A stretch of DNA of 48,764 nt, from positions 1 through 48,764 of IMG/VR virus record IMGVR_UViG_3300041955_000315. One strand, written 5' to 3'. Shown piece by piece: positions 1 to 48,764 of the stretch (position 1 is its first letter; every line of letters starts with the position of its first letter). The translations under genes and the position numbers were made by a program. The DNA is from a virus. Below the pieces are notes generated by a model, which did no database searches, had not been told where the DNA came from, and saw only the letters and a program-made list of their open reading frames with translations.

Positions 1-1167
1 CGTCCTGGCGCGGCGCGCTGGGGCTATTGGGCGCCTTGCCTTGCGCGCAGCGGTAAGCCGACCCGCATGGCTGAATTGGGTTTCCGGCTTGTGGACTGCG
101 GCGAGGACGGACCGGCCGCCTGGGCGATCGCGGCGGAATGCAATGCGCGCTGGGATGCGGTGCGGCATTGTCGCGGCAACGTCCCGACAATGCCATTTCT
201 GCCGGCCGTGGCACCCGGTTCAATCGCCGAGGCCTTCGCGCGGATCCGAAACACATGGACCTGGCGCGAGAAAAAACCGCGCACGCGCGAGGATTGGCTG
301 CGCGGCTGGAAGCATATTGCACCATCTTTCGGTGAGCGCGCGCCGGCCGGCGTCTCGTTTGAGGAGATTGACGCTTGGTATGGCGCGCTGCTGGGCGACG
401 TCGGCGTGCGTGAGGCGCATCGCGCCATGAAAATCTGGCGAGCCCTCTGGCATATGATGGCAGGCCTAAGGACGGCCACCGGCGCGCTTTACTGCGACCG
501 TGCGGCAGATCCATCGGCCGGCGTGCGGCGACGCACCCCAAAGCCGCGCAATGCGATTTGGCTTGCCAAGGAAGCCCTGCAACTTGTCAATACCGCTCTA
601 GATCTTGACTACCTCGGTCTGGCGGCCGCCCTGCAGGTGGCCTGGGACACCATGCTTTCGCCGGTCGACGTGCGTAGTTTGACGCTCGCCCAGCTGCGCC
701 AGGACGGCGCTGGTTCGTTTTTCGAGCTTGCCCGGGCCAAGACAGGCAAGGCGGCGATCGGCACGCTCAGCGACCGCGCCAACGAGCTCATCACGGCATT
801 GCCCTACGCCTTGCACCCGGACGCGCCGATCTTTCGCACACGCGCCGGTGCCCCCTACCGCGCCGACAGTCTGGGCAAGGATTTTCGAGCGGTGCGCGCT
901 GCGATCTTTCCCGGTGATAGCCGGACCTTAATGGATTTCCGCAGATCCGGCGCAGTCGAGGCGACCGCCGGCGACGTCAATCCGGCAGCGCTCGCCGGCA
1001 AGATGGCAAACTCGATCGACGCCAATCGCGAGCTGCAGGCAACCTATCAGCCCCACAACGCGACGCTGGTGCGTTTGGCAGACGCAGCGCGTGCCCGTGG
1101 ACGCGATCGCCTTAGGTTTATGGAGTCGAAACGCGGAGTCGAATCGGGCGCTGAAAAACCTCACTAA
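1..1167 (+). CDS. Tyrosine recombinase (phage integrase), 5' end cut by the window edge
   Basis: The frame is open from base 1 and the residues before the first ATG (base 67) read like protein (GYWAP), as in integrases of Rhizobiales prophages, so the gene probably begins outside the window; 388 codons are visible. Counting from base 1, catalytic Arg I is R225 in SPVDVRSLTL. Box II reads MDFRRSG, with R314 conserved but Met311 where the His of HxxR is usual. The nucleophile is likely Y349 (TYQPHN), preceded by MANS where LGH is usual. The role would be site-specific integration and excision. It is the only recognisable lysogeny gene here and runs against the late block. The class is fairly sure; whether the enzyme is active is open because of the Met and Asn substitutions. 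Confidence 0.8.
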   Translation, partial: RPGAARWGYWAPCLARSGKPTRMAELGFRLVDCGEDGPAAWAIAAECNARWDAVRHCRGNVPTMPFLPAVAPGSIAEAFARIRNTWTWREKKPRTREDWLRGWKHIAPSFGERAPAGVSFEEIDAWYGALLGDVGVREAHRAMKIWRALWHMMAGLRTATGALYCDRAADPSAGVRRRTPKPRNAIWLAKEALQLVNTALDLDYLGLAAALQVAWDTMLSPVDVRSLTLAQLRQDGAGSFFELARAKTGKAAIGTLSDRANELITALPYALHPDAPIFRTRAGAPYRADSLGKDFRAVRAAIFPGDSRTLMDFRRSGAVEATAGDVNPAALAGKMANSIDANRELQATYQPHNATLVRLADAARARGRDRLRFMESKRGVESGAEKPH

Positions 1168-1236
1168 TTTGCCGCCGGCGCACGGCTGGGCAGGCCGTAG
1201 GTTTGTCAATGTTTTCAACGGAGGATTCGACTCACC

Positions 1237-1299
1237 ATGGCGAAAAACGCAGCATCATCAAAGCGCATTGATTCGACTCTGCGGAGGATAAAATTATGA
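1237..1299 (+). CDS. Possible 20-residue leader peptide
   Basis: ATG at 1237 opens a 20-codon basic peptide (MAKNAASSKRIDSTLRRIKL) that ends in TGA at 1297-1299, overlapping the ATG of the next gene (ATGA). A GGAGG lies at 1220-1224, 12 bases before the ATG, which is rather far. The coupling to the downstream start is the main support. It could equally be chance, since two of the GATTCGACTC repeats lie in or just before it. Confidence 0.3.
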   Translation: MAKNAASSKRIDSTLRRIKL

Positions 1300-1505
1300 G
1301 GTGGCCGACCCATAGAGAGAAATTAAAAAGCAAATTGAAAATCCCAGATTGGCACCGCTGGTACGCTTGGCATCCTGTCGTCTGCGAGGGAATGTGGGTA
1401 TGGTTAGAGACAATTTACCGGAAGGGAGAGCTGGTCGAAGGCGGATACGGGCCGTTCATCACATGGCAATATCGGCTGAAAAATAATCTTGGAGTGACGA
1501 GCTGA
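1296..1505 (+). CDS. Small Trp-rich protein of unknown function
   Basis: 69 residues with seven tryptophans (WHRWYAWH, MWVW) and no signal or membrane segment that I can see. The start is set by GGAGG at 1283-1287, eight bases before the ATG. It ends in TGATG overlap with the following gene, so the two are probably translated together. Codon use is more AT-rich than in the late block, suggesting a separately acquired early or accessory gene. I do not recognise the family. Confidence 0.65.
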   Translation: MRWPTHREKLKSKLKIPDWHRWYAWHPVVCEGMWVWLETIYRKGELVEGGYGPFITWQYRLKNNLGVTS

Positions 1506-1795
1506 TGCCAACTTATCGAGGTTTTTCGGGCAAAGCTGATTCGACTCGGGGCTCACGCGACAACGACACCGCCGGCATGGCAAGGGCCTGGCGCCGGCAA
1601 TTGCTCTGGCGGGCTAATTTCGCGCGCTGCATACAGGCTTTGATCGCGGCAGCGTTGGTTTGTATTGCGGGCTTATGGTTATTTGCCGTGCTGTTTCCAG
1701 CCGACCATCTCGTGATCGATCCGGGCAGCGGCGGGACGATCCTCTGCAGCGTCGATGCCAATGGCTCGCTGGCAAATTGCCGGCCCGATAAGTAA
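1505..1795 (+). CDS. Small single-pass membrane protein
   Basis: 96 residues. A basic N-terminal half (ARAWRRQLLWR) is followed by one hydrophobic helix at about residues 43-64, then about 30 residues with two cysteines (81 and 92). The positive-inside rule places the N-terminus in the cytoplasm and the cysteine-bearing tail in the periplasm. It starts on the stop of the previous gene (TGATG), with GGAGTGACGAG as the likely ribosome site. Function unknown; superinfection exclusion is a common job for such prophage proteins but nothing here proves it. Confidence 0.65.
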   Translation: MPTYRGFSGKADSTRGSRDNDTAGMARAWRRQLLWRANFARCIQALIAAALVCIAGLWLFAVLFPADHLVIDPGSGGTILCSVDANGSLANCRPDK

Positions 1796-1860
1796 AGATT
1801 AAACCATGCTTATCCGGTTGAGACACACAAACTCTGAGGACCACTAGATGTAGATACCGC

Positions 1861-1877
1861 GCCCGGCGGCTCCGGGC
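1861..1877 (+). other. Short GC hairpin before a ribosome site
   Basis: GCCCGG (1861-1866) pairs with CCGGGC (1872-1877) across a 5-base loop, in the 105-base spacer before the next gene. There is no T-run, so it is not a standard terminator. It is followed by a purine-rich stretch in which AGAAGTAGG occurs twice, the second copy supplying the ribosome site for the ATG at 1901. Confidence 0.35.
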
Positions 1878-1900
1878 ATAGCAGAAGTAGGAGAAGTAGG

Positions 1901-2209
1901 ATGTTCACGTTGAAACTCTATCGGCGTCACGCCGAAAGCGGAACCAAGATGCACAAGGTTATCTCGGTGCATCGGGTTGTTGCCATGGAAATTGACAAGG
2001 AAGGCCACGCGCTCGAACTTTGGGCGTTCACAGGCCCTAGCAACGATTACGAGACATACTACGTCGGCAAGCCGGAAGAAGGCATGGATGCCTACGGCAA
2101 AGATGATTTGCACTTGGGCGTTGATCCTAATTCTTGGTGGGGGTGGGGCCTTCTCGAAAATTGGGAAGGCAACACGACCGAACACTATCGTCCCCACAAC
2201 TACGGCTGA
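1901..2209 (+). CDS. Conserved-looking acidic small protein, function unknown
   Basis: 102 residues. The N-terminal half alternates hydrophobic and charged residues, suggesting beta strands (FTLKLYRRH, VVAMEIDKE, ALELWAFTG). The C-terminal part is aromatic (WWGWGLLENW, HYRPHNYG). The ATG at 1901 is directly preceded by GGAGAAGTAGG. No signal peptide or membrane segment. I do not recognise it; it sits in the rightward group of small genes after the integrase. Confidence 0.6.
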   Translation: MFTLKLYRRHAESGTKMHKVISVHRVVAMEIDKEGHALELWAFTGPSNDYETYYVGKPEEGMDAYGKDDLHLGVDPNSWWGWGLLENWEGNTTEHYRPHNYG

Positions 2210-2221
2210 GAAATAGTTAAC

Positions 2222-2251
2222 GCTTGCGGACGTCATGGGATGCCCGCAAGC
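2222..2251. other. Inverted repeat (8-bp stem)
   Basis: GCTTGCGG at 2222-2229 pairs with CCGCAAGC at 2244-2251 across a 14-base loop, in the spacer after the 102-residue gene. No T-run follows, so it could be an operator or a weak transcript end. It overlaps the start of the doubtful reading frame at 2235. Confidence 0.35.
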
Positions 2252-2390
2252 CAACTACGCCTATGTCGAAATGACTAAGAAGCGGCTGCGCGAGGCCGAT
2301 AAGCAGAAATTAAAGGTTTCCGCCGATCCTCTTACCATCCCCGGAGGATCCCATGGCCACCGCCACCAGCCGCCGCGCCCCTGCACCTAA
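2235..2390 (+). CDS. Doubtful 51-residue reading frame
   Basis: A frame from ATG 2235 has a plausible middle (YVEMTKKRLREADKQKLKV) but no visible ribosome site, and it runs 38 bases into the next gene in another frame. It may be a short coupled gene or the decayed 3' end of a lost one. I give it only because it fills most of the spacer. Confidence 0.2.
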   Translation: MGCPQANYAYVEMTKKRLREADKQKLKVSADPLTIPGGSHGHRHQPPRPCT

Positions 2391-2727
2391 ACTCAACGAA
2401 CGTCGCCACATCGCCGAGGAACGCCTCGCGCTCGAGCGCAAGCTTGGGCCGTCCTATGCGCGTATCGCCGAGCTCGATACCGAACTCAAGGAGTTTGCCA
2501 CCGAAGCCGGTGCCAGCTTCAAGGAGAATTTCGGATCGAAAGGCTACGTGAGCGCTTCGGGCGCGGTCGCCGCCGAGTTCAAGGGCGACGTGCCGGTAAT
2601 CCAGACCGAGGCATGGCTTAAACTTTCCGAGGGTAAGCGCAAGGAGCTCATCAAGAGCGGCCTGGTCGTGGTCGAGCCGCAATGGGGCAGGGCATCGAGC
2701 GGTCGCGTCACGGTCAAGGTGCTGTGA
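2353..2727 (+). CDS. Phage protein of unknown function with an N-terminal coiled coil
   Basis: 124 residues, starting at an ATG seven bases after GGAGG. Residues 14-50 are charged and helical (ERRHIAEERLALERKL), followed by a compact C-terminal part (GYVSASGAVAAEF, VIQTEAWLKL, GLVVVEPQWGR). It ends in TGATG overlap with the following gene. The coiled coil followed by a small alpha/beta end recalls phage DNA-end or nuclease-inhibitor proteins, but I cannot assign it to such a family. Confidence 0.7.
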   Translation: MATATSRRAPAPKLNERRHIAEERLALERKLGPSYARIAELDTELKEFATEAGASFKENFGSKGYVSASGAVAAEFKGDVPVIQTEAWLKLSEGKRKELIKSGLVVVEPQWGRASSGRVTVKVL

Positions 2728-3023
2728 TGATCGAGCCCACCGTCGGCCGCGTCGTCTGGTACACGCCGGCCACCAAAGCAGAAATGGGCCGCAAGGATCC
2801 GGGCGAACAGCCGCTCGCCGCCATCATCGCGCACGTGCACCATGCGGGCTTGGTCAATTTGATGATCATAGATCGCGAGGGCGAGTGCTACTGGCGCACC
2901 AACGTGCCGCTTAATCAGGATCCGACCATCACGCGCGAGCCCGGCACCTGCGAGTGGATGCCCTATCAAAAGGGGCAGGCGGCCAAGACCGAGCAGCTCG
3001 AGGAGCGGCTCGCCAAGCCTTGA
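2727..3023 (+). CDS. Phage hypothetical protein (98 residues)
   Basis: Starts at ATG 2727 (MIEPTVGRVVWY), overlapping the previous TGA. The frame stays open upstream to an ATG at 2682, but the TGATG overlap and the protein-like start favour 2727. The pattern of a VGRVVWY strand, a PLAAIIAHVHHAG segment and LNLMIIDREG-like strands followed by a charged tail suggests a small beta-rich fold. Proteins of this style are frequent beside Gam-like or lysis genes in prophages (memory, not checked). Confidence 0.7.
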   Translation: MIEPTVGRVVWYTPATKAEMGRKDPGEQPLAAIIAHVHHAGLVNLMIIDREGECYWRTNVPLNQDPTITREPGTCEWMPYQKGQAAKTEQLEERLAKP

Positions 3024-3025
3024 AG

Positions 3026-3274
3026 ATGACGGTCGAGATCCTGGCCGGCCGCCATCGCGGAAAGACAGGCTGGATCTTCGGCACCCTCGATAATCTCAAT
3101 CCGCTGACGAAGAAGGTGCTGGTGCATCGAGGGCCGGAATTGCTGGCGTTCCCCACGGACCAGTTACGCCCGGCTCGATCCGCTCGACAACTCGAACTGG
3201 CATTACTGGCATTCCGCGAAAATGCAAACGATAGCTCCAGTCCTGAAGAGTCAAATAGTCTTCCGGGCGCGTAA
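3026..3274 (+). CDS. KOW-like small protein
   Basis: 82 residues. The first 50 look like a KOW/SH3-type barrel: VEILAGRHRGKTGWI, then NPLTKKVLVHRG, then ELLAFPTDQLRP. KOW domains bind RNA or ribosomal and NusG-type partners. The ATG at 3026 is two bases after the previous stop; a longer frame upstream overlaps that gene and is unlikely. The 3' half (3096-3274) lies opposite the 3' end of the leftward gene that follows, a tail-to-tail overlap of 179 bases. Both proteins look real. Confidence 0.6.
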   Translation: MTVEILAGRHRGKTGWIFGTLDNLNPLTKKVLVHRGPELLAFPTDQLRPARSARQLELALLAFRENANDSSSPEESNSLPGA

Positions 3275-3893
3275 CCATAAACGTATTGGCCACGCGCAGC
3301 GCCTCGGTTTCCATGGTTTCGAGCGCGATCTTTTGCGCCAGCATGACGTCGCCGGCGGCAAGGTGACCGCTCGGCCCGAAGCAATGACCGATCAATTTCT
3401 CGTCCCTCTCGTTAACGGTGAACACATTCTGCACCACGCCCAATGTGACCAGATAGCGCTGACCGCTGTCGCAGCCGATCACGTGAAAACATCTACTCTC
3501 GTCAAATTCTTTAAGCTGGGCCGGCGACAGCCATTTGCGCAGCAGATCGAGCGCACGCTGCTGCGCATTGACCTGCGCTTCGCGGTCCACCTGCGCTTCG
3601 CGGTCCAGACGATTGCCGTAGAAAAACGTGTCCCTAATTTCGCGATTGAGGCGTATGCGGGCGCGATCCGCGACGAGGCAGGCCTCCATTTCGGCAAGGC
3701 GCTCACTTTGGCGCGCGCGGACCTCGGTCGCCATCATTTCGCGGACGTAATTCATTCCGCCCGGAAGTAGATTAATTTCCGCGCCGTCGGTCGAAGCAAA
3801 ATGCCGCCAGCTCGCCGCCGGCAGCGATGTGCGCAGAACAAAGCCGTGAGTGCGCCGCTGGCGTGCCTTCAGCCTGCGGCGCCACTTCGGCAT
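3096..3893 (-). CDS. Phage protein of unknown function with a repeated DREAQV segment
   Basis: 265 residues from ATG 3893, which overlaps the previous stop (TAATG). A second possible start is Met47 (MNYVREMM), after CCGGGCGGA. The middle is helical and charged; then comes a conserved-looking segment (LSPAQLKEF, FHVIGCDSGQRYLV, VQNVFTVNERD) with a beta-sheet pattern. An 18-bp direct repeat (3571-3588 and 3589-3606) duplicates DREAQV near residue 96. It is the last gene of the leftward block and collides with the rightward KOW-like gene. I have seen this CDSGQRY-type segment in phage and rhizobial hypothetical proteins but know no function. Confidence 0.7.
   Translation of the reverse strand: MPKWRRRLKARQRRTHGFVLRTSLPAASWRHFASTDGAEINLLPGGMNYVREMMATEVRARQSERLAEMEACLVADRARIRLNREIRDTFFYGNRLDREAQVDREAQVNAQQRALDLLRKWLSPAQLKEFDESRCFHVIGCDSGQRYLVTLGVVQNVFTVNERDEKLIGHCFGPSGHLAAGDVMLAQKIALETMETEALRVANTFMVTRPEDYLTLQDWSYRLHFRGMPVMPVRVVERIEPGVTGPWGTPAIPALDAPAPSSSAD
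3571..3606. repeat. 18-bp tandem duplication inside a gene
   Basis: ACCTGCGCTTCGCGGTCC occurs twice back to back. Because the unit is six codons the frame is kept, and the protein gains a second DREAQV. A simple replication-slippage product. Confidence 0.85.
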
Positions 3894-4177
3894 TAGCCAC
3901 CAACAAGCGGCCGAATAAACAAAGTCTCTTCGGCGCTCGGCTTGAATTCACCGATCCGCTTCGATTGCCCCGCACCGACACGCTCGGCCGCAATGAAGCC
4001 CAAACCGGTCAATTCTTTGAAGCGCCGCTCGGCTTCGGCAAGCGAGACAACATCGGCCGGGTCGAATTGCTCAACGCTGTGACCGGTGTGATCCATGATA
4101 AGCTGCCGGTGCAGTTTGGGCGCCGCCGGCGCCGGAATTTTTCGGAAAAATCCGGTAATGAGATCGAAAAGAGCCAT
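3893..4177 (-). CDS. Small hypothetical protein (94 residues)
   Basis: Starts at ATG 4177 with GGAGGATAGCC just upstream. An N-terminal amphipathic stretch (MALFDLITGFFRKI) precedes a compact part with MDHTGHSVEQFD, AEAERRFKELTGLGFIAA and a tail (ETLFIRPLVGG). The AERRFKELTG-like segment resembles short phage proteins with a winged or ferredoxin-like fold, but I cannot name the family. It is coupled to the 265-residue gene by TAATG and is separated from the lysis genes by the terminator. Confidence 0.65.
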   Translation of the reverse strand: MALFDLITGFFRKIPAPAAPKLHRQLIMDHTGHSVEQFDPADVVSLAEAERRFKELTGLGFIAAERVGAGQSKRIGEFKPSAEETLFIRPLVGG

Positions 4178-4200
4178 TGGCTATCCTCCGTGGGCCTGAG

Positions 4201-4225
4201 AGGATGCGTAGTCTAAGCGCATCCT
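4201..4225 (-). other. 5' leader hairpin
   Basis: AGGATGCG (4201-4208) pairs with CGCATCCT (4218-4225) over a 9-base loop, between the terminator and the ribosome site of the 94-residue gene. On the leftward transcript it is the first structure after the terminator, so it may shield or stabilise the leader. Confidence 0.4.
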
Positions 4226-4228
4226 AGT

Positions 4229-4267
4229 TAAAAGAAAACCCCGCCGTGGCTGTTGGCCACAACGGGG
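4229..4267 (-). terminator. Rho-independent terminator ending the lysis operon
   Basis: On the leftward strand CCCCG..GTGGCC pairs with GGCCAC..CGGGG (stem arms within 4239-4267, about a 4-base loop, small internal mismatches) and is directly followed by TTTTCTTTT (complement of 4229-4238). It lies after the XhlA-like gene, so it would end the transcript running through the lysis genes. Confidence 0.8.
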
Positions 4268-4292
4268 CTGAAAGATCAGAAGATGCCTCGGC

Positions 4293-4532
4293 CTAGTGAT
4301 GTGGGCCGGTAACGATCTCGACTAAAGTGCCAAAGACGGCGCCCATACCGGCCGCGACGCCGGCGTACCAATGTTTTGATTTTTCCAAGCTGCGAAGCCG
4401 TTTTTCCTTGTCACTGTCATTTTTGCTAACATTTTTGTTGTACTCATCTAAGCGTCCATTCAACGCCTTGACCTCGCCAAGAATTGCGGCTTGCCCGACT
4501 TGAAGGTCGGCAACGTATTTTGGTACTGCCAT
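4293..4532 (-). CDS. XhlA-like membrane protein of the lysis region
   Basis: 79 residues: a soluble, charged N-terminal coiled coil (LGEVKALNGRLDEYNK, EKRLRSLEKSK) and one hydrophobic helix near the C-terminus (WYAGVAAGMGAVFGTLVEIV). This is the layout of XhlA-type haemolysin/holin-helper proteins, which sit in the inner membrane and help release the endolysin. The start is fixed by CCGGAG eight bases upstream. It is the last gene before the terminator. The assignment rests on architecture, not on sequence motifs. Confidence 0.6.
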   Translation of the reverse strand: MAVPKYVADLQVGQAAILGEVKALNGRLDEYNKNVSKNDSDKEKRLRSLEKSKHWYAGVAAGMGAVFGTLVEIVTGPHH

Positions 4533-4561
4533 GGGATAACTCCGGGGAAAGCCCGGCCCGT

Positions 4562-4822
4562 CTAGGCCTGGGCGTCGTTCTTTTGCGTCTCGGTATGCGC
4601 CTGCGCCGGCACAACGCCGAGCATTTCGCGCAAAGTGGCGAGCGCATCGTCAAGCAAACCGGTCTTATTGAGCGCCGGGCGCCATTTTTTGGCGAGCGCG
4701 ACCAGGTCGGCGGCGCAGTCGGAAATAAAAGCCGCGCGGGCTGGATTGGCGGCATCTCCGAGGAGCTCGCCAAGCTCGGTCTCGCGCCGCATATAAAATT
4801 TAGCCAAGGGCCAGAGGTTCAT
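4562..4822 (-). CDS. Lysis-region hypothetical protein (86 residues)
   Basis: Soluble, mainly helical (YMRRETELGELLGD, AAFISDCAADLVALAKKW, LLDDALATLREMLG). No membrane segment. It starts in ATGA overlap with the end of the preceding gene (4819), so it is translated with the small membrane protein upstream. No family recognised; it may be a partner or regulator of the holin-type proteins on either side. Confidence 0.6.
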   Translation of the reverse strand: MNLWPLAKFYMRRETELGELLGDAANPARAAFISDCAADLVALAKKWRPALNKTGLLDDALATLREMLGVVPAQAHTETQKNDAQA

Positions 4823-5022
4823 GGGTGCTTCGCCTTTCGCTGTGCCGTTTTCGGTGCCGGAAGCGTCTTGCGGAAATCGATGATGCTGTCGATGGACTTG
4901 TCGATTGCGCTGATAATCTGGCCGATCGGTCCCAAATATTTATCGGCCTGCGTAATGAAGACGCTGCCATGGAGGGCCATGGCAGCGAGGATTGGGATCC
5001 AGAAGGGCGTTTGAGCCCGCAT
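4819..5022 (-). CDS. Small membrane protein, holin-like candidate
   Basis: 67 residues. A hydrophobic segment near the N-terminus (PFWIPILAAMALHGSVFI) is followed by an amphipathic helix (GPIGQIISAIDKSIDSIIDF) and a basic tail (PKTAQRKAKHP). A basic C-terminus after a short hydrophobic helix is typical of phage holins and pinholins. Its start overlaps the previous stop and its end overlaps the next start. With two other membrane proteins nearby it is unclear which one is the holin. Confidence 0.6.
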   Translation of the reverse strand: MRAQTPFWIPILAAMALHGSVFITQADKYLGPIGQIISAIDKSIDSIIDFRKTLPAPKTAQRKAKHP

Positions 5023-5294
5023 TAGGGCTTGAGCAGGGAGATGATCGCCGGCGCCGCGGTGCCGACCGTTTGCGATAGTGTGGCGAAAAGGCCAAGCCCG
5101 TTGAGCAGATTACTCGAGGCGTCCGCCTGGGCCTGCTGGTGTTGAGCCTCGCTGCTGAGCTGGGCCTGCAACACGCCAATTTGTGACTGCAGGAACGCCT
5201 TCACAGTGGGATCCGTGGCGGTCGCGAGCTGGGCCTGCAGAGCGCTGATCTGCGTCGTGTAACCGACAATGACGGAAAGATCGATCGTCGACAT
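5022..5294 (-). CDS. Helical lysis-region protein (90 residues)
   Basis: An N-terminal coiled coil rich in Gln and Ala (LQAQLATATDPTVKAFLQSQ, VLQAQLSSEAQHQQAQ) is followed by a mildly hydrophobic tail (LNGLGLFATLSQTVGTAAPAII). The tail could insert in membranes. It has a good ribosome site (AGGAGAAACC) before ATG 5294. Function unknown; position suggests a lysis-control role. Confidence 0.6.
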   Translation of the reverse strand: MSTIDLSVIVGYTTQISALQAQLATATDPTVKAFLQSQIGVLQAQLSSEAQHQQAQADASSNLLNGLGLFATLSQTVGTAAPAIISLLKP

Positions 5295-5313
5295 AGGTTT
5301 CTCCTGGTTGAGG

Positions 5314-5329
5314 TTGCGTAGCTACGCAA
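5314..5329. promoter_or_regulatory. Perfect 16-bp palindrome
   Basis: TTGCGTAGCTACGCAA is its own reverse complement. It lies in the 51-base spacer between the two-helix membrane protein and the 90-residue gene, the only real gap in this part of the lysis operon. A dimeric DNA-binding protein site or a very short hairpin are both possible. Confidence 0.4.
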
Positions 5330-5345
5330 AGCAGCCCTAGCAGAT

Positions 5346-5585
5346 TTATTGCTTCGGGCCGAGCGGAAATTGAGCGGCGCCCACAGGGCCGCTTTGCGAC
5401 GGGATCATATGCAGCACGACGTTGACCGCGTTGATGGCACCGCCGAGGAAGCCGGCCCAAGCCGTAATAAGCCCCGCAACATGGGCGTCAAACAGCGTTG
5501 TGAGCTGCGCAGTGCTGATCGCCACGAAAGCCAGCAGCGCCGCAATCGCGCTGATCCAGATCCCCCATTTTGGTGAGAGCGTCAT
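5346..5585 (-). CDS. Two-helix membrane protein, likely holin
   Basis: 79 residues with two hydrophobic helices (about 8-25, WISAIAALLAFVAIST; about 36-60, VAGLITAWAGFLGGAINAVNVV) and a short polar tail. This two-helix layout with a lysine near the start fits class II holins, which open the inner membrane to let the endolysin out. It comes directly after the amidase and endolysin genes. GGAG lies upstream of ATG 5585. I prefer this one as the holin, but the other small membrane proteins compete. Confidence 0.65.
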   Translation of the reverse strand: MTLSPKWGIWISAIAALLAFVAISTAQLTTLFDAHVAGLITAWAGFLGGAINAVNVVLHMIPSQSGPVGAAQFPLGPKQ

Positions 5586-5599
5586 ATTTTCACTCCTGG

Positions 5600-6055
5600 T
5601 TAGAAGGAAACGCGCGTACTCAGCATGAGCGCCAAGTCGCGCGGGGAAACTTCATGCGCCGGCACTGCCAGCGGATAGGGGAAATAAAGGCAGGCCCGCA
5701 GCGCCAAAGTCTGCAGCGCCGAGCAGATCACCGCCCCGGTCTTGTGCAGGTCAAAACGCGAAGCAAAGCCGAGGATGGCCTGGTAGTCGTAAGGCGTGCC
5801 GATCTTGCCCTGCAGATAGGCGTAGAATTTATCCTGCGTCAGCTGGTCGACGATGATCGTGACAAAATGCTCCGCGCTGAATTTGCCTTTGTCGTAGTCG
5901 TTCGGCCGATCGAGCACGCCACCGTCAGCGTGGGCGCCGAGAAACGTGCCGGCCGGCGTTACCGCCTCGACATGCGAATAGGGAAAATCCTCCGCAAATC
6001 GGATGGCATCGGACACGAGATCTTGCGCGGTGACAAAGCGCAGGCGGATCATCAT
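5600..6055 (-). CDS. Permuted papain-fold (YiiX/NlpC-P60-like) amidase
   Basis: 151 residues from ATG 6055, which overlaps the endolysin stop (ATGA); a second ATG follows at once at 6052. A His in FPYSHVEAV (H28) comes before a Cys in GAVICSALQ (C111), with GTPYDYQAILGF between. His-before-Cys order is the mark of the circularly permuted NlpC/P60 class (YiiX, LRAT-like), whose members cleave amide or acyl bonds in peptidoglycan peptides or lipids. Beside an endolysin and a holin, a second wall-degrading enzyme is likely. No signal peptide, so it would need the holin for access. Confidence 0.7.
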   Translation of the reverse strand: MMIRLRFVTAQDLVSDAIRFAEDFPYSHVEAVTPAGTFLGAHADGGVLDRPNDYDKGKFSAEHFVTIIVDQLTQDKFYAYLQGKIGTPYDYQAILGFASRFDLHKTGAVICSALQTLALRACLYFPYPLAVPAHEVSPRDLALMLSTRVSF

Positions 6056-6909
6056 GGCGTTGCCCCAGTGCCAGCGGCGAGATCGGCGGCGACCGCCACC
6101 CAAGTCGCCGGTCCAGCCAAGCCGTCGACCGTGAGATTGTGACTTGCCTGGAAAGCCTCGACGGCGCGCCGCGTCTCGCGGCCAAAGTTGTCGTCGACCG
6201 TCAATGCCGGCGTCGCGCCGAGCTTATTGAGCGCCGCCTGCAGGTCGGCCGCGTCGTGCAGGCCTTCCGGTGCCGGCAACGGTTGAGGCAGCACCGGCGG
6301 CGTGGGGGAAAGGAGAGCCGCTATCATATTTTGATCATTGGAAAGCCGTAGCTCGGGCGCCAACGCGACCAAGCGCAGCATCATCGGGACGATGCCAATC
6401 TGCGAATCTGAAACATAGGGCTCGAAACGGCCGTCGGCGACGAATTTGCCTTCGCTGTAGTTGTTCGTCCCGGCCCAAAGGTAGGGCGTGTGTACGCCAT
6501 GGGAGCGATAGCCGAAGCCGTTGAAAAGCTCCTCTTCATAACAGGCGCGTTGCCAACTCCAATTCTCGGCGCCGACCGCGTCAAGATGGTCAAGGTGGTA
6601 GGCGTCGATGGCCGCCGCCGCCCAGCTGGCAAACGGTCCGCGCCCAGCCGGCACATGCCGCGAAACCTGGTTCCAAGGGTCGCCCTGCGCCGGGCTCAGG
6701 CTGAAAACGCTCGACGCTTCACGTTCAAATGAGGCCGCAGCGACGATCTTCGGCACGCCGGTCGCCGCGCAGGCTTCATCATAACGGCCGGCTTTGATGA
6801 AGCTTAAAAGCTTGCTGGCGACTGCTTCGACCACCGCCGGCCGCGTGATCTGCACGCGTGCAAGCAGGGCGGTGTATTCCGGCAGCAAAGTGTCGAAGGG
6901 ATGCAGCAT
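6052..6909 (-). CDS. Endolysin with C-terminal peptidoglycan-binding domain
   Basis: 285 residues. The N-terminal 190 form a catalytic-type domain with CYEEELFNGFGYRSHG and PYLWAGTNNYSEGKF, a pattern I know from phage lysozyme-like proteins of rhizobia; E in the EEE run is the likely acid. Residues about 218-280 are a PG_binding_1 domain (LQAALNKLG, VDDNFGRETRRAVEAFQ, VDGLAGPATW). The role is to cut peptidoglycan at the end of infection. No signal peptide. The start ATG overlaps the previous stop (TAATG) and the end is coupled to the amidase. Confidence 0.8.
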   Translation of the reverse strand: MLHPFDTLLPEYTALLARVQITRPAVVEAVASKLLSFIKAGRYDEACAATGVPKIVAAASFEREASSVFSLSPAQGDPWNQVSRHVPAGRGPFASWAAAAIDAYHLDHLDAVGAENWSWQRACYEEELFNGFGYRSHGVHTPYLWAGTNNYSEGKFVADGRFEPYVSDSQIGIVPMMLRLVALAPELRLSNDQNMIAALLSPTPPVLPQPLPAPEGLHDAADLQAALNKLGATPALTVDDNFGRETRRAVEAFQASHNLTVDGLAGPATWVAVAADLAAGTGATP

Positions 6910-7358
6910 TAGAGCCGGACGTCATCGGGCTCGAGCATCCACCAGATGCGGCCGACCAGAATGGCATCCGGGAAGGCTTTGGCAATGCGCTCCTCGAGCG
7001 CGTTCTTTTCGGCGCGATCGAGCGTGATCGCCGCGTGATGCTGTTCGGCGTCGGCGATGGTCATGGCGAGCTGCTCGCGTTTGACCTTGGCAGCGGCCAT
7101 CTCACCGCGGTCGACGTCGAGTGCTGCGCTCAGCGCAGTGATGCAGGCAAGCCCCAGCGTGAACGGCGCATACTCGCCGCATTTGGGAGGATTGCTGGTC
7201 AGATCGTTGCGCACGCATTGCGGCGAATACGGCCGGCCGTAGACGTCGGTGATGACGGCCGCAAAATCGATCTTGTGCTCGGCCGGCTTCGGTTTGTCCT
7301 CGGCATAGGCGGCGGCAGAAAGACCGAGCAGGGTAATGACGAAAAGCAGCGCGCGCAT
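6909..7358 (-). CDS. Secreted small protein of the lysis region
   Basis: 149 residues. A clear Sec signal (MRALLFVITLLGLSAAAYA, cleavage after AYA) leads to a periplasmic part with three cysteines (PQCVRND, PPKCGEYA, LACITAL) and a long charged helix (MAAAKVKREQLAMTIADAEQHH). The ribosome site GGGGAGA precedes ATG 7358. First gene of the lysis group. A spanin-like role in outer membrane disruption is possible, but there is no lipobox; I leave the function open. Confidence 0.65.
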   Translation of the reverse strand: MRALLFVITLLGLSAAAYAEDKPKPAEHKIDFAAVITDVYGRPYSPQCVRNDLTSNPPKCGEYAPFTLGLACITALSAALDVDRGEMAAAKVKREQLAMTIADAEQHHAAITLDRAEKNALEERIAKAFPDAILVGRIWWMLEPDDVRL

Positions 7359-7435
7359 TAGGATCTCCCCAAGGGTTGTTGTTCGCGCGAGCTATCCGGC
7401 AATTTCCTGAAAAATCCGCTAAGAGGCGACAAAAG

Positions 7436-8746
7436 CTAGAGATTGAGCGCCGTTTTGAGCACGTTGTAGATGGTAGTCGCGCCGCTCGCGGTCGGGTGGA
7501 AGGGCTGACCGGATTGGTAAAAGCCGTTCGCAATGGTGAGCGCCGCGCCCCAAGAGGCCGGTACAAGATTTTGCAGATCGATGACGCCCAGGCCGTACTG
7601 GGTGGCAACCGTGAGCACCGCAGTGCGGAAGCCGGCGACGGTCGCCGGCGACACCGGGCTGGCGGAAGGATCCGGCAGCATCGGAATGGTGAGCACGATG
7701 CCGTTGGCCGCCGGCGGCGCGATCGAGCCGGCAAGCAGATTGCTCACCATGGTCGAAAGATTGGATTCGTAAGTCGCCCCGCTGATCGCGCGATTGGCGT
7801 CGTACATTTCCACGGTGCCGAATATCAGCACATAGATCGGCGTGGTGTCGCTCGACCCGTAGCGGTTGGGCGTGAAGAGCGATTGATATTGGATATCGCT
7901 GGCGTTGTAGTCCGAGAGGCAGAACGAATTGCGCGCAACGACTTCGACCAGAACCTGGTTGCTCGAATAGATTGTGGTCGGATGCAATCCGATCACATCG
8001 ACGTCGGCGCCGCTGCCATAATAGACAGACATGGCACCGCTACCGGAAGGCGAAGCGGACAACAGCGAAACGAAAACGGTCGGCGTCGTGCTGGTGACGG
8101 TGATCGAGGCTACGGGCAGTGCGGTGCCCTCGGCGTAAATATTCAGCAGGCCCGGCGTGCTGCCCGAGAAAAGACGCGCGAGTGTCACTAGGTAGGTTGT
8201 CGCGGTTCCGGCCGAAAAGACGATGCCGTTGCTGGTGCTGGTATTGAAACCGAGCGCGGGCGCCGTGTAATTTGAGTAGCCGCTGTCGCTGCCGCTGACG
8301 TAATTGCTGAAGGGGCCGACAACCTCCGGGCTGATCGAACCCTCGGGCGTCAGCAGCAGCGTGCCGGAATAGCCGCCGTTGAAGGGAATGGTCGAATAGT
8401 CGTCGCTCTGGATCGCGCGCCATTCCCAGCCCGTACCGCCGTGGCCCTGGTGGCTGTCGACCTGCGCCTGCAGCTGGTAGGGCCAGCCTTGCGCGCGCGT
8501 GAGCCCGAAGCCCCAAGTGATCGAGTTGCCGACAAAGACCAGCGAGCGGCGTTTGGTCGAATAAACCGTCGGAACCTGGTTTTGTCCGGCCATGAACAGC
8601 AGGTAGGCCTCGGCCAGATCCGGCCGCACAACGAAAGGCGCCGCGATGCCGGTAGCGGCCAATCCGCGCAGGACCTTGCGCCGGCTCGGTAGCGACAATT
8701 TGCGCTGCGGTTTGAGCAGCGCCCGACGATCCACGACCAAGGTCAA
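7436..8746 (-). CDS. SGNH/GDSL hydrolase with twin-arginine export signal
   Basis: 436 residues. SRRKVLRG at residues 21-28, followed by a hydrophobic stretch (LAATGIAAPFVV), is a Tat signal. FVGNSITWGFG holds the GDSL-type nucleophile S75; a block near the middle (VLIFGTVEMYD) fits the Gly/Asn oxyanion region. H417 in PFHPTASG is the catalytic His, with Gln at the usual Asp position three before it. Such enzymes remove acyl groups, e.g. from polysaccharides. The start appears to be TTG 8746, overlapping the fibre stop (TTGA); GTG 8734 is an alternative. It is coupled to a tail fibre, so action on a surface glycan of the host is likely. Confidence 0.75.
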   Translation of the reverse strand: MTLVVDRRALLKPQRKLSLPSRRKVLRGLAATGIAAPFVVRPDLAEAYLLFMAGQNQVPTVYSTKRRSLVFVGNSITWGFGLTRAQGWPYQLQAQVDSHQGHGGTGWEWRAIQSDDYSTIPFNGGYSGTLLLTPEGSISPEVVGPFSNYVSGSDSGYSNYTAPALGFNTSTSNGIVFSAGTATTYLVTLARLFSGSTPGLLNIYAEGTALPVASITVTSTTPTVFVSLLSASPSGSGAMSVYYGSGADVDVIGLHPTTIYSSNQVLVEVVARNSFCLSDYNASDIQYQSLFTPNRYGSSDTTPIYVLIFGTVEMYDANRAISGATYESNLSTMVSNLLAGSIAPPAANGIVLTIPMLPDPSASPVSPATVAGFRTAVLTVATQYGLGVIDLQNLVPASWGAALTIANGFYQSGQPFHPTASGATTIYNVLKTALNL

Positions 8747-10599
8747 GGTGCCAGGCTGCCGCTGCAGGCAAAGGTGCTGGTGGTCGTCTGGAAACAGCTA
8801 AAGCCGGTGTATTGCGCGAGCGAGTGGATATCGCCGCCGGAGCCGACCGCACCGCCGATCGTGTAGATCGTGGTCGACGAAGCCACCAGGGTGACGGTAC
8901 CAGCGCCTTGCACCCATACATTGGTCGAAAAGTTTGTCGCGAGGCTGGTCGGGAAAGTGAGGTTGCAGGCGCCCGAACAGTTCATCACCACCGCGCCGCC
9001 GTTGTCGGCGTTGGTCAGGGTATGACTGTTCGTGAAGGTATTGACCGCGCTCAGGCCGCCGGTCGGGAAACAATCGGCGCTGGCGTTCGAGATGACGTTG
9101 CCGCTCGAATCGGTGCAGACCGCGTTGGCGATCGTGCCTGAGGTGGTCAGCCCGGTCATCAACACATGGCCGGAGAAGGTTTCGACCGCCGAGAAAGTCT
9201 GCGCGGTGCCGAGCACTGCGACTGTATCGGTTGCCGCCTGGAAGGTGACAACATAGGTCGAAGCCGCCGCCGGGGCTTCCAACGTCATCGCGCCCGAGCT
9301 CGACCCGTTTAGCTTGAGATCGCCGTTGTTGAAGGACTGCGCGGCGCTCCATGTTTGCGCGTAATTCAGCTCGGCGATGATGCCGCTATTGGCTGGCAAT
9401 GAGGCAGTGACCGAGCCGAGCGCACCGATCACCGTGCCGATGGTCACGGTGCCCGAGGTCGCATTGCCGAGCGCGATTGTGCCGGCCGTGCCAGAGGCAC
9501 CGAGGCTCAACGCGCCGGCATTGACGCTGGCGTTGGCGTCGCTGGCGCAGCCGCTCGAGCCGTTATTGACCAGGATCTGATATTGCGAGCCGCCGGAAAC
9601 CGAGCAGCCGCTCGATCCGGTGGCCGCAGCCCAAGTTGGATTGGCGGCAGACCCTTGCGTTTCCAGGAAATAGCCGGAGGTGCCCGGCGCCAGCACCTTC
9701 CAGACCGCCGAATCCCGGTAAAGAATATCGCCTTGCGTCGAACCGATCGCGGCATCGAGCGCCGCGCTTAGAGTGACGGCCGCGGGGTAATTGGAGGCGT
9801 TGCCCTGGTAGACGTAATATTGGGTGAGCGCGAGCATCTGCGCTGCCGCAAGCTGCCCGCTGTTGATCTCGGAGGCCGCGATCGATTTGCCGGTCAGCGT
9901 CTGCGTCGCCGCCAAGGCGACCAGCGTATCGCCGCTCGCGACCGGCAGATATTCGGTGATAGAGCCGAGCGCTCCGGTGGTCGGTTCGAGCGTGATGGTG
10001 CCGGAACTGCCATTGCCCATCTGCACGCTGCCGAGCGTGCCGGAGGCGCCGAGCGAGAGTGCCCCGCCGTTGACGCTGGCGCTTGGACTGCTCGAGCAGC
10101 CGCTGGCGCCGTTATTGATCAGGATCTGATACTGAGAACCGCCCGAGACGGTGCAACCGGTTGCGGAAACGGAAGCCCAAATCGGATTGGCGCTGCCGCC
10201 TTGCGTCTCGAGGAAATAACCCGATGTGCCGGGACCAAGCGCCGACCAACCGGATGAGCCGCGATAGATCACGCTGCCTTGGGTGGTGCCAAATGTCGCA
10301 TCGAGGGTCGCGCTAAGCGATAGGCCCTCGATCGTGGTTGCAGTGGTCCAGACCGCGACCTGCCCGCTGGTCGGGGTGCCGACATTGGACACATTGCCGC
10401 CGCCGCCACCACCGCCGAGCGCGTTTGTCACGAAGGCGGTCGAGGCGGCGCGATTGCTGTTGTCGCCCGGCGGCGCAGTCGGAACGATGCAATTCGGATT
10501 GAGCGTACCGCAGCCTTGCGCTCGCGCGGGCACCGGCGCGACGCTGACGAGCGAGGCAACCATCAGCAACGCAAGCAGGAGCATTCGGATGCTTTTCAT
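8743..10599 (-). CDS. Tail fibre-like protein with Sec signal peptide and a tandem 130-residue repeat
   Basis: 618 residues. An excellent signal peptide (MKSIRMLLLALLMVASLV, ending PARA-QG) precedes PTAPPGDNSNRAASTAF, a segment typical of phage fibres. There follow two related repeats (about 94-226 and 277-408) joined by TQTLTGKSI, another fibre signature, and a Gly/Ser/Thr-rich beta-structured end with cysteine pairs. It would bind the host surface as a trimeric fibre or secreted adhesin. An export signal is strange for a virion protein assembled in the cytoplasm. Its stop overlaps the SGNH hydrolase start. Confidence 0.75.
   Translation of the reverse strand: MKSIRMLLLALLMVASLVSVAPVPARAQGCGTLNPNCIVPTAPPGDNSNRAASTAFVTNALGGGGGGGNVSNVGTPTSGQVAVWTTATTIEGLSLSATLDATFGTTQGSVIYRGSSGWSALGPGTSGYFLETQGGSANPIWASVSATGCTVSGGSQYQILINNGASGCSSSPSASVNGGALSLGASGTLGSVQMGNGSSGTITLEPTTGALGSITEYLPVASGDTLVALAATQTLTGKSIAASEINSGQLAAAQMLALTQYYVYQGNASNYPAAVTLSAALDAAIGSTQGDILYRDSAVWKVLAPGTSGYFLETQGSAANPTWAAATGSSGCSVSGGSQYQILVNNGSSGCASDANASVNAGALSLGASGTAGTIALGNATSGTVTIGTVIGALGSVTASLPANSGIIAELNYAQTWSAAQSFNNGDLKLNGSSSGAMTLEAPAAASTYVVTFQAATDTVAVLGTAQTFSAVETFSGHVLMTGLTTSGTIANAVCTDSSGNVISNASADCFPTGGLSAVNTFTNSHTLTNADNGGAVVMNCSGACNLTFPTSLATNFSTNVWVQGAGTVTLVASSTTIYTIGGAVGSGGDIHSLAQYTGFSCFQTTTSTFACSGSLAP
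9376..10320 (-). repeat. Two-copy internal repeat of the 618-residue fibre
   Basis: Copy 1 (9922-10320) and copy 2 (9376-9771) both contain PGTSGYFLETQG, VSGGSQYQIL and ALSLGASGT in the same order. The copies have diverged at many positions, so the duplication is old. Confidence 0.8.
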
Positions 10600-10629
10600 C
10601 CGGTTGTTCGCCTTTGAATTTGAGAAAGC

Positions 10630-10995
10630 TCAGCTGCGCGAGGAAATGACGCTCAGGCCGTTATTGGCGTTCGCCTGCGCCACGGCGCCCCAGGCGCCCT
10701 GCACGTCGCCGCTAAAGGTGACGATCGCCCCCGGTAGCACAGGCCAGCCGCCGCCCGGCGTGGTGAAGGTAATGCCGGCCAGGGAATTGCCATTGGCGTC
10801 GACCATCTGGAAAACGAGCAGATTGATATTGCCGACGATGTTCGGATTGGCAAAGGTGATCGACTTGCGCTGTGGATCGGCGGCGATAACCTGAGCTCCG
10901 ACGGTGCTGATATTGTTGACGGCAGTCGTGGCACCGCCGACATTTGGGATCGAATAGTTTTGCTGGACAATGGGTTCGACGCCTGAAACGGCCAT
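10630..10995 (-). CDS. Small beta-rich structural protein beside the tail fibres
   Basis: 121 residues from ATG 10995, one base after the stop of the large fibre; the frame extends further upstream but overlaps that gene. The pattern AADPQRKSITFANPN, then VFQMVDANG, then GAIVTFSGDVQGAW matches a small beta-sandwich seen in many phages, in which a DPxRxxLxIxN strand is diagnostic to my eye. The 129-residue protein at 31.7 kb has a similar plan. Probably a fibre cap, adaptor or decoration protein. Confidence 0.6.
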   Translation of the reverse strand: MAVSGVEPIVQQNYSIPNVGGATTAVNNISTVGAQVIAADPQRKSITFANPNIVGNINLLVFQMVDANGNSLAGITFTTPGGGWPVLPGAIVTFSGDVQGAWGAVAQANANNGLSVISSRS

Positions 10996-10996
10996 G

Positions 10997-12970
10997 TTAC
11001 GCCACCTTCCGCGCAGTGCGCGGCATGTTGTCGTTAGCGGGTTCGAGCGCGCCCATGATCTCTTCGAGGATGATGTTGCCGCCGTTGCTGGTCGGAAAGC
11101 CGCCGCTGCTGCCGGAGAGATATTCGCAGGACGCTTGATAAGTGACCGCCGAGGTCGTGGCCGGCTGTTCCATCCCCTGCAAAAATACCGGAGAGACGCC
11201 CGACACACCGGCAACGCTGGCGGTCGCGACGTTGCTGACTTGCGTGGCGCCGCGGAACACCGCGACCGCGGTCAAGCCGTTGTCGGTTCCGTTGATCGCT
11301 GTGCCGGCCACGGTAAATCGGATCAAATTGATCGTGCTGGTCGGTGTGATCTGGCGCTCGACGCCGGTGCCGACAAATGACGCACTGCCGCAGCCGGTAT
11401 TGACAAAGGTCGTCACCGATTGCGGACCCTGCACGGTCTGCCCGGGCAGCGGACAGGAAAACGGCGCGATGCAAAGCTGCAGCTTGGTCGGCGCCGAGGC
11501 CCAAGTGCCGGCGGTGGCAAGCCCGCTTGAATATTCGGCATAGCCAATGATGCGTACTGCGTCGTTGATGGTGGCCGATGATGTATAAAGCGCGCCAGCC
11601 GTCGTGGCGCCGACGCCCACCAGGAAGCCGTGATTTTGTCGGCTTTCCCATGAGGCGCAATCGAAGATGCTGGCATTGACGGTGCAAAGTGCGACCCCCA
11701 ATACCGGCGTTCCGGAATTATAGGCCAGGAACAGCCACAGCCGGAACGGTTGGCTGCTGACTGTGCCAAGCGTGGCGGTCGAGGGGATCGTGATCGAGAT
11801 CCCGTTGGCCGGCAGTGACCAAAGTGGATCGCCATTGGCGAGCGTCGGATCGCGGAACTGTACCGGTCCGGCATAGAGCGTGAAGGTGAGCGCGTTGGAA
11901 TTCACGCCGGCGACCAGGTTCGGATTGGTCGGCCCATGATAATCAGCCCACCAAGTACCCGAGGAAGCCGCATTGGTCCAGATGAAGACCCAGGAGCCGG
12001 GTGGGACTGCGATACCGGTGCCCGACGCCACATCGAAAAAGTTATCGGCGGCGTTCGGCGTGATCGTACAAACCCCGGAAACCGCAAAGACCCAAAAGCC
12101 GAAGCCCGCCCAGGTCGTGTTGGCGCGCGGCAGCGTGTAGGTGATCGGCCCGGTGCAGATGCGGCCGGTCTGGTGGAAGGCCGCATTGACGCTCTGGTTG
12201 GTAGAATCCTGCACCGGCGTCTGGTTGACGTCGATATTGTTGGCGCCCGAGACGCCCTGCTGCAGACCGTAATTGACGACACCGGTCGCCGCTGAGTTTA
12301 GGCCCATGGCGGTGCGGGCGGCGGAAAGGCTGGCGGCATTGACCACCGGCTGCATCGGCGTCGAAACCGTGCCGGCCGGCAGCGTCGAGCAGGCAATGAC
12401 ATTGCCGGAGGCATCGAAGCAAACTATGTGGTTGGCGCGTTGCGCCGCCGGCGGCAGCGTATAAGTCAGACCCGCGGGATCATTGACCGGACCGGCCAGC
12501 GTGCGGCTAAGGCCGCTGCTGATCTGCTGGATCTGCATCGCGAGCTGATCGAGCGCCATTTCGGTTGCCTGCGCGAGCTGCCCCCAGCTCGCCTGATTCT
12601 GCAAACTGGTGAGCTGCACGTAAGGCAGATTGCGCACGATCGTGAGCGTGGTGCCGGAAGCGATCGGCGTGCCGGAGGGATTATAGCTGACGGTGCCGCC
12701 GACGCCCCACAATGAAGGCGCAACGGCTGCGTTGAGGGTCACTTGGTATTGCGTGGTCCCCGGCCCTTGCGTGAGCGTGGTCTGCACACCGCTCGCGTTG
12801 GTGTAAATCACCGAGATATCGCTCGCCGCCACCCCGACAAAGGGGAAGGTGAACGCCGTCTGCGAGTTATTGCCCGGGATGGTGATCGAGTTGAGTGCCG
12901 AGGAGATTGTCGCGAGCGCGCCGACCGCGCCGCAAAACAAAATCACGACCGCATAAAACCATCTGCGCAT
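10997..12970 (-). CDS. T7-type tail fibre with N-terminal export signal
   Basis: 657 residues. The first 25 form a signal or anchor (MRRWFYAVVILFCGAVGALA). Residues about 30-160 match the T7 gp17 N-terminal tail-attachment domain: TAFTFPFVGVAASDISVIY, then TLTIVRNLPYVQLTSL, then a helix (ATEMALDQLAMQIQQI). The rest is Gly/Ser/Thr/Asn-rich fibre with scattered Cys, and it ends with LEPANDNMP. The attachment domain would normally dock to the tail in the cytoplasm, which conflicts with export. It starts one base after a tiny upstream gene. Confidence 0.75.
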   Translation of the reverse strand: MRRWFYAVVILFCGAVGALATISSALNSITIPGNNSQTAFTFPFVGVAASDISVIYTNASGVQTTLTQGPGTTQYQVTLNAAVAPSLWGVGGTVSYNPSGTPIASGTTLTIVRNLPYVQLTSLQNQASWGQLAQATEMALDQLAMQIQQISSGLSRTLAGPVNDPAGLTYTLPPAAQRANHIVCFDASGNVIACSTLPAGTVSTPMQPVVNAASLSAARTAMGLNSAATGVVNYGLQQGVSGANNIDVNQTPVQDSTNQSVNAAFHQTGRICTGPITYTLPRANTTWAGFGFWVFAVSGVCTITPNAADNFFDVASGTGIAVPPGSWVFIWTNAASSGTWWADYHGPTNPNLVAGVNSNALTFTLYAGPVQFRDPTLANGDPLWSLPANGISITIPSTATLGTVSSQPFRLWLFLAYNSGTPVLGVALCTVNASIFDCASWESRQNHGFLVGVGATTAGALYTSSATINDAVRIIGYAEYSSGLATAGTWASAPTKLQLCIAPFSCPLPGQTVQGPQSVTTFVNTGCGSASFVGTGVERQITPTSTINLIRFTVAGTAINGTDNGLTAVAVFRGATQVSNVATASVAGVSGVSPVFLQGMEQPATTSAVTYQASCEYLSGSSGGFPTSNGGNIILEEIMGALEPANDNMPRTARKVA

Positions 12971-12971
12971 G

Positions 12972-13136
12972 TCAGGGCTTGCCTCTAAGTTGGTGCTTGG
13001 CGAGCGGATGCGGCGGGAGGTGCGTGCCGCGATGGCGCGTGCGCTGGCCTGTTCGCTTGCGGCGCACCTTGATCGGTGCCGGCTGCGGCGGATGTGGCGG
13101 CGGCAAGCCTGGCGGACGGGGTGGTGTGCCGGTCAT
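12972..13136 (-). CDS. Tiny proline-rich basic protein
   Basis: 54 residues starting at ATG 13136, in ATGA overlap with the previous gene's stop, and ending one base before the fibre start. The first third is Pro-rich (TPPRPPGLPPPHPPQPAP); the rest is Arg/Lys/His-rich (KVRRKRTGQRTRHRG). Exact fit between two coupled genes argues that it is translated. Composition suggests a disordered peptide. It may instead be spacer sequence that happens to be open. Confidence 0.45.
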   Translation of the reverse strand: MTGTPPRPPGLPPPHPPQPAPIKVRRKRTGQRTRHRGTHLPPHPLAKHQLRGKP

Positions 13137-13477
13137 ACGCCAGAGCCGGGCAGGAAGCACCGAATTTGGGTCTTGCCGTCTTCGCCCACGTAGGGCCAAA
13201 CGACGGCGACGCCGGCTTTGTTGGGTTCGGTAATCACGGCCTCATCGGGCACCAGGATCCAGGCGCCGTCGACATGCACCCAATAGTGATTGGTGCGCAT
13301 TTCAACGTCGACATCGGAGATCGTGCGGCCGTCGGCGAAGCTACAACAGAGACCCTTTCCGGAGGCGAGATGATCAAACCAGGAATGAAGCGGCGAATTG
13401 GCATAACGGCCGTCATCGCGCGCCGTGGCCGGTGCAGCGATTAGCAGTATCGCTATGCACATCACAAACCAGCGCAT
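13133..13477 (-). CDS. Secreted small protein with cysteines, rhizobial type
   Basis: 114 residues from ATG 13477, overlapping the previous stop (TGATG). A clear Sec signal (MRWFVMCIAILLIAAPATA, cut after ATA) is followed by RYANSPLHSWFDHLASGKGLCCSFADG, VHVDGAWILVPDEAV and a QIRCFLPG end. I recall very similar hypothetical proteins in Bradyrhizobium genomes and prophages; no function is known to me. The exported, disulfide-capable form suggests a periplasmic or outer-surface role. It sits between the internal virion proteins and the fibres. Confidence 0.7.
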   Translation of the reverse strand: MRWFVMCIAILLIAAPATARDDGRYANSPLHSWFDHLASGKGLCCSFADGRTISDVDVEMRTNHYWVHVDGAWILVPDEAVITEPNKAGVAVVWPYVGEDGKTQIRCFLPGSGV

Positions 13478-16287
13478 CAGAACGGGCTCGCCGCTTTGCC
13501 GGTGACCCAACGATCGGTCTTCGCCGGCGAGAGCAGATATTGCGTGCCTTCCATCTGTCTTTGCCTTTGTTCCGAGCGCTGCAGATAGCCGGGCGAGATC
13601 CATTCCTGCAAACGGTGCCATACCAGCGTGTTGATCGCGAGCGAAGTCAGCCACAAATTCATAAACGGAGTGTTGTCGCGCGTGATCTTGAGCAAGGTCG
13701 CGGCTCGCTCGCGCATCGCCGATGCGCTAAACATGCCTTGTTCGGTACGACCGCCGGCATGCAAGAGCGTAGCGAGATCATCGATCTGCCCAAATGTAGG
13801 ACCGAGCATGTTAGCCGCGGCCGATAGGCCATGGCGATCAAATTGCCCGAGCAAAAAATCGCCGACAATCGAACCCATACCGGAGCGCTGGGCGCCGGCG
13901 AGCAACGCCGCGATCGGCTTGCTCTGCAGCTTGGCCATCGGATTTTGCCCCTTGATGAGATCACGCACGCCTTCCGCCGCAGTGCCGAAAATCGTGGCTG
14001 CCACTACCGTTTCGACGAGGCTTGCCACGCGCTCCATGCGGCCGTCGCCAATGCGGCCGTAGCGTTCGCGGCCCCAGGCACGGTTCATCATGTCGATCGG
14101 CCAAAGCTTGAATTGCCAAAACAGCTTTTTGGCAGTGTTCCAGCCGCTGCCGGGTTCATAGTCCTTACCAAAAAGGATAGCGCGCGTGCGCGCCGAGGGC
14201 ATCGGGATAGCGTAACCGCCGCGATCAGAATAGACGGCAGCAATCTTGGTCCCGAGATCCTCGCGCGCCAAATTGATGTCGTCGGCGTTGGCTTCGGCGC
14301 GGCCAAGCGCCGGGCCCTCTTTGAGATAGGTCTTGATCTGCTCATCGGTGAGCTTCATGGCATCGGCCGGAAATAGGTAAGTTCTACCGCCGGCCTTGCT
14401 CCATTCGGCACCTTTGAGCGCCTTCCATTCCCGCTCGCCGATGCCGAAGCTATCGAGGATTCGCGTGGTGTAACGATCGAGGCCGTTCCACTCCATCTCG
14501 CGTTTGCTGCCGAGATGCCCGGCTGCCATGGCCTCGAAGTCGCCACGCTGGTTGTCAATCACTGCGTTGACGCCCGTCAGCTTGAAAAACGTCTCTTCGA
14601 TCTGATGCAGGAAGCCGGCCGGCGCATCGGCGACGTCGTACGCATTCATGATATGGCCGAGCCTATGCTCAAACCCGACCAGCGTCGCATCGAGGGCTTC
14701 GCGCTTGGCACTGCCCTCGAGGCCCGACGTCAGCCCACGAAACAGCGAGCCGAAACGCTCGGCAAAGGGAATGCCCCAATAGCGCGCTTCCGCGCTCTTG
14801 GTCGGCAATGAAGCAAAGTGCGTCGCGAAAATGTTGCCCAGCTTGGACGAGCGCTGCACCGACATCACGCCGGCAATCACGCTGCTCGATATCCGGCTAA
14901 CCGGCTTCATGCTGGTGCCGTCGATCTGCGCGAAACGATTATCAAGCGCCTGTTGCCAGCTGCGCAGCTCCTCGTGTCGGCCCGACGTTTCCGCAATCTG
15001 CGTCCGCAGGCTTTCCATTTCCTTTGCAAGCTTGGCCTGCTCGGCGGCGCCGGCGCCCGGCGAATTGGCCGCTACCTCGAGCGCACCCAGCCGGGTCGAA
15101 AGATTTTCCGCCTCGCGCTGCGTCTCGAATAGCAACAGCCGCTTGTCGATCTCGTAAGCCTCGCGCGGCCGCGTACCGAATTCTCGCATCAGGGCAACCT
15201 TGCGCGCCGCAATACGTACCGCTTCCACCACCGTATGCGTGGCATTGTGGGCGCCGTATTGCTCGTTATAAGCCCGCCAATCCTTGCCCGACTTGAAATG
15301 CAGCTCGCGCGAAGCGGATGCCGACTTTGCCGGGGTCGGATAGAGCGGCTCGTCGACGGCGCGCCCGTAGTCGAAATGATCGCCCTGCATCAAAGGCCGC
15401 CACATCGCGAACAGCGCATCACGCGCGCGCTGCGGATCCCGGGTGCCGAAAGTGCGCACCAGGTCGAGCTTAGGCGTCACATCGGCGATCCAGCGCTCCG
15501 GGCCGGCGGATCTAATTTTGTCCGGATCGTGCGAGGTGCGCGTGATGTAGCCGGAATAGGAACGTACCCAGGCGCCTTCGCGATTAAGCGCGCCCATACT
15601 TTGGCGCTGCCACTTCTGTATGATCTGCGCGATCTTGAGCGCCTGCGGATCCTTGGTGACGCCTGGCGAGCCGGGCCCTTGGCCGCGTTGCGTCAATTCG
15701 GCGAGTTCGCGCTCGTAGGCCTCGCCGCCGGCCTTGGCGCGCTGCCAGGCGGGCGAGCCCTTCTTGTTGAGCTCAAACAGTTCGTCGGTCCATTTGTCCT
15801 CAAGCGCGCGCGAGGCAAAGACTTTCGACAGGCCCGCGGTCTCGAGATCCTGCGACAGGCCGCCGATCCACAATCGGCGCAGCGCCACGTATTGCGAGTC
15901 GACGGAAAACCGCCCCTTGAAAAATGGCACGTTGACACCGACAAGCTTGGCTTCGAGCGCCAGGCGGCTCGCTTGGATCTTGAGCTTGGCCAGCAAACGC
16001 CGGCCCGCCGGCAATCTCTCGATCGCCTTGGCGGTGTCGCGATAGTAGCGCGAACGCAGGACTTCTTTGCGCTTGTCCATGATGGCGGCGCGCCGATCGA
16101 GTGCCGCCTTCTCGGAAAAGTTTTCGAGCATTTCATCGCGCGCGCGCGAATAGGCTTCGTTGGCGTTAAGACCGTCGTTTTCGTAACCATCCGCTCGATC
16201 GAGAATATCGTCGAGAATATCCTCGACGTCCTCGCGCTTGCGGCCGGTGCGGCCGGCGATGTCGTTGATGCAATCTTTGCGGTTCAT
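13477..16287 (-). CDS. Large internal virion protein (936 residues)
   Basis: Start ATG 16287 (MNRKDCIND), in ATGA overlap with the polyvalent-protein gene; an open extension upstream overlaps that gene. Mostly helical, with a coiled coil at about residues 365-420 (LLLFETQREAENLSTRLG, EQAKLAKEMESLRTQIAE) and amphipathic or hydrophobic stretches towards the end (SLVETVVAATIFGTAAEGV, FMNLWLTSLAINTLVW). It is the last of three giant proteins in the order of T7 gp14-gp15-gp16, so it is probably ejected into the host with the genome and may help form a channel through the inner membrane. No enzymatic motif seen. Confidence 0.7.
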   Translation of the reverse strand: MNRKDCINDIAGRTGRKREDVEDILDDILDRADGYENDGLNANEAYSRARDEMLENFSEKAALDRRAAIMDKRKEVLRSRYYRDTAKAIERLPAGRRLLAKLKIQASRLALEAKLVGVNVPFFKGRFSVDSQYVALRRLWIGGLSQDLETAGLSKVFASRALEDKWTDELFELNKKGSPAWQRAKAGGEAYERELAELTQRGQGPGSPGVTKDPQALKIAQIIQKWQRQSMGALNREGAWVRSYSGYITRTSHDPDKIRSAGPERWIADVTPKLDLVRTFGTRDPQRARDALFAMWRPLMQGDHFDYGRAVDEPLYPTPAKSASASRELHFKSGKDWRAYNEQYGAHNATHTVVEAVRIAARKVALMREFGTRPREAYEIDKRLLLFETQREAENLSTRLGALEVAANSPGAGAAEQAKLAKEMESLRTQIAETSGRHEELRSWQQALDNRFAQIDGTSMKPVSRISSSVIAGVMSVQRSSKLGNIFATHFASLPTKSAEARYWGIPFAERFGSLFRGLTSGLEGSAKREALDATLVGFEHRLGHIMNAYDVADAPAGFLHQIEETFFKLTGVNAVIDNQRGDFEAMAAGHLGSKREMEWNGLDRYTTRILDSFGIGEREWKALKGAEWSKAGGRTYLFPADAMKLTDEQIKTYLKEGPALGRAEANADDINLAREDLGTKIAAVYSDRGGYAIPMPSARTRAILFGKDYEPGSGWNTAKKLFWQFKLWPIDMMNRAWGRERYGRIGDGRMERVASLVETVVAATIFGTAAEGVRDLIKGQNPMAKLQSKPIAALLAGAQRSGMGSIVGDFLLGQFDRHGLSAAANMLGPTFGQIDDLATLLHAGGRTEQGMFSASAMRERAATLLKITRDNTPFMNLWLTSLAINTLVWHRLQEWISPGYLQRSEQRQRQMEGTQYLLSPAKTDRWVTGKAASPF

Positions 16288-19200
16288 CCGGACGCCGCCT
16301 GCGCGAGACACTCGGCGCCGTCGATGCACATCTGTTTGCGTGCGTCGTTGTCCTGATCGAGCTGGTTGAGCGCGTCCTCGAAGATCTTGCGCTCATCGTC
16401 GGTCATGCGCGGCAGGATATCGGCGAGCAGCTTATCGGCTTCGCCGGCGGCCGCCTGCGCTGCGCTCACCGCCTTGTCGACATCGACCGAGGGCGGTTCC
16501 AAAGTCTTTTCGGCGATTTTGGATTCGGCGGCGAGATCCGGTTCTTCGACCGCGCGGCCGTCAGTGGCAAACTTGCGGAAATCCGCTACGCCCCGAGCTT
16601 GCCGCGCTGCTCTTGCATCCTCGCTACGTGTTCGTGGCCCAAGGCCACCGCCTTCGCCCTCTCCGACGGGCTCTTGCGCAACTGCGCGGCCCTCGCCCGA
16701 TGTTGGCTCGGCGACATCATCCCAACCCGGGATTTTCTCGGCCGCGGGTTCGATCTGACCAGCTTCAACGCCACCGGTATCCTCCTCCATCACCGCCCGT
16801 TCGTAAGCCTCGATCGGGTCAGAAATGCCCTCGCGGGTCATAATTTCTAGCACACGGGCGCGCCGCTCGGCAGGGATTTCGGCAGGATTTATCTCCGCTT
16901 CTTTCAGGCCTAAATCGAGCTCTTCCTCGGCGTGGCGGTGGTTCTCCTCGAGGATTCGGGCCGTTTCCGCCGCTCGCGGGCCGCGCCGGCCGCGGGCGAT
17001 GGTGGCGATCGGCGTGGGCTCGGGCGCTTTTGCTGCCGGTGGTTCGAGTGACTCGGCAATGCGCGGGTCCTGCTTGCCGGCCTCCTCGAGCATTTCCCCG
17101 GCGCGTACCGGGCGCCCCGCGATCACATCGGCGATCGCTGCCTGCACGGCATTTTCCTGCACGGCCGGCGGCATATCGGCAAGCGCTTCGGCCGGATGCG
17201 GCGGCGCCTGCCGGAACGCGGCGATCTCTTCATCCGTCGCAAGCATGCGGTCCATGACGGCCCGCACGTCATCGGATAGCGGTGCGCCGAAGCTCGTTAG
17301 GCCATGATAGATCGCGAGCAGCCAATCCTTGAATTTAGCAAAGGCGTCGGCGAGTTTTGACGAGGGCGCTTTGCCTTCCGAGAGATATTGCTCGAAGCCG
17401 CGCGCCCACTGCTCGTGTTGCTCGGTGCCGATCTGCTCGGGCTTTTCGACCTTAAGCCACTGCATGATCGTGTGAAGATCATCCTTGAGCCCCTGCGGCG
17501 CGTTCTCGGCGGTCGCGTCGCGCACCATTTCCTCGAGGTAGAGGTGTCCGGCCTCGTGCGGGAATGTGGAAGCATCCGCGTTTGCAAAGAGATCAATGAT
17601 CGCCTGGTTCTCGCGCAGCGTGATGCGGCCGCGCGGCGCGGTCTCACCGGCCTGGAAAAGCGGAAAGCCCTGGCGCACCGCGGCGTCGCGCAGCTGCGGC
17701 GTAAGATCGAGCGTGTGAATGGCGTGGGTCGGGCCCTGCTTGAGGCTGGGCACAAGTTGACCGCCAAATATCTGTGCGAGTTCCGGACTGCCCTCCTGCA
17801 CCATTGCCTCGCTGAAAGAGAGGCCGGCTCGCATTGCACTTTCCACACCGCTTAAGGACTGCGCGACAGCAACCCGACTAATTTGATATTCCTGCCGCTC
17901 GCCGGTCACCGGGCTGATCTTAGCCTTGTCCGTCCAATCGCGTGAGTTCGCCAAATCCCGCACCGATTTGATTTCAGCGGCCGAAGGCTGCCGACCATAA
18001 TAAACTTGCAACGGCTCATCGGTCGGCACCTCGCCGGCGCCGACTTTTGCCCCAAATTTTTTGCCCAGTTTGTTCGCCGCTGCCGGCAGGATTTGATCGT
18101 AAAAGCCTTTCATTCCTTCGCCGCCGACCTTGAGATCGAGGCCAGAGTAGGTTTTGCCGCCTGCGCTGCGAATATCTGAAACAATCTTTTCGGCTAACTC
18201 TTTCCCGACATAATCGGGAAGCTTCTCGGCATCCATGGCCGTCTTGAAGCCATGGGGATCGCCACCTTTGGCGAACATTTCCAAAGTGTAGCGCCCGTCA
18301 GGCAGTTTTTCGGCAACGACGCGGTTTATCTGCTTGCTCAGATCATACCGCTCGGCCTGCACTTCGCCCGGCGTCCAGCCGATGCGATCGTAGCCGTTCT
18401 CGGCGGCATAGCGGATCATGCGTTTAAGCGAGAGCTCGGGCCATGTGGTTTTGAAAGGCGCGTCGGGGACGCCCTTTGTCAACGGCCGTTGTTTGTTTAG
18501 CTCGACGATGCGCTGCGTTAGCTCCTCATATTTTGCGCTGGCCGCCTCGCGCTCCGGCGAGCCGAGCAGAAGACCGCCGGTTTTTGCGAGCTGCTCACGC
18601 TCCTCGACGAGGGCCTCAACCTGTTTTCGCAGTGCCGGATTGTCATAACCTTTGCGCTTGCCCGCCTGGTGCCAATCGCTTTGGATCTCCTCGAGGAAGA
18701 GCGTTTTCTTTCCGTCGATCACGCGATCGTTAAAGCGCACATGCGCGAGTATGTTGGGTTCGTCCCAATGGGCGGATTTGAACGTATCACCACGGACGTC
18801 GCGGTTTGGATTGTTTGCCAGGTCAACGTAATCGTTTTCGTTCAAATAGCCGTAGCGCTCTCGGATATCCGCGGGCGTCGTCTTTTCCTGTCGAGCCAAA
18901 AGATCGAGCGCTTCGCTAATTGTCTGCACAGGCGCGTGTTGTTTTGCCGGTAGCGTCAACAACAGCTCTCGATAGTTCTTACCGCCGGGGAGAGTGTAGG
19001 AGCCGAATTTGGTGGTATCGCCTACTGGTTCGCCAAAATCATGTTCGGCGACCGAGACAAAATCACCCTTTCCTTTTTCTACTTCCTTCACCTCAATCTG
19101 ATTGGCATGCACATAGTCCGCGATCGCCTGCTTGCTCACCGGACCTTTTTGCTCTTTGAGCCAATCCTCGAGACCGAGCCATTGAAGCTCTTCGCCCTTT

Positions 19201-20492
19201 ACGCCTGGCGTGTTCTTGATGGTCGCGAGCCATTGCTCGGGTGAGGCCTTTTCCTGCTTTGAGGATGCAATCGCGCGCTCGGCTGCTGAGTAGAAGACCG
19301 GCGCCTGAAACAATGTTTTCTGGTAGGCCCTACCCTCCGGCGCCTCTTCCTCCGGCTCCGGCCGCTGAATTGTCAGCCCTTCGCTCTTGTAGAGATCAAG
19401 CGCCGTACGATCGCCGCCCAGCCGTGCCGCCCTGGTCTCGTAGCGGGCTGCCATAAGCGCCGCATTGGCCTGCGCCTGGTCCTCCGGCATGCCGGCGGCG
19501 CGTAGCTGCTCGAGCGCGTCGTTGAGGACTGCTTGCGTAGGGTGGATTTCCGGGGCGGCCGGCGCTTGCTCTTGCGGAGGCGCTGGGAGCGGTTTTTCGC
19601 TCGCGGTGATGCCAGGCACCTCCTCGAGCGGAATTATCGCATTGGCGACCTCTGGACGCGGACGGGTAAGCCCTCGCATGAGTAGATCCTCGGGCGAGCC
19701 GGATAGCGGCAGCCCGCGATACCTACGCAACAGGTCGGCGAGCACTCCATGCCCGCCCATGAAACCGGCGCCCATGCCGGCCGACAGCACGACCGACTTA
19801 AGCGCATCGGCATAGGTATAATCCTGGCCATCCTGGGTTTTCAGCCACCAGTCGGCCGGCAGCAACGCCGCACCACCGACCGCACCCTGGGCGGCTCCTA
19901 CGCCCGCCCTGACGCCAGCGCGTGCCATCAGGCTCTCGCCGGCCTTAGCGATCAACTGGCCATAGCGGGCCTCGCCCGTAACCGGGATCGAGAAGGCCGC
20001 GGCATTAACCAGATCGATCATGCCCACGCCCATCTGTGTGATGAAGCCGAGCGCGCCCGGCAAAAACCCTTGCGGTCCGCGGTTGACCGCGGCGTCATAG
20101 GTCGCCTGCTCGTGCGCGTGATCGAGCATAAGATCGAGCACCGGCTGCCGAATGCTGTCCTGCTGCGGCAGATTGATGCGGCCTTCGAGACCTTCCTGCT
20201 TGATGCGCGCCTTGGCGTCGGTGATCGAAATGTCGGGCTGATCTTTCAGCCCTTGCATTTCCTTGTTGTATATCTCCATGCCGGCCGGCCCGGCTTCGGC
20301 CGCGCCGGCGGCCGCCAGCGGATCAAATCCATATTTGGCACCCAGCATCTGCGAGGCGCGCGTGATCGTGCGCACACCGCCCATGAAGGCCTCGCCGGCC
20401 TGCGCGCCAAGGCTCTGCTCGAGCCCGGTATTCAAATCCGAAGCATTGCCCTGCAGGGCGTATTCGTCGGGCGTCGCAAAACTTTCGGGCAT
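16284..20492 (-). CDS. Giant polyvalent internal virion protein with a metallopeptidase motif
   Basis: 1402 residues. The N-terminal 300 are Ala/Gly-rich and helical. A region near residue 600 has LFLEEIQSDWHQAGKRKGY and then TTWPELSLKRMIRYAAENGY, hallmarks of large polyvalent proteins carried in phage particles. A zinc peptidase site, H979-E980-A-G-H983 (FPHEAGHLYLEEM), is followed by a likely third ligand, E1034 (GFEQYL). The C-terminal 300 residues are charged and Pro-rich. Such proteins are injected with the DNA; the peptidase may process host or virion proteins on entry. Coupled by ATGA to the next gene and starting on the previous stop. Confidence 0.75.
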   Translation of the reverse strand: MPESFATPDEYALQGNASDLNTGLEQSLGAQAGEAFMGGVRTITRASQMLGAKYGFDPLAAAGAAEAGPAGMEIYNKEMQGLKDQPDISITDAKARIKQEGLEGRINLPQQDSIRQPVLDLMLDHAHEQATYDAAVNRGPQGFLPGALGFITQMGVGMIDLVNAAAFSIPVTGEARYGQLIAKAGESLMARAGVRAGVGAAQGAVGGAALLPADWWLKTQDGQDYTYADALKSVVLSAGMGAGFMGGHGVLADLLRRYRGLPLSGSPEDLLMRGLTRPRPEVANAIIPLEEVPGITASEKPLPAPPQEQAPAAPEIHPTQAVLNDALEQLRAAGMPEDQAQANAALMAARYETRAARLGGDRTALDLYKSEGLTIQRPEPEEEAPEGRAYQKTLFQAPVFYSAAERAIASSKQEKASPEQWLATIKNTPGVKGEELQWLGLEDWLKEQKGPVSKQAIADYVHANQIEVKEVEKGKGDFVSVAEHDFGEPVGDTTKFGSYTLPGGKNYRELLLTLPAKQHAPVQTISEALDLLARQEKTTPADIRERYGYLNENDYVDLANNPNRDVRGDTFKSAHWDEPNILAHVRFNDRVIDGKKTLFLEEIQSDWHQAGKRKGYDNPALRKQVEALVEEREQLAKTGGLLLGSPEREAASAKYEELTQRIVELNKQRPLTKGVPDAPFKTTWPELSLKRMIRYAAENGYDRIGWTPGEVQAERYDLSKQINRVVAEKLPDGRYTLEMFAKGGDPHGFKTAMDAEKLPDYVGKELAEKIVSDIRSAGGKTYSGLDLKVGGEGMKGFYDQILPAAANKLGKKFGAKVGAGEVPTDEPLQVYYGRQPSAAEIKSVRDLANSRDWTDKAKISPVTGERQEYQISRVAVAQSLSGVESAMRAGLSFSEAMVQEGSPELAQIFGGQLVPSLKQGPTHAIHTLDLTPQLRDAAVRQGFPLFQAGETAPRGRITLRENQAIIDLFANADASTFPHEAGHLYLEEMVRDATAENAPQGLKDDLHTIMQWLKVEKPEQIGTEQHEQWARGFEQYLSEGKAPSSKLADAFAKFKDWLLAIYHGLTSFGAPLSDDVRAVMDRMLATDEEIAAFRQAPPHPAEALADMPPAVQENAVQAAIADVIAGRPVRAGEMLEEAGKQDPRIAESLEPPAAKAPEPTPIATIARGRRGPRAAETARILEENHRHAEEELDLGLKEAEINPAEIPAERRARVLEIMTREGISDPIEAYERAVMEEDTGGVEAGQIEPAAEKIPGWDDVAEPTSGEGRAVAQEPVGEGEGGGLGPRTRSEDARAARQARGVADFRKFATDGRAVEEPDLAAESKIAEKTLEPPSVDVDKAVSAAQAAAGEADKLLADILPRMTDDERKIFEDALNQLDQDNDARKQMCIDGAECLAQAASG

Positions 20493-23400
20493 CAGGGTGG
20501 CGGCGCGTTCGGCAGATTCGCGCTAAAAGCAGCCGAGCGCGCCGCCGGCGTGCCGCCGAGCTGAGCGAGTTGGGCCCACGTCAACAACAGCGGCTTGCCG
20601 CTTGCGGTGCGCACTGGCGCGCCGGTACGCCCGTCGATCATGTTGAGCCCATCGTTATGCGGCGCCGTCACCAGGCGGCCGTTGCGTGCAAAATTTGTAA
20701 AGCTATCCGCACGGTTTTCCGGCTCGGTTAGGTTCATGTCGTTCTTGAACGGTACAACATCGAAGGGCCCGGCGTTGCGCGTCTTCAAAAATTGCCCCGT
20801 GTCCTTTTCCATATAGGCGTGCATTTGATTGTAGCGCGCCTCGGCCTCGGCTTGGCTTCCATAGGAGGGGAATTTATCCCAGCCGACAGCATCGACACGC
20901 TTCATTGCGTCCTGCGGCGACAAAATCTTGCCGTTCCAAACCGTCGGAATGTTGTAGGTCCGTCCGTCGCGCTCGACTGTCGATTGAAACAGCGTCGAGC
21001 GGCTGCCATTGGCATTGTCGACGCCGCCGGCGCCGGTCAAATTTGCAAGGTGCCGCTGATAGAGATCGCGTTCCTGCGGCGTGAGATTGAGATCGCGCAC
21101 CGCCTGATTAAAGTTTGACGCAAGGGGCGCCGGACCATTTGCCGCATCGCGCAGCTGTGCGCGCACGGCGAGCGTGCCTGCCTGCACATCATCGGCCGAA
21201 ACTCCGGAGCTCTTTGGAATGCGCCAGGTGTCGCGAAACTCATTGCGGTTGCCGACCAGCGCGTTGAAGGCTTTGATCGAGGCGGTTGCCGCATCATCAC
21301 CATCGCGCATGTAGAGGGCGGAAAGTTTTTCGCCGAGCCCGTAATAAGGCGTAAAATCCCGATCGGCCTGCGCGCCCACCATGGTGCCTTTGAACGGCGC
21401 CATTGCGTTGTTGAGCTCGCGGTGCATGTCGGTCAGCTTTGCGCCGTTCTCTTCGCCGATGATTTTTGCCGGCGTTTCGCCTTTATCGAGCCGCAGCAAT
21501 CGCGCCATGGCGATTGGATCGGCGCCGGCGGCGATTGCGCGCACGATCGGCGCGATAGGCTTATTACCGTCGGCGAGCTGCCGCATCACGATCGGCCAAT
21601 TATCGCCCCACATATCCGCGTCGTGCTGCAGGCGATTGATCAGGCTTAGCCTTGCCGCCGGGTCGTCGTTGTCGGCGAGACCCTGTAATTGATTATTGAG
21701 TGCGTCGACGCCGCCGCTTGAGAGCAGCTTTTGGCTCATCGGATCCACGCCGATGCGGGTCTGCTCGCGTTCCATCACTGCGGCGTAATTGGCGCGCGCG
21801 GCCTTCTTTTGAGCGTCGTTGGCTTTCGGATCGCCTTCGGTCTTCTGCAGGCCTTGATAGGCCGCCGTCACGTCAGGCAAATGGTTGATGGCGTAGCCGG
21901 CCGGATCAGCGTCGCGCTCTTTGTTGAGCCGCCCGATTTGCTGCACAAGCGCATCTTGGCGTTTGGCTGCGTCCTCCGTGTAGCCGGTATCGTGAATGAG
22001 CCCTTGCAGTTGCGGATCGTAGGAGCCGATCATCGCCTGCTGTTCCTGCGGCGAGAGCTCAGCCGCTGTCTTGGCGTCTTTTCCCAAGCGCAGCGAAGCC
22101 GTGTATTGCGCAAAAGCTTTCGGGCCGTCCTCGGTGCCGTAATGAAACACGAAGTCCTGCAGCGTCAGCGCGCCCTCGGCGTTGCCGGTGCGCGCCGCCT
22201 GGTCGATCGTGTCGTTGATGCTCTGCTTGAAAGCCGGATCCTTGGCGCGATCATTCTGGATCTTGGTGATCGTGCTTTCGATCATTTGCTGCCGGTGTTG
22301 CTGCTCCTCAAAACCGGGCCCAGGCTGCGGCTTGTAGCGCTCGATAAGCGCCTGCTGTTCCTGCGGCGACATATTACTCGCGGCTGCCACATCGGCGCCG
22401 AGCACCAAATTCTGCTTGTAGGTCGAGTATTGCGCGCGGCCCTCCAGAAAACCGAGGTTCTGCACGAAATCGTTTTCGGTGAGCGGCGTCGTCACTTTGC
22501 CGGTCGAAAACGCTTCCGAGGTCGAATCCTTGACCTGCTGGTTGAAAAGCACCTGTTGCTGCGTGTGATCGGCGCGCTCGACCGAAAATATCTGGTTCAT
22601 GCGCGCGAGCGCCGCGGTCTGCTGGCGCGGGTCGTTGGCGGTGCGCGCGATCACGCGATTGAAAGCTTCCTCCTTGTCGGGCAGCGCGTGCCCGGCGGGA
22701 GCTTCGGCCTGCCCAAACCATTGCGCTTCGTCCCAGCGCCGGCGCGCGATCGCCTCGTTGGTCTGTCCGTTGACGTTGGCGTATTCGAGAAACTTCTGCT
22801 GTGCGCCCGCGATGTCGCCGGCGCGCACGCGCTCGCCGAGCCCGGCCTTCGTCCAGGCGTCGCCGGTATTGTGCGTCAGGCTAATCAGAGCCGCGCGCGT
22901 GCCGGGATCGAGGTTTGGATTGACACCGTCGACGATCTTGGCCTCGCGCGTGATCTCGTCGTTGAACCGCTGCTCGATCTGGTCATGCGTGAGCCGCTCG
23001 TCGGGCCCGCTTGCGTGCGTACCATAGCCGACGGTCCATTGCTTGACGTCCCAGCGCGGGACCGGATCGTAACCTTCGCGCCATTTTATCGCGCCGACGA
23101 AACTCGCCGGGATGCCTGCCACCGGTGCCGGCGGACCACCGCGCGGACTGCGTCCCGTCTCCTCGTCGGCCACCTGGCGCCCGTTGAGCTGGGCGTTGAG
23201 TTCCTGCAGGTGCGAGGTGACAGCGAGCACGCTGCCGGCGTCCATGCGGTCCTTGTACTTGTCAAAGACCGCCTGCGCCGTGTGCGGATCGCCACTCGCG
23301 CTTAAGGTGTCGACGATGTTTTTGACGTTAAGCCCGCGCCGTTTCTTGATCTCGGCGTTGACCGAGTCGGCGTCATCGATGTGCTTGCTCTCGAGGTTCT

Positions 23401-23983
23401 TGCGCACCTCGTCATCGGAGGTGTTTAGAAACGTATCGACATCGTTCCAGGTGCCGTGCTGCGCCGCTATTGCCGCCTGATTGCCATATTCATTGGCGCG
23501 ATCAACCGCAGTCTTATCCTGCCAGGTGCGCCATTGCTGGTCGGCGTGATTGGTACCCCAGCGATAATAATTATCGATCAGGTAGCGGCTGCTTTGTGCG
23601 ATCATCGCCTGCATGTGCAGGTTGGAGCCGGCATTTTTCATCGCCTGCTGATAGAGATCCTCGGTATCCTTCTTGAATTGCGGTAGGGCGTCTTGCGCGG
23701 CTTTGCCCTGCAGCTGGGATAAACTGTTGAATTTGTCGGTGAGATTTTTTGCGAGCCACGTATTGGTCTCGCTCGCGCTGATCTCGTTGGTGAGCTGCTG
23801 TTTGGCAGTAAAATAATTGAGTCCCGCGGCAGCGGCCGCTTCGGTACCGGCGCCGAGCTTCTGCTCGCCCTGCGCAATCAGGCCGCCAAATTCCTCCGGG
23901 TTAGCTTGGATATGTTCGTAGTCGTTGCCCGGCGCGCCAGTCGGCGCTACCTCCGGCACGGCATCGAAGGCAAAGCGAGCCAT
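20492..23983 (-). CDS. Internal virion protein with embedded GH24 lysozyme
   Basis: 1163 residues. After a helical N-terminal part comes a T4-lysozyme-like domain (about 290-430). E303 (WREGYD), D312 (RWDVKQ) and T317 (WTVGYGTH) keep the E-x8-D-x4-T spacing of the catalytic triad, and later SLTHNTGDAW and ARRRWDEAQWF fit the family. Long helical repeats follow (LSPQEQQAMIGSY-like segments occur twice). A C-terminal module (TLFQSTVERDGRTYNIPTVWNGK) is usual in phage internal proteins. It would open the wall locally at DNA entry, like T7 gp16. Starts in TAATG overlap with the previous gene. Confidence 0.8.
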   Translation of the reverse strand: MARFAFDAVPEVAPTGAPGNDYEHIQANPEEFGGLIAQGEQKLGAGTEAAAAAGLNYFTAKQQLTNEISASETNTWLAKNLTDKFNSLSQLQGKAAQDALPQFKKDTEDLYQQAMKNAGSNLHMQAMIAQSSRYLIDNYYRWGTNHADQQWRTWQDKTAVDRANEYGNQAAIAAQHGTWNDVDTFLNTSDDEVRKNLESKHIDDADSVNAEIKKRRGLNVKNIVDTLSASGDPHTAQAVFDKYKDRMDAGSVLAVTSHLQELNAQLNGRQVADEETGRSPRGGPPAPVAGIPASFVGAIKWREGYDPVPRWDVKQWTVGYGTHASGPDERLTHDQIEQRFNDEITREAKIVDGVNPNLDPGTRAALISLTHNTGDAWTKAGLGERVRAGDIAGAQQKFLEYANVNGQTNEAIARRRWDEAQWFGQAEAPAGHALPDKEEAFNRVIARTANDPRQQTAALARMNQIFSVERADHTQQQVLFNQQVKDSTSEAFSTGKVTTPLTENDFVQNLGFLEGRAQYSTYKQNLVLGADVAAASNMSPQEQQALIERYKPQPGPGFEEQQHRQQMIESTITKIQNDRAKDPAFKQSINDTIDQAARTGNAEGALTLQDFVFHYGTEDGPKAFAQYTASLRLGKDAKTAAELSPQEQQAMIGSYDPQLQGLIHDTGYTEDAAKRQDALVQQIGRLNKERDADPAGYAINHLPDVTAAYQGLQKTEGDPKANDAQKKAARANYAAVMEREQTRIGVDPMSQKLLSSGGVDALNNQLQGLADNDDPAARLSLINRLQHDADMWGDNWPIVMRQLADGNKPIAPIVRAIAAGADPIAMARLLRLDKGETPAKIIGEENGAKLTDMHRELNNAMAPFKGTMVGAQADRDFTPYYGLGEKLSALYMRDGDDAATASIKAFNALVGNRNEFRDTWRIPKSSGVSADDVQAGTLAVRAQLRDAANGPAPLASNFNQAVRDLNLTPQERDLYQRHLANLTGAGGVDNANGSRSTLFQSTVERDGRTYNIPTVWNGKILSPQDAMKRVDAVGWDKFPSYGSQAEAEARYNQMHAYMEKDTGQFLKTRNAGPFDVVPFKNDMNLTEPENRADSFTNFARNGRLVTAPHNDGLNMIDGRTGAPVRTASGKPLLLTWAQLAQLGGTPAARSAAFSANLPNAPPP

Positions 23984-24528
23984 TAGGCCCCGCCGATCGT
24001 GGCAGCCGCCGGCTGACCGAGCTGCATGGCGGCGTAGCGGCCGCCGACGCTCGATGCGCCGGAGAGGAAGGTGCCGACGCCACCGATATCAGCGCCGATC
24101 GGCGCCTGCTGCGCTTCCGACGTAAGCAACTGCGATTGCGCGATATCGCTCACGCCGGAGACTTCGTAGCCGTAGGCCTCGCGTGCGGTATTCGACCGGA
24201 TGGTGAGCGCATCGGTCGCACCCACCTTGCCCATCGCCTGCCGGACATTAGCCGCAGATCCGGTATTGACGTCGATATTGGAGGCGCCCTGTGCGGCCTT
24301 GGCGCTGCCCACACGCTGTGCGGTCTTCATGCCTTCCGCGGCGACTTTCGCTTCGCCGGATTGAGCGGTCCAGGTGGCATTTTGCTGAGCGATTAAAGCG
24401 TTATTACGCGCGACCTGCGCCTGATAATCGGCGGCGTTCGCCTGCGCTCGGCCTTGTTCGACCATGCCGCCAGCCGAAACCGCAGCACCTATTCCGCCGA
24501 CCACCAAAGCTGCAAGCGGAAGTCCCAT
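23983..24528 (-). CDS. gp14-like internal virion protein
   Basis: 181 residues. A hydrophobic Gly/Ala N-terminus (PLAALVVGGIGAAVSAGGMV) precedes a long helix with Gln/Asn (RAQANAADYQAQVARNNALIAQQNA) and a glycine-rich end. This is the plan of T7 gp14-type core proteins, which form a pore in the outer membrane during ejection; the NTAREAYGYE segment is also seen in that group. It lies between the gp13-like protein and the lysozyme protein, matching the T7 order. Confidence 0.7.
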   Translation of the reverse strand: MGLPLAALVVGGIGAAVSAGGMVEQGRAQANAADYQAQVARNNALIAQQNATWTAQSGEAKVAAEGMKTAQRVGSAKAAQGASNIDVNTGSAANVRQAMGKVGATDALTIRSNTAREAYGYEVSGVSDIAQSQLLTSEAQQAPIGADIGGVGTFLSGASSVGGRYAAMQLGQPAAATIGGA

Positions 24529-24990
24529 TTAGGCCTCGATCCAAAAACATCGAAAAAGCGCATTCTTCGGCCCGATCGGGCTGGGTTTATCAAGTATAAA
24601 ACCCAAACCCTCAAGCAACCGGATTGCCTTGGGATAATCCGCTGCGACGTAGTTTTCGAGCCGTGGCTTGATCTTGAGCATGAGCGCGAGCTCGGCCTTG
24701 GCTATACGAAAAAAAGAGACCGGAACACGGTCGCAGACCGTGCCGGTCATCAGCCACGGTGCACCGGTGTCGGATAGAATCTCGCCGCCGATCCCCCAGA
24801 TCGCCGCAACGACGCCGTCGACCGTGGCGACTTTCGGCGGCGTCAGGCTGGCGCGGAACGACGCGCGCAACACGCGCCGCGGATCCCGATTAAAAGCTGC
24901 TATCTCAGCGCGATCACCGGCTCGTAGCGTGCGTGCCAATGCGTAGACGTCTTCGATGGCAGCCAAGCGGATTTCAATCTTGGCTGCCAT
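24529..24990 (-). CDS. gp13-like GNAT-fold virion assembly protein
   Basis: 153 residues with an acetyltransferase-like (GNAT) plan: IEIRLAAIEDVYALARTLRAGDR at the start, VDGVVAAIWGIGG, then ENYVAADYPKAIRLLEGLGF. In podoviruses proteins of this form (the DUF2833 type) occupy the place of T7 gp13 and help to assemble the internal core; acetylation activity is usually not shown. The next gene follows directly. A 62-base spacer after the tail tube gene carries nothing I recognise. Confidence 0.7.
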   Translation of the reverse strand: MAAKIEIRLAAIEDVYALARTLRAGDRAEIAAFNRDPRRVLRASFRASLTPPKVATVDGVVAAIWGIGGEILSDTGAPWLMTGTVCDRVPVSFFRIAKAELALMLKIKPRLENYVAADYPKAIRLLEGLGFILDKPSPIGPKNALFRCFWIEA

Positions 24991-25052
24991 CGGTGCCTTT
25001 TAGTGCAGGGGCAAAATTGCGTCTGGTGTCTCTTGGTGTCGTTTGGCAGCCA

Positions 25053-28000
25053 TCAGGGCACAGGCGTGTCGCCCGTCGCAAATTTCGGTAGAAACGCCAA
25101 AATTTGCATTGGCAACGGGAAATCCTGTTGCGCGGCGATCATGCCCGGTGACGCGCTCTGCCCCGGCGTGTTCCAATCGTCATCGATCGGAATGTAATGA
25201 TCACCGGTAAACAAAGGCAGATAGGAATTAGGTCCGAGCTGGTTCTGCTGCTCGGGGATCAGCGCCATCTTGCCCCACGGATAATTGCCCCAGGGCACGT
25301 TGGCGCCGTTTTCTTGCGCCGAAGCGTTGGGCTGGTTCGCCCCCAGCTTGACGCCGCGGCTCTTTTCGATGCGCACGGTGACGCCGATCACTTTCTTGCG
25401 CTCGTCCTGGATCATCTCGCCTTCTTTTTGCAGGTGCAGCGATTGCACCTGTGCCTGGAACGGGAGGCCGACGGTCACGGCGCTCGCCGGAGAGGCAAGC
25501 GCGATCGCGCCGTTCGTCACAACGCTCGGCGGGATAACCGCGCCGTCGGCCAGCCCGGTCACGGTCATGCCCTCGAGGTGATTGAGCCCCGTGAGCGTTG
25601 TGACCGGTGTTGCGATGGTCCAGCTGCCGGCGGCAGCCGGGAGCGGCATCTGCGGCAGGTTCGACGCAATATCCGGCGTCAAATTCGTGATATTAATCAG
25701 GATGTTACAGATTAACTGTGTGGGGGAAACAAAGGCGGCGACCACCGCCTTGCCGCCGCCCATGCGGATGATCTGCCCGGGAACCCCGGTATTGACCCCA
25801 TCGAAGACCGCGGCCGACGCCGTAAAAGGCACGCCTTGGCCGGTAGCTGCCCCGGCCGTGAGGCTGGCGGCCGGCGAGGTCATAGGGAGCGCAACGCCGG
25901 CGTCGACGCACCAGCAGGCTTCCGCATTGAACCACAACCTGTTGTCGAGACGCTCGACAAAATACCCGTAGGCATTTTTACCGGCGATGAAGCGCTTGAC
26001 CACGATATAGACCGCATCGACCGGCGGCTCGGAAGCGACCGCGACCGAGACCACCTGGCCATTGGTGTCATGGCGCGCCCAGGCGACGAGCTCTTGTTCT
26101 TTCAGGTAGGTGAGCGAAAGCAAAACGCCGTCGTCGCGTACCGCCCACACAATGCGGTAGGGCGAACGGGCCCAAGCCCATTGCACGAGCTGGTGGCCAT
26201 CGAAAAGATGGTTAGAGAGCTCGGTGAGGTCATCACCGGCATAAGTGTTCGTGAAAAAGTTATAGACGTTGTCGCGCACCGCCGAATCAAGTGCGTCGAC
26301 ATAAAGAAAATGCGCGCCAATGCGGATCGGCGGCAGCGTCGGCGAAAAGCCATAGCTTTCCTGCGCGGTCGCATTCTGGCTTGCCGGGGTGAGCGGCGTG
26401 GCCGGACCGGAAGCGCCGGCGAGCTGCCAGCAGTCGAGCCCGGTGCAAACGATGAGGCCGCCCGGCATCGGCACCATCCATTGAATGCCGTTGACTTGCT
26501 GGGCCCAGGGCGAACCGGTGATGGCGTCCGAATCGATCGGCGGATCGGCCTGGTCGAGATTGGTGAAGGCGCCCGGCTGCGTGAAAAAATAAGTGTCCGG
26601 GTCGTTCAGGCTGTCGGCATAGCCACGCCGTTCCTGGAAGTAGGTCACGACGCCGGGATAAGTGCCGCTTTCCGGACCGACCACTAGCGTGCCGGTGGCA
26701 CCCGCGCCGCTGCCGCTGTCGGCGACCACCAGCGCATCGCCCGGTTGATAGAGTTCCCCGGCGTTTTCGAGGATGTAGGCGACCACCGCGCCACCGACCA
26801 CCACCGGGATAATCACCGCGCCGCTGCCGGTGGCCGACGTGATGCTGGCCGAGACCGTGGCTTGCGTGTAGCTGCCGCCGCCGGCGCCGGGCGTCACGTC
26901 CAGGATCTGTCCCGGCGCAAACGGATCAAGATGCAGCGGCGGCGTGGTCGCAGTATCCGCGATGATGTTCTGGTCGACGTACTGAGTGCCGACCGCGCTG
27001 CCGATGAAACCGAAGGCCGAGCCGATCGGCACTGTCGCCGGTGTCGCCGACCCGGTCTGCGTATCCCAAATTGCCGCCGGCGCTTTGTAGATGTTGTAGG
27101 CACCGGCGTTGGGCACCGCGGCCCATGTGATCGTAATCGAGCCCGCCGTCACCGAGATATCGACCGAGCCCGTGCTATTGCTCGCCGGTGTGTAGCCGAT
27201 CGGCGAAGCAACGCTTTCTTCGCCGGTGGTGGCATCAATCGCGGTGACGCAATAGGCGTATTGTGCGGCCGCTTGGTAATTGGCCGAGGATAGATCCGAG
27301 ATCGTAGTTGAGGGCACCGCGGTACAGGTTGCCGGTGCCGCGATCGAGGAAGCAAAATTGGTTGCGTTCAGCGTCCAATTATTCCCGGCAAGTCGATCAA
27401 GGTCCTCCGGCGCGTATTCGTTGCCCGAGATCGGATTTGACAGCACCAGCGACATAAGATCGGCGGATTGCGCCAGCTTGAGGTAAGGTAGATCGCTCGC
27501 ACGATAGGGCGTCGCGACCGTATAGATGCGCGCGATCATGCCGCCGCCGGCATAGGCGCCGAAGGGAAGCGAATTCACCGGCACGCCAAACGTATCGGTG
27601 AGGTTGAAATTATTGCCGGCGACGTTCTGCGCGATGAAGGTCTGCGCGTCGATCTGTGTCATGCCGAGGGCGCCGGAGATATAAAGCCAATCGCCGTTCT
27701 TGAAATTGTGGCCGGGCACGTCGAGCGAGATCGGGTTGGCTTGGCTCGCGGTCGAAATCGCAAACGGCGCTTCGGTGATATAGCCGCCGTTGGCGATGAA
27801 GCGCACGTAGAAGTCGCCGAATTCCAGAAAGTACGATTGCCCTACCTTGAACTGAAACGCGACCAGGCGCGGCGGGGTCGAGGACGCGCTTGCCGCTTGC
27901 AGCGCCTTACCGACATAAGCCGTGCCGGGCCGGCTGTAGGCACCACCGCGGATCGAGACAAACATGTTCCGCATGGTCGAAGCGCCGATGCGGAATTTGA

Positions 28001-28076
28001 TATGATCTGTATGTCCCCAAAAGCTCGGGGATAATTCGCCGGCGGCGAATGAAGGCTGAATGACGGACGCCGTCAT
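25053..28076 (-). CDS. Tail tubular protein B (nozzle) with inserted Ig-like domains
   Basis: 1007 residues. The N-terminus (IQPSFAAGELSPSFWGHTD, RNMFVSIRGGAYSRPGTAYVG) is the standard opening of podovirus nozzle proteins. Residues about 110-185 resemble an FCCH-type module (GHNFKNGDWLYISGALGM, DAQTFIAQNV). A fibronectin-III-like segment follows (YAYCVTAIDATTGEESVASP, ITITWAAVPNAGAYNIYKA), and then nozzle-type sequence (QERRGYADS, DPDTYFFTQPGAF). It forms the distal tail tube. ATG 28076 has no clear ribosome site and lies next to a divergent gene. Confidence 0.8.
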   Translation of the reverse strand: MTASVIQPSFAAGELSPSFWGHTDHIKFRIGASTMRNMFVSIRGGAYSRPGTAYVGKALQAASASSTPPRLVAFQFKVGQSYFLEFGDFYVRFIANGGYITEAPFAISTASQANPISLDVPGHNFKNGDWLYISGALGMTQIDAQTFIAQNVAGNNFNLTDTFGVPVNSLPFGAYAGGGMIARIYTVATPYRASDLPYLKLAQSADLMSLVLSNPISGNEYAPEDLDRLAGNNWTLNATNFASSIAAPATCTAVPSTTISDLSSANYQAAAQYAYCVTAIDATTGEESVASPIGYTPASNSTGSVDISVTAGSITITWAAVPNAGAYNIYKAPAAIWDTQTGSATPATVPIGSAFGFIGSAVGTQYVDQNIIADTATTPPLHLDPFAPGQILDVTPGAGGGSYTQATVSASITSATGSGAVIIPVVVGGAVVAYILENAGELYQPGDALVVADSGSGAGATGTLVVGPESGTYPGVVTYFQERRGYADSLNDPDTYFFTQPGAFTNLDQADPPIDSDAITGSPWAQQVNGIQWMVPMPGGLIVCTGLDCWQLAGASGPATPLTPASQNATAQESYGFSPTLPPIRIGAHFLYVDALDSAVRDNVYNFFTNTYAGDDLTELSNHLFDGHQLVQWAWARSPYRIVWAVRDDGVLLSLTYLKEQELVAWARHDTNGQVVSVAVASEPPVDAVYIVVKRFIAGKNAYGYFVERLDNRLWFNAEACWCVDAGVALPMTSPAASLTAGAATGQGVPFTASAAVFDGVNTGVPGQIIRMGGGKAVVAAFVSPTQLICNILINITNLTPDIASNLPQMPLPAAAGSWTIATPVTTLTGLNHLEGMTVTGLADGAVIPPSVVTNGAIALASPASAVTVGLPFQAQVQSLHLQKEGEMIQDERKKVIGVTVRIEKSRGVKLGANQPNASAQENGANVPWGNYPWGKMALIPEQQNQLGPNSYLPLFTGDHYIPIDDDWNTPGQSASPGMIAAQQDFPLPMQILAFLPKFATGDTPVP

Positions 28077-28091
28077 GCTATAAGGCGCATG

Positions 28092-28109
28092 CCGTGCGTC
28101 GAAGCACGG
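28092..28109. other. Hairpin in the divergent spacer
   Basis: CCGTGC (28092-28097) pairs with GCACGG (28104-28109) over GTCGAA. It lies in the 53 bases between the nozzle start and the rightward small gene, so it would fall in the leader of one or the other transcript. Confidence 0.4.
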
Positions 28110-28129
28110 TCAAATCATGGGGAAAAGAA

Positions 28130-28387
28130 ATGGCTACGCAACCAGTAGGAAAATCGGGCCAAGCCGCCGCCTGCCTAACCGCTGACGCCCAACACTTGGT
28201 CGACCGTCTCGCCGAAATCTCGACGCGCATTGTGAAGCTTTGCATTACCCTCCACGGCGCCGAGCCTCGCGATGCCTCGTCTGAAAAGCCGGAGCCCCCG
28301 AGTTCGATGCGTCGAAGTATCGACAAAGCCCATACTATCGCAGCGCAGATCGAGAGCGAGCTTACGAGCATCGAAAATCGGCTCTAG
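28130..28387 (+). CDS. Lone rightward small helical protein (moron candidate)
   Basis: 85 residues from ATG 28130, after GGGGAAAAG; the frame could start earlier at 28094. Two helices (ADAQHLVDRLAEISTRIVKLC and SMRRSIDKAHTIAAQIESELTSIENRL) flank a polar Pro-rich linker. It runs against all neighbours, and its TAG overlaps the stop of the leftward tail tube gene through CTAG. A single reversed gene inserted between conserved tail genes is the usual position of a moron. The opposite strand is also open but reads less like protein. Confidence 0.55.
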   Translation: MATQPVGKSGQAAACLTADAQHLVDRLAEISTRIVKLCITLHGAEPRDASSEKPEPPSSMRRSIDKAHTIAAQIESELTSIENRL

Positions 28388-29211
28388 TAGGTCAGACCGC
28401 CCGGGAAACCAAAACTGTCCCACGGTGCCGTGAACGTGCCGCCGGCGGGTCGATAGGAGCCGCCGTCGCGCACCGAGATCCAATCGGGTTGGTGATCCTG
28501 CACTTGCGGGCCCTCGTTGCCGTCCGACATGCGCGCCGCATCAAGCATTGCCTTGGCAATACCCATCGCCGCGTTGGCCATCGTGACTGACCCGTTCAAT
28601 CCAGGTGCGAGCCAAACGGCGAGCGCCGACTTGGCGCCCATAAGGAACTGCGAATCCCAAAGGCCGATGTTCGTGAGGCGGCGCGTATAGACCAACTGCG
28701 CATTGCAGAGATCGGTCAGCAGCACCTGTAGCTCATCGCCTTGCGCATCGACGTCGACCGCGACAGTGAACGGAATCGCGGTATTGCCCCAGCGTTTCGG
28801 AAGCATGAGCCCGCCGGCCGAAGTGAGCGGCGGTGAGGACGCTGAAGGCGTGAGTTGCGGAACAAGAAAGCGCGCCTTCAGGCAATCCGGCGGTAATGCG
28901 TACTCATATAGCCAGGGCTGCGGCGGCGGCGTCAGCGCTGGATTGGCGATCGCTTCTGCTGTGCCCTGCGCGGCCTTCAACAGCTGCAGCGGCGGTGGCT
29001 GGGTCGAGCCGAGTGAGCCGGATTGAAAGCGGAGGCAATTCCAGTGCGCCGAACGGGCGAAGGCATCGACGGTCGGTTGATAAAGTTGTGTGCAGACATC
29101 ACCGGCCGGAGTGCCGTCGCTTGGATTGATCGATTGGACCTGCGCACGCGCCGCCACCTGTAGCAGCGCCAGATTGCAGAGCTGCACCGGGCTGGTGACG
29201 GTCGACGCCAT
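28384..29211 (-). CDS. Tail tubular protein A (gatekeeper/adaptor)
   Basis: 275 residues. The N-terminal part (SPVQLCNLALLQVAARAQVQSI, AGDVCTQLYQPTVDAFARSAHWN) is the helical start of T7 gp11-like adaptors, followed by PWLYEYALPPDCLKARFL and, near the end, AKSALAVWLAPGLNG with a helix. It joins the portal to the nozzle and is encoded just before the nozzle gene, as in T7. No domain is missing by length. Confidence 0.8.
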   Translation of the reverse strand: MASTVTSPVQLCNLALLQVAARAQVQSINPSDGTPAGDVCTQLYQPTVDAFARSAHWNCLRFQSGSLGSTQPPPLQLLKAAQGTAEAIANPALTPPPQPWLYEYALPPDCLKARFLVPQLTPSASSPPLTSAGGLMLPKRWGNTAIPFTVAVDVDAQGDELQVLLTDLCNAQLVYTRRLTNIGLWDSQFLMGAKSALAVWLAPGLNGSVTMANAAMGIAKAMLDAARMSDGNEGPQVQDHQPDWISVRDGGSYRPAGGTFTAPWDSFGFPGGLTY

Positions 29212-29220
29212 GGCAAACTC

Positions 29221-29592
29221 CTAGCGGCGGCCGTCGCCGGCGGTCACGCGCGGGCGCACAAATTGGCAGCGCTCGGTCGCCTGCCGCGGCGCGTCGTTAG
29301 TGAAATTCAGCGACACTCCAAACGGATCATTGAGCGGGCCGTAACTATTGCCGTCGTTCGACCCCTCGATCACGATATTGCCGCCCGCCCCGAAAGTGCC
29401 GACCACCTGGAAACTGCAATCGGCCCAGGACGGCAACTGCATCGGCTGGCCGCTGTCGAGGGTGGCGAAGGTCAATGGCGGGACGCTGGGCAATTGCCAG
29501 GCCGCCGATGGCCCCCACACCACCAGCGCGGTATCGTTACCGCCGACGGTTGTGTTGGGCGTGTAGACGATATTGCCGGGAACGACGGACAT
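29221..29592 (-). CDS. Small beta-structured virion protein
   Basis: 123 residues of mainly beta character: VVPGNIVYTPNTTVGGND, ADCSFQVVGTFGAGGNIVIEGSNDG, and a charged end (TERCQFVRPRVTAGDGRR). The VVGTFGAGGxxxIEGSNDG strand pair is common in small phage structural proteins (decoration or tail completion). It follows the staple-like gene by one codon-space and precedes tail tubular protein A. Structural role likely, exact role unknown. Confidence 0.65.
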   Translation of the reverse strand: MSVVPGNIVYTPNTTVGGNDTALVVWGPSAAWQLPSVPPLTFATLDSGQPMQLPSWADCSFQVVGTFGAGGNIVIEGSNDGNSYGPLNDPFGVSLNFTNDAPRQATERCQFVRPRVTAGDGRR

Positions 29593-29979
29593 TTAGGCCG
29601 CTTCCTTCTTTTCGCCGTAGCGGCGCTCGGCTTTCTCGCCGCGCACGCTTTCCTCGTTCTCTTCGTCCTCGCTCTCGATCGCCATATGCGTGATCTGCAA
29701 TTCGATGCGGTGGTCCTTATCCTTTTCCTTCTCGCGCGAGCTGACTGACGTAACCCGGGCGAGTGCGCAAAAATGGATCATGTCGCCGACTTCGCAGTCA
29801 CCGTCGATCTCGAACTTTTCGAGCTGTTCGTTTTCGAGACTGATGCAAAGCCCGTAAGGATATTTCGGGATGCTGTCAGCGATCGCCTGCATCGACGGCT
29901 TCGAGCTGCGTTCGTCGACTTCCTTATTGACCTGCTCCGGAGTCTTGGCCATGTCGACCATCTTGGCGAAGTGAGCCAT
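29593..29979 (-). CDS. Capsid staple-like protein
   Basis: 128 residues from ATG 29979 (MAHFAKMVDMAKTPE); a GTG/ATG four codons earlier is less likely. YPYGLCISLENEQLEKFEI, CEVGDMIHFCALARVTSVS and HRIELQITHMAI in this order match the family called capsid staple proteins in phages. The acidic tail ends ERRYGEKK, sharing the R-Y-G element with three other small proteins here. It would clip capsomers together after head expansion. Confidence 0.65.
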   Translation of the reverse strand: MAHFAKMVDMAKTPEQVNKEVDERSSKPSMQAIADSIPKYPYGLCISLENEQLEKFEIDGDCEVGDMIHFCALARVTSVSSREKEKDKDHRIELQITHMAIESEDEENEESVRGEKAERRYGEKKEAA

Positions 29980-30015
29980 TGGTAGCCTCACGATTAAATT
30001 GTTACGGAGAGGAGA

Positions 30016-31728
30016 TTAAGCAGCCGCGTCCAGACCGAGCGGTCGATTGTCGTTGGAAGGCGGGTCAAGATCGCGTTTGAGTAGATAATTATAGTTCACG
30101 TTGAAGCTGTTGATCGTTGCAGAGCCCGATCCCTGCTGTGGTTCTGCGCCGATCCCAATTCCGTTAAAGTATTCCGTACCTGCGATAATTCCCTGTGAAA
30201 TCATGAAAGCAAACATCGCTTTAAGATCGATCGTCTTAACAAGAATATCACTAGCATCTTGCGGCATGACCAAAATTTCGGGAGTAGTGCCGCTTTTCAC
30301 ACCTATGGTCCACACAAAGCTGTTGGCATCAGTATAAGTATAAAGCGGAGATAACCCATTTATATAACTGGAAAGATACGATGGCGTATGCAAACAAATA
30401 AAAACCTCAAAAAGATATGTCGAACCATCAGCGGCGGAAGTCAGATAGCCATCGTAAGATACGTCATATTTTGTCCCGTCGCCAGTGACGCTTATATTGT
30501 GCGCGAGCGTAAGCGTACTGATAGCACTGACTTGCTTTGATGTCGGCAGTATTGGAGCAGCGATACCGCTTTGATAGTATCCGTACATGATGCTTGGGTA
30601 GCTATAGGCATTGTACGTTGCAGGTGTGTTGGGCCACGACCAAGTAAGAACAGTGCTGTTCGGGAAAGATGCCACAGGGACAGAAATTGTCTGCGTGAAA
30701 TCCGTGCCGTTGACCAGACTGCCACGATTCCATGTGCTGTTGTAAGCAAGATAAGTTGCATCACCATAGGAAGCGCTGTTTGCACTTAACGTTAAGGTTG
30801 GCCCAGAAGGAGAATATGCTGTACCCCAGTAATTATGTTCATTGTTACTCAGTGCAATTCGCTGTGCGAAAGTCAGTGCAGCTTCAGAGAATAGTGCTTC
30901 AGCAATATACCCCCCAGCGAGATCACCACTGCCATCATTACCAATAAACAAAGGTGTCCCAGACCACTGCCTGCTGCCAATAGTTCCAATAGTATCCGCT
31001 CCGTCGATATTTATTATGCCATTTGACGCTGCACCGTTAGATACAAATTGCCCCGCGTGCCATGCGTTATCAGCGGCGGCAGCCGTAAGGATCGGCGCGC
31101 CGTTATACAAGCTCCATGTATTGCCATTTCCCCCAGCAACTTCCCCGTAAGAAAGAGCAGATTGCCCACCCATTATGTTCCCCGAAGCGGAAGACGTTTG
31201 AAAGGAAACAATGCTGTAGCTTACCGCGCTCGCTGTGAATGTCGCAGCAGGAGTATAACCAACCGCCGTGTTTGTGAAATCGGCGTAAGGCAAACCATTT
31301 GAACCCCCAGACAAATGAAGGGTGGCCGACGTTCCTGTATTTGGTGAATCGTTTCCGTTTCCAGTTTGGTCGTACCATTTAGCAATTGTACAAGTTGTCG
31401 AAGCACAAAAAGTCGTTGCTGTTGCAACGTCGAGGTTGCCCCTGGCAAGAACGTTTATATCTCGGCTAGTGCTATCACTTGCTCGCGTGATATTGATCGC
31501 TTTGCCACCGCGGATGGCAGAGGCATGGCTGCACGCTCGCAGGCTATAACAGCTGGACGCCGCTGCAATGTCGGCAGGCCCAACATAATAAAACGAAGCT
31601 GCAACTCCCCCGTCCATAGCAAATCCGCCGCCAATCTGCGGAGTGACCGAGGAAGCGTGCGCGGCCGAAAAGGCGACCGCAAATCCAAACAGAGCGAAAA
31701 GGAAATGTATTTTATTGAGTATCAACAT
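30016..31728 (-). CDS. Secreted fibre with AbfB-like lectin and GH12-like hydrolase domains
   Basis: 570 residues from ATG 31728, which overlaps the previous gene by 17 bases. A Sec signal ends AHA-SS. Residues about 60-300 resemble the GH54/AbfB catalytic-type sandwich (TTFCASTTCTIAKWYDQTGNGND). Residues about 320-545 follow the GH12 cellulase/xyloglucanase plan: YLAYNSTWNRG, LTWSWPNT, SYPSIMYGYY, then YLFEVFICL with E441 as nucleophile and AGTEYFNG with E519 as acid/base, 78 residues apart. The ending is LDPPSNDNRP. Base composition is clearly more AT-rich than its neighbours, a sign of recent transfer. It probably degrades a beta-glucan of the host surface; which glycan is unknown. Confidence 0.75.
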   Translation of the reverse strand: MLILNKIHFLFALFGFAVAFSAAHASSVTPQIGGGFAMDGGVAASFYYVGPADIAAASSCYSLRACSHASAIRGGKAINITRASDSTSRDINVLARGNLDVATATTFCASTTCTIAKWYDQTGNGNDSPNTGTSATLHLSGGSNGLPYADFTNTAVGYTPAATFTASAVSYSIVSFQTSSASGNIMGGQSALSYGEVAGGNGNTWSLYNGAPILTAAAADNAWHAGQFVSNGAASNGIINIDGADTIGTIGSRQWSGTPLFIGNDGSGDLAGGYIAEALFSEAALTFAQRIALSNNEHNYWGTAYSPSGPTLTLSANSASYGDATYLAYNSTWNRGSLVNGTDFTQTISVPVASFPNSTVLTWSWPNTPATYNAYSYPSIMYGYYQSGIAAPILPTSKQVSAISTLTLAHNISVTGDGTKYDVSYDGYLTSAADGSTYLFEVFICLHTPSYLSSYINGLSPLYTYTDANSFVWTIGVKSGTTPEILVMPQDASDILVKTIDLKAMFAFMISQGIIAGTEYFNGIGIGAEPQQGSGSATINSFNVNYNYLLKRDLDPPSNDNRPLGLDAAA

Positions 31729-32101
31729 AGAGCGTGTCGGATGTTGTTGCACAAGTCCCCTGCAGGGCATCGCTTGGCACATAGGGAAAATACCGCGTAT
31801 AGGAAGCACCTTGCGCCAATAAAATCGAGCGGCCGGCGGAGGCGACGGCGGTCCCCACAAACAGCCAGCAATTGTCCCCGTTCGTGTTATTGTTCTGGAT
31901 CGTCAGCGAGTGTCGCGGCCCTGGCAATCCGCCAACAAGGGTCACGGCCGAAAGTATCGTCTGAAACGCATTGCCGCTTGTGATGGTGACCGATCCATTA
32001 TTCGTCGGCGCATCGATCACCGGATTGTTTGCCGCCTGACCGAAGGCCAAGCGCAGCGATAATCCGAAAAAGAGCGCAGCGAGGATTGCGCAGCGTTTCA
32101 T
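31712..32101 (-). CDS. Secreted small beta protein partner of the GH12 fibre
   Basis: 129 residues from ATG 32101 (TGATG with the previous stop). A signal peptide (MKRCAILAALFFGLSLRLAFG-Q) is followed by PRHSLTIQNNNTNGDNCWLFVG, then GRSILLAQGASYTRYFPYVP. This is the same small beta-sandwich plan as the 121-residue protein beside the other fibres, so each fibre set carries one. Two cysteines (CWLF, GTCAT) could pair outside the cytoplasm. Probably a fibre cap or chaperone. Confidence 0.6.
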   Translation of the reverse strand: MKRCAILAALFFGLSLRLAFGQAANNPVIDAPTNNGSVTITSGNAFQTILSAVTLVGGLPGPRHSLTIQNNNTNGDNCWLFVGTAVASAGRSILLAQGASYTRYFPYVPSDALQGTCATTSDTLYVDTQ

Positions 32102-32715
32102 CACGGCTCGCTGCCCTTCTTGCCTTCGCTCTTGGCTTCGCCGAGTTCTTTCGGTTTGCCGGCGGTCTTTTCCTCTTTGGCCGCAGCACCAGCTTCCATG
32201 TGCGTCTGCATCTCCTTGGCGTGGCGCTCGTGCACGTCGGCATGCTCGGTCGCGTGCCGCTTGTGCATATCCGAGATTTCCGTGCCGTGGCGCTTGCGCA
32301 TGTCGGCGTGTTCGGCGGCGTGCCGCTTGTGAATGCCGGCATGTTCCGGTCCGGGATGGTCGCCGATTTCGTGGTGCTCGCCCGTGTGCCGCTCGTGCAT
32401 GTCGGCGTGTTCGTTCATGTGGCGGTCATGCGTCTGCGACATTTCGCGGTGATGGCGGCGGTGCACCTCGCCGCGCTCGGCGTGGTGGCGTTCGGCGACA
32501 ACGCCGAATTCCGCGCTGTGTCCGCCGTCCGGGCCCTTGTCCTCGCCGACTTTGCCGACCGGTCCGGGATGCTCATCGGTCGGCCCCTTGCCGGCGCCTT
32601 CCTTATGCTCGGCCGCCTTGACCTCGCCCTCGGCCTTCGCCTCTTGCTTCTCAACGCCCTTCTTCCCGTGCTTGGGCGGGTTGGCGTAACGCTTCGAGCG
32701 ATCCATCTCTGCCAT
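32101..32715 (-). CDS. His-rich protein with nine 11-residue repeats
   Basis: 204 residues, extremely charged. From residue 73 to 171 there are nine back-to-back 11-residue units, best copy MHKRHATEHAD; starts fall exactly at 73, 84, 95, 106, 117, 128, 139, 150 and 161. Eleven-residue (hendecad) periodicity is that of a nearly straight coiled coil. The N-terminus is Lys/Glu/Gly-rich and the C-terminus Lys-rich. No signal or enzyme motif. Histidine density suggests metal or nucleic-acid binding or a pH response, but this is conjecture. It sits in the late operon among small virion proteins. Confidence 0.7.
   Translation of the reverse strand: MAEMDRSKRYANPPKHGKKGVEKQEAKAEGEVKAAEHKEGAGKGPTDEHPGPVGKVGEDKGPDGGHSAEFGVVAERHHAERGEVHRRHHREMSQTHDRHMNEHADMHERHTGEHHEIGDHPGPEHAGIHKRHAAEHADMRKRHGTEISDMHKRHATEHADVHERHAKEMQTHMEAGAAAKEEKTAGKPKELGEAKSEGKKGSEP
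32203..32499 (-). repeat. Nine 33-bp units coding the hendecad array
   Basis: The 297 bases code nine in-frame 11-codon units with a H-x-R-H-x-x-E core in most copies. The unit at residue 117 (EIGDHPGPEHA) is the most degenerate. Confidence 0.8.
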
Positions 32716-32750
32716 GGCGGAATGTCCTGTTGCTGGGATTGCGGCGCGAG

Positions 32751-32984
32751 TTACTTGCTGCCGTAGCGGCCGCGCATCCGCTCTTCGGAGGTCTTCGATT
32801 TGTGCTTGTGGCCGATGCCTTTTTGGAAGCGCAGGCCGAGATTGCCAGCACCGCGCAAAGATGGGTCATCGCTATGGCTGTCGGCGACAAGCTGCTCGTG
32901 CAGCGAGACGCCGTGCTCTTTGGCGCGCTCGGTCTCGCGGCCCGGATGTTTCACCGCACCCTGGATCCATTTCTTTTTTGCCAT
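32751..32984 (-). CDS. Small basic phage protein ending in RMRGRYG
   Basis: 77 residues. MAKKKWIQGAVKHPGRETERAKEHG is the opening of a widespread small phage protein family that usually lies near structural genes. The end, SEERMRGRYGSK, matches the ends of the next protein and of the 62-residue protein at 38.8 kb. No membrane segment. Likely a virion or assembly component. Confidence 0.65.
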   Translation of the reverse strand: MAKKKWIQGAVKHPGRETERAKEHGVSLHEQLVADSHSDDPSLRGAGNLGLRFQKGIGHKHKSKTSEERMRGRYGSK

Positions 32985-32986
32985 GA

Positions 32987-33226
32987 TCAGCCGCCGTAAC
33001 GCCCGCGCATGCGCGCATCATCCGTCATCGGCTGCGGCGCGGCTGTTGCAGCGCCGCTGTCGGCAGGTGCCGCACCGGCACCAGCCGGCGCAGGCTGTGC
33101 TTGACCCTGCTCGACCGCTGCCATCGCAGCCGCGGCCGCCTGGTCCTGTTGCTCCTGCTGGGCCTTCGCCTGCTTGCCCTGCGGCTTGCCGGGCGGCTTT
33201 TTGAATGCTTTGCGCTTTTTTGCCAT
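32987..33226 (-). CDS. Small low-complexity protein ending in RMRGRYGG
   Basis: 79 residues: a basic start (MAKKRKAFKKPPGKPQGKQAK), a Gln/Ala/Pro middle (QQEQQDQAAAAAMAAVEQG, PAPAGAGAAP) and the tag DDARMRGRYGG. The middle is probably disordered. It is directly adjacent to genes on both sides (one base after the upstream stop). The tag, shared with proteins that are otherwise unlike it, is the only specific feature. Confidence 0.6.
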   Translation of the reverse strand: MAKKRKAFKKPPGKPQGKQAKAQQEQQDQAAAAAMAAVEQGQAQPAPAGAGAAPADSGAATAAPQPMTDDARMRGRYGG

Positions 33227-33227
33227 G

Positions 33228-33497
33228 TCAGCCTGTCTGCAGGATCTTGCTGGCCGCAGCGCGGCCGCGCATCGCCTGCTTCATGTCGTCGCGCATCATT
33301 TCAGCGCCGAGCATCAATTCGCCGACCTGCATGCCGCTGCCGGGCCATTGCACATTGCCGAGCGGGCTGACCGTGATGCAGGCCATTGAGGAAATCCGAC
33401 CCGAACGCACGCCTTCCACGATCGAATTGCACAGCTCGACCAATGCCGGATTGGCGATGAAAGGTTTGGTATTGTTAGCTTGGCCCGCTTCAGACAT
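33228..33497 (-). CDS. Small phage protein after the sugar cassette (89 residues)
   Basis: Starts at ATG 33497, overlapping the radical SAM stop by 8 bases. NPALVELCNSIVEGVRSGRIS, then a strand-rich part (MACITVSPLGNVQWPG), then a helix (LMLGAEMMRDDMKQAM). Soluble and compact. Because translation is coupled to the cassette, it is produced with it, but its family looks like a general phage hypothetical protein. Function unknown. Confidence 0.6.
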   Translation of the reverse strand: MSEAGQANNTKPFIANPALVELCNSIVEGVRSGRISSMACITVSPLGNVQWPGSGMQVGELMLGAEMMRDDMKQAMRGRAAASKILQTG

Positions 33498-34995
33498 GGC
33501 GATCCATCCCCGATGTTCTCAGAATGTGCGCAGGCAATGCAGTCTGCCCCATGGAATGCTCGTATTGCAGTGCCGGCGCGGCTACGTTCCAAGGCAGATC
33601 TAAAGCTTGCCTCACATTCATTTCGAGGTCGTTACGATGGTCGACGAGCGCGGCCGCGCTGAGCTCATCCGTCCAAACGTGGGAAACGTAACCGCCGTCA
33701 GGCGCGCCCTTGTAATAATCTGCCTCTTGCGTGTAATCGACTTCGCATTGGTAAAGCCGATCGCCGTTTCGACATTTGTAGATGTAGAAGGGCGAGGTAT
33801 CGCCAAATTGCTCGGCCTCATCGTAATAGGGCGAGCCGGGATAGGGGGTGATCACCGTCGCATCAAAATCATCCGGTCGCATTTTGATCAGCCAGCGCTC
33901 GGTGTCCTCGATCGTCGAGGGCGATTCGCCGGGATGCCCGAGAGACATCAACGCCTTGACCTTGAGGCCGTGCCGCCGCGCGATCTCAATGCACCGCGTA
34001 TTATCGGCCTTGGTTGCCTTCTTGTTGATGTTATCGAGGATCCGATCAGAACCGCTCTCAAATCCGACCAGGATCCAGCGGAAGCCGGCGCGGTGCATCG
34101 CGTAGGCCTGCGCATCCGTGAATAATTCGGCCTTGACAAATCCGCGCAAGTTCCACCGCTCAGCGCGCCGCACGCGTTCGAGCGTGATCTTGTCCATGAG
34201 CTCTTCGAGGCCAGGATTTATGTTGAGCTCATCGTCGTAGAACATGAAGCCGCGGCAACCGAAGCGATCACGCATCTCCGCCATTTCGGCAACGATGCTA
34301 TCGGCGCTGCGTGTGCGAATATGGCGCAGCATCGGCGAATGCCGGCCGGCGCAGAAGCCACAGCCAAACGGGCAGCCGAGCTGGGCAATGAGCGAAAGCG
34401 CCGGTACGCCGTCGACCTGATAGCGATAGCTTGAAACATCAACCAGATGCCGCGCCGGAATAGCGGAACTCTCTAGCTTTGCACTACTCTGCCAATATTG
34501 CGAATGCCGATCATCGGCATCGATCAAGCAAGGTGCAATGCAACTGATCGCTTCGAAAATGGCCTGTTCGCCATCGCCGGCGACCAAGACATCAAAATAT
34601 TCCCAAAGTCGATCGAGGGCGCGGTATGCGCGACCGGGGCGGCTTAGCTTTGCCTCGCGTTTCTTGGCAGCATGAACGAGCGTGACATGCGGACCGCCAA
34701 GGATAATGCGGTATTTCCAGCGCGGCACCAGCTGCTCGGCCTTCCTGATCGTCTCGGCAATTTTGACCGCCGCGGGCAGCTGCGGACTTGTCGCCGTGAT
34801 GCCAAAGAACTCAACGGACGAACGCGCGATATAGTCCCGAACCGCTTCCTCGTAATTGCGCACACCGGAAAGATCGAGCAGCTCTACCTTCCTGCCATCC
34901 CGTTCAAGCGCCGCGGCGACCTTAAGGACGCCGAGCGACATGAACACCCGCTCGTCAAGCAGGAAGGGCGACGGCGGAATTATGAGGCAAATCAT
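33490..34995 (-). CDS. B12-binding radical SAM enzyme
   Basis: 501 residues from ATG 34995; the longer open frame upstream lies inside the epimerase gene. The N-terminal 190 form a cobalamin-binding Rossmann domain (ICLIIPPSPF, FGITATSPQLPAAVKI, IILGGPHVTL). The cluster motif C208-x3-C212-x2-C215 (GCPFGCGFC) and AdoMet strands (FYDDELN, ILVGFESGSD, KALMSLGHPGES) follow. Members methylate or rearrange unreactive carbons of sugars, lipids and peptides. It overlaps the UDP-sugar epimerase by 41 bases, so a modified sugar or glycan is the most natural product. Such an enzyme is unusual within a phage structural operon. Confidence 0.85.
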   Translation of the reverse strand: MICLIIPPSPFLLDERVFMSLGVLKVAAALERDGRKVELLDLSGVRNYEEAVRDYIARSSVEFFGITATSPQLPAAVKIAETIRKAEQLVPRWKYRIILGGPHVTLVHAAKKREAKLSRPGRAYRALDRLWEYFDVLVAGDGEQAIFEAISCIAPCLIDADDRHSQYWQSSAKLESSAIPARHLVDVSSYRYQVDGVPALSLIAQLGCPFGCGFCAGRHSPMLRHIRTRSADSIVAEMAEMRDRFGCRGFMFYDDELNINPGLEELMDKITLERVRRAERWNLRGFVKAELFTDAQAYAMHRAGFRWILVGFESGSDRILDNINKKATKADNTRCIEIARRHGLKVKALMSLGHPGESPSTIEDTERWLIKMRPDDFDATVITPYPGSPYYDEAEQFGDTSPFYIYKCRNGDRLYQCEVDYTQEADYYKGAPDGGYVSHVWTDELSAAALVDHRNDLEMNVRQALDLPWNVAAPALQYEHSMGQTALPAHILRTSGMDRHV

Positions 34996-35929
34996 ACTTG
35001 AGCGCCCATTGAACCGTTCGCCGCAATCCCTCATCGAGCGACACCTTCGGCGACCAGCCGAGTAATGACCGAGCCATGCTGATATCGGGTTGGCGCCGTC
35101 GCGGGTCATCCTTCGCGGCTGGTAAAAAGGCTCGTAAAGGTCGATCAATCCGGGCCGCCCTCGCTACGGCCTCGACAAGCTGGTCGATCGTAATCTCGTA
35201 GGGATTGCCGATGTTGATCGGCCCGGCAAGATTGGAAGCCATCGCCTTCACCAGGCCGTCGATGGTGTCGTCAACATAACAAAAGCTGCGCGTCTGTTTT
35301 CCATCGCCCGCGACGAGGAAAGGGCGACCGGCGATCGCCGCAGAAACAAAACTCGAAACAACCCGGCCATCGGCTGCCGCCATGCGCGGCCCATAGGTGT
35401 TGAAGATCCGTACGATGACATTGTCCACGCCATATTGGCGCCGGTAATCGCAGCACAATGTTTCGGCGGCGCGCTTGCCTTCATCGTAGCAGGCGCGCGG
35501 CCCGAGCGGATTGACGCTGCCGCAATAGCTTTCCGGTTGAGGATGAACCTCCGGATCGCCGTAGACCTCGGATGTTGAGGCCTGCAGAAGCCGCGCATTC
35601 CATGCTTGCGCGAGATCGAGCATATGAAGCGTGCCGAGCACGCTGGTCTGCAGGGTCTTTACCGCGTCAGCCTGGTAATGCAGCGGCGAAGCCGGACAGG
35701 CCAGATTGTAGATTTCGTCGCATCGGAGCGGCACCGCGTTGCCAACTCGCGGATCTCTCACATCACGATCGGCAATCCAGAGACCTTTCCGGCCGAGCGG
35801 AAGATTATCACGGCTTCCCGTCGAAAAATCATCGATGACGAAAACTTCTCGACCATCATCGAGAAGCCGCTCGACCAGATGAGAGCCCACAAATCCGGCA
35901 CCTCCTGTTACAAGGACGCGCTTTTTCAA
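34955..35929 (-). CDS. UDP-glucuronate decarboxylase-like (UDP-xylose synthase) NAD-dependent SDR
   Basis: 324 residues. An NAD site (GGAGFVGSHL), IYNLACPASPLHYQ, LLQASTSEVYGDPEVHPQPE, Y148-x3-K152 (CYDEGK), RIFNTYGPRM, SFCYVDDTIDGL and DDPRRRQPDI all follow UXS enzymes closely. These turn UDP-glucuronate into UDP-xylose. The start is TTG 35929, in TTGA overlap with the previous gene and preceded by GAGG. It would supply an activated pentose to the glycosyltransferase upstream. Related UDP-sugar epimerases are less likely, given the ACPASP and EVHPQ segments. Confidence 0.85.
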   Translation of the reverse strand: MKKRVLVTGGAGFVGSHLVERLLDDGREVFVIDDFSTGSRDNLPLGRKGLWIADRDVRDPRVGNAVPLRCDEIYNLACPASPLHYQADAVKTLQTSVLGTLHMLDLAQAWNARLLQASTSEVYGDPEVHPQPESYCGSVNPLGPRACYDEGKRAAETLCCDYRRQYGVDNVIVRIFNTYGPRMAAADGRVVSSFVSAAIAGRPFLVAGDGKQTRSFCYVDDTIDGLVKAMASNLAGPINIGNPYEITIDQLVEAVARAARIDRPLRAFLPAAKDDPRRRQPDISMARSLLGWSPKVSLDEGLRRTVQWALKYDLPHNSAVALPA

Positions 35930-36270
35930 TGATGCCTCGGCGGCGGAAAATTATCGGGCCGGATGCGTGCATCGGAAGGGCGCCGGTATTGGGCGAGATA
36001 GTTCGCAATCTCGACCAGCGCCATCAGCATGAATTTGTCTTCCTGAAATTTTGTCTTCTCGATCCACACTCTGAAGCCCGGCACCATCTCATCGAGGGCA
36101 ACCGCTACCGGCGCGCTCAACGCGAGCACGGCCTCAAAATGCTGGCCGAAATATTTGATCGCCTCTTCCAGGCCGCCGCCGTAAGGCTCGCCCTTTTCAA
36201 GCGCCGCCCGCATGAGCAGCGAGATCTTGCCGCCCATTGCGTCGCCGATACGGATCAATTCCGGAACCAT
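35926..36270 (-). CDS. Unknown protein between glycosyltransferase and epimerase
   Basis: 114 residues, helical: LIRIGDAMGGKISLLMRAALEKGE, EEAIKYFGQHFEAVLALSAPVAVALDEM, KFMLMALVEIANYLAQYR. The C-terminus is Pro-rich and ends HH. No signal peptide. It begins seven bases after the glycosyltransferase stop and overlaps the epimerase start, so it belongs to the cassette's transcript. Role unknown; either a cassette accessory or an old phage gene into which the cassette was inserted. Confidence 0.6.
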   Translation of the reverse strand: MVPELIRIGDAMGGKISLLMRAALEKGEPYGGGLEEAIKYFGQHFEAVLALSAPVAVALDEMVPGFRVWIEKTKFQEDKFMLMALVEIANYLAQYRRPSDARIRPDNFPPPRHH

Positions 36271-36277
36271 GATCGTC

Positions 36278-36961
36278 TCACTTCGTCACTTCGTTCGGAA
36301 TAACCCAAGGCACCGGCTGTTGCCCCATGTGATCGACCTGTTTTGTCAGGTCCATGTCGCACCAGATCTTAAATCCGGCCTTCATTGCCTGCGCGCAGAA
36401 ATAAAGGTCCTCGGTCAGGAAACACTTGTTTTCATAGATGCGCTGAAACCACGGGCATTCGACCTTTTCGAAGACGCGCCGCTTGACCAGGAAAAACCCC
36501 AATCCGAGCATGCTCCGCTCGACAAGACCGTCCTCGGCCTGCACCATATGCGGCAGGAAGGTACCAATTTTTTGAAAGGGCGGCGCTCGCCTGCGGTAAT
36601 CGCAGCCGACGATATCAAGATCGTGACTTAGCAGTCGATTGAGAGCATCCGGCGGAAACACCATGTCGCAATCGACGAAAAGGATGTATTCGCATCTGGC
36701 ATTGAGCAACGCGATCGCCATGTCGTTGCGCGCGGCAGCCGGATCGGCGCCGTTGATCGTCATGGGGATCATGCGCACGTTGCGCGAAAGCACCGCGACC
36801 GTGAGCATCGAAAACATGGTAGCCGCGTACATCATCACGCCGGTCGGGATGGCAACCCCGACAATCGGACCAACCGCGACAGTACCGAGCGTTTGCTTCA
36901 TTCCAGAGGAGGGCTGAAACGTCGAGCCTAGCAGGTCGTCTTTATTTCCGTTTCGTTTCAC
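36278..36961 (-). CDS. GT-A fold glycosyltransferase
   Basis: 227 residues. ARNDMAIALLNARCEYILFVDCDMVFPPDAL contains the D97-C-D99 metal motif. DLDIVGCDYRRR and GLGFFLVKRRVFEKV follow, then TEDLYFCAQAMKAGFKIWCDMD, whose ED is the likely base and whose later H (VDHMG) is a metal ligand, as in family-2-type enzymes. It transfers a sugar from a nucleotide donor, probably one made by the epimerase gene. No membrane helix. The ATG may be 36961 or Met21 (MKQTLGTVAVG). It is the first gene of the cassette, after a strong hairpin. Confidence 0.8.
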   Translation of the reverse strand: MKRNGNKDDLLGSTFQPSSGMKQTLGTVAVGPIVGVAIPTGVMMYAATMFSMLTVAVLSRNVRMIPMTINGADPAAARNDMAIALLNARCEYILFVDCDMVFPPDALNRLLSHDLDIVGCDYRRRAPPFQKIGTFLPHMVQAEDGLVERSMLGLGFFLVKRRVFEKVECPWFQRIYENKCFLTEDLYFCAQAMKAGFKIWCDMDLTKQVDHMGQQPVPWVIPNEVTK

Positions 36962-36974
36962 AGGATCCCCAGGC

Positions 36975-37000
36975 GCGGCAGGGCAAGGTCGCCCTGCCGC
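36975..37000. other. Strong 10-bp hairpin at the head of the sugar cassette
   Basis: GCGGCAGGGC (36975-36984) pairs perfectly with GCCCTGCCGC (36991-37000) over a 6-base loop. No T-run on either strand. In the leftward transcript it separates the tandem structural genes from the cassette, so it may act as a partial terminator or as a 3'-end stabiliser. Confidence 0.6.
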
Positions 37001-37043
37001 GTGGTTCTAGGGACAGTTAGTTTCCGATCGGTTTATTTCCCGG

Positions 37044-37667
37044 TCAGGCGGGCCACTCGGCCCAATCGTAGCTGCAGACAAAGGCGGCCGATTGCGTAAT
37101 GTTGGAGCCAAGATTTGTTGCAGATCCAGGTGCCAAAATCAGCCTGCCGTCCCAATCGTAGTGCAGGTTGCCGACGGCAATATCCGCTGTGGTCGTGATG
37201 TTGAAAAGCGGATAGAAGAACGTCATCGCCGCGGACAGAGTAGCCAAAGTAGTCAGCTGGGCGCGGTTGGTGCCGGCAGCCCCGTTGAACGGGTTAGCCG
37301 ATATGAGCACCGTAACCGTCGTGGTCACGTTGGTGATGATCGGCTGTCCGACCGCCTGCAGGATAGTAGCGATCACTGTCGTCGAGCCGATCATGCCGAT
37401 GTCGGTGCTGATCAATTCCGCATTCACGCCCGTGCCGAGCGGGTTGTAGAGCATGAATGAAGACGTCGTCGTCGATTGCGTCGTGATCGTAGTGCCGGCG
37501 ATATTGGTCGCGCCGTGGAAGACGCGGCCGCGATAAGCGGCCGTGTACCATTTTCCGTGCAGCTCGGCGACGATCAGCTCCGCGGCCTTGCCCATCAAAG
37601 CGACGGGTTGGCTCGCATCGGGATTCGAGGTCGAGGACGGAGGATTGACGATACCAGAGATTTGCAT
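37044..37667 (-). CDS. Structural protein, second of two tandem paralogues
   Basis: 207 residues. It shares with the next upstream gene the start (SSTSNPD, then ALMGKAAELIVAELHGKWYTAAYRG), VFHGAT, FMLYNPLGTGVN and the end (GNLHYDWDGRLIL, SYDWAEW). Thr/Ala/Ile-rich beta sequence between. AGAAGG stands eight bases before the ATG. By position (head genes) and composition it is probably a capsid decoration or minor virion protein. I do not know the family's job. Confidence 0.65.
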   Translation of the reverse strand: MQISGIVNPPSSTSNPDASQPVALMGKAAELIVAELHGKWYTAAYRGRVFHGATNIAGTTITTQSTTTSSFMLYNPLGTGVNAELISTDIGMIGSTTVIATILQAVGQPIITNVTTTVTVLISANPFNGAAGTNRAQLTTLATLSAAMTFFYPLFNITTTADIAVGNLHYDWDGRLILAPGSATNLGSNITQSAAFVCSYDWAEWPA

Positions 37668-37711
37668 TTTGCGTCCCTTCTAGGGGTGAAATGAGATCGT
37701 GAACGCGCGTC

Positions 37712-37739
37712 AGGCGCGCCCGCGGTTGCGAGCGCGCCT
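37712..37739. other. Hairpin between the tandem paralogues
   Basis: AGGCGCGC (37712-37719) pairs with GCGCGCCT (37732-37739) over 12 bases, in the 82-base spacer. No T-run. One of several such hairpins between the capsid genes. Confidence 0.55.
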
Positions 37740-37749
37740 TAAAGGCGCG

Positions 37750-38370
37750 TCAGATCGCCCATTCCGCCCAATCGTAAGAGTTGAGGGACACGACGGTTTG
37801 CGCCGGGCTCGAGGACAAGTTGATGTACGAGCCGGGCGGCAGGACGAGCTTGCCGTCCCAATCGTAGTGCAGATTGCCGACGGCTGCGGCCGTGGTGCTC
37901 GTGACGTTGAACAACGGCACAAAGAACGTGGCGGCAGTGATGGTCGCGGCGCTGGCGAGCTTCGCCTGGTTGGCGTTGCTCTGACCAGTGAAGAGACCCT
38001 GGTTTACGGTCGCCGTGATCTGAGTGACCGTGCCCGGGGTACCAACGCCGAGCGTCGCCAGGATGGTGCCGATGACGGCACTGGTGGTGCCGAGCAGGCC
38101 GACGTCGGTCGCGATCATTTCCACGTTCACGCCCGAACCGAGCGGATTGTAGAGCAGGAAGGTTGCGGTCGTGGTGGTCTGGACGGTGAGGATGGTGCCA
38201 GTGATGGCGGTCGCGCCATGGAACACCTTTCCGCGATAGCAGGCAGTGTACCACTTGCCATGCAGTTCGGCGACGATCGCCTCGGCAGCTTTGCCCATGA
38301 GTAGGACGGGCTGGTTGCCATCGGGGTTAGAGGTGGAAGAGGGTGCGCCAACGATACCAGAAACTTGCAT
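37750..38370 (-). CDS. Structural protein, first of two tandem paralogues
   Basis: 206 residues, clearly homologous along its whole length to the following gene (LLMGKAAEAIVAELHGKWYTACYRG, KVFHGAT, FLLYNPLGSGVN, GNLHYDWDGKLVLPPG, SYDWAEW). AGAAGGA precedes the ATG. The middle third differs most (GTVTQITATVNQGLF). Retention of both copies suggests two distinct positions in the particle or different surface exposure. Confidence 0.65.
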   Translation of the reverse strand: MQVSGIVGAPSSTSNPDGNQPVLLMGKAAEAIVAELHGKWYTACYRGKVFHGATAITGTILTVQTTTTATFLLYNPLGSGVNVEMIATDVGLLGTTSAVIGTILATLGVGTPGTVTQITATVNQGLFTGQSNANQAKLASAATITAATFFVPLFNVTSTTAAAVGNLHYDWDGKLVLPPGSYINLSSSPAQTVVSLNSYDWAEWAI

Positions 38371-38392
38371 TGTATTTTCCTTCTAAGGGATT

Positions 38393-38414
38393 GGCGGCGA
38401 CATGCGTCGGCGCC
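38393..38414. other. Hairpin before the first paralogue
   Basis: GGCGGCGAC (38393-38401) pairs with GTCGGCGCC (38406-38414) with one G-G mismatch and a 4-base loop, in the 62-base spacer. Confidence 0.5.
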
Positions 38415-38432
38415 TGTTGAACTGAGTGACGG

Positions 38433-38786
38433 CTAGAGGACGCCGGTCACCTGGTTGGTATTCCAGGCTTCGTCGGCCCGCATGATCTGCAGGTCGAAGC
38501 TTTTTGCGGTGTCGCCCATCTGCTCGCGCAGCAACGCCGAGATCACGCGCAGCTCGACGAGCATTGCGTTGATCTCCGGCATGGCTTGCCAGAAGCTGGG
38601 ATTGGGCGGGGGTGCGGTCGGATCGACTACATAGGGCGTGAGGCCGCCGCCCGGAAGCAACGCCGGATGCAGGGTCGGATATCCGTCCTGAGTGTCGACC
38701 TGGCCGGCGCTGACGCCGGTATTAGGATCGTAGGCGAGCGACGGATTGCCGCCGTAACCGCCGACGGTAGAATAGGGAGCAACCAT
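38433..38786 (-). CDS. Hypothetical head-region protein (117 residues)
   Basis: The N-terminal half is Gly/Pro/Tyr-rich and probably extended (STVGGYGGNPSLAYDPNTG, PALLPGGGLTPYVVDPTAPPP). The C-terminal half is helical (FWQAMPEINAMLVELRVISALLREQ). A GGAGCC ribosome site lies before the ATG, similar to those of the two genes that share an 18-bp initiation region. The combination of extended arm and helix is typical of small capsid-associated proteins; no family recognised. Confidence 0.6.
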   Translation of the reverse strand: MVAPYSTVGGYGGNPSLAYDPNTGVSAGQVDTQDGYPTLHPALLPGGGLTPYVVDPTAPPPNPSFWQAMPEINAMLVELRVISALLREQMGDTAKSFDLQIMRADEAWNTNQVTGVL

Positions 38787-38832
38787 TCGAGGCTCCGTTG
38801 TTTAGGGTTTCAGGGAGTACAGCGGCCGCGCT

Positions 38833-39021
38833 CTAGTCGCGCTTCTTCTTCGAGCCGTACCTGGCTTTCATTTTCTCTTCATCGCTCTTGCGAGCGGGAA
38901 GCTTTCCACCGGGATCGGCCTCGGCAAATTCCTTGCCGACCGATTTCGGAATTCCAAGCGTCGAGTGGCCGCTTTTGGCGGCGAACATCGCGCGCCGTTG
39001 CGCCTCCGAGACCGGCGGCAT
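38833..39021 (-). CDS. DUF3008-like small protein with R-Y-G tail
   Basis: 62 residues. [31 protein letters not shown] is the signature of DUF3008, a small family common in bacteria and phages. The tail, [17 protein letters not shown], carries the tag seen in three other small proteins of the window. The ATG comes directly after the previous TAA. Molecular role unknown. Confidence 0.7.
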
Positions 39022-39777
39022 TTAGCGGCCGATCGTCTCGTTGTGCACGGTGCCCATCGGCGGCGCATTCTTTTGCGCAGCCGAAAGTGGTGCCTTGCGC
39101 ACGCGCGTGTGCACCGGCCCGCGCGCAGCCGCGCCGCGGTTGAGGCCGAGCGGATCGACGAGTTGCCCGCGGTCGTAGACGTCGCCCTCGCGGATGCGGG
39201 TGTTCGACATCATCGGCACCGGACCGGAGCGCGGCGCTTTTACCGGAAGCCGCGGCGTGTTGTCGGGCAGCATGCCGCGCTGCTTCATCTGCAGGTGCGT
39301 CATCTGGTCCATAACCATCTTGTTGAATTCGAGCTTGGCCTCGATCGGATTGCGGCCGCTCGCATCGAACGTATGAGCGACCGACATCGCGGCCTCGAGG
39401 AATAGCTCGTGATTATTGGCAGCGCCCATCTTCGGCAGGCTCTTGAGATACGCGCTCATGCGGCGCTCGGCCGCAGCGTTGAGCGGGATCATCGCCTCAT
39501 TGGGAATGATCGAGCCGGTGATGTCCTCGATCTGCACGCCGGCGGGATAGAGCACATCGTCGGGCGAATAGTAGCCGCCTTCGCCGATTTCGTAGATCGG
39601 CACCTCTTCGGGCGGCAGCAATTCGACACCGCCGGTCGCCGCTTTAAGGTCGTTATAATTTTTGGTGAGCGTCGCGAGCTGGCGACGCATTTCGGCAAAG
39701 TCCTGCGCACTTGGGCCGTCAGCCGGCCGTGCGGTCTCATCAAAGCGCGGCTTGGCCGCGGTCGTGCGCTTGGCCAT
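39022..39777 (-). CDS. Hypothetical head-region protein (251 residues)
   Basis: A helical N-terminal half (AQDFAEMRRQLATLTKNYNDL) is followed by a central part with EEVPIYEIGEGGYYSPDDVLYPAG and a C-terminal region rich in Pro/Arg. The ribosome site is part of an 18-bp stretch (39772-39789) identical to that of the major capsid gene. Its place after the cement gene suggests a head completion or assembly role. I do not recognise the family. Confidence 0.65.
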   Translation of the reverse strand: MAKRTTAAKPRFDETARPADGPSAQDFAEMRRQLATLTKNYNDLKAATGGVELLPPEEVPIYEIGEGGYYSPDDVLYPAGVQIEDITGSIIPNEAMIPLNAAAERRMSAYLKSLPKMGAANNHELFLEAAMSVAHTFDASGRNPIEAKLEFNKMVMDQMTHLQMKQRGMLPDNTPRLPVKAPRSGPVPMMSNTRIREGDVYDRGQLVDPLGLNRGAAARGPVHTRVRKAPLSAAQKNAPPMGTVHNETIGR

Positions 39778-39789
39778 TCATGGCTCCAT
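39772..39789 (-). promoter_or_regulatory. Shared 18-bp translation initiation region (copy at the 251-residue gene)
   Basis: Identical in all 18 bases to the region at 42069-42086. The mini-frame ends directly before the real start, so translation may be coupled through it. Confidence 0.6.
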
Positions 39790-39806
39790 ATGCGTGAGGA
39801 ATAGCG

Positions 39807-39874
39807 GCCGGCGCCCGCCGCGTGTGGACAGCGGGCACCGGCTCAGGTCGTAAACGCCTACGTCTGGGAGGCGT
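39807..39874. other. Two hairpins after the cement gene
   Basis: GCCGGCGCCCGC (39807-39818) pairs with GCGGGCACCGGC (39831-39842) with one mismatch; ACGCCT (39854-39859) pairs with AGGCGT (39869-39874). Both lie in the spacer after the stop of the cement gene on the leftward transcript. Confidence 0.55.
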
Positions 39875-40464
39875 CAGGGCGCTACGACGAAACCACCACC
39901 GTAATTGCCCAACGTCGTCGGGCCATCCGGGCGGCCCATCGACATTCCCGCGAAGGCGACCGAGCCTTGCGTGAAGGTGCCGGTGATCTGGTAGAGCAGC
40001 CGGATGAAACGCGGCATTGCGCCGCCAACACCAGCCGCTGCCGCGGCACGACGCGAGAAGTCGGGCAACGGGATCAGCGCCGACGCAAGCAAGTTCGCCG
40101 CCGTCAAGGTCGGGCCGGTTTCGCCAAAGGTGACAAAGCTCAGACCAGCGATCGTGCCGCCGAGATTATCGACGGCACCTTGATAGGCGATGTTGAGTGT
40201 GGCACCGGCGCCGACGAACGGCAGCGTCGATGATACAAACATCGTCATGTTGAGTCGGACGGGACCGATGCCGAGATCTTCACCCCAAACCGATTGGTTC
40301 GGCGGGATTTTGAAGTTCGGCGTCGGATTGTCGTAGACAGACCCGGTGAGCATGAGACCTTCGGAAAGGTCGAGCACGCCGGTCGAGGCGACGTTGACGG
40401 AGCCGGCGATGTTGCGTGCAACGCCGTTGAGGCCGTCAAAGATTAGGTTTTGGTCTGTTTGGAT
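39874..40464 (-). CDS. Bbp16-like capsid cement protein, start codon problem
   Basis: 196 residues if read from codon 40464-40462. The sequence QTDQNLIFDGLNGVARNIAG, then VASTGVLDLSEG, is the natural start of a Bbp16-type cement protein. DLGIGPVRLNMTMFVS, ASALIPLPDFSRRA and MPRFIRLLYQITGTFTQG complete the fold. AAGGAG lies eight bases before 40464, yet that codon is ATC, not ATG, and no ATG, GTG or TTG occurs in frame before GTG 40377, which would remove 29 residues. Either ATC is used, the base is wrong, or the protein is shortened. It cements the capsid surface and follows the major capsid gene, separated by the HNH gene. Confidence 0.65.
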   Translation of the reverse strand: MQTDQNLIFDGLNGVARNIAGSVNVASTGVLDLSEGLMLTGSVYDNPTPNFKIPPNQSVWGEDLGIGPVRLNMTMFVSSTLPFVGAGATLNIAYQGAVDNLGGTIAGLSFVTFGETGPTLTAANLLASALIPLPDFSRRAAAAAGVGGAMPRFIRLLYQITGTFTQGSVAFAGMSMGRPDGPTTLGNYGGGFVVAP

Positions 40465-40533
40465 GACACGTACTCCTTGATTGTGGTGTTTGCACTTCCT
40501 ATAATCTTATCACCTTCCATTGGGGAAACGGCG

Positions 40534-41040
40534 ATGAAGAGGCATAGGAATGTGAGCTACGCGCGGGTGCGAGAGCTATTTGACTATCAGCCCAAAACCG
40601 GCAAGCTGATTTGGCTTGTCGCTCACGGTCGATGGAAACGCATACCCGCTGGGACAGCCGCGGGAACGCTGACGACAGCTAACCATCTTGTCGTGAGAAT
40701 CGATGGCGATAATTATCTTTGCCACCGCGTTATATGGCTCTGGGTGACGGGCAAATGGCCCGCAAACGAAATCGACCACAGAGATTTAAACGGCTCGAAC
40801 AATAAATGGTCCAACCTTCGCACTGCCACACACGCCCAAAACAACCAGAACAAGAAGGTCCAGAAAAACAGCAGGACCAAGTTCAAGGGCGTCCAGAAAA
40901 TTATATCTGGTAGGTGGAGAGCCTATATTAGCATAGGGAGGAAGTTCAGACACATCGGAATGTTCGATACGCCGCAGGAAGCACGTAGGGCGTATCTTAA
41001 GGCCGCCAAAAGACTCTATGGCGATTTTGCTCGCGGCTAG
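40534..41040 (+). CDS. HNH-AP2 homing endonuclease
   Basis: 168 residues from ATG 40534 (a longer frame starts at 40450). H64 and the HNH core IDHRDLNGSNNKWSNLR (D81-H82, N90, N94) are complete, followed by an AP2 DNA-binding domain at about 115-165 (TKFKGVQKI, WRAYISIGRKFRHIGMFDT, EARRAYLKAAKRLYGDFA). It runs opposite to its neighbours and fills the gap between the major capsid and cement genes exactly; its TAG overlaps the capsid TAG. Composition is AT-richer. Such enzymes cut cognate sites in related phages and spread by repair. Confidence 0.85.
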   Translation: MKRHRNVSYARVRELFDYQPKTGKLIWLVAHGRWKRIPAGTAAGTLTTANHLVVRIDGDNYLCHRVIWLWVTGKWPANEIDHRDLNGSNNKWSNLRTATHAQNNQNKKVQKNSRTKFKGVQKIISGRWRAYISIGRKFRHIGMFDTPQEARRAYLKAAKRLYGDFARG

Positions 41041-42074
41041 CTCAACGCCGCTTCGGCGTTGATCAGCGCGTCATTGATGCGAAGCGGGACACCCCGGTAT
41101 TCGAGGATCGGTTGGCCGGCGTATTCCGTCGGCTTAAGCAGCACGTTCTTGTCGCGAATCGCCTGGATTGCGGCGTACTGCGCGACTGTGCGGTTCCAGT
41201 AGAAGGCCGGGCGGATGCTTGGGCTCGGCTGGTTCGGCGCATCGACCTTGGTGATGCCGGTCATGCGACGGCCCGCCGTCGGCATGCGGTAGAGCGCCTT
41301 GTTCATGATCGCGAACAGATCCGGCGGCGAGGGCCCGGCTAGGCCCGCGGTCGTGGTGTCGATGTTGCAGATGCGGCAGAAATACTGCCAGTTCTTGATG
41401 TGAATGCCCATCTTCCACATGAAGAGCGAGGTGTAGGCTTCGAATTCGCGGTTGTTGACATCGAAGCCGGGACGGATATCGCCCTTGTCTTCGAATACCA
41501 ATCCGGCCTTGGAGGCCTTCGGATAGAAGCCGAAGCCCGTTTGCTCGCCCCAGCAGGCCAGCCAAATCGAAGCGTTCGATGAGCCGGTGCCGCCGGCGTT
41601 GAGGCAGTTGACCGCGTTCTGCGCGTTCAACGTATTGATCGTATTCCAGCGCGGCGATAGCCCGGTGAACTGCGCCTGCGTCACGGCCTCATTGCCGTAG
41701 AAGATGGTGGTTGCCATCTGCTGCGACAGACCTGCGAGATGCGCGTTGTCTTCCGACAAGCGGACCTCGGCGATTTGGCCGTCAAGCTCGGCGAGCGAGC
41801 GATCGACGCGGCTGTAAGCCACGAGCTCGCCAATGGTGTCGGTCACCTGGGCGGTGGTCGACTTGGTGAACGCAACACCCTGGTAGAAGTTGCGCCACGT
41901 GCCCTGCGGCAGACCGGTGCGGACTGTACCGGTATGGCCGAGCGGTTGGTTGCCTTCGCGGATCAGTAGATCATCGAAAACTTCGTTGCACTGCGCGAGC
42001 AGCTCGCCGATGTCGTCGATGCTGCCGTCGGGACCGACACGTCGGGCCCAATCAGCGAGCGTAAGATAGGCCAT
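41037..42074 (-). CDS. Major capsid protein (BPP-1/Bbp17-like)
   Basis: 345 residues with no signal or low-complexity part. TLADWARRVGPDGSIDDIGELL and NEVFDDLLIREGNQPLGHTGTVRTGLPQ at the start, AQVTDTIGELVAYSRVDRSLAEL, FYGNEAVTQAQFTGLSPRW, and the end YRGVPLRINDALINAEAALS are typical of the HK97-fold capsid proteins of BPP-1-like podoviruses. The length is as expected. It is followed by the cement gene and preceded by the scaffold gene. The ATG at 42074 has GGAG six bases upstream in an initiation region shared with the 251-residue gene. Confidence 0.8.
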   Translation of the reverse strand: MAYLTLADWARRVGPDGSIDDIGELLAQCNEVFDDLLIREGNQPLGHTGTVRTGLPQGTWRNFYQGVAFTKSTTAQVTDTIGELVAYSRVDRSLAELDGQIAEVRLSEDNAHLAGLSQQMATTIFYGNEAVTQAQFTGLSPRWNTINTLNAQNAVNCLNAGGTGSSNASIWLACWGEQTGFGFYPKASKAGLVFEDKGDIRPGFDVNNREFEAYTSLFMWKMGIHIKNWQYFCRICNIDTTTAGLAGPSPPDLFAIMNKALYRMPTAGRRMTGITKVDAPNQPSPSIRPAFYWNRTVAQYAAIQAIRDKNVLLKPTEYAGQPILEYRGVPLRINDALINAEAALS

Positions 42075-42086
42075 TCATGGCTCCAT
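42069..42086 (-). promoter_or_regulatory. Shared 18-bp translation initiation region (copy at the capsid gene)
   Basis: Read leftward: ATGGAGCCATGAATGGCC. It contains GGAG, a three-codon mini-frame (ATG GAG CCA TGA) and the true ATG. An identical copy is at 39772-39789 before the 251-residue gene. Confidence 0.6.
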
Positions 42087-42092
42087 CGTTGA

Positions 42093-42201
42093 GCGCCCGC
42101 CAGCTGCGGGCGCACGGGGAAAGCGGCGTCTCACGACGCTGCAGGTGTTTAGATTTCCGTCAGGCGCCCGCGCACGCGCCCCAAAAGAGGCGACGCGGGC
42201 G
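42093..42201. other. Hairpins between scaffold and capsid genes
   Basis: GCGCCCGC (42093-42100) pairs with GCGGGCGC (42106-42113) over CAGCT; CGCCCGCG (42165-42172) pairs with CGCGGGCG (42194-42201). They occupy the 132-base spacer, the longest in the head block. No T-run; possible RNA-stability or processing elements that set the high capsid yield. Confidence 0.5.
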
Positions 42202-42206
42202 AGGCA

Positions 42207-43205
42207 TCAACCGGCGCCGTTGCTGGCCGGTGTGGTGTTGCGATAGCGATTGACACCGCGCTGCTGAGCGCTTGGGTTAGGAGCACGCGGCGGCATAGCC
42301 GGACGTGCTCTGCCTTCTTTGACAAAGGTCTCGCCGGCCCAATTCAGCAGGCGCAGGAAGGAAGCGCGGTTGGCGATTCCGGTCGCCCGGAAATCATCCA
42401 ACAGCTGTTTTCTCTCGGCAGCAATCGCATCAGCGGAGCGCGGATTGCTCGAAGTCTGATCGCGCAAGCCGTAAGCATCGAGCACCGACATCACGGTACG
42501 GATGGCAGTGTCGTGGCGAGAGCCGCCAAGAACCGGATCGGCCATCACCTCGTCGCGCGACTTGCGTTGCTGTTCGGCAAAGACATCCCATTGCCGCTCG
42601 CTCACACGCTGCTCAACTTCGTGAGCGATACGCGTGACCTCATCCAGATGCAGGTTGAGAAGTTTCTGAGCGGATTCGGGCGCGGCCCTTACTTCTTGCA
42701 GAATGCCGGTGAAGGCATTCATGCGCTCCGGGTTCACGTCCTCCGGCTTGATGGTTTCCGGCAACGTGAACTTGTACTCGATCGGCGCCGGGGGCTCGGC
42801 GGGTTTGGCTTCGCCAGGCTTCTCGCCTGGTTTGGCTTCCGCAGCCGCGGGCTCCTTCTTATCCGAGGGCTTAGCCTCAGCCGGTTTGGCGGCGTCCTTG
42901 GCGGGCGCGGCCTCTCCGGGCTTTAGGGGCTCAGCCGTGGGTTTGGCGGCCTCGTCGAGTATCGAGGGCGCAAATTCTTTTGCCGGCTTCTCAGCGGCCG
43001 GCGCTGCCGCAAGGGGCGCGCCTTCGGCCGGCTTTGGCGCTTCGGCAGCCGGCGCAGCCAACTCCGCCGGAGCTGCCGCCGCAGGGGCAGGAGCCGCCGG
43101 CGCCGCTGCGGACGCGGCCGCGGCCGCGGCTTCGGCGGAAGCTGCAGGTGTCGCCGCGGCGAGTGCCGGATCAGCGGGCGCAGTGGCGGCAGGTGTTTCA
43201 GCCAT
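42207..43205 (-). CDS. Scaffolding protein with long Ala/Pro-rich arm
   Basis: 332 residues. The first 145 are low complexity (Ala, Pro, Lys, Glu; motifs AAPAAPAPAA, KPGEAKPAE). The conserved part begins at IEYKFTLPETIKPEDVNPERM, then FTGILQEVRAAPESAQKLLNLHLDEV and a helix (QWDVFAEQQRKSRDEVMADPVLGG). It ends with a helical capsid-binding-type tail. Encoded directly before the major capsid gene, the usual place of a scaffold. A protease role is not seen. Confidence 0.7.
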   Translation of the reverse strand: MAETPAATAPADPALAAATPAASAEAAAAAASAAAPAAPAPAAAAPAELAAPAAEAPKPAEGAPLAAAPAAEKPAKEFAPSILDEAAKPTAEPLKPGEAAPAKDAAKPAEAKPSDKKEPAAAEAKPGEKPGEAKPAEPPAPIEYKFTLPETIKPEDVNPERMNAFTGILQEVRAAPESAQKLLNLHLDEVTRIAHEVEQRVSERQWDVFAEQQRKSRDEVMADPVLGGSRHDTAIRTVMSVLDAYGLRDQTSSNPRSADAIAAERKQLLDDFRATGIANRASFLRLLNWAGETFVKEGRARPAMPPRAPNPSAQQRGVNRYRNTTPASNGAG

Positions 43206-43208
43206 GCT

Positions 43209-43691
43209 TTATTTTTCCTTCTTCGGCGACGTCTTCTTGCGTGCGGCAGCGGCTGCCTCTTCGGCCGCGATACGCTGCTGCTCGTCCGCCATTTCCTCGA
43301 TCGGTGTGATGCCGCTCGGCTCGCTCTCGGGCTGGGCCGTGGCCTCTTTGGCCTTCATCGCCGCCTGCGCGCGCGCAATGCGACCGCGCCGTTCGCGCAC
43401 CATCTGAAGGAAACGATCGGGGCAATGCTGCTCGAGCTTGATGCGCCACCAGCGGCCGGCACGGGCCAAACCATCGCGCATCGCCATCCCGAGCGCATCG
43501 CCGTCGTTGAGATAGAGATCGCGGCCCTCGCAGGAGTAGTCGAGGAAGCGCTCCATCAGATAGCGGCCTTGCGGCGTACCCATGAAAGCGTTGAGAGCCT
43601 CGCTGTCCCAATGCTCGACGCGATCGGCTTCCTCGGCGCGCTTTCCGGCTTCCGGATCGTTGCTGTCGGGAGCGGTAAACTTGATTGCCAA
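43209..43691 (-). CDS. Bbp19-like phage structural protein
   Basis: 160 residues. AFMGTPQGRYLMERFLDYS, then ALGMAMRDGLARAGRWWRIKLEQHCPDRFLQMVRERRG, is the Bbp19-type domain (T-x-x-G-R-x-x-M, G-R, final M-x-x-E). A charged Ala/Glu/Lys tail follows (EEAAAAARKKTSPKKEK). It precedes the scaffold gene by three bases, as in BPP-1-like head modules. The exact role of the family is not known to me. Confidence 0.7.
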   Translation of the reverse strand: MAIKFTAPDSNDPEAGKRAEEADRVEHWDSEALNAFMGTPQGRYLMERFLDYSCEGRDLYLNDGDALGMAMRDGLARAGRWWRIKLEQHCPDRFLQMVRERRGRIARAQAAMKAKEATAQPESEPSGITPIEEMADEQQRIAAEEAAAAARKKTSPKKEK

Positions 43692-43895
43692 TTATTGGCT
43701 CTTGCTGGCGCCTTCGGCCTCTTCGACAACGGCCTTTGCCGCATCGCCTACGGCTTCAATCACCGGGCCATATTGCGTCGCCTCGGCCTCGGCCGCTGCG
43801 ATCAGCGGCGTGAGCTCAGGATGCAAGCCTCCCAAATAAAGGCCGCTTTCGAGCACTTTGGCGACCGCCAGGACAAGCTTTGCCATCGCATTCAT
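43692..43895 (-). CDS. Small helical phage protein (67 residues)
   Basis: Starts at ATG 43895 after AAGGAAAC (MNAMAKLVLAVAKVLESG). The frame also opens at 43964, seven bases after the previous stop, which would add an Arg-rich segment (LRRRRILRRARKAQQRR). I favour the shorter form because of the ribosome site. The rest is Ala/Glu-rich and helical (LIAAAEAEATQYGPVIEAVGDAAKAVVEEAEG). Function unknown. Confidence 0.55.
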   Translation of the reverse strand: MNAMAKLVLAVAKVLESGLYLGGLHPELTPLIAAAEAEATQYGPVIEAVGDAAKAVVEEAEGASKSQ

Positions 43896-43971
43896 CGATT
43901 GTTTCCTTCGCTGTTGGGCCTTGCGCGCGCGCCGCAGGATCCGGCGACGGCGAAGTGATCGCATTTCCAGA

Positions 43972-45312
43972 TTAGCAGTGCGTTACGATGCCCTTGGACA
44001 CCGTGACAGTCGCAGCCGTTACGCCAGAGACACAGTCAACGCCGGCGGTGGCTCCAACCGTATAGCCAGCGCTATTAACTGCCGACGAAAACACCGCCTG
44101 GCTCGCGCCGAGCTCAAGCGTATTGTTGCCGCTCGCCGCATCGGAATAAATCAGCCAAGATCGATTGCTGCCGCTCGACCACCAGCTAATCGCCTGCTCG
44201 TAGCTATTGCCCGCAAGCGCGATCGCATCCGGAGGGCTGAAAAGTGTGCTGTCGAGCGCATTCTGCCGGAACACGATGCCGTGCGCAAACCCGTGGGCGT
44301 TTGTTTGGCTGGCATCATAATTCGACTGAACGATCAACCCGACGGAAGCACTATACTCCGTGTAGTCCGAAATCGGAGTGCCGTTGCCGGTCTCAAGCTG
44401 GAATCCTACGGTGCCCCCAATTGTGGGAACATTTGACGGGTTGATCTCGATAACCGTCGAATACCGATTGACAACCGAAGCCTCGCCAAGACCGTAAGCA
44501 TACCCATTTGCAGTTAAACGGTGACCCTCACTATAAAAAGGCCAAGCGCCCAAAGTGGAAGAGCTGTCAGCGAAAGCATAGGACGAAAAGCCTTGCGCCG
44601 TGCCTGCCGTTGTGCTTGTGCGAGTGAATGACTGAACACCGCCGTAACCGCTCGCCACGCTGTTGACGAGTAGGGACGCAGTGATCGTTGCGCCACCTGG
44701 CGGTACGTAGGTTGAAGTATTTGCCCAATAGGCACCAATCTGCAGGCCGTTTCCAGATGTAATCCCGGGCGCCGCCGTTGTGGACCCGATGACAACGCCG
44801 CCTTTAACCGGGTTGAGCAGCAGAGGAAGCGGGTTGTTGAAATTCAGATCCCTGGTCTGGATCCAGGCAGGATACGGCGCCGAATCGTAAGTACCCATCG
44901 CCAAAGCCACACCGGCCGCGTCCCTAAATTCGATCGCGGACAGTCCGGTCGCAAGCGAACTCGGCGTGGCAGCCATGCCGAGAATAAAAAGAGGCGAATA
45001 GGGCGAAACAGCCGCGCCTATTCCCAAGACCGAAATTGAATTTCCAGCGGTCGCAGGACCGCCATTACCAGGGAAAACAGGAAACGAACCGGCCGGCGCA
45101 TTTGTCTGCAATCCGGTAAGGCTGCTCGTAGCGACGATATCAGCAAGCGTCTGCCGGATTGTATATTGATCAGAACCCGGAAACGCATTTGTGTAGAACG
45201 AACCAATCTCATTCGCCATCTGCGTTGGGCTTAAAACGCGCCCAGTCTGCGCGGCCGCGCCACTGCAAAGCGCGAGGAAAAGGCAAAATACCGAAGCGAT
45301 CCGCCGCATCAT
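43972..45312 (-). CDS. Secreted fibre-like protein upstream of the head genes
   Basis: 446 residues from ATG 45312 (MMRRIASVFC), in ATGA overlap with the previous stop. A classic signal peptide ends GAAA-QT. SPTQMANEIGSFYTNAF, DAAGVALAMGTYDSAPYPAW, NPVKGGVVIGSTTAAPG and the terminal TVTVSKGIVTHC are typical of phage tail-spike/fibre ends, with beta-solenoid-like Gly/Ser/Thr sequence between. It is far from the other fibres, among portal and head genes, and less GC-rich than they are. Either a host-range protein or a secreted lysogen protein. Confidence 0.65.
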   Translation of the reverse strand: MMRRIASVFCLFLALCSGAAAQTGRVLSPTQMANEIGSFYTNAFPGSDQYTIRQTLADIVATSSLTGLQTNAPAGSFPVFPGNGGPATAGNSISVLGIGAAVSPYSPLFILGMAATPSSLATGLSAIEFRDAAGVALAMGTYDSAPYPAWIQTRDLNFNNPLPLLLNPVKGGVVIGSTTAAPGITSGNGLQIGAYWANTSTYVPPGGATITASLLVNSVASGYGGVQSFTRTSTTAGTAQGFSSYAFADSSSTLGAWPFYSEGHRLTANGYAYGLGEASVVNRYSTVIEINPSNVPTIGGTVGFQLETGNGTPISDYTEYSASVGLIVQSNYDASQTNAHGFAHGIVFRQNALDSTLFSPPDAIALAGNSYEQAISWWSSGSNRSWLIYSDAASGNNTLELGASQAVFSSAVNSAGYTVGATAGVDCVSGVTAATVTVSKGIVTHC

Positions 45313-45866
45313 TGCAGCCGCGCGCTCCGGCCACCCCATTCGGAAGCAACCCTAAGCGGCGAGCTCGCGATCGCCATGTCGTGCGCCTTGTCGCGCATCA
45401 TGTCGAATTGATTGGCATAACGCGTCCAGCGCAGATCCATGCGCTGGCCGAGCGCTATCTGCCGCGCGCCATTGCCGGCATCACGCAAGCCGTTGAGGAT
45501 GCGGCTATTGGCGTCGGTCCAGCTCATCTCGCCGCCGAAGACTTGCGCGCTGTCTTTCGCGTCTTCCGGGCGATTGAAACCAGCTTCTTGCACCACGGCT
45601 TTCCGCAGCTGGTCGAGGAACGCGGCGAGCGCGTTCCATAAATCGGGGTTTTTCCAGCGCGCCATGTTACGGGCGCCGTCCGAAGCAAGTTTAAGGCCCT
45701 CGACAATGCGCTCATAGCTTTCGAATTCGCGCATCAAGGTGCCGCGCTTTTCCTGGGCGACTTCCTCCGTGACCGGCGTGGCCGGATCGAAGGCAGCGGT
45801 ATCGTCGCCAAAATCTTGCCCCTGCGCTGCAGCACGCACGGCAGTTTTTTCGTCAAGCTCGCTCAT
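45309..45866 (-). CDS. Helical head-region protein (185 residues)
   Basis: An acidic N-terminus (ELDEKTAVRAAAQGQDFGDD) is followed by long helices (TLMREFESYERIVEGLKLASDG, LAAFLDQLRKAVVQEAGF, ANSRILNGLRDAGNGARQIALGQRMDLRWTRY). No enzymatic motif or signal. It overlaps the previous gene by 14 bases and the secreted fibre-like gene by ATGA. Located right after the portal, it may be a head-completion or portal-associated protein. Confidence 0.6.
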   Translation of the reverse strand: MSELDEKTAVRAAAQGQDFGDDTAAFDPATPVTEEVAQEKRGTLMREFESYERIVEGLKLASDGARNMARWKNPDLWNALAAFLDQLRKAVVQEAGFNRPEDAKDSAQVFGGEMSWTDANSRILNGLRDAGNGARQIALGQRMDLRWTRYANQFDMMRDKAHDMAIASSPLRVASEWGGRSARLQ

Positions 45867-46104
45867 CGCAATGCTCCCGAACCATCCAGCCCCGATAGCC
45901 CGGCGGCTTTTCCCAGAGGCGCTGGTGAGCTTCCAGCCCTTTCACTTTCAGTCCACATACGCTTCGGTTTGCACCCGGCGAAACCGGTTCGACCGGAATA
46001 ATCTCGAAAGCGGGGCCACACATTGGGCCAGTAAAAACTAAAGGGCCGCTTACGCGGTAGATTTCTCCCTGGCACAGGATCCGATCATTTAATTGGAATC
46101 TCAT
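45853..46104 (-). CDS. Small beta-rich protein after the portal (83 residues)
   Basis: MRFQLNDRILCQGEIYRVSGPLVFTGPMCGPAFEIIPVEPV reads as a small SH3-like barrel; VCGLKVKGLEAHQRLWEKPPG follows. Starts in ATGA overlap with the portal stop and overlaps the next gene by 14 bases. Four cysteines. No family recognised; virion or assembly factor likely by position only. Confidence 0.55.
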   Translation of the reverse strand: MRFQLNDRILCQGEIYRVSGPLVFTGPMCGPAFEIIPVEPVSPGANRSVCGLKVKGLEAHQRLWEKPPGYRGWMVREHCDERA

Positions 46105-47984
46105 GCACCTGCCCCTTGCTGCGCCGGCACCAGGCCGCCGGCCGCACCACCGCCGCCACCGAGCGAGCCGAGCATCGCCTGCGCCGCGTTCATGCCGCCG
46201 CCCACATCGACCGCACCGAAATTCTTGGCCGCATCGGCCATTGCCGGCAGCGTCGTCGTCGCGGCCTCCTGCTGTTGCTTTTGCTGCATCTGCTGCGCGC
46301 GCATTGCCCGGATCTTGTCGATCGTATCCTTGTCGTTGATCGCCTTGTGCGTCACCGAGAGGTCATCGGCATATTCGGTCAGCATTTCGTCCCAGTTAAC
46401 AATGTCGACCGCCTCGTTATGGACGCTCGAAACCTCTTGAACCATTTTGACGAAGCGCTCCGTCGAGGCCGTGCGCGCCGCTTTCTGCGCGAGATAAAGC
46501 ATGCCGATATATTCGATTTTCATCGGGATGCCAATGAGCGACTTCGGCATCGGCGGCAGCAGCTTCTTGCGCATCATGATCGCGAGAATTCGTTTGATCG
46601 CGAGGCTTGCGCCCTCGTTCTGAAAGCGATCGATCACCGGCCCGAGCACCGTGAGCTTTTCCTGCTGCCGCTGTGCCACCTCGTAGGCCGTCATGTCCTT
46701 GGTGGCCTGGGCCAGCATCAAAAACAGGTCGTTGAAAAATCCGGTCTTAATGCGGGTCTGGATCTCCTTGATGTCGGCGGTGATGCCGGGCATTCCTTGC
46801 GGATCGACCTTGATGATCGGCTGAATGCCCTTGCTGGTGTCGGTCGTGTAGTTCAGATGACCGGGCAGCATCGAACTCGGCTGGTTCTTTAATTCGATCG
46901 GCGCGTTGAGCGGCGGCCGCACCACCTTCTCGAGCAGCTCGGCCTTGCGCCGCGTTTCTTGCTGCAGTTGCATGACGTCGCCGAGCGAGATCATGCCCGG
47001 ACAATTGCTGCCATACGGATCATTGCCGTTTACGGCCCAGCGCGGCGCGATGAACGGCAGATCCTTAAAGCCGCGCTTGGAAAGCGGTTGATCGGAAGCG
47101 CGCGCCCAAACCCAATAGACCTCGCGGTAGGCAAAACCGCCTGGAATTACGCCGACTTCAGTTTGGTCGCCGTCGCGCTGGATTGGGAAATTCGGCTCGA
47201 TCGCATGCGCGATAATAAACTCGCGCTCGAGTGCAGAACCTTTCTGCTCCCAAAGCTGCTGCACGTCAGACGGACAGGCCCTCAGTCCGAATTCTTCGAC
47301 CATCTGAGAGACAGTCAGAACATATTGCCGATCGAGGCCCTCGGGGCGGAAGGTTGAGCCGACCAGGATATAATATTCGCCGACCACCGGAACGTAGCAG
47401 CGAATGATGTCTTCCTCGTCTTCGTAGATCAGCATCGGCGAGGTGCCGAACCAGACCAAATCGCTAAAAAGCTGGGTGGCCATGTCGTAGAAGTTCGACT
47501 CGGCCATCACCGTATAGACGCGATCCTCAAGCGCTTCGTACCAAAGCTGACCGGGCCGATCTAATTCGAAGTTGGCAAGGCCGGGCTTAAACTTGAACCA
47601 CGGCCGCGAGGAGCTCATCAGCCCCTCTTTCATGCCGGCGGCGCACACCTGCGCGGCATAAGTCGCGGTTGGGTCGACGATCGCCTGGCTGATCGGCAGC
47701 CCGCGCACCATCGAATTCGGCACCGGCTGGTCGACTCCGCCTTGGCTCAGCCAAAGGCTGCGGCGCGGATTGCCGTATTGCGCGATGAGCGCCCAATGCT
47801 CGATCCAGGAAAACCGCCAGGAGCGCTGCATCATCAACCGCGCTTCGAGGTGAGTGCGCTCGCGGCTCCATTCCTCGGCGAGATCCTCGCGCGTATGTTC
47901 GGGCGGAGCTTGCGGCTGCTCTAGGGCAAGCAACAACGGTGACGCGCGCTCGTAGCGTGCGATCTTCTCGGCCGAGATTGGCAA
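46101..47984 (-). CDS. Portal protein (head-tail connector)
   Basis: 627 residues. EEWSRERTHLEARLMMQRSWRFSW, the W/Y-rich QLWYEALEDRVYTVMAESNFYDMATQLFSDLVWFGTSPMLIYED, DLPFIAPRWAVNGNDPYGSNCPGM, KRILAIMMRKKLLPPMP and a Gln-rich C-terminal helix (RAMRAQQMQQKQQQEA) match the podovirus head-tail connector family. The twelve-copy ring is the DNA gate and the nucleus of head assembly. The Gly-rich end is probably disordered. Length is normal for BPP-1-like phages. Confidence 0.85.
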   Translation of the reverse strand: MPISAEKIARYERASPLLLALEQPQAPPEHTREDLAEEWSRERTHLEARLMMQRSWRFSWIEHWALIAQYGNPRRSLWLSQGGVDQPVPNSMVRGLPISQAIVDPTATYAAQVCAAGMKEGLMSSSRPWFKFKPGLANFELDRPGQLWYEALEDRVYTVMAESNFYDMATQLFSDLVWFGTSPMLIYEDEEDIIRCYVPVVGEYYILVGSTFRPEGLDRQYVLTVSQMVEEFGLRACPSDVQQLWEQKGSALEREFIIAHAIEPNFPIQRDGDQTEVGVIPGGFAYREVYWVWARASDQPLSKRGFKDLPFIAPRWAVNGNDPYGSNCPGMISLGDVMQLQQETRRKAELLEKVVRPPLNAPIELKNQPSSMLPGHLNYTTDTSKGIQPIIKVDPQGMPGITADIKEIQTRIKTGFFNDLFLMLAQATKDMTAYEVAQRQQEKLTVLGPVIDRFQNEGASLAIKRILAIMMRKKLLPPMPKSLIGIPMKIEYIGMLYLAQKAARTASTERFVKMVQEVSSVHNEAVDIVNWDEMLTEYADDLSVTHKAINDKDTIDKIRAMRAQQMQQKQQQEAATTTLPAMADAAKNFGAVDVGGGMNAAQAMLGSLGGGGGAAGGLVPAQQGAGA

Positions 47985-47989
47985 AAGCT

Positions 47990-48214
47990 TTAAGTCCCGA
48001 GCAGCTGCTGCTTGGCGGTCGGGCCGGAAGCCGCGCCCTGTGGTCCGGTGAAGAGGGTGTTTTCAAAGCCGGCGCCTGCCGCTGCCTGCATGCGCCGCTT
48101 GGCGCCGGCGGCGCTCGATTGCACGTCGGAACCGGCATATATCGGCGGCGTGGCCGCCGGAGGAGGCGGCGGCGGTGCGGGCGGCGTCTGCATGCTCGGG
48201 GAAAGAAAACCCAT
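47990..48214 (-). CDS. Proline-rich small protein before the portal
   Basis: 74 residues from ATG 48214 (MGFLSPSMQTPPAPPPPPPAA) with AGGTGAT upstream; longer frames overlap the preceding gene. The Pro run precedes a helical part (SSAAGAKRRMQAAAGAGFENTLFTG). Short Pro-rich proteins opening MGF/MGL-x-P are common directly before portal genes in podoviruses and may be assembly or ejection factors. Confidence 0.6.
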   Translation of the reverse strand: MGFLSPSMQTPPAPPPPPPAATPPIYAGSDVQSSAAGAKRRMQAAAGAGFENTLFTGPQGAASGPTAKQQLLGT

Positions 48215-48218
48215 TTGA

Positions 48219-48428
48219 TCACCTAACCGCGCAAGGATCGTAGTCGTATTCATTGGCGCTGTATTGCGTCGACCGCACCGCATCGCGGTAGATATAGGCC
48301 AGCCCCACATGATTGAGCTCGCGCAGCGCAGCGACCGCGCGCGGCGGCATGATGCGGCGCTGGTGACAAACGAAGTCGATCATTAGCTTGCGCGCTTCGG
48401 GATCGCGATAGGCGTCGAAGGGGCTCAT
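48219..48428 (-). CDS. Hypothetical protein (69 residues)
   Basis: FDAYRDPEARKLMIDFVCHQRRIMPPRAVAALRELNHVGLAYIYRDAV: two helices and a YSANEYDYDP tail. Starts in ATGA overlap with the previous gene. No family recognised. Part of a string of small coupled genes upstream of the portal. Confidence 0.55.
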   Translation of the reverse strand: MSPFDAYRDPEARKLMIDFVCHQRRIMPPRAVAALRELNHVGLAYIYRDAVRSTQYSANEYDYDPCAVR

Positions 48429-48649
48429 AGTGTGTCAGGCGCGCGCCAAAGGCCGGGCGCAATTTCTGGCCATCCAAGTCGGGCCGGGTGAAATTCTGTA
48501 CGATCCTTAATTGCTCCCGCCTGAAAACGATACCGGCGACCGTCTCGATAGAGAATGGTGTTGAGCGGCACCAAGCAATCGCAAAGATCACATTGCCCTT
48601 CGACATCAGAGACAACAGAAATCAGATGGTGATCGCAAATCCGGCTCAT
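48425..48649 (-). CDS. Small Cys/His protein, possible zinc ribbon
   Basis: 74 residues. CDHHLISVVS, then CDLCDCLVPLNTILYRDGRRYRF, gives a C/H pair and a CxxC(xC) pair 14 residues apart, fitting a small zinc ribbon. Basic and aromatic residues follow. Coupled by ATGA on both sides. Function unknown. Confidence 0.55.
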   Translation of the reverse strand: MSRICDHHLISVVSDVEGQCDLCDCLVPLNTILYRDGRRYRFQAGAIKDRTEFHPARLGWPEIAPGLWRAPDTL

Positions 48650-48741
48650 CCGGGAAAGACCAAAAGCCTAACGAGAAACAGTGCGCCGAAAGTGCCGATA
48701 AAGAAAAAGCCGGCAACGACACCGATCAGCGCGACGAGCAT
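48646..48741 (-). CDS. 31-residue membrane peptide
   Basis: ATG 48741 with GGAAGGGA directly upstream opens a 31-residue, almost wholly hydrophobic peptide (MLVALIGVVAGFFFIGTFGA, then LFLVRLLVFPG). It ends in TGA overlapping the next ATG (ATGA). The strong ribosome site and the coupling argue for real translation. One membrane helix with a single Arg; could be a small regulator or only a translational coupler. Confidence 0.55.
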   Translation of the reverse strand: MLVALIGVVAGFFFIGTFGALFLVRLLVFPG

Positions 48742-48764
48742 TCCCTTCCAAAAAATATCAAACC

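Follow-up and report, generated by a model that had tools for sequence, protein, structure and literature searches.

The window analysed here, the whole 48,764-nucleotide stretch of IMG/VR record IMGVR_UViG_3300041955_000315, belongs to a soil-type bacterial virus of the epsilon15/phiV10-like podovirus lineage. It carries an intact open reading frame at 30016–31728 for which the original prediction had the coordinates and the length of 570 residues right; the gene lies on the minus strand. The features of the locus are as follows.

30016..31728, minus strand: open reading frame of 570 amino acids, comprising a Sec signal, an AbfB-N-type sandwich and a GH12-type domain
31654..31728, minus strand: Sec signal peptide, residues 1–25, cleavage between AHA and SS (sequence and rule-based scan)
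30814..31653, minus strand: N-terminal sandwich, residues ~26–305, the first half homologous to GH54 AbfB
30088..30753, minus strand: GH12-type domain, residues ~326–547
30406..30408, minus strand: E441, in the GH12 nucleophile column (E-V-F-I-C; usual in GH12, E-x-M-x-W)
30142..30144, minus strand: E529, in the GH12 acid/base column (GIGAEP)
30172..30174, minus strand: E519, previously proposed as the second glutamate; in no GH12 catalytic column
31712..32104, minus strand: 130-residue Sec-signal protein upstream of the GH12 gene, in the same island

The Sec signal claimed earlier is present, the N-terminus of the 570-residue protein reading MLILNKIHFLFALFGFAVAFSAAHA followed by SS; signal calls here come from inspection and a simple rule-based scan, not SignalP. 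A GTG at 31752, 8 codons upstream of the ATG, is a possible alternative start that retains the hydrophobic stretch. In the 130-residue gene the ATG overlaps the stop of the preceding gene, and the end overlaps the start of the GH12 gene. Modeling of the whole protein by AlphaFold from a single sequence gave a pLDDT of 31.5.

The AbfB-type sandwich proposed for the N-terminal part is borne out by two comparisons. Residues 74–189 match Pfam PF09206 (ArabFuran-catal) with 45 bits (E=1e-11, cut-off 25), the match spanning profile positions 27–140 of 315 only, and a profile of the N-terminal domain that includes phage relatives aligns with residues 2–87 of the AbfB structure 1wd3 (E=1.4e-11), CASTTC falling on its CANTTC cysteine pair. 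The likeness to the GH54 arabinofuranosidase extends over its first ~90 residues, the CxxxxC pair among them, whereas the remainder of its catalytic domain is unmatched in the window protein, the N-terminal-domain profile matching nothing in 1wd3 beyond residue 87. Because no match extends past these first ~90 residues, GH54 catalysis is unsupported although the sandwich is real. Full GH54 activity was rejected, the catalytic half of 1wd3 having no counterpart and no GH54 active site having been found. In the phage relatives L002–L009 the same domain is joined to other modules and no GH12 part is present, consistent with a general module for binding or building. The sandwich appears LamG/ConA-like and is probably carbohydrate-binding.

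The C-terminal region (residues ~326–547) is a divergent GH12 (cellulase/xyloglucanase) domain. The Pfam GH12 model (PF01670) gives 14–14.7 bits (E=0.00127 over the record), under its cut-off of 27, and phmmer against the PDB puts GH12 enzymes at the top ranks (7mks/7mkr, E=0.006; 4h7m, E=0.14). A GH12-only profile (A5), built without phage sequences, scores 50.5 bits on the domain against a maximum of 11.7 in 2000 shuffles. The original prediction had suggested HMM-HMM comparison or structure prediction against GH12 as the check, and both returned the family: hhalign gave Prob 97.1 and E=5e-11 for the domain alone, and Prob 98.1 and E=9e-14 once the relative from a second phage, L025, was added, while an AlphaFold model of residues 318–552 from five sequences (pLDDT 80.3, pTM 0.83) has the GH12 jelly-roll fold. 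The top 50 listed Foldseek matches in the PDB are all GH12, the best being the xyloglucanase XEG 3vl8 (E=7e-13), with TM values of 0.74/0.78. As the alignment supplied to AlphaFold held three ordinary GH12 rows, the evidence from fold and from homology is not wholly independent. The GH12 assignment made by the original prediction is thus upheld by profile, hhalign, relatives over the Pfam cut-off and fold search alike. Some other jelly roll with an accidental resemblance to GH12 is extremely improbable: the 14.7 bits from Pfam alone and the abundance of beta-sandwich proteins in phages would suit it, but it is contradicted by the shuffles, by hhalign, by two relatives that exceed the Pfam threshold and by the fold search.

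With XEG 3vl8, XEG1 9ktq, Cel12A 1h8v and GuxA 7mkr the domain shares the jelly roll over its whole length, both catalytic glutamate columns, the YP and D..L segments and the G-x-E block, but it is only ~10–21% identical to them in structural alignments and has ExFxC in place of ExMxW. It also differs from ordinary GH12s in scoring below the Pfam cut-off on its own, in its fusion to an AbfB-N-type sandwich and in its location in a phage.

A phage relative was found by scanning IMG/VR with an alignment in which known GH12s were included, in phage IMGVR_UViG_3300036800_000197 (L025). This 344-residue protein is 35% identical to the window protein over 210 residues (E=1e-31), exceeds the Pfam GH12 cut-off of 27 (27.9 bits, 29.4 for its domain) and matches the GH12 structure 1oa4 (E=8e-5). 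The two share the GH12-type domain, a Sec-like start (by inspection), the same altered motif positions and a place among structural genes; L025 differs in its P22-like coat lineage, in its other N-terminal part and in reaching the Pfam cut-off. The nearest annotated bacterial relatives are a hypothetical protein from an Azospirillum plasmid, WP_137117941.1, and its kin (28% identity over 94% of the domain, E to 1e-13), scoring 37.5 bits against the same cut-off. WP_137117941.1 has the NG-DFTQ-I and FPN-TV-WSWP segments in common with the window protein, but it is bacterial, retains the M and W of ExMxW and has no apparent Sec signal. In one such plasmid (L046:11021-12795) the GH12, labeled hypothetical, directly follows a sugar-transferase/Caps_synth gene.

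In the tree, the window protein is sister to L025 and then to Azospirillum with 97–99% support, a placement that carries a long-branch warning. The GH12 of an actinophage, L029, lies elsewhere, among actinobacterial GH12s, and since the window protein and L025 occupy another branch, phages seem to have captured GH12 in at least two separate events. The window phage, L025 and L029 are the three GH12-bearing lineages found in IMG/VR. On the L029 phage contig (7290-9473), the GH12 domain is near a tail-fibre-like gene and is directly followed by a gene of GH26, a mannanase family.

GH12 enzymes use two catalytic glutamates, E117 and E216 in NopAA (PMC7303141). Both the nucleophile and the acid/base column hold Glu in 20/20 aligned rows, the window protein contributing E441 and E529. 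E441 had been correctly picked out, being the residue in the nucleophile column. The second glutamate had been placed at E519 in GTEYF, whereas the acid/base column holds E529 in GIGAEP, so the spacing is 88 residues and not the 78 given before. In T. reesei Cel12A the catalytic pair E116 and E200 are 84 apart. E519, which the two phage proteins share, was rejected as a catalytic residue, its column being mostly D, Q, S, W or A in other GH12s.

The surroundings of the nucleophile depart from the family. In the 20-row alignment ExMxW is replaced by E441-V-F443-I-C445 in the window protein, which lacks both M and W, and by E-F-I-I-V in L025; M and W are retained in L029 and Azospirillum. Work on the archaeal GH12 7S8K found that M149A abolishes activity and W151A leaves 1.5%, and that W151Q, the residue naturally present in TMDG_GH12-1, keeps about half (PMC12265866). 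The GH12-derived domain might accordingly be a non-catalytic binder that holds glucan and no longer cuts it. F443 and C445 (I and V in L025) replacing a near-universal M and W would fit, as mutations there disable a GH12 that has been studied (PMC12265866), but two phage proteins that share just 35% identity retain both catalytic glutamates and the GxE block, TMDG_GH12-1 does naturally with Q instead of W, and we regard loss of cutting as unlikely. Catalysis is likely though not assured, given ExFxC beside the nucleophile and a Pfam score below cut-off for the window protein alone, and the choice of substrate may differ; cutting of cellulose or beta-glucan is plausible. For the same two features, motif and Pfam score, we describe the domain as a divergent GH12 homologue and do not file it as a proven enzyme. 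If active, it would offer a natural test of which residues GH12s need.

The gene was described as AT-richer than its surroundings and newly captured, and both points hold. Its GC content is 0.488 and its GC3 0.454, against GC3 values of 0.62–0.82 in the other genes measured. Thirteen related phage loci have several of the same structural genes and lack both the GH12 gene and its upstream neighbor; in L012, L013 and L014 the genes flanking the GH12 island adjoin each other. The major head protein of L013 is 92% identical to that of the window phage, implying that the gain here (or the loss there) was recent. In the preferred explanation the gene is an accessory one that came from a bacterium, the nearest annotated relatives being the GH12s of Azospirillum plasmids. 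A rhizobial host, as suggested by the original prediction, is unsupported, although these nearest annotated bacterial relatives belong to plant-associated Azospirillum. Elsewhere in the window, between head and tail genes, 33490-35929 (minus strand) encodes an accessory B12-binding radical SAM protein and a nucleotide-sugar epimerase.

The protein had also been called a fibre, for which we found no support: it has no tail anchor and no PHROG tail-family match, and the PHROG tail-anchor match, over residues 22–160, is in the product of another gene, a tail-fibre gene located at 10997-12970 (minus strand). That gene starts with a Sec-like segment, MRRWFYAVVILFCGAVGA, as do its homologues L050 and L052 ahead of the same anchor domain, and L051 and L053 are without one. 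The Sec signal of the GH12 protein, with similar starts in L025 and several neighbors, points toward export, but a signal is also compatible with a virion part. The protein could instead be a depolymerase borne on the tail, removing a glucan coat while the phage adsorbs, in the manner of phage tail glycosidases. The Sec-like starts of the anchor-bearing gene and two of its four homologues, the position of the GH12 gene within the structural operon, the tail-fibre-like gene adjoining the L029 GH12, and Erwinia phage S6, which encodes GH5/GH48 enzymes and has cellulose as its first receptor (PMC9544554), are in line with this. The missing anchor and PHROG tail match speak against it, as do a cleavable Sec signal, which would remove the protein from cytoplasmic assembly, and the absence of GH12 from 13 related phages, which makes the protein dispensable; we consider virion attachment rather unlikely.

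Late expression is likely, because the GH12 gene runs with the late strand, its ends overlap those of its neighbors and there is no promoter excess. The model we prefer, with moderate confidence, is of a GH12 gene captured from a bacterium into the late operon, its product made alongside virion proteins. The protein would be exported via Sec, its signal cleaved after AHA, and act outside the cytoplasm. There the AbfB-type sandwich would hold a polysaccharide while the GH12-type domain would cut a beta-1,4-glucan-like chain, with E441 serving as the nucleophile and E529 as the acid/base. The target chain could lie in the host envelope, a biofilm matrix or the surroundings, and the product is most likely soluble, released when the cell lyses, rather than bound to the virion.

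An auxiliary metabolic or conversion gene would place the benefit elsewhere, the enzyme digesting plant or microbial beta-glucan to the advantage of the bacterium, infected or lysogenic. In its favor are reports of glycoside hydrolases from soil viruses, including a GH5 with demonstrated activity (PMC6786970, PMC6460857), the integrase of the phage (phrog_1), the xyloglucanase that heads the structural matches and a known GH12 xyloglucanase from rhizobia. However, the gene has overlapping ends within the late operon and no promoter signal of its own, and no sugar-uptake partner is seen, which leaves such a role distinctly improbable. The integrase is a candidate tyrosine integrase at 67-1167 (plus strand; phrog_1, E=8.5e-13), and the phage may be temperate.

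Phage and soil-virus glycosidases, endoglucanases included, are already known (PMC9544554, PMC6786970, PMC6460857). Like the enzyme proposed here, Erwinia phage S6 gp095 (GH5) and gp094 (GH48) are directed at beta-1,4-glucan and come from a variable region of a phage, but their families and folds are other than GH12 (PMC9544554). The view that GH12 is foreign to known phage proteins agrees with our searches: BFVD has no GH12 fold match at E≤1e-3; PHROGs has no family for the window protein or for the L025, L029 and Azospirillum relatives; the 50,697 GenBank phages of INPHARED have no match to the full protein, its C-terminal part or a GH12 fragment; and our literature search found no GH12 as a phage part. 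Scanning IMG/VR and GTDB genomes with the C-terminal part as a single protein likewise gave no match. What is new, phage cellulases of GH5/GH48 being known, is one homologous GH12 branch in two unrelated podovirus lineages and another in an actinophage. If active, the enzyme could reveal which glucans coat soil bacteria or surround them.

A more speculative model, which we consider very improbable, is a phage-adapted GH12 branch whose rebuilt active site (ExFxC, ExIxV) would cut a polymer that other GH12s do not. It would be used by phages that export some of their host-range kit (the GH12 enzyme, a GDSL hydrolase and even tail-fibre proteins with signal peptides) via Sec and Tat, the maturation of attachment parts or their addition to virions then taking place outside the cytoplasm.

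Further signal-bearing genes were noted in the window and in related phages. Sec-like starts are found in the late-strand reading frames 6909-7358, 8743-10599, 31712-32104 and 43972-45339 (minus strand), one of which encodes a 618-residue repetitive fibre-like protein, and small genes with Sec signals also occur near the head-tail region of the related phages L012, L013, L014 and L021. The gene at 7436-8746 (minus strand) encodes a GDSL/SGNH hydrolase (PF13472) whose start, SRRKVLRGLAATGIAAPFVV, is Tat-like.
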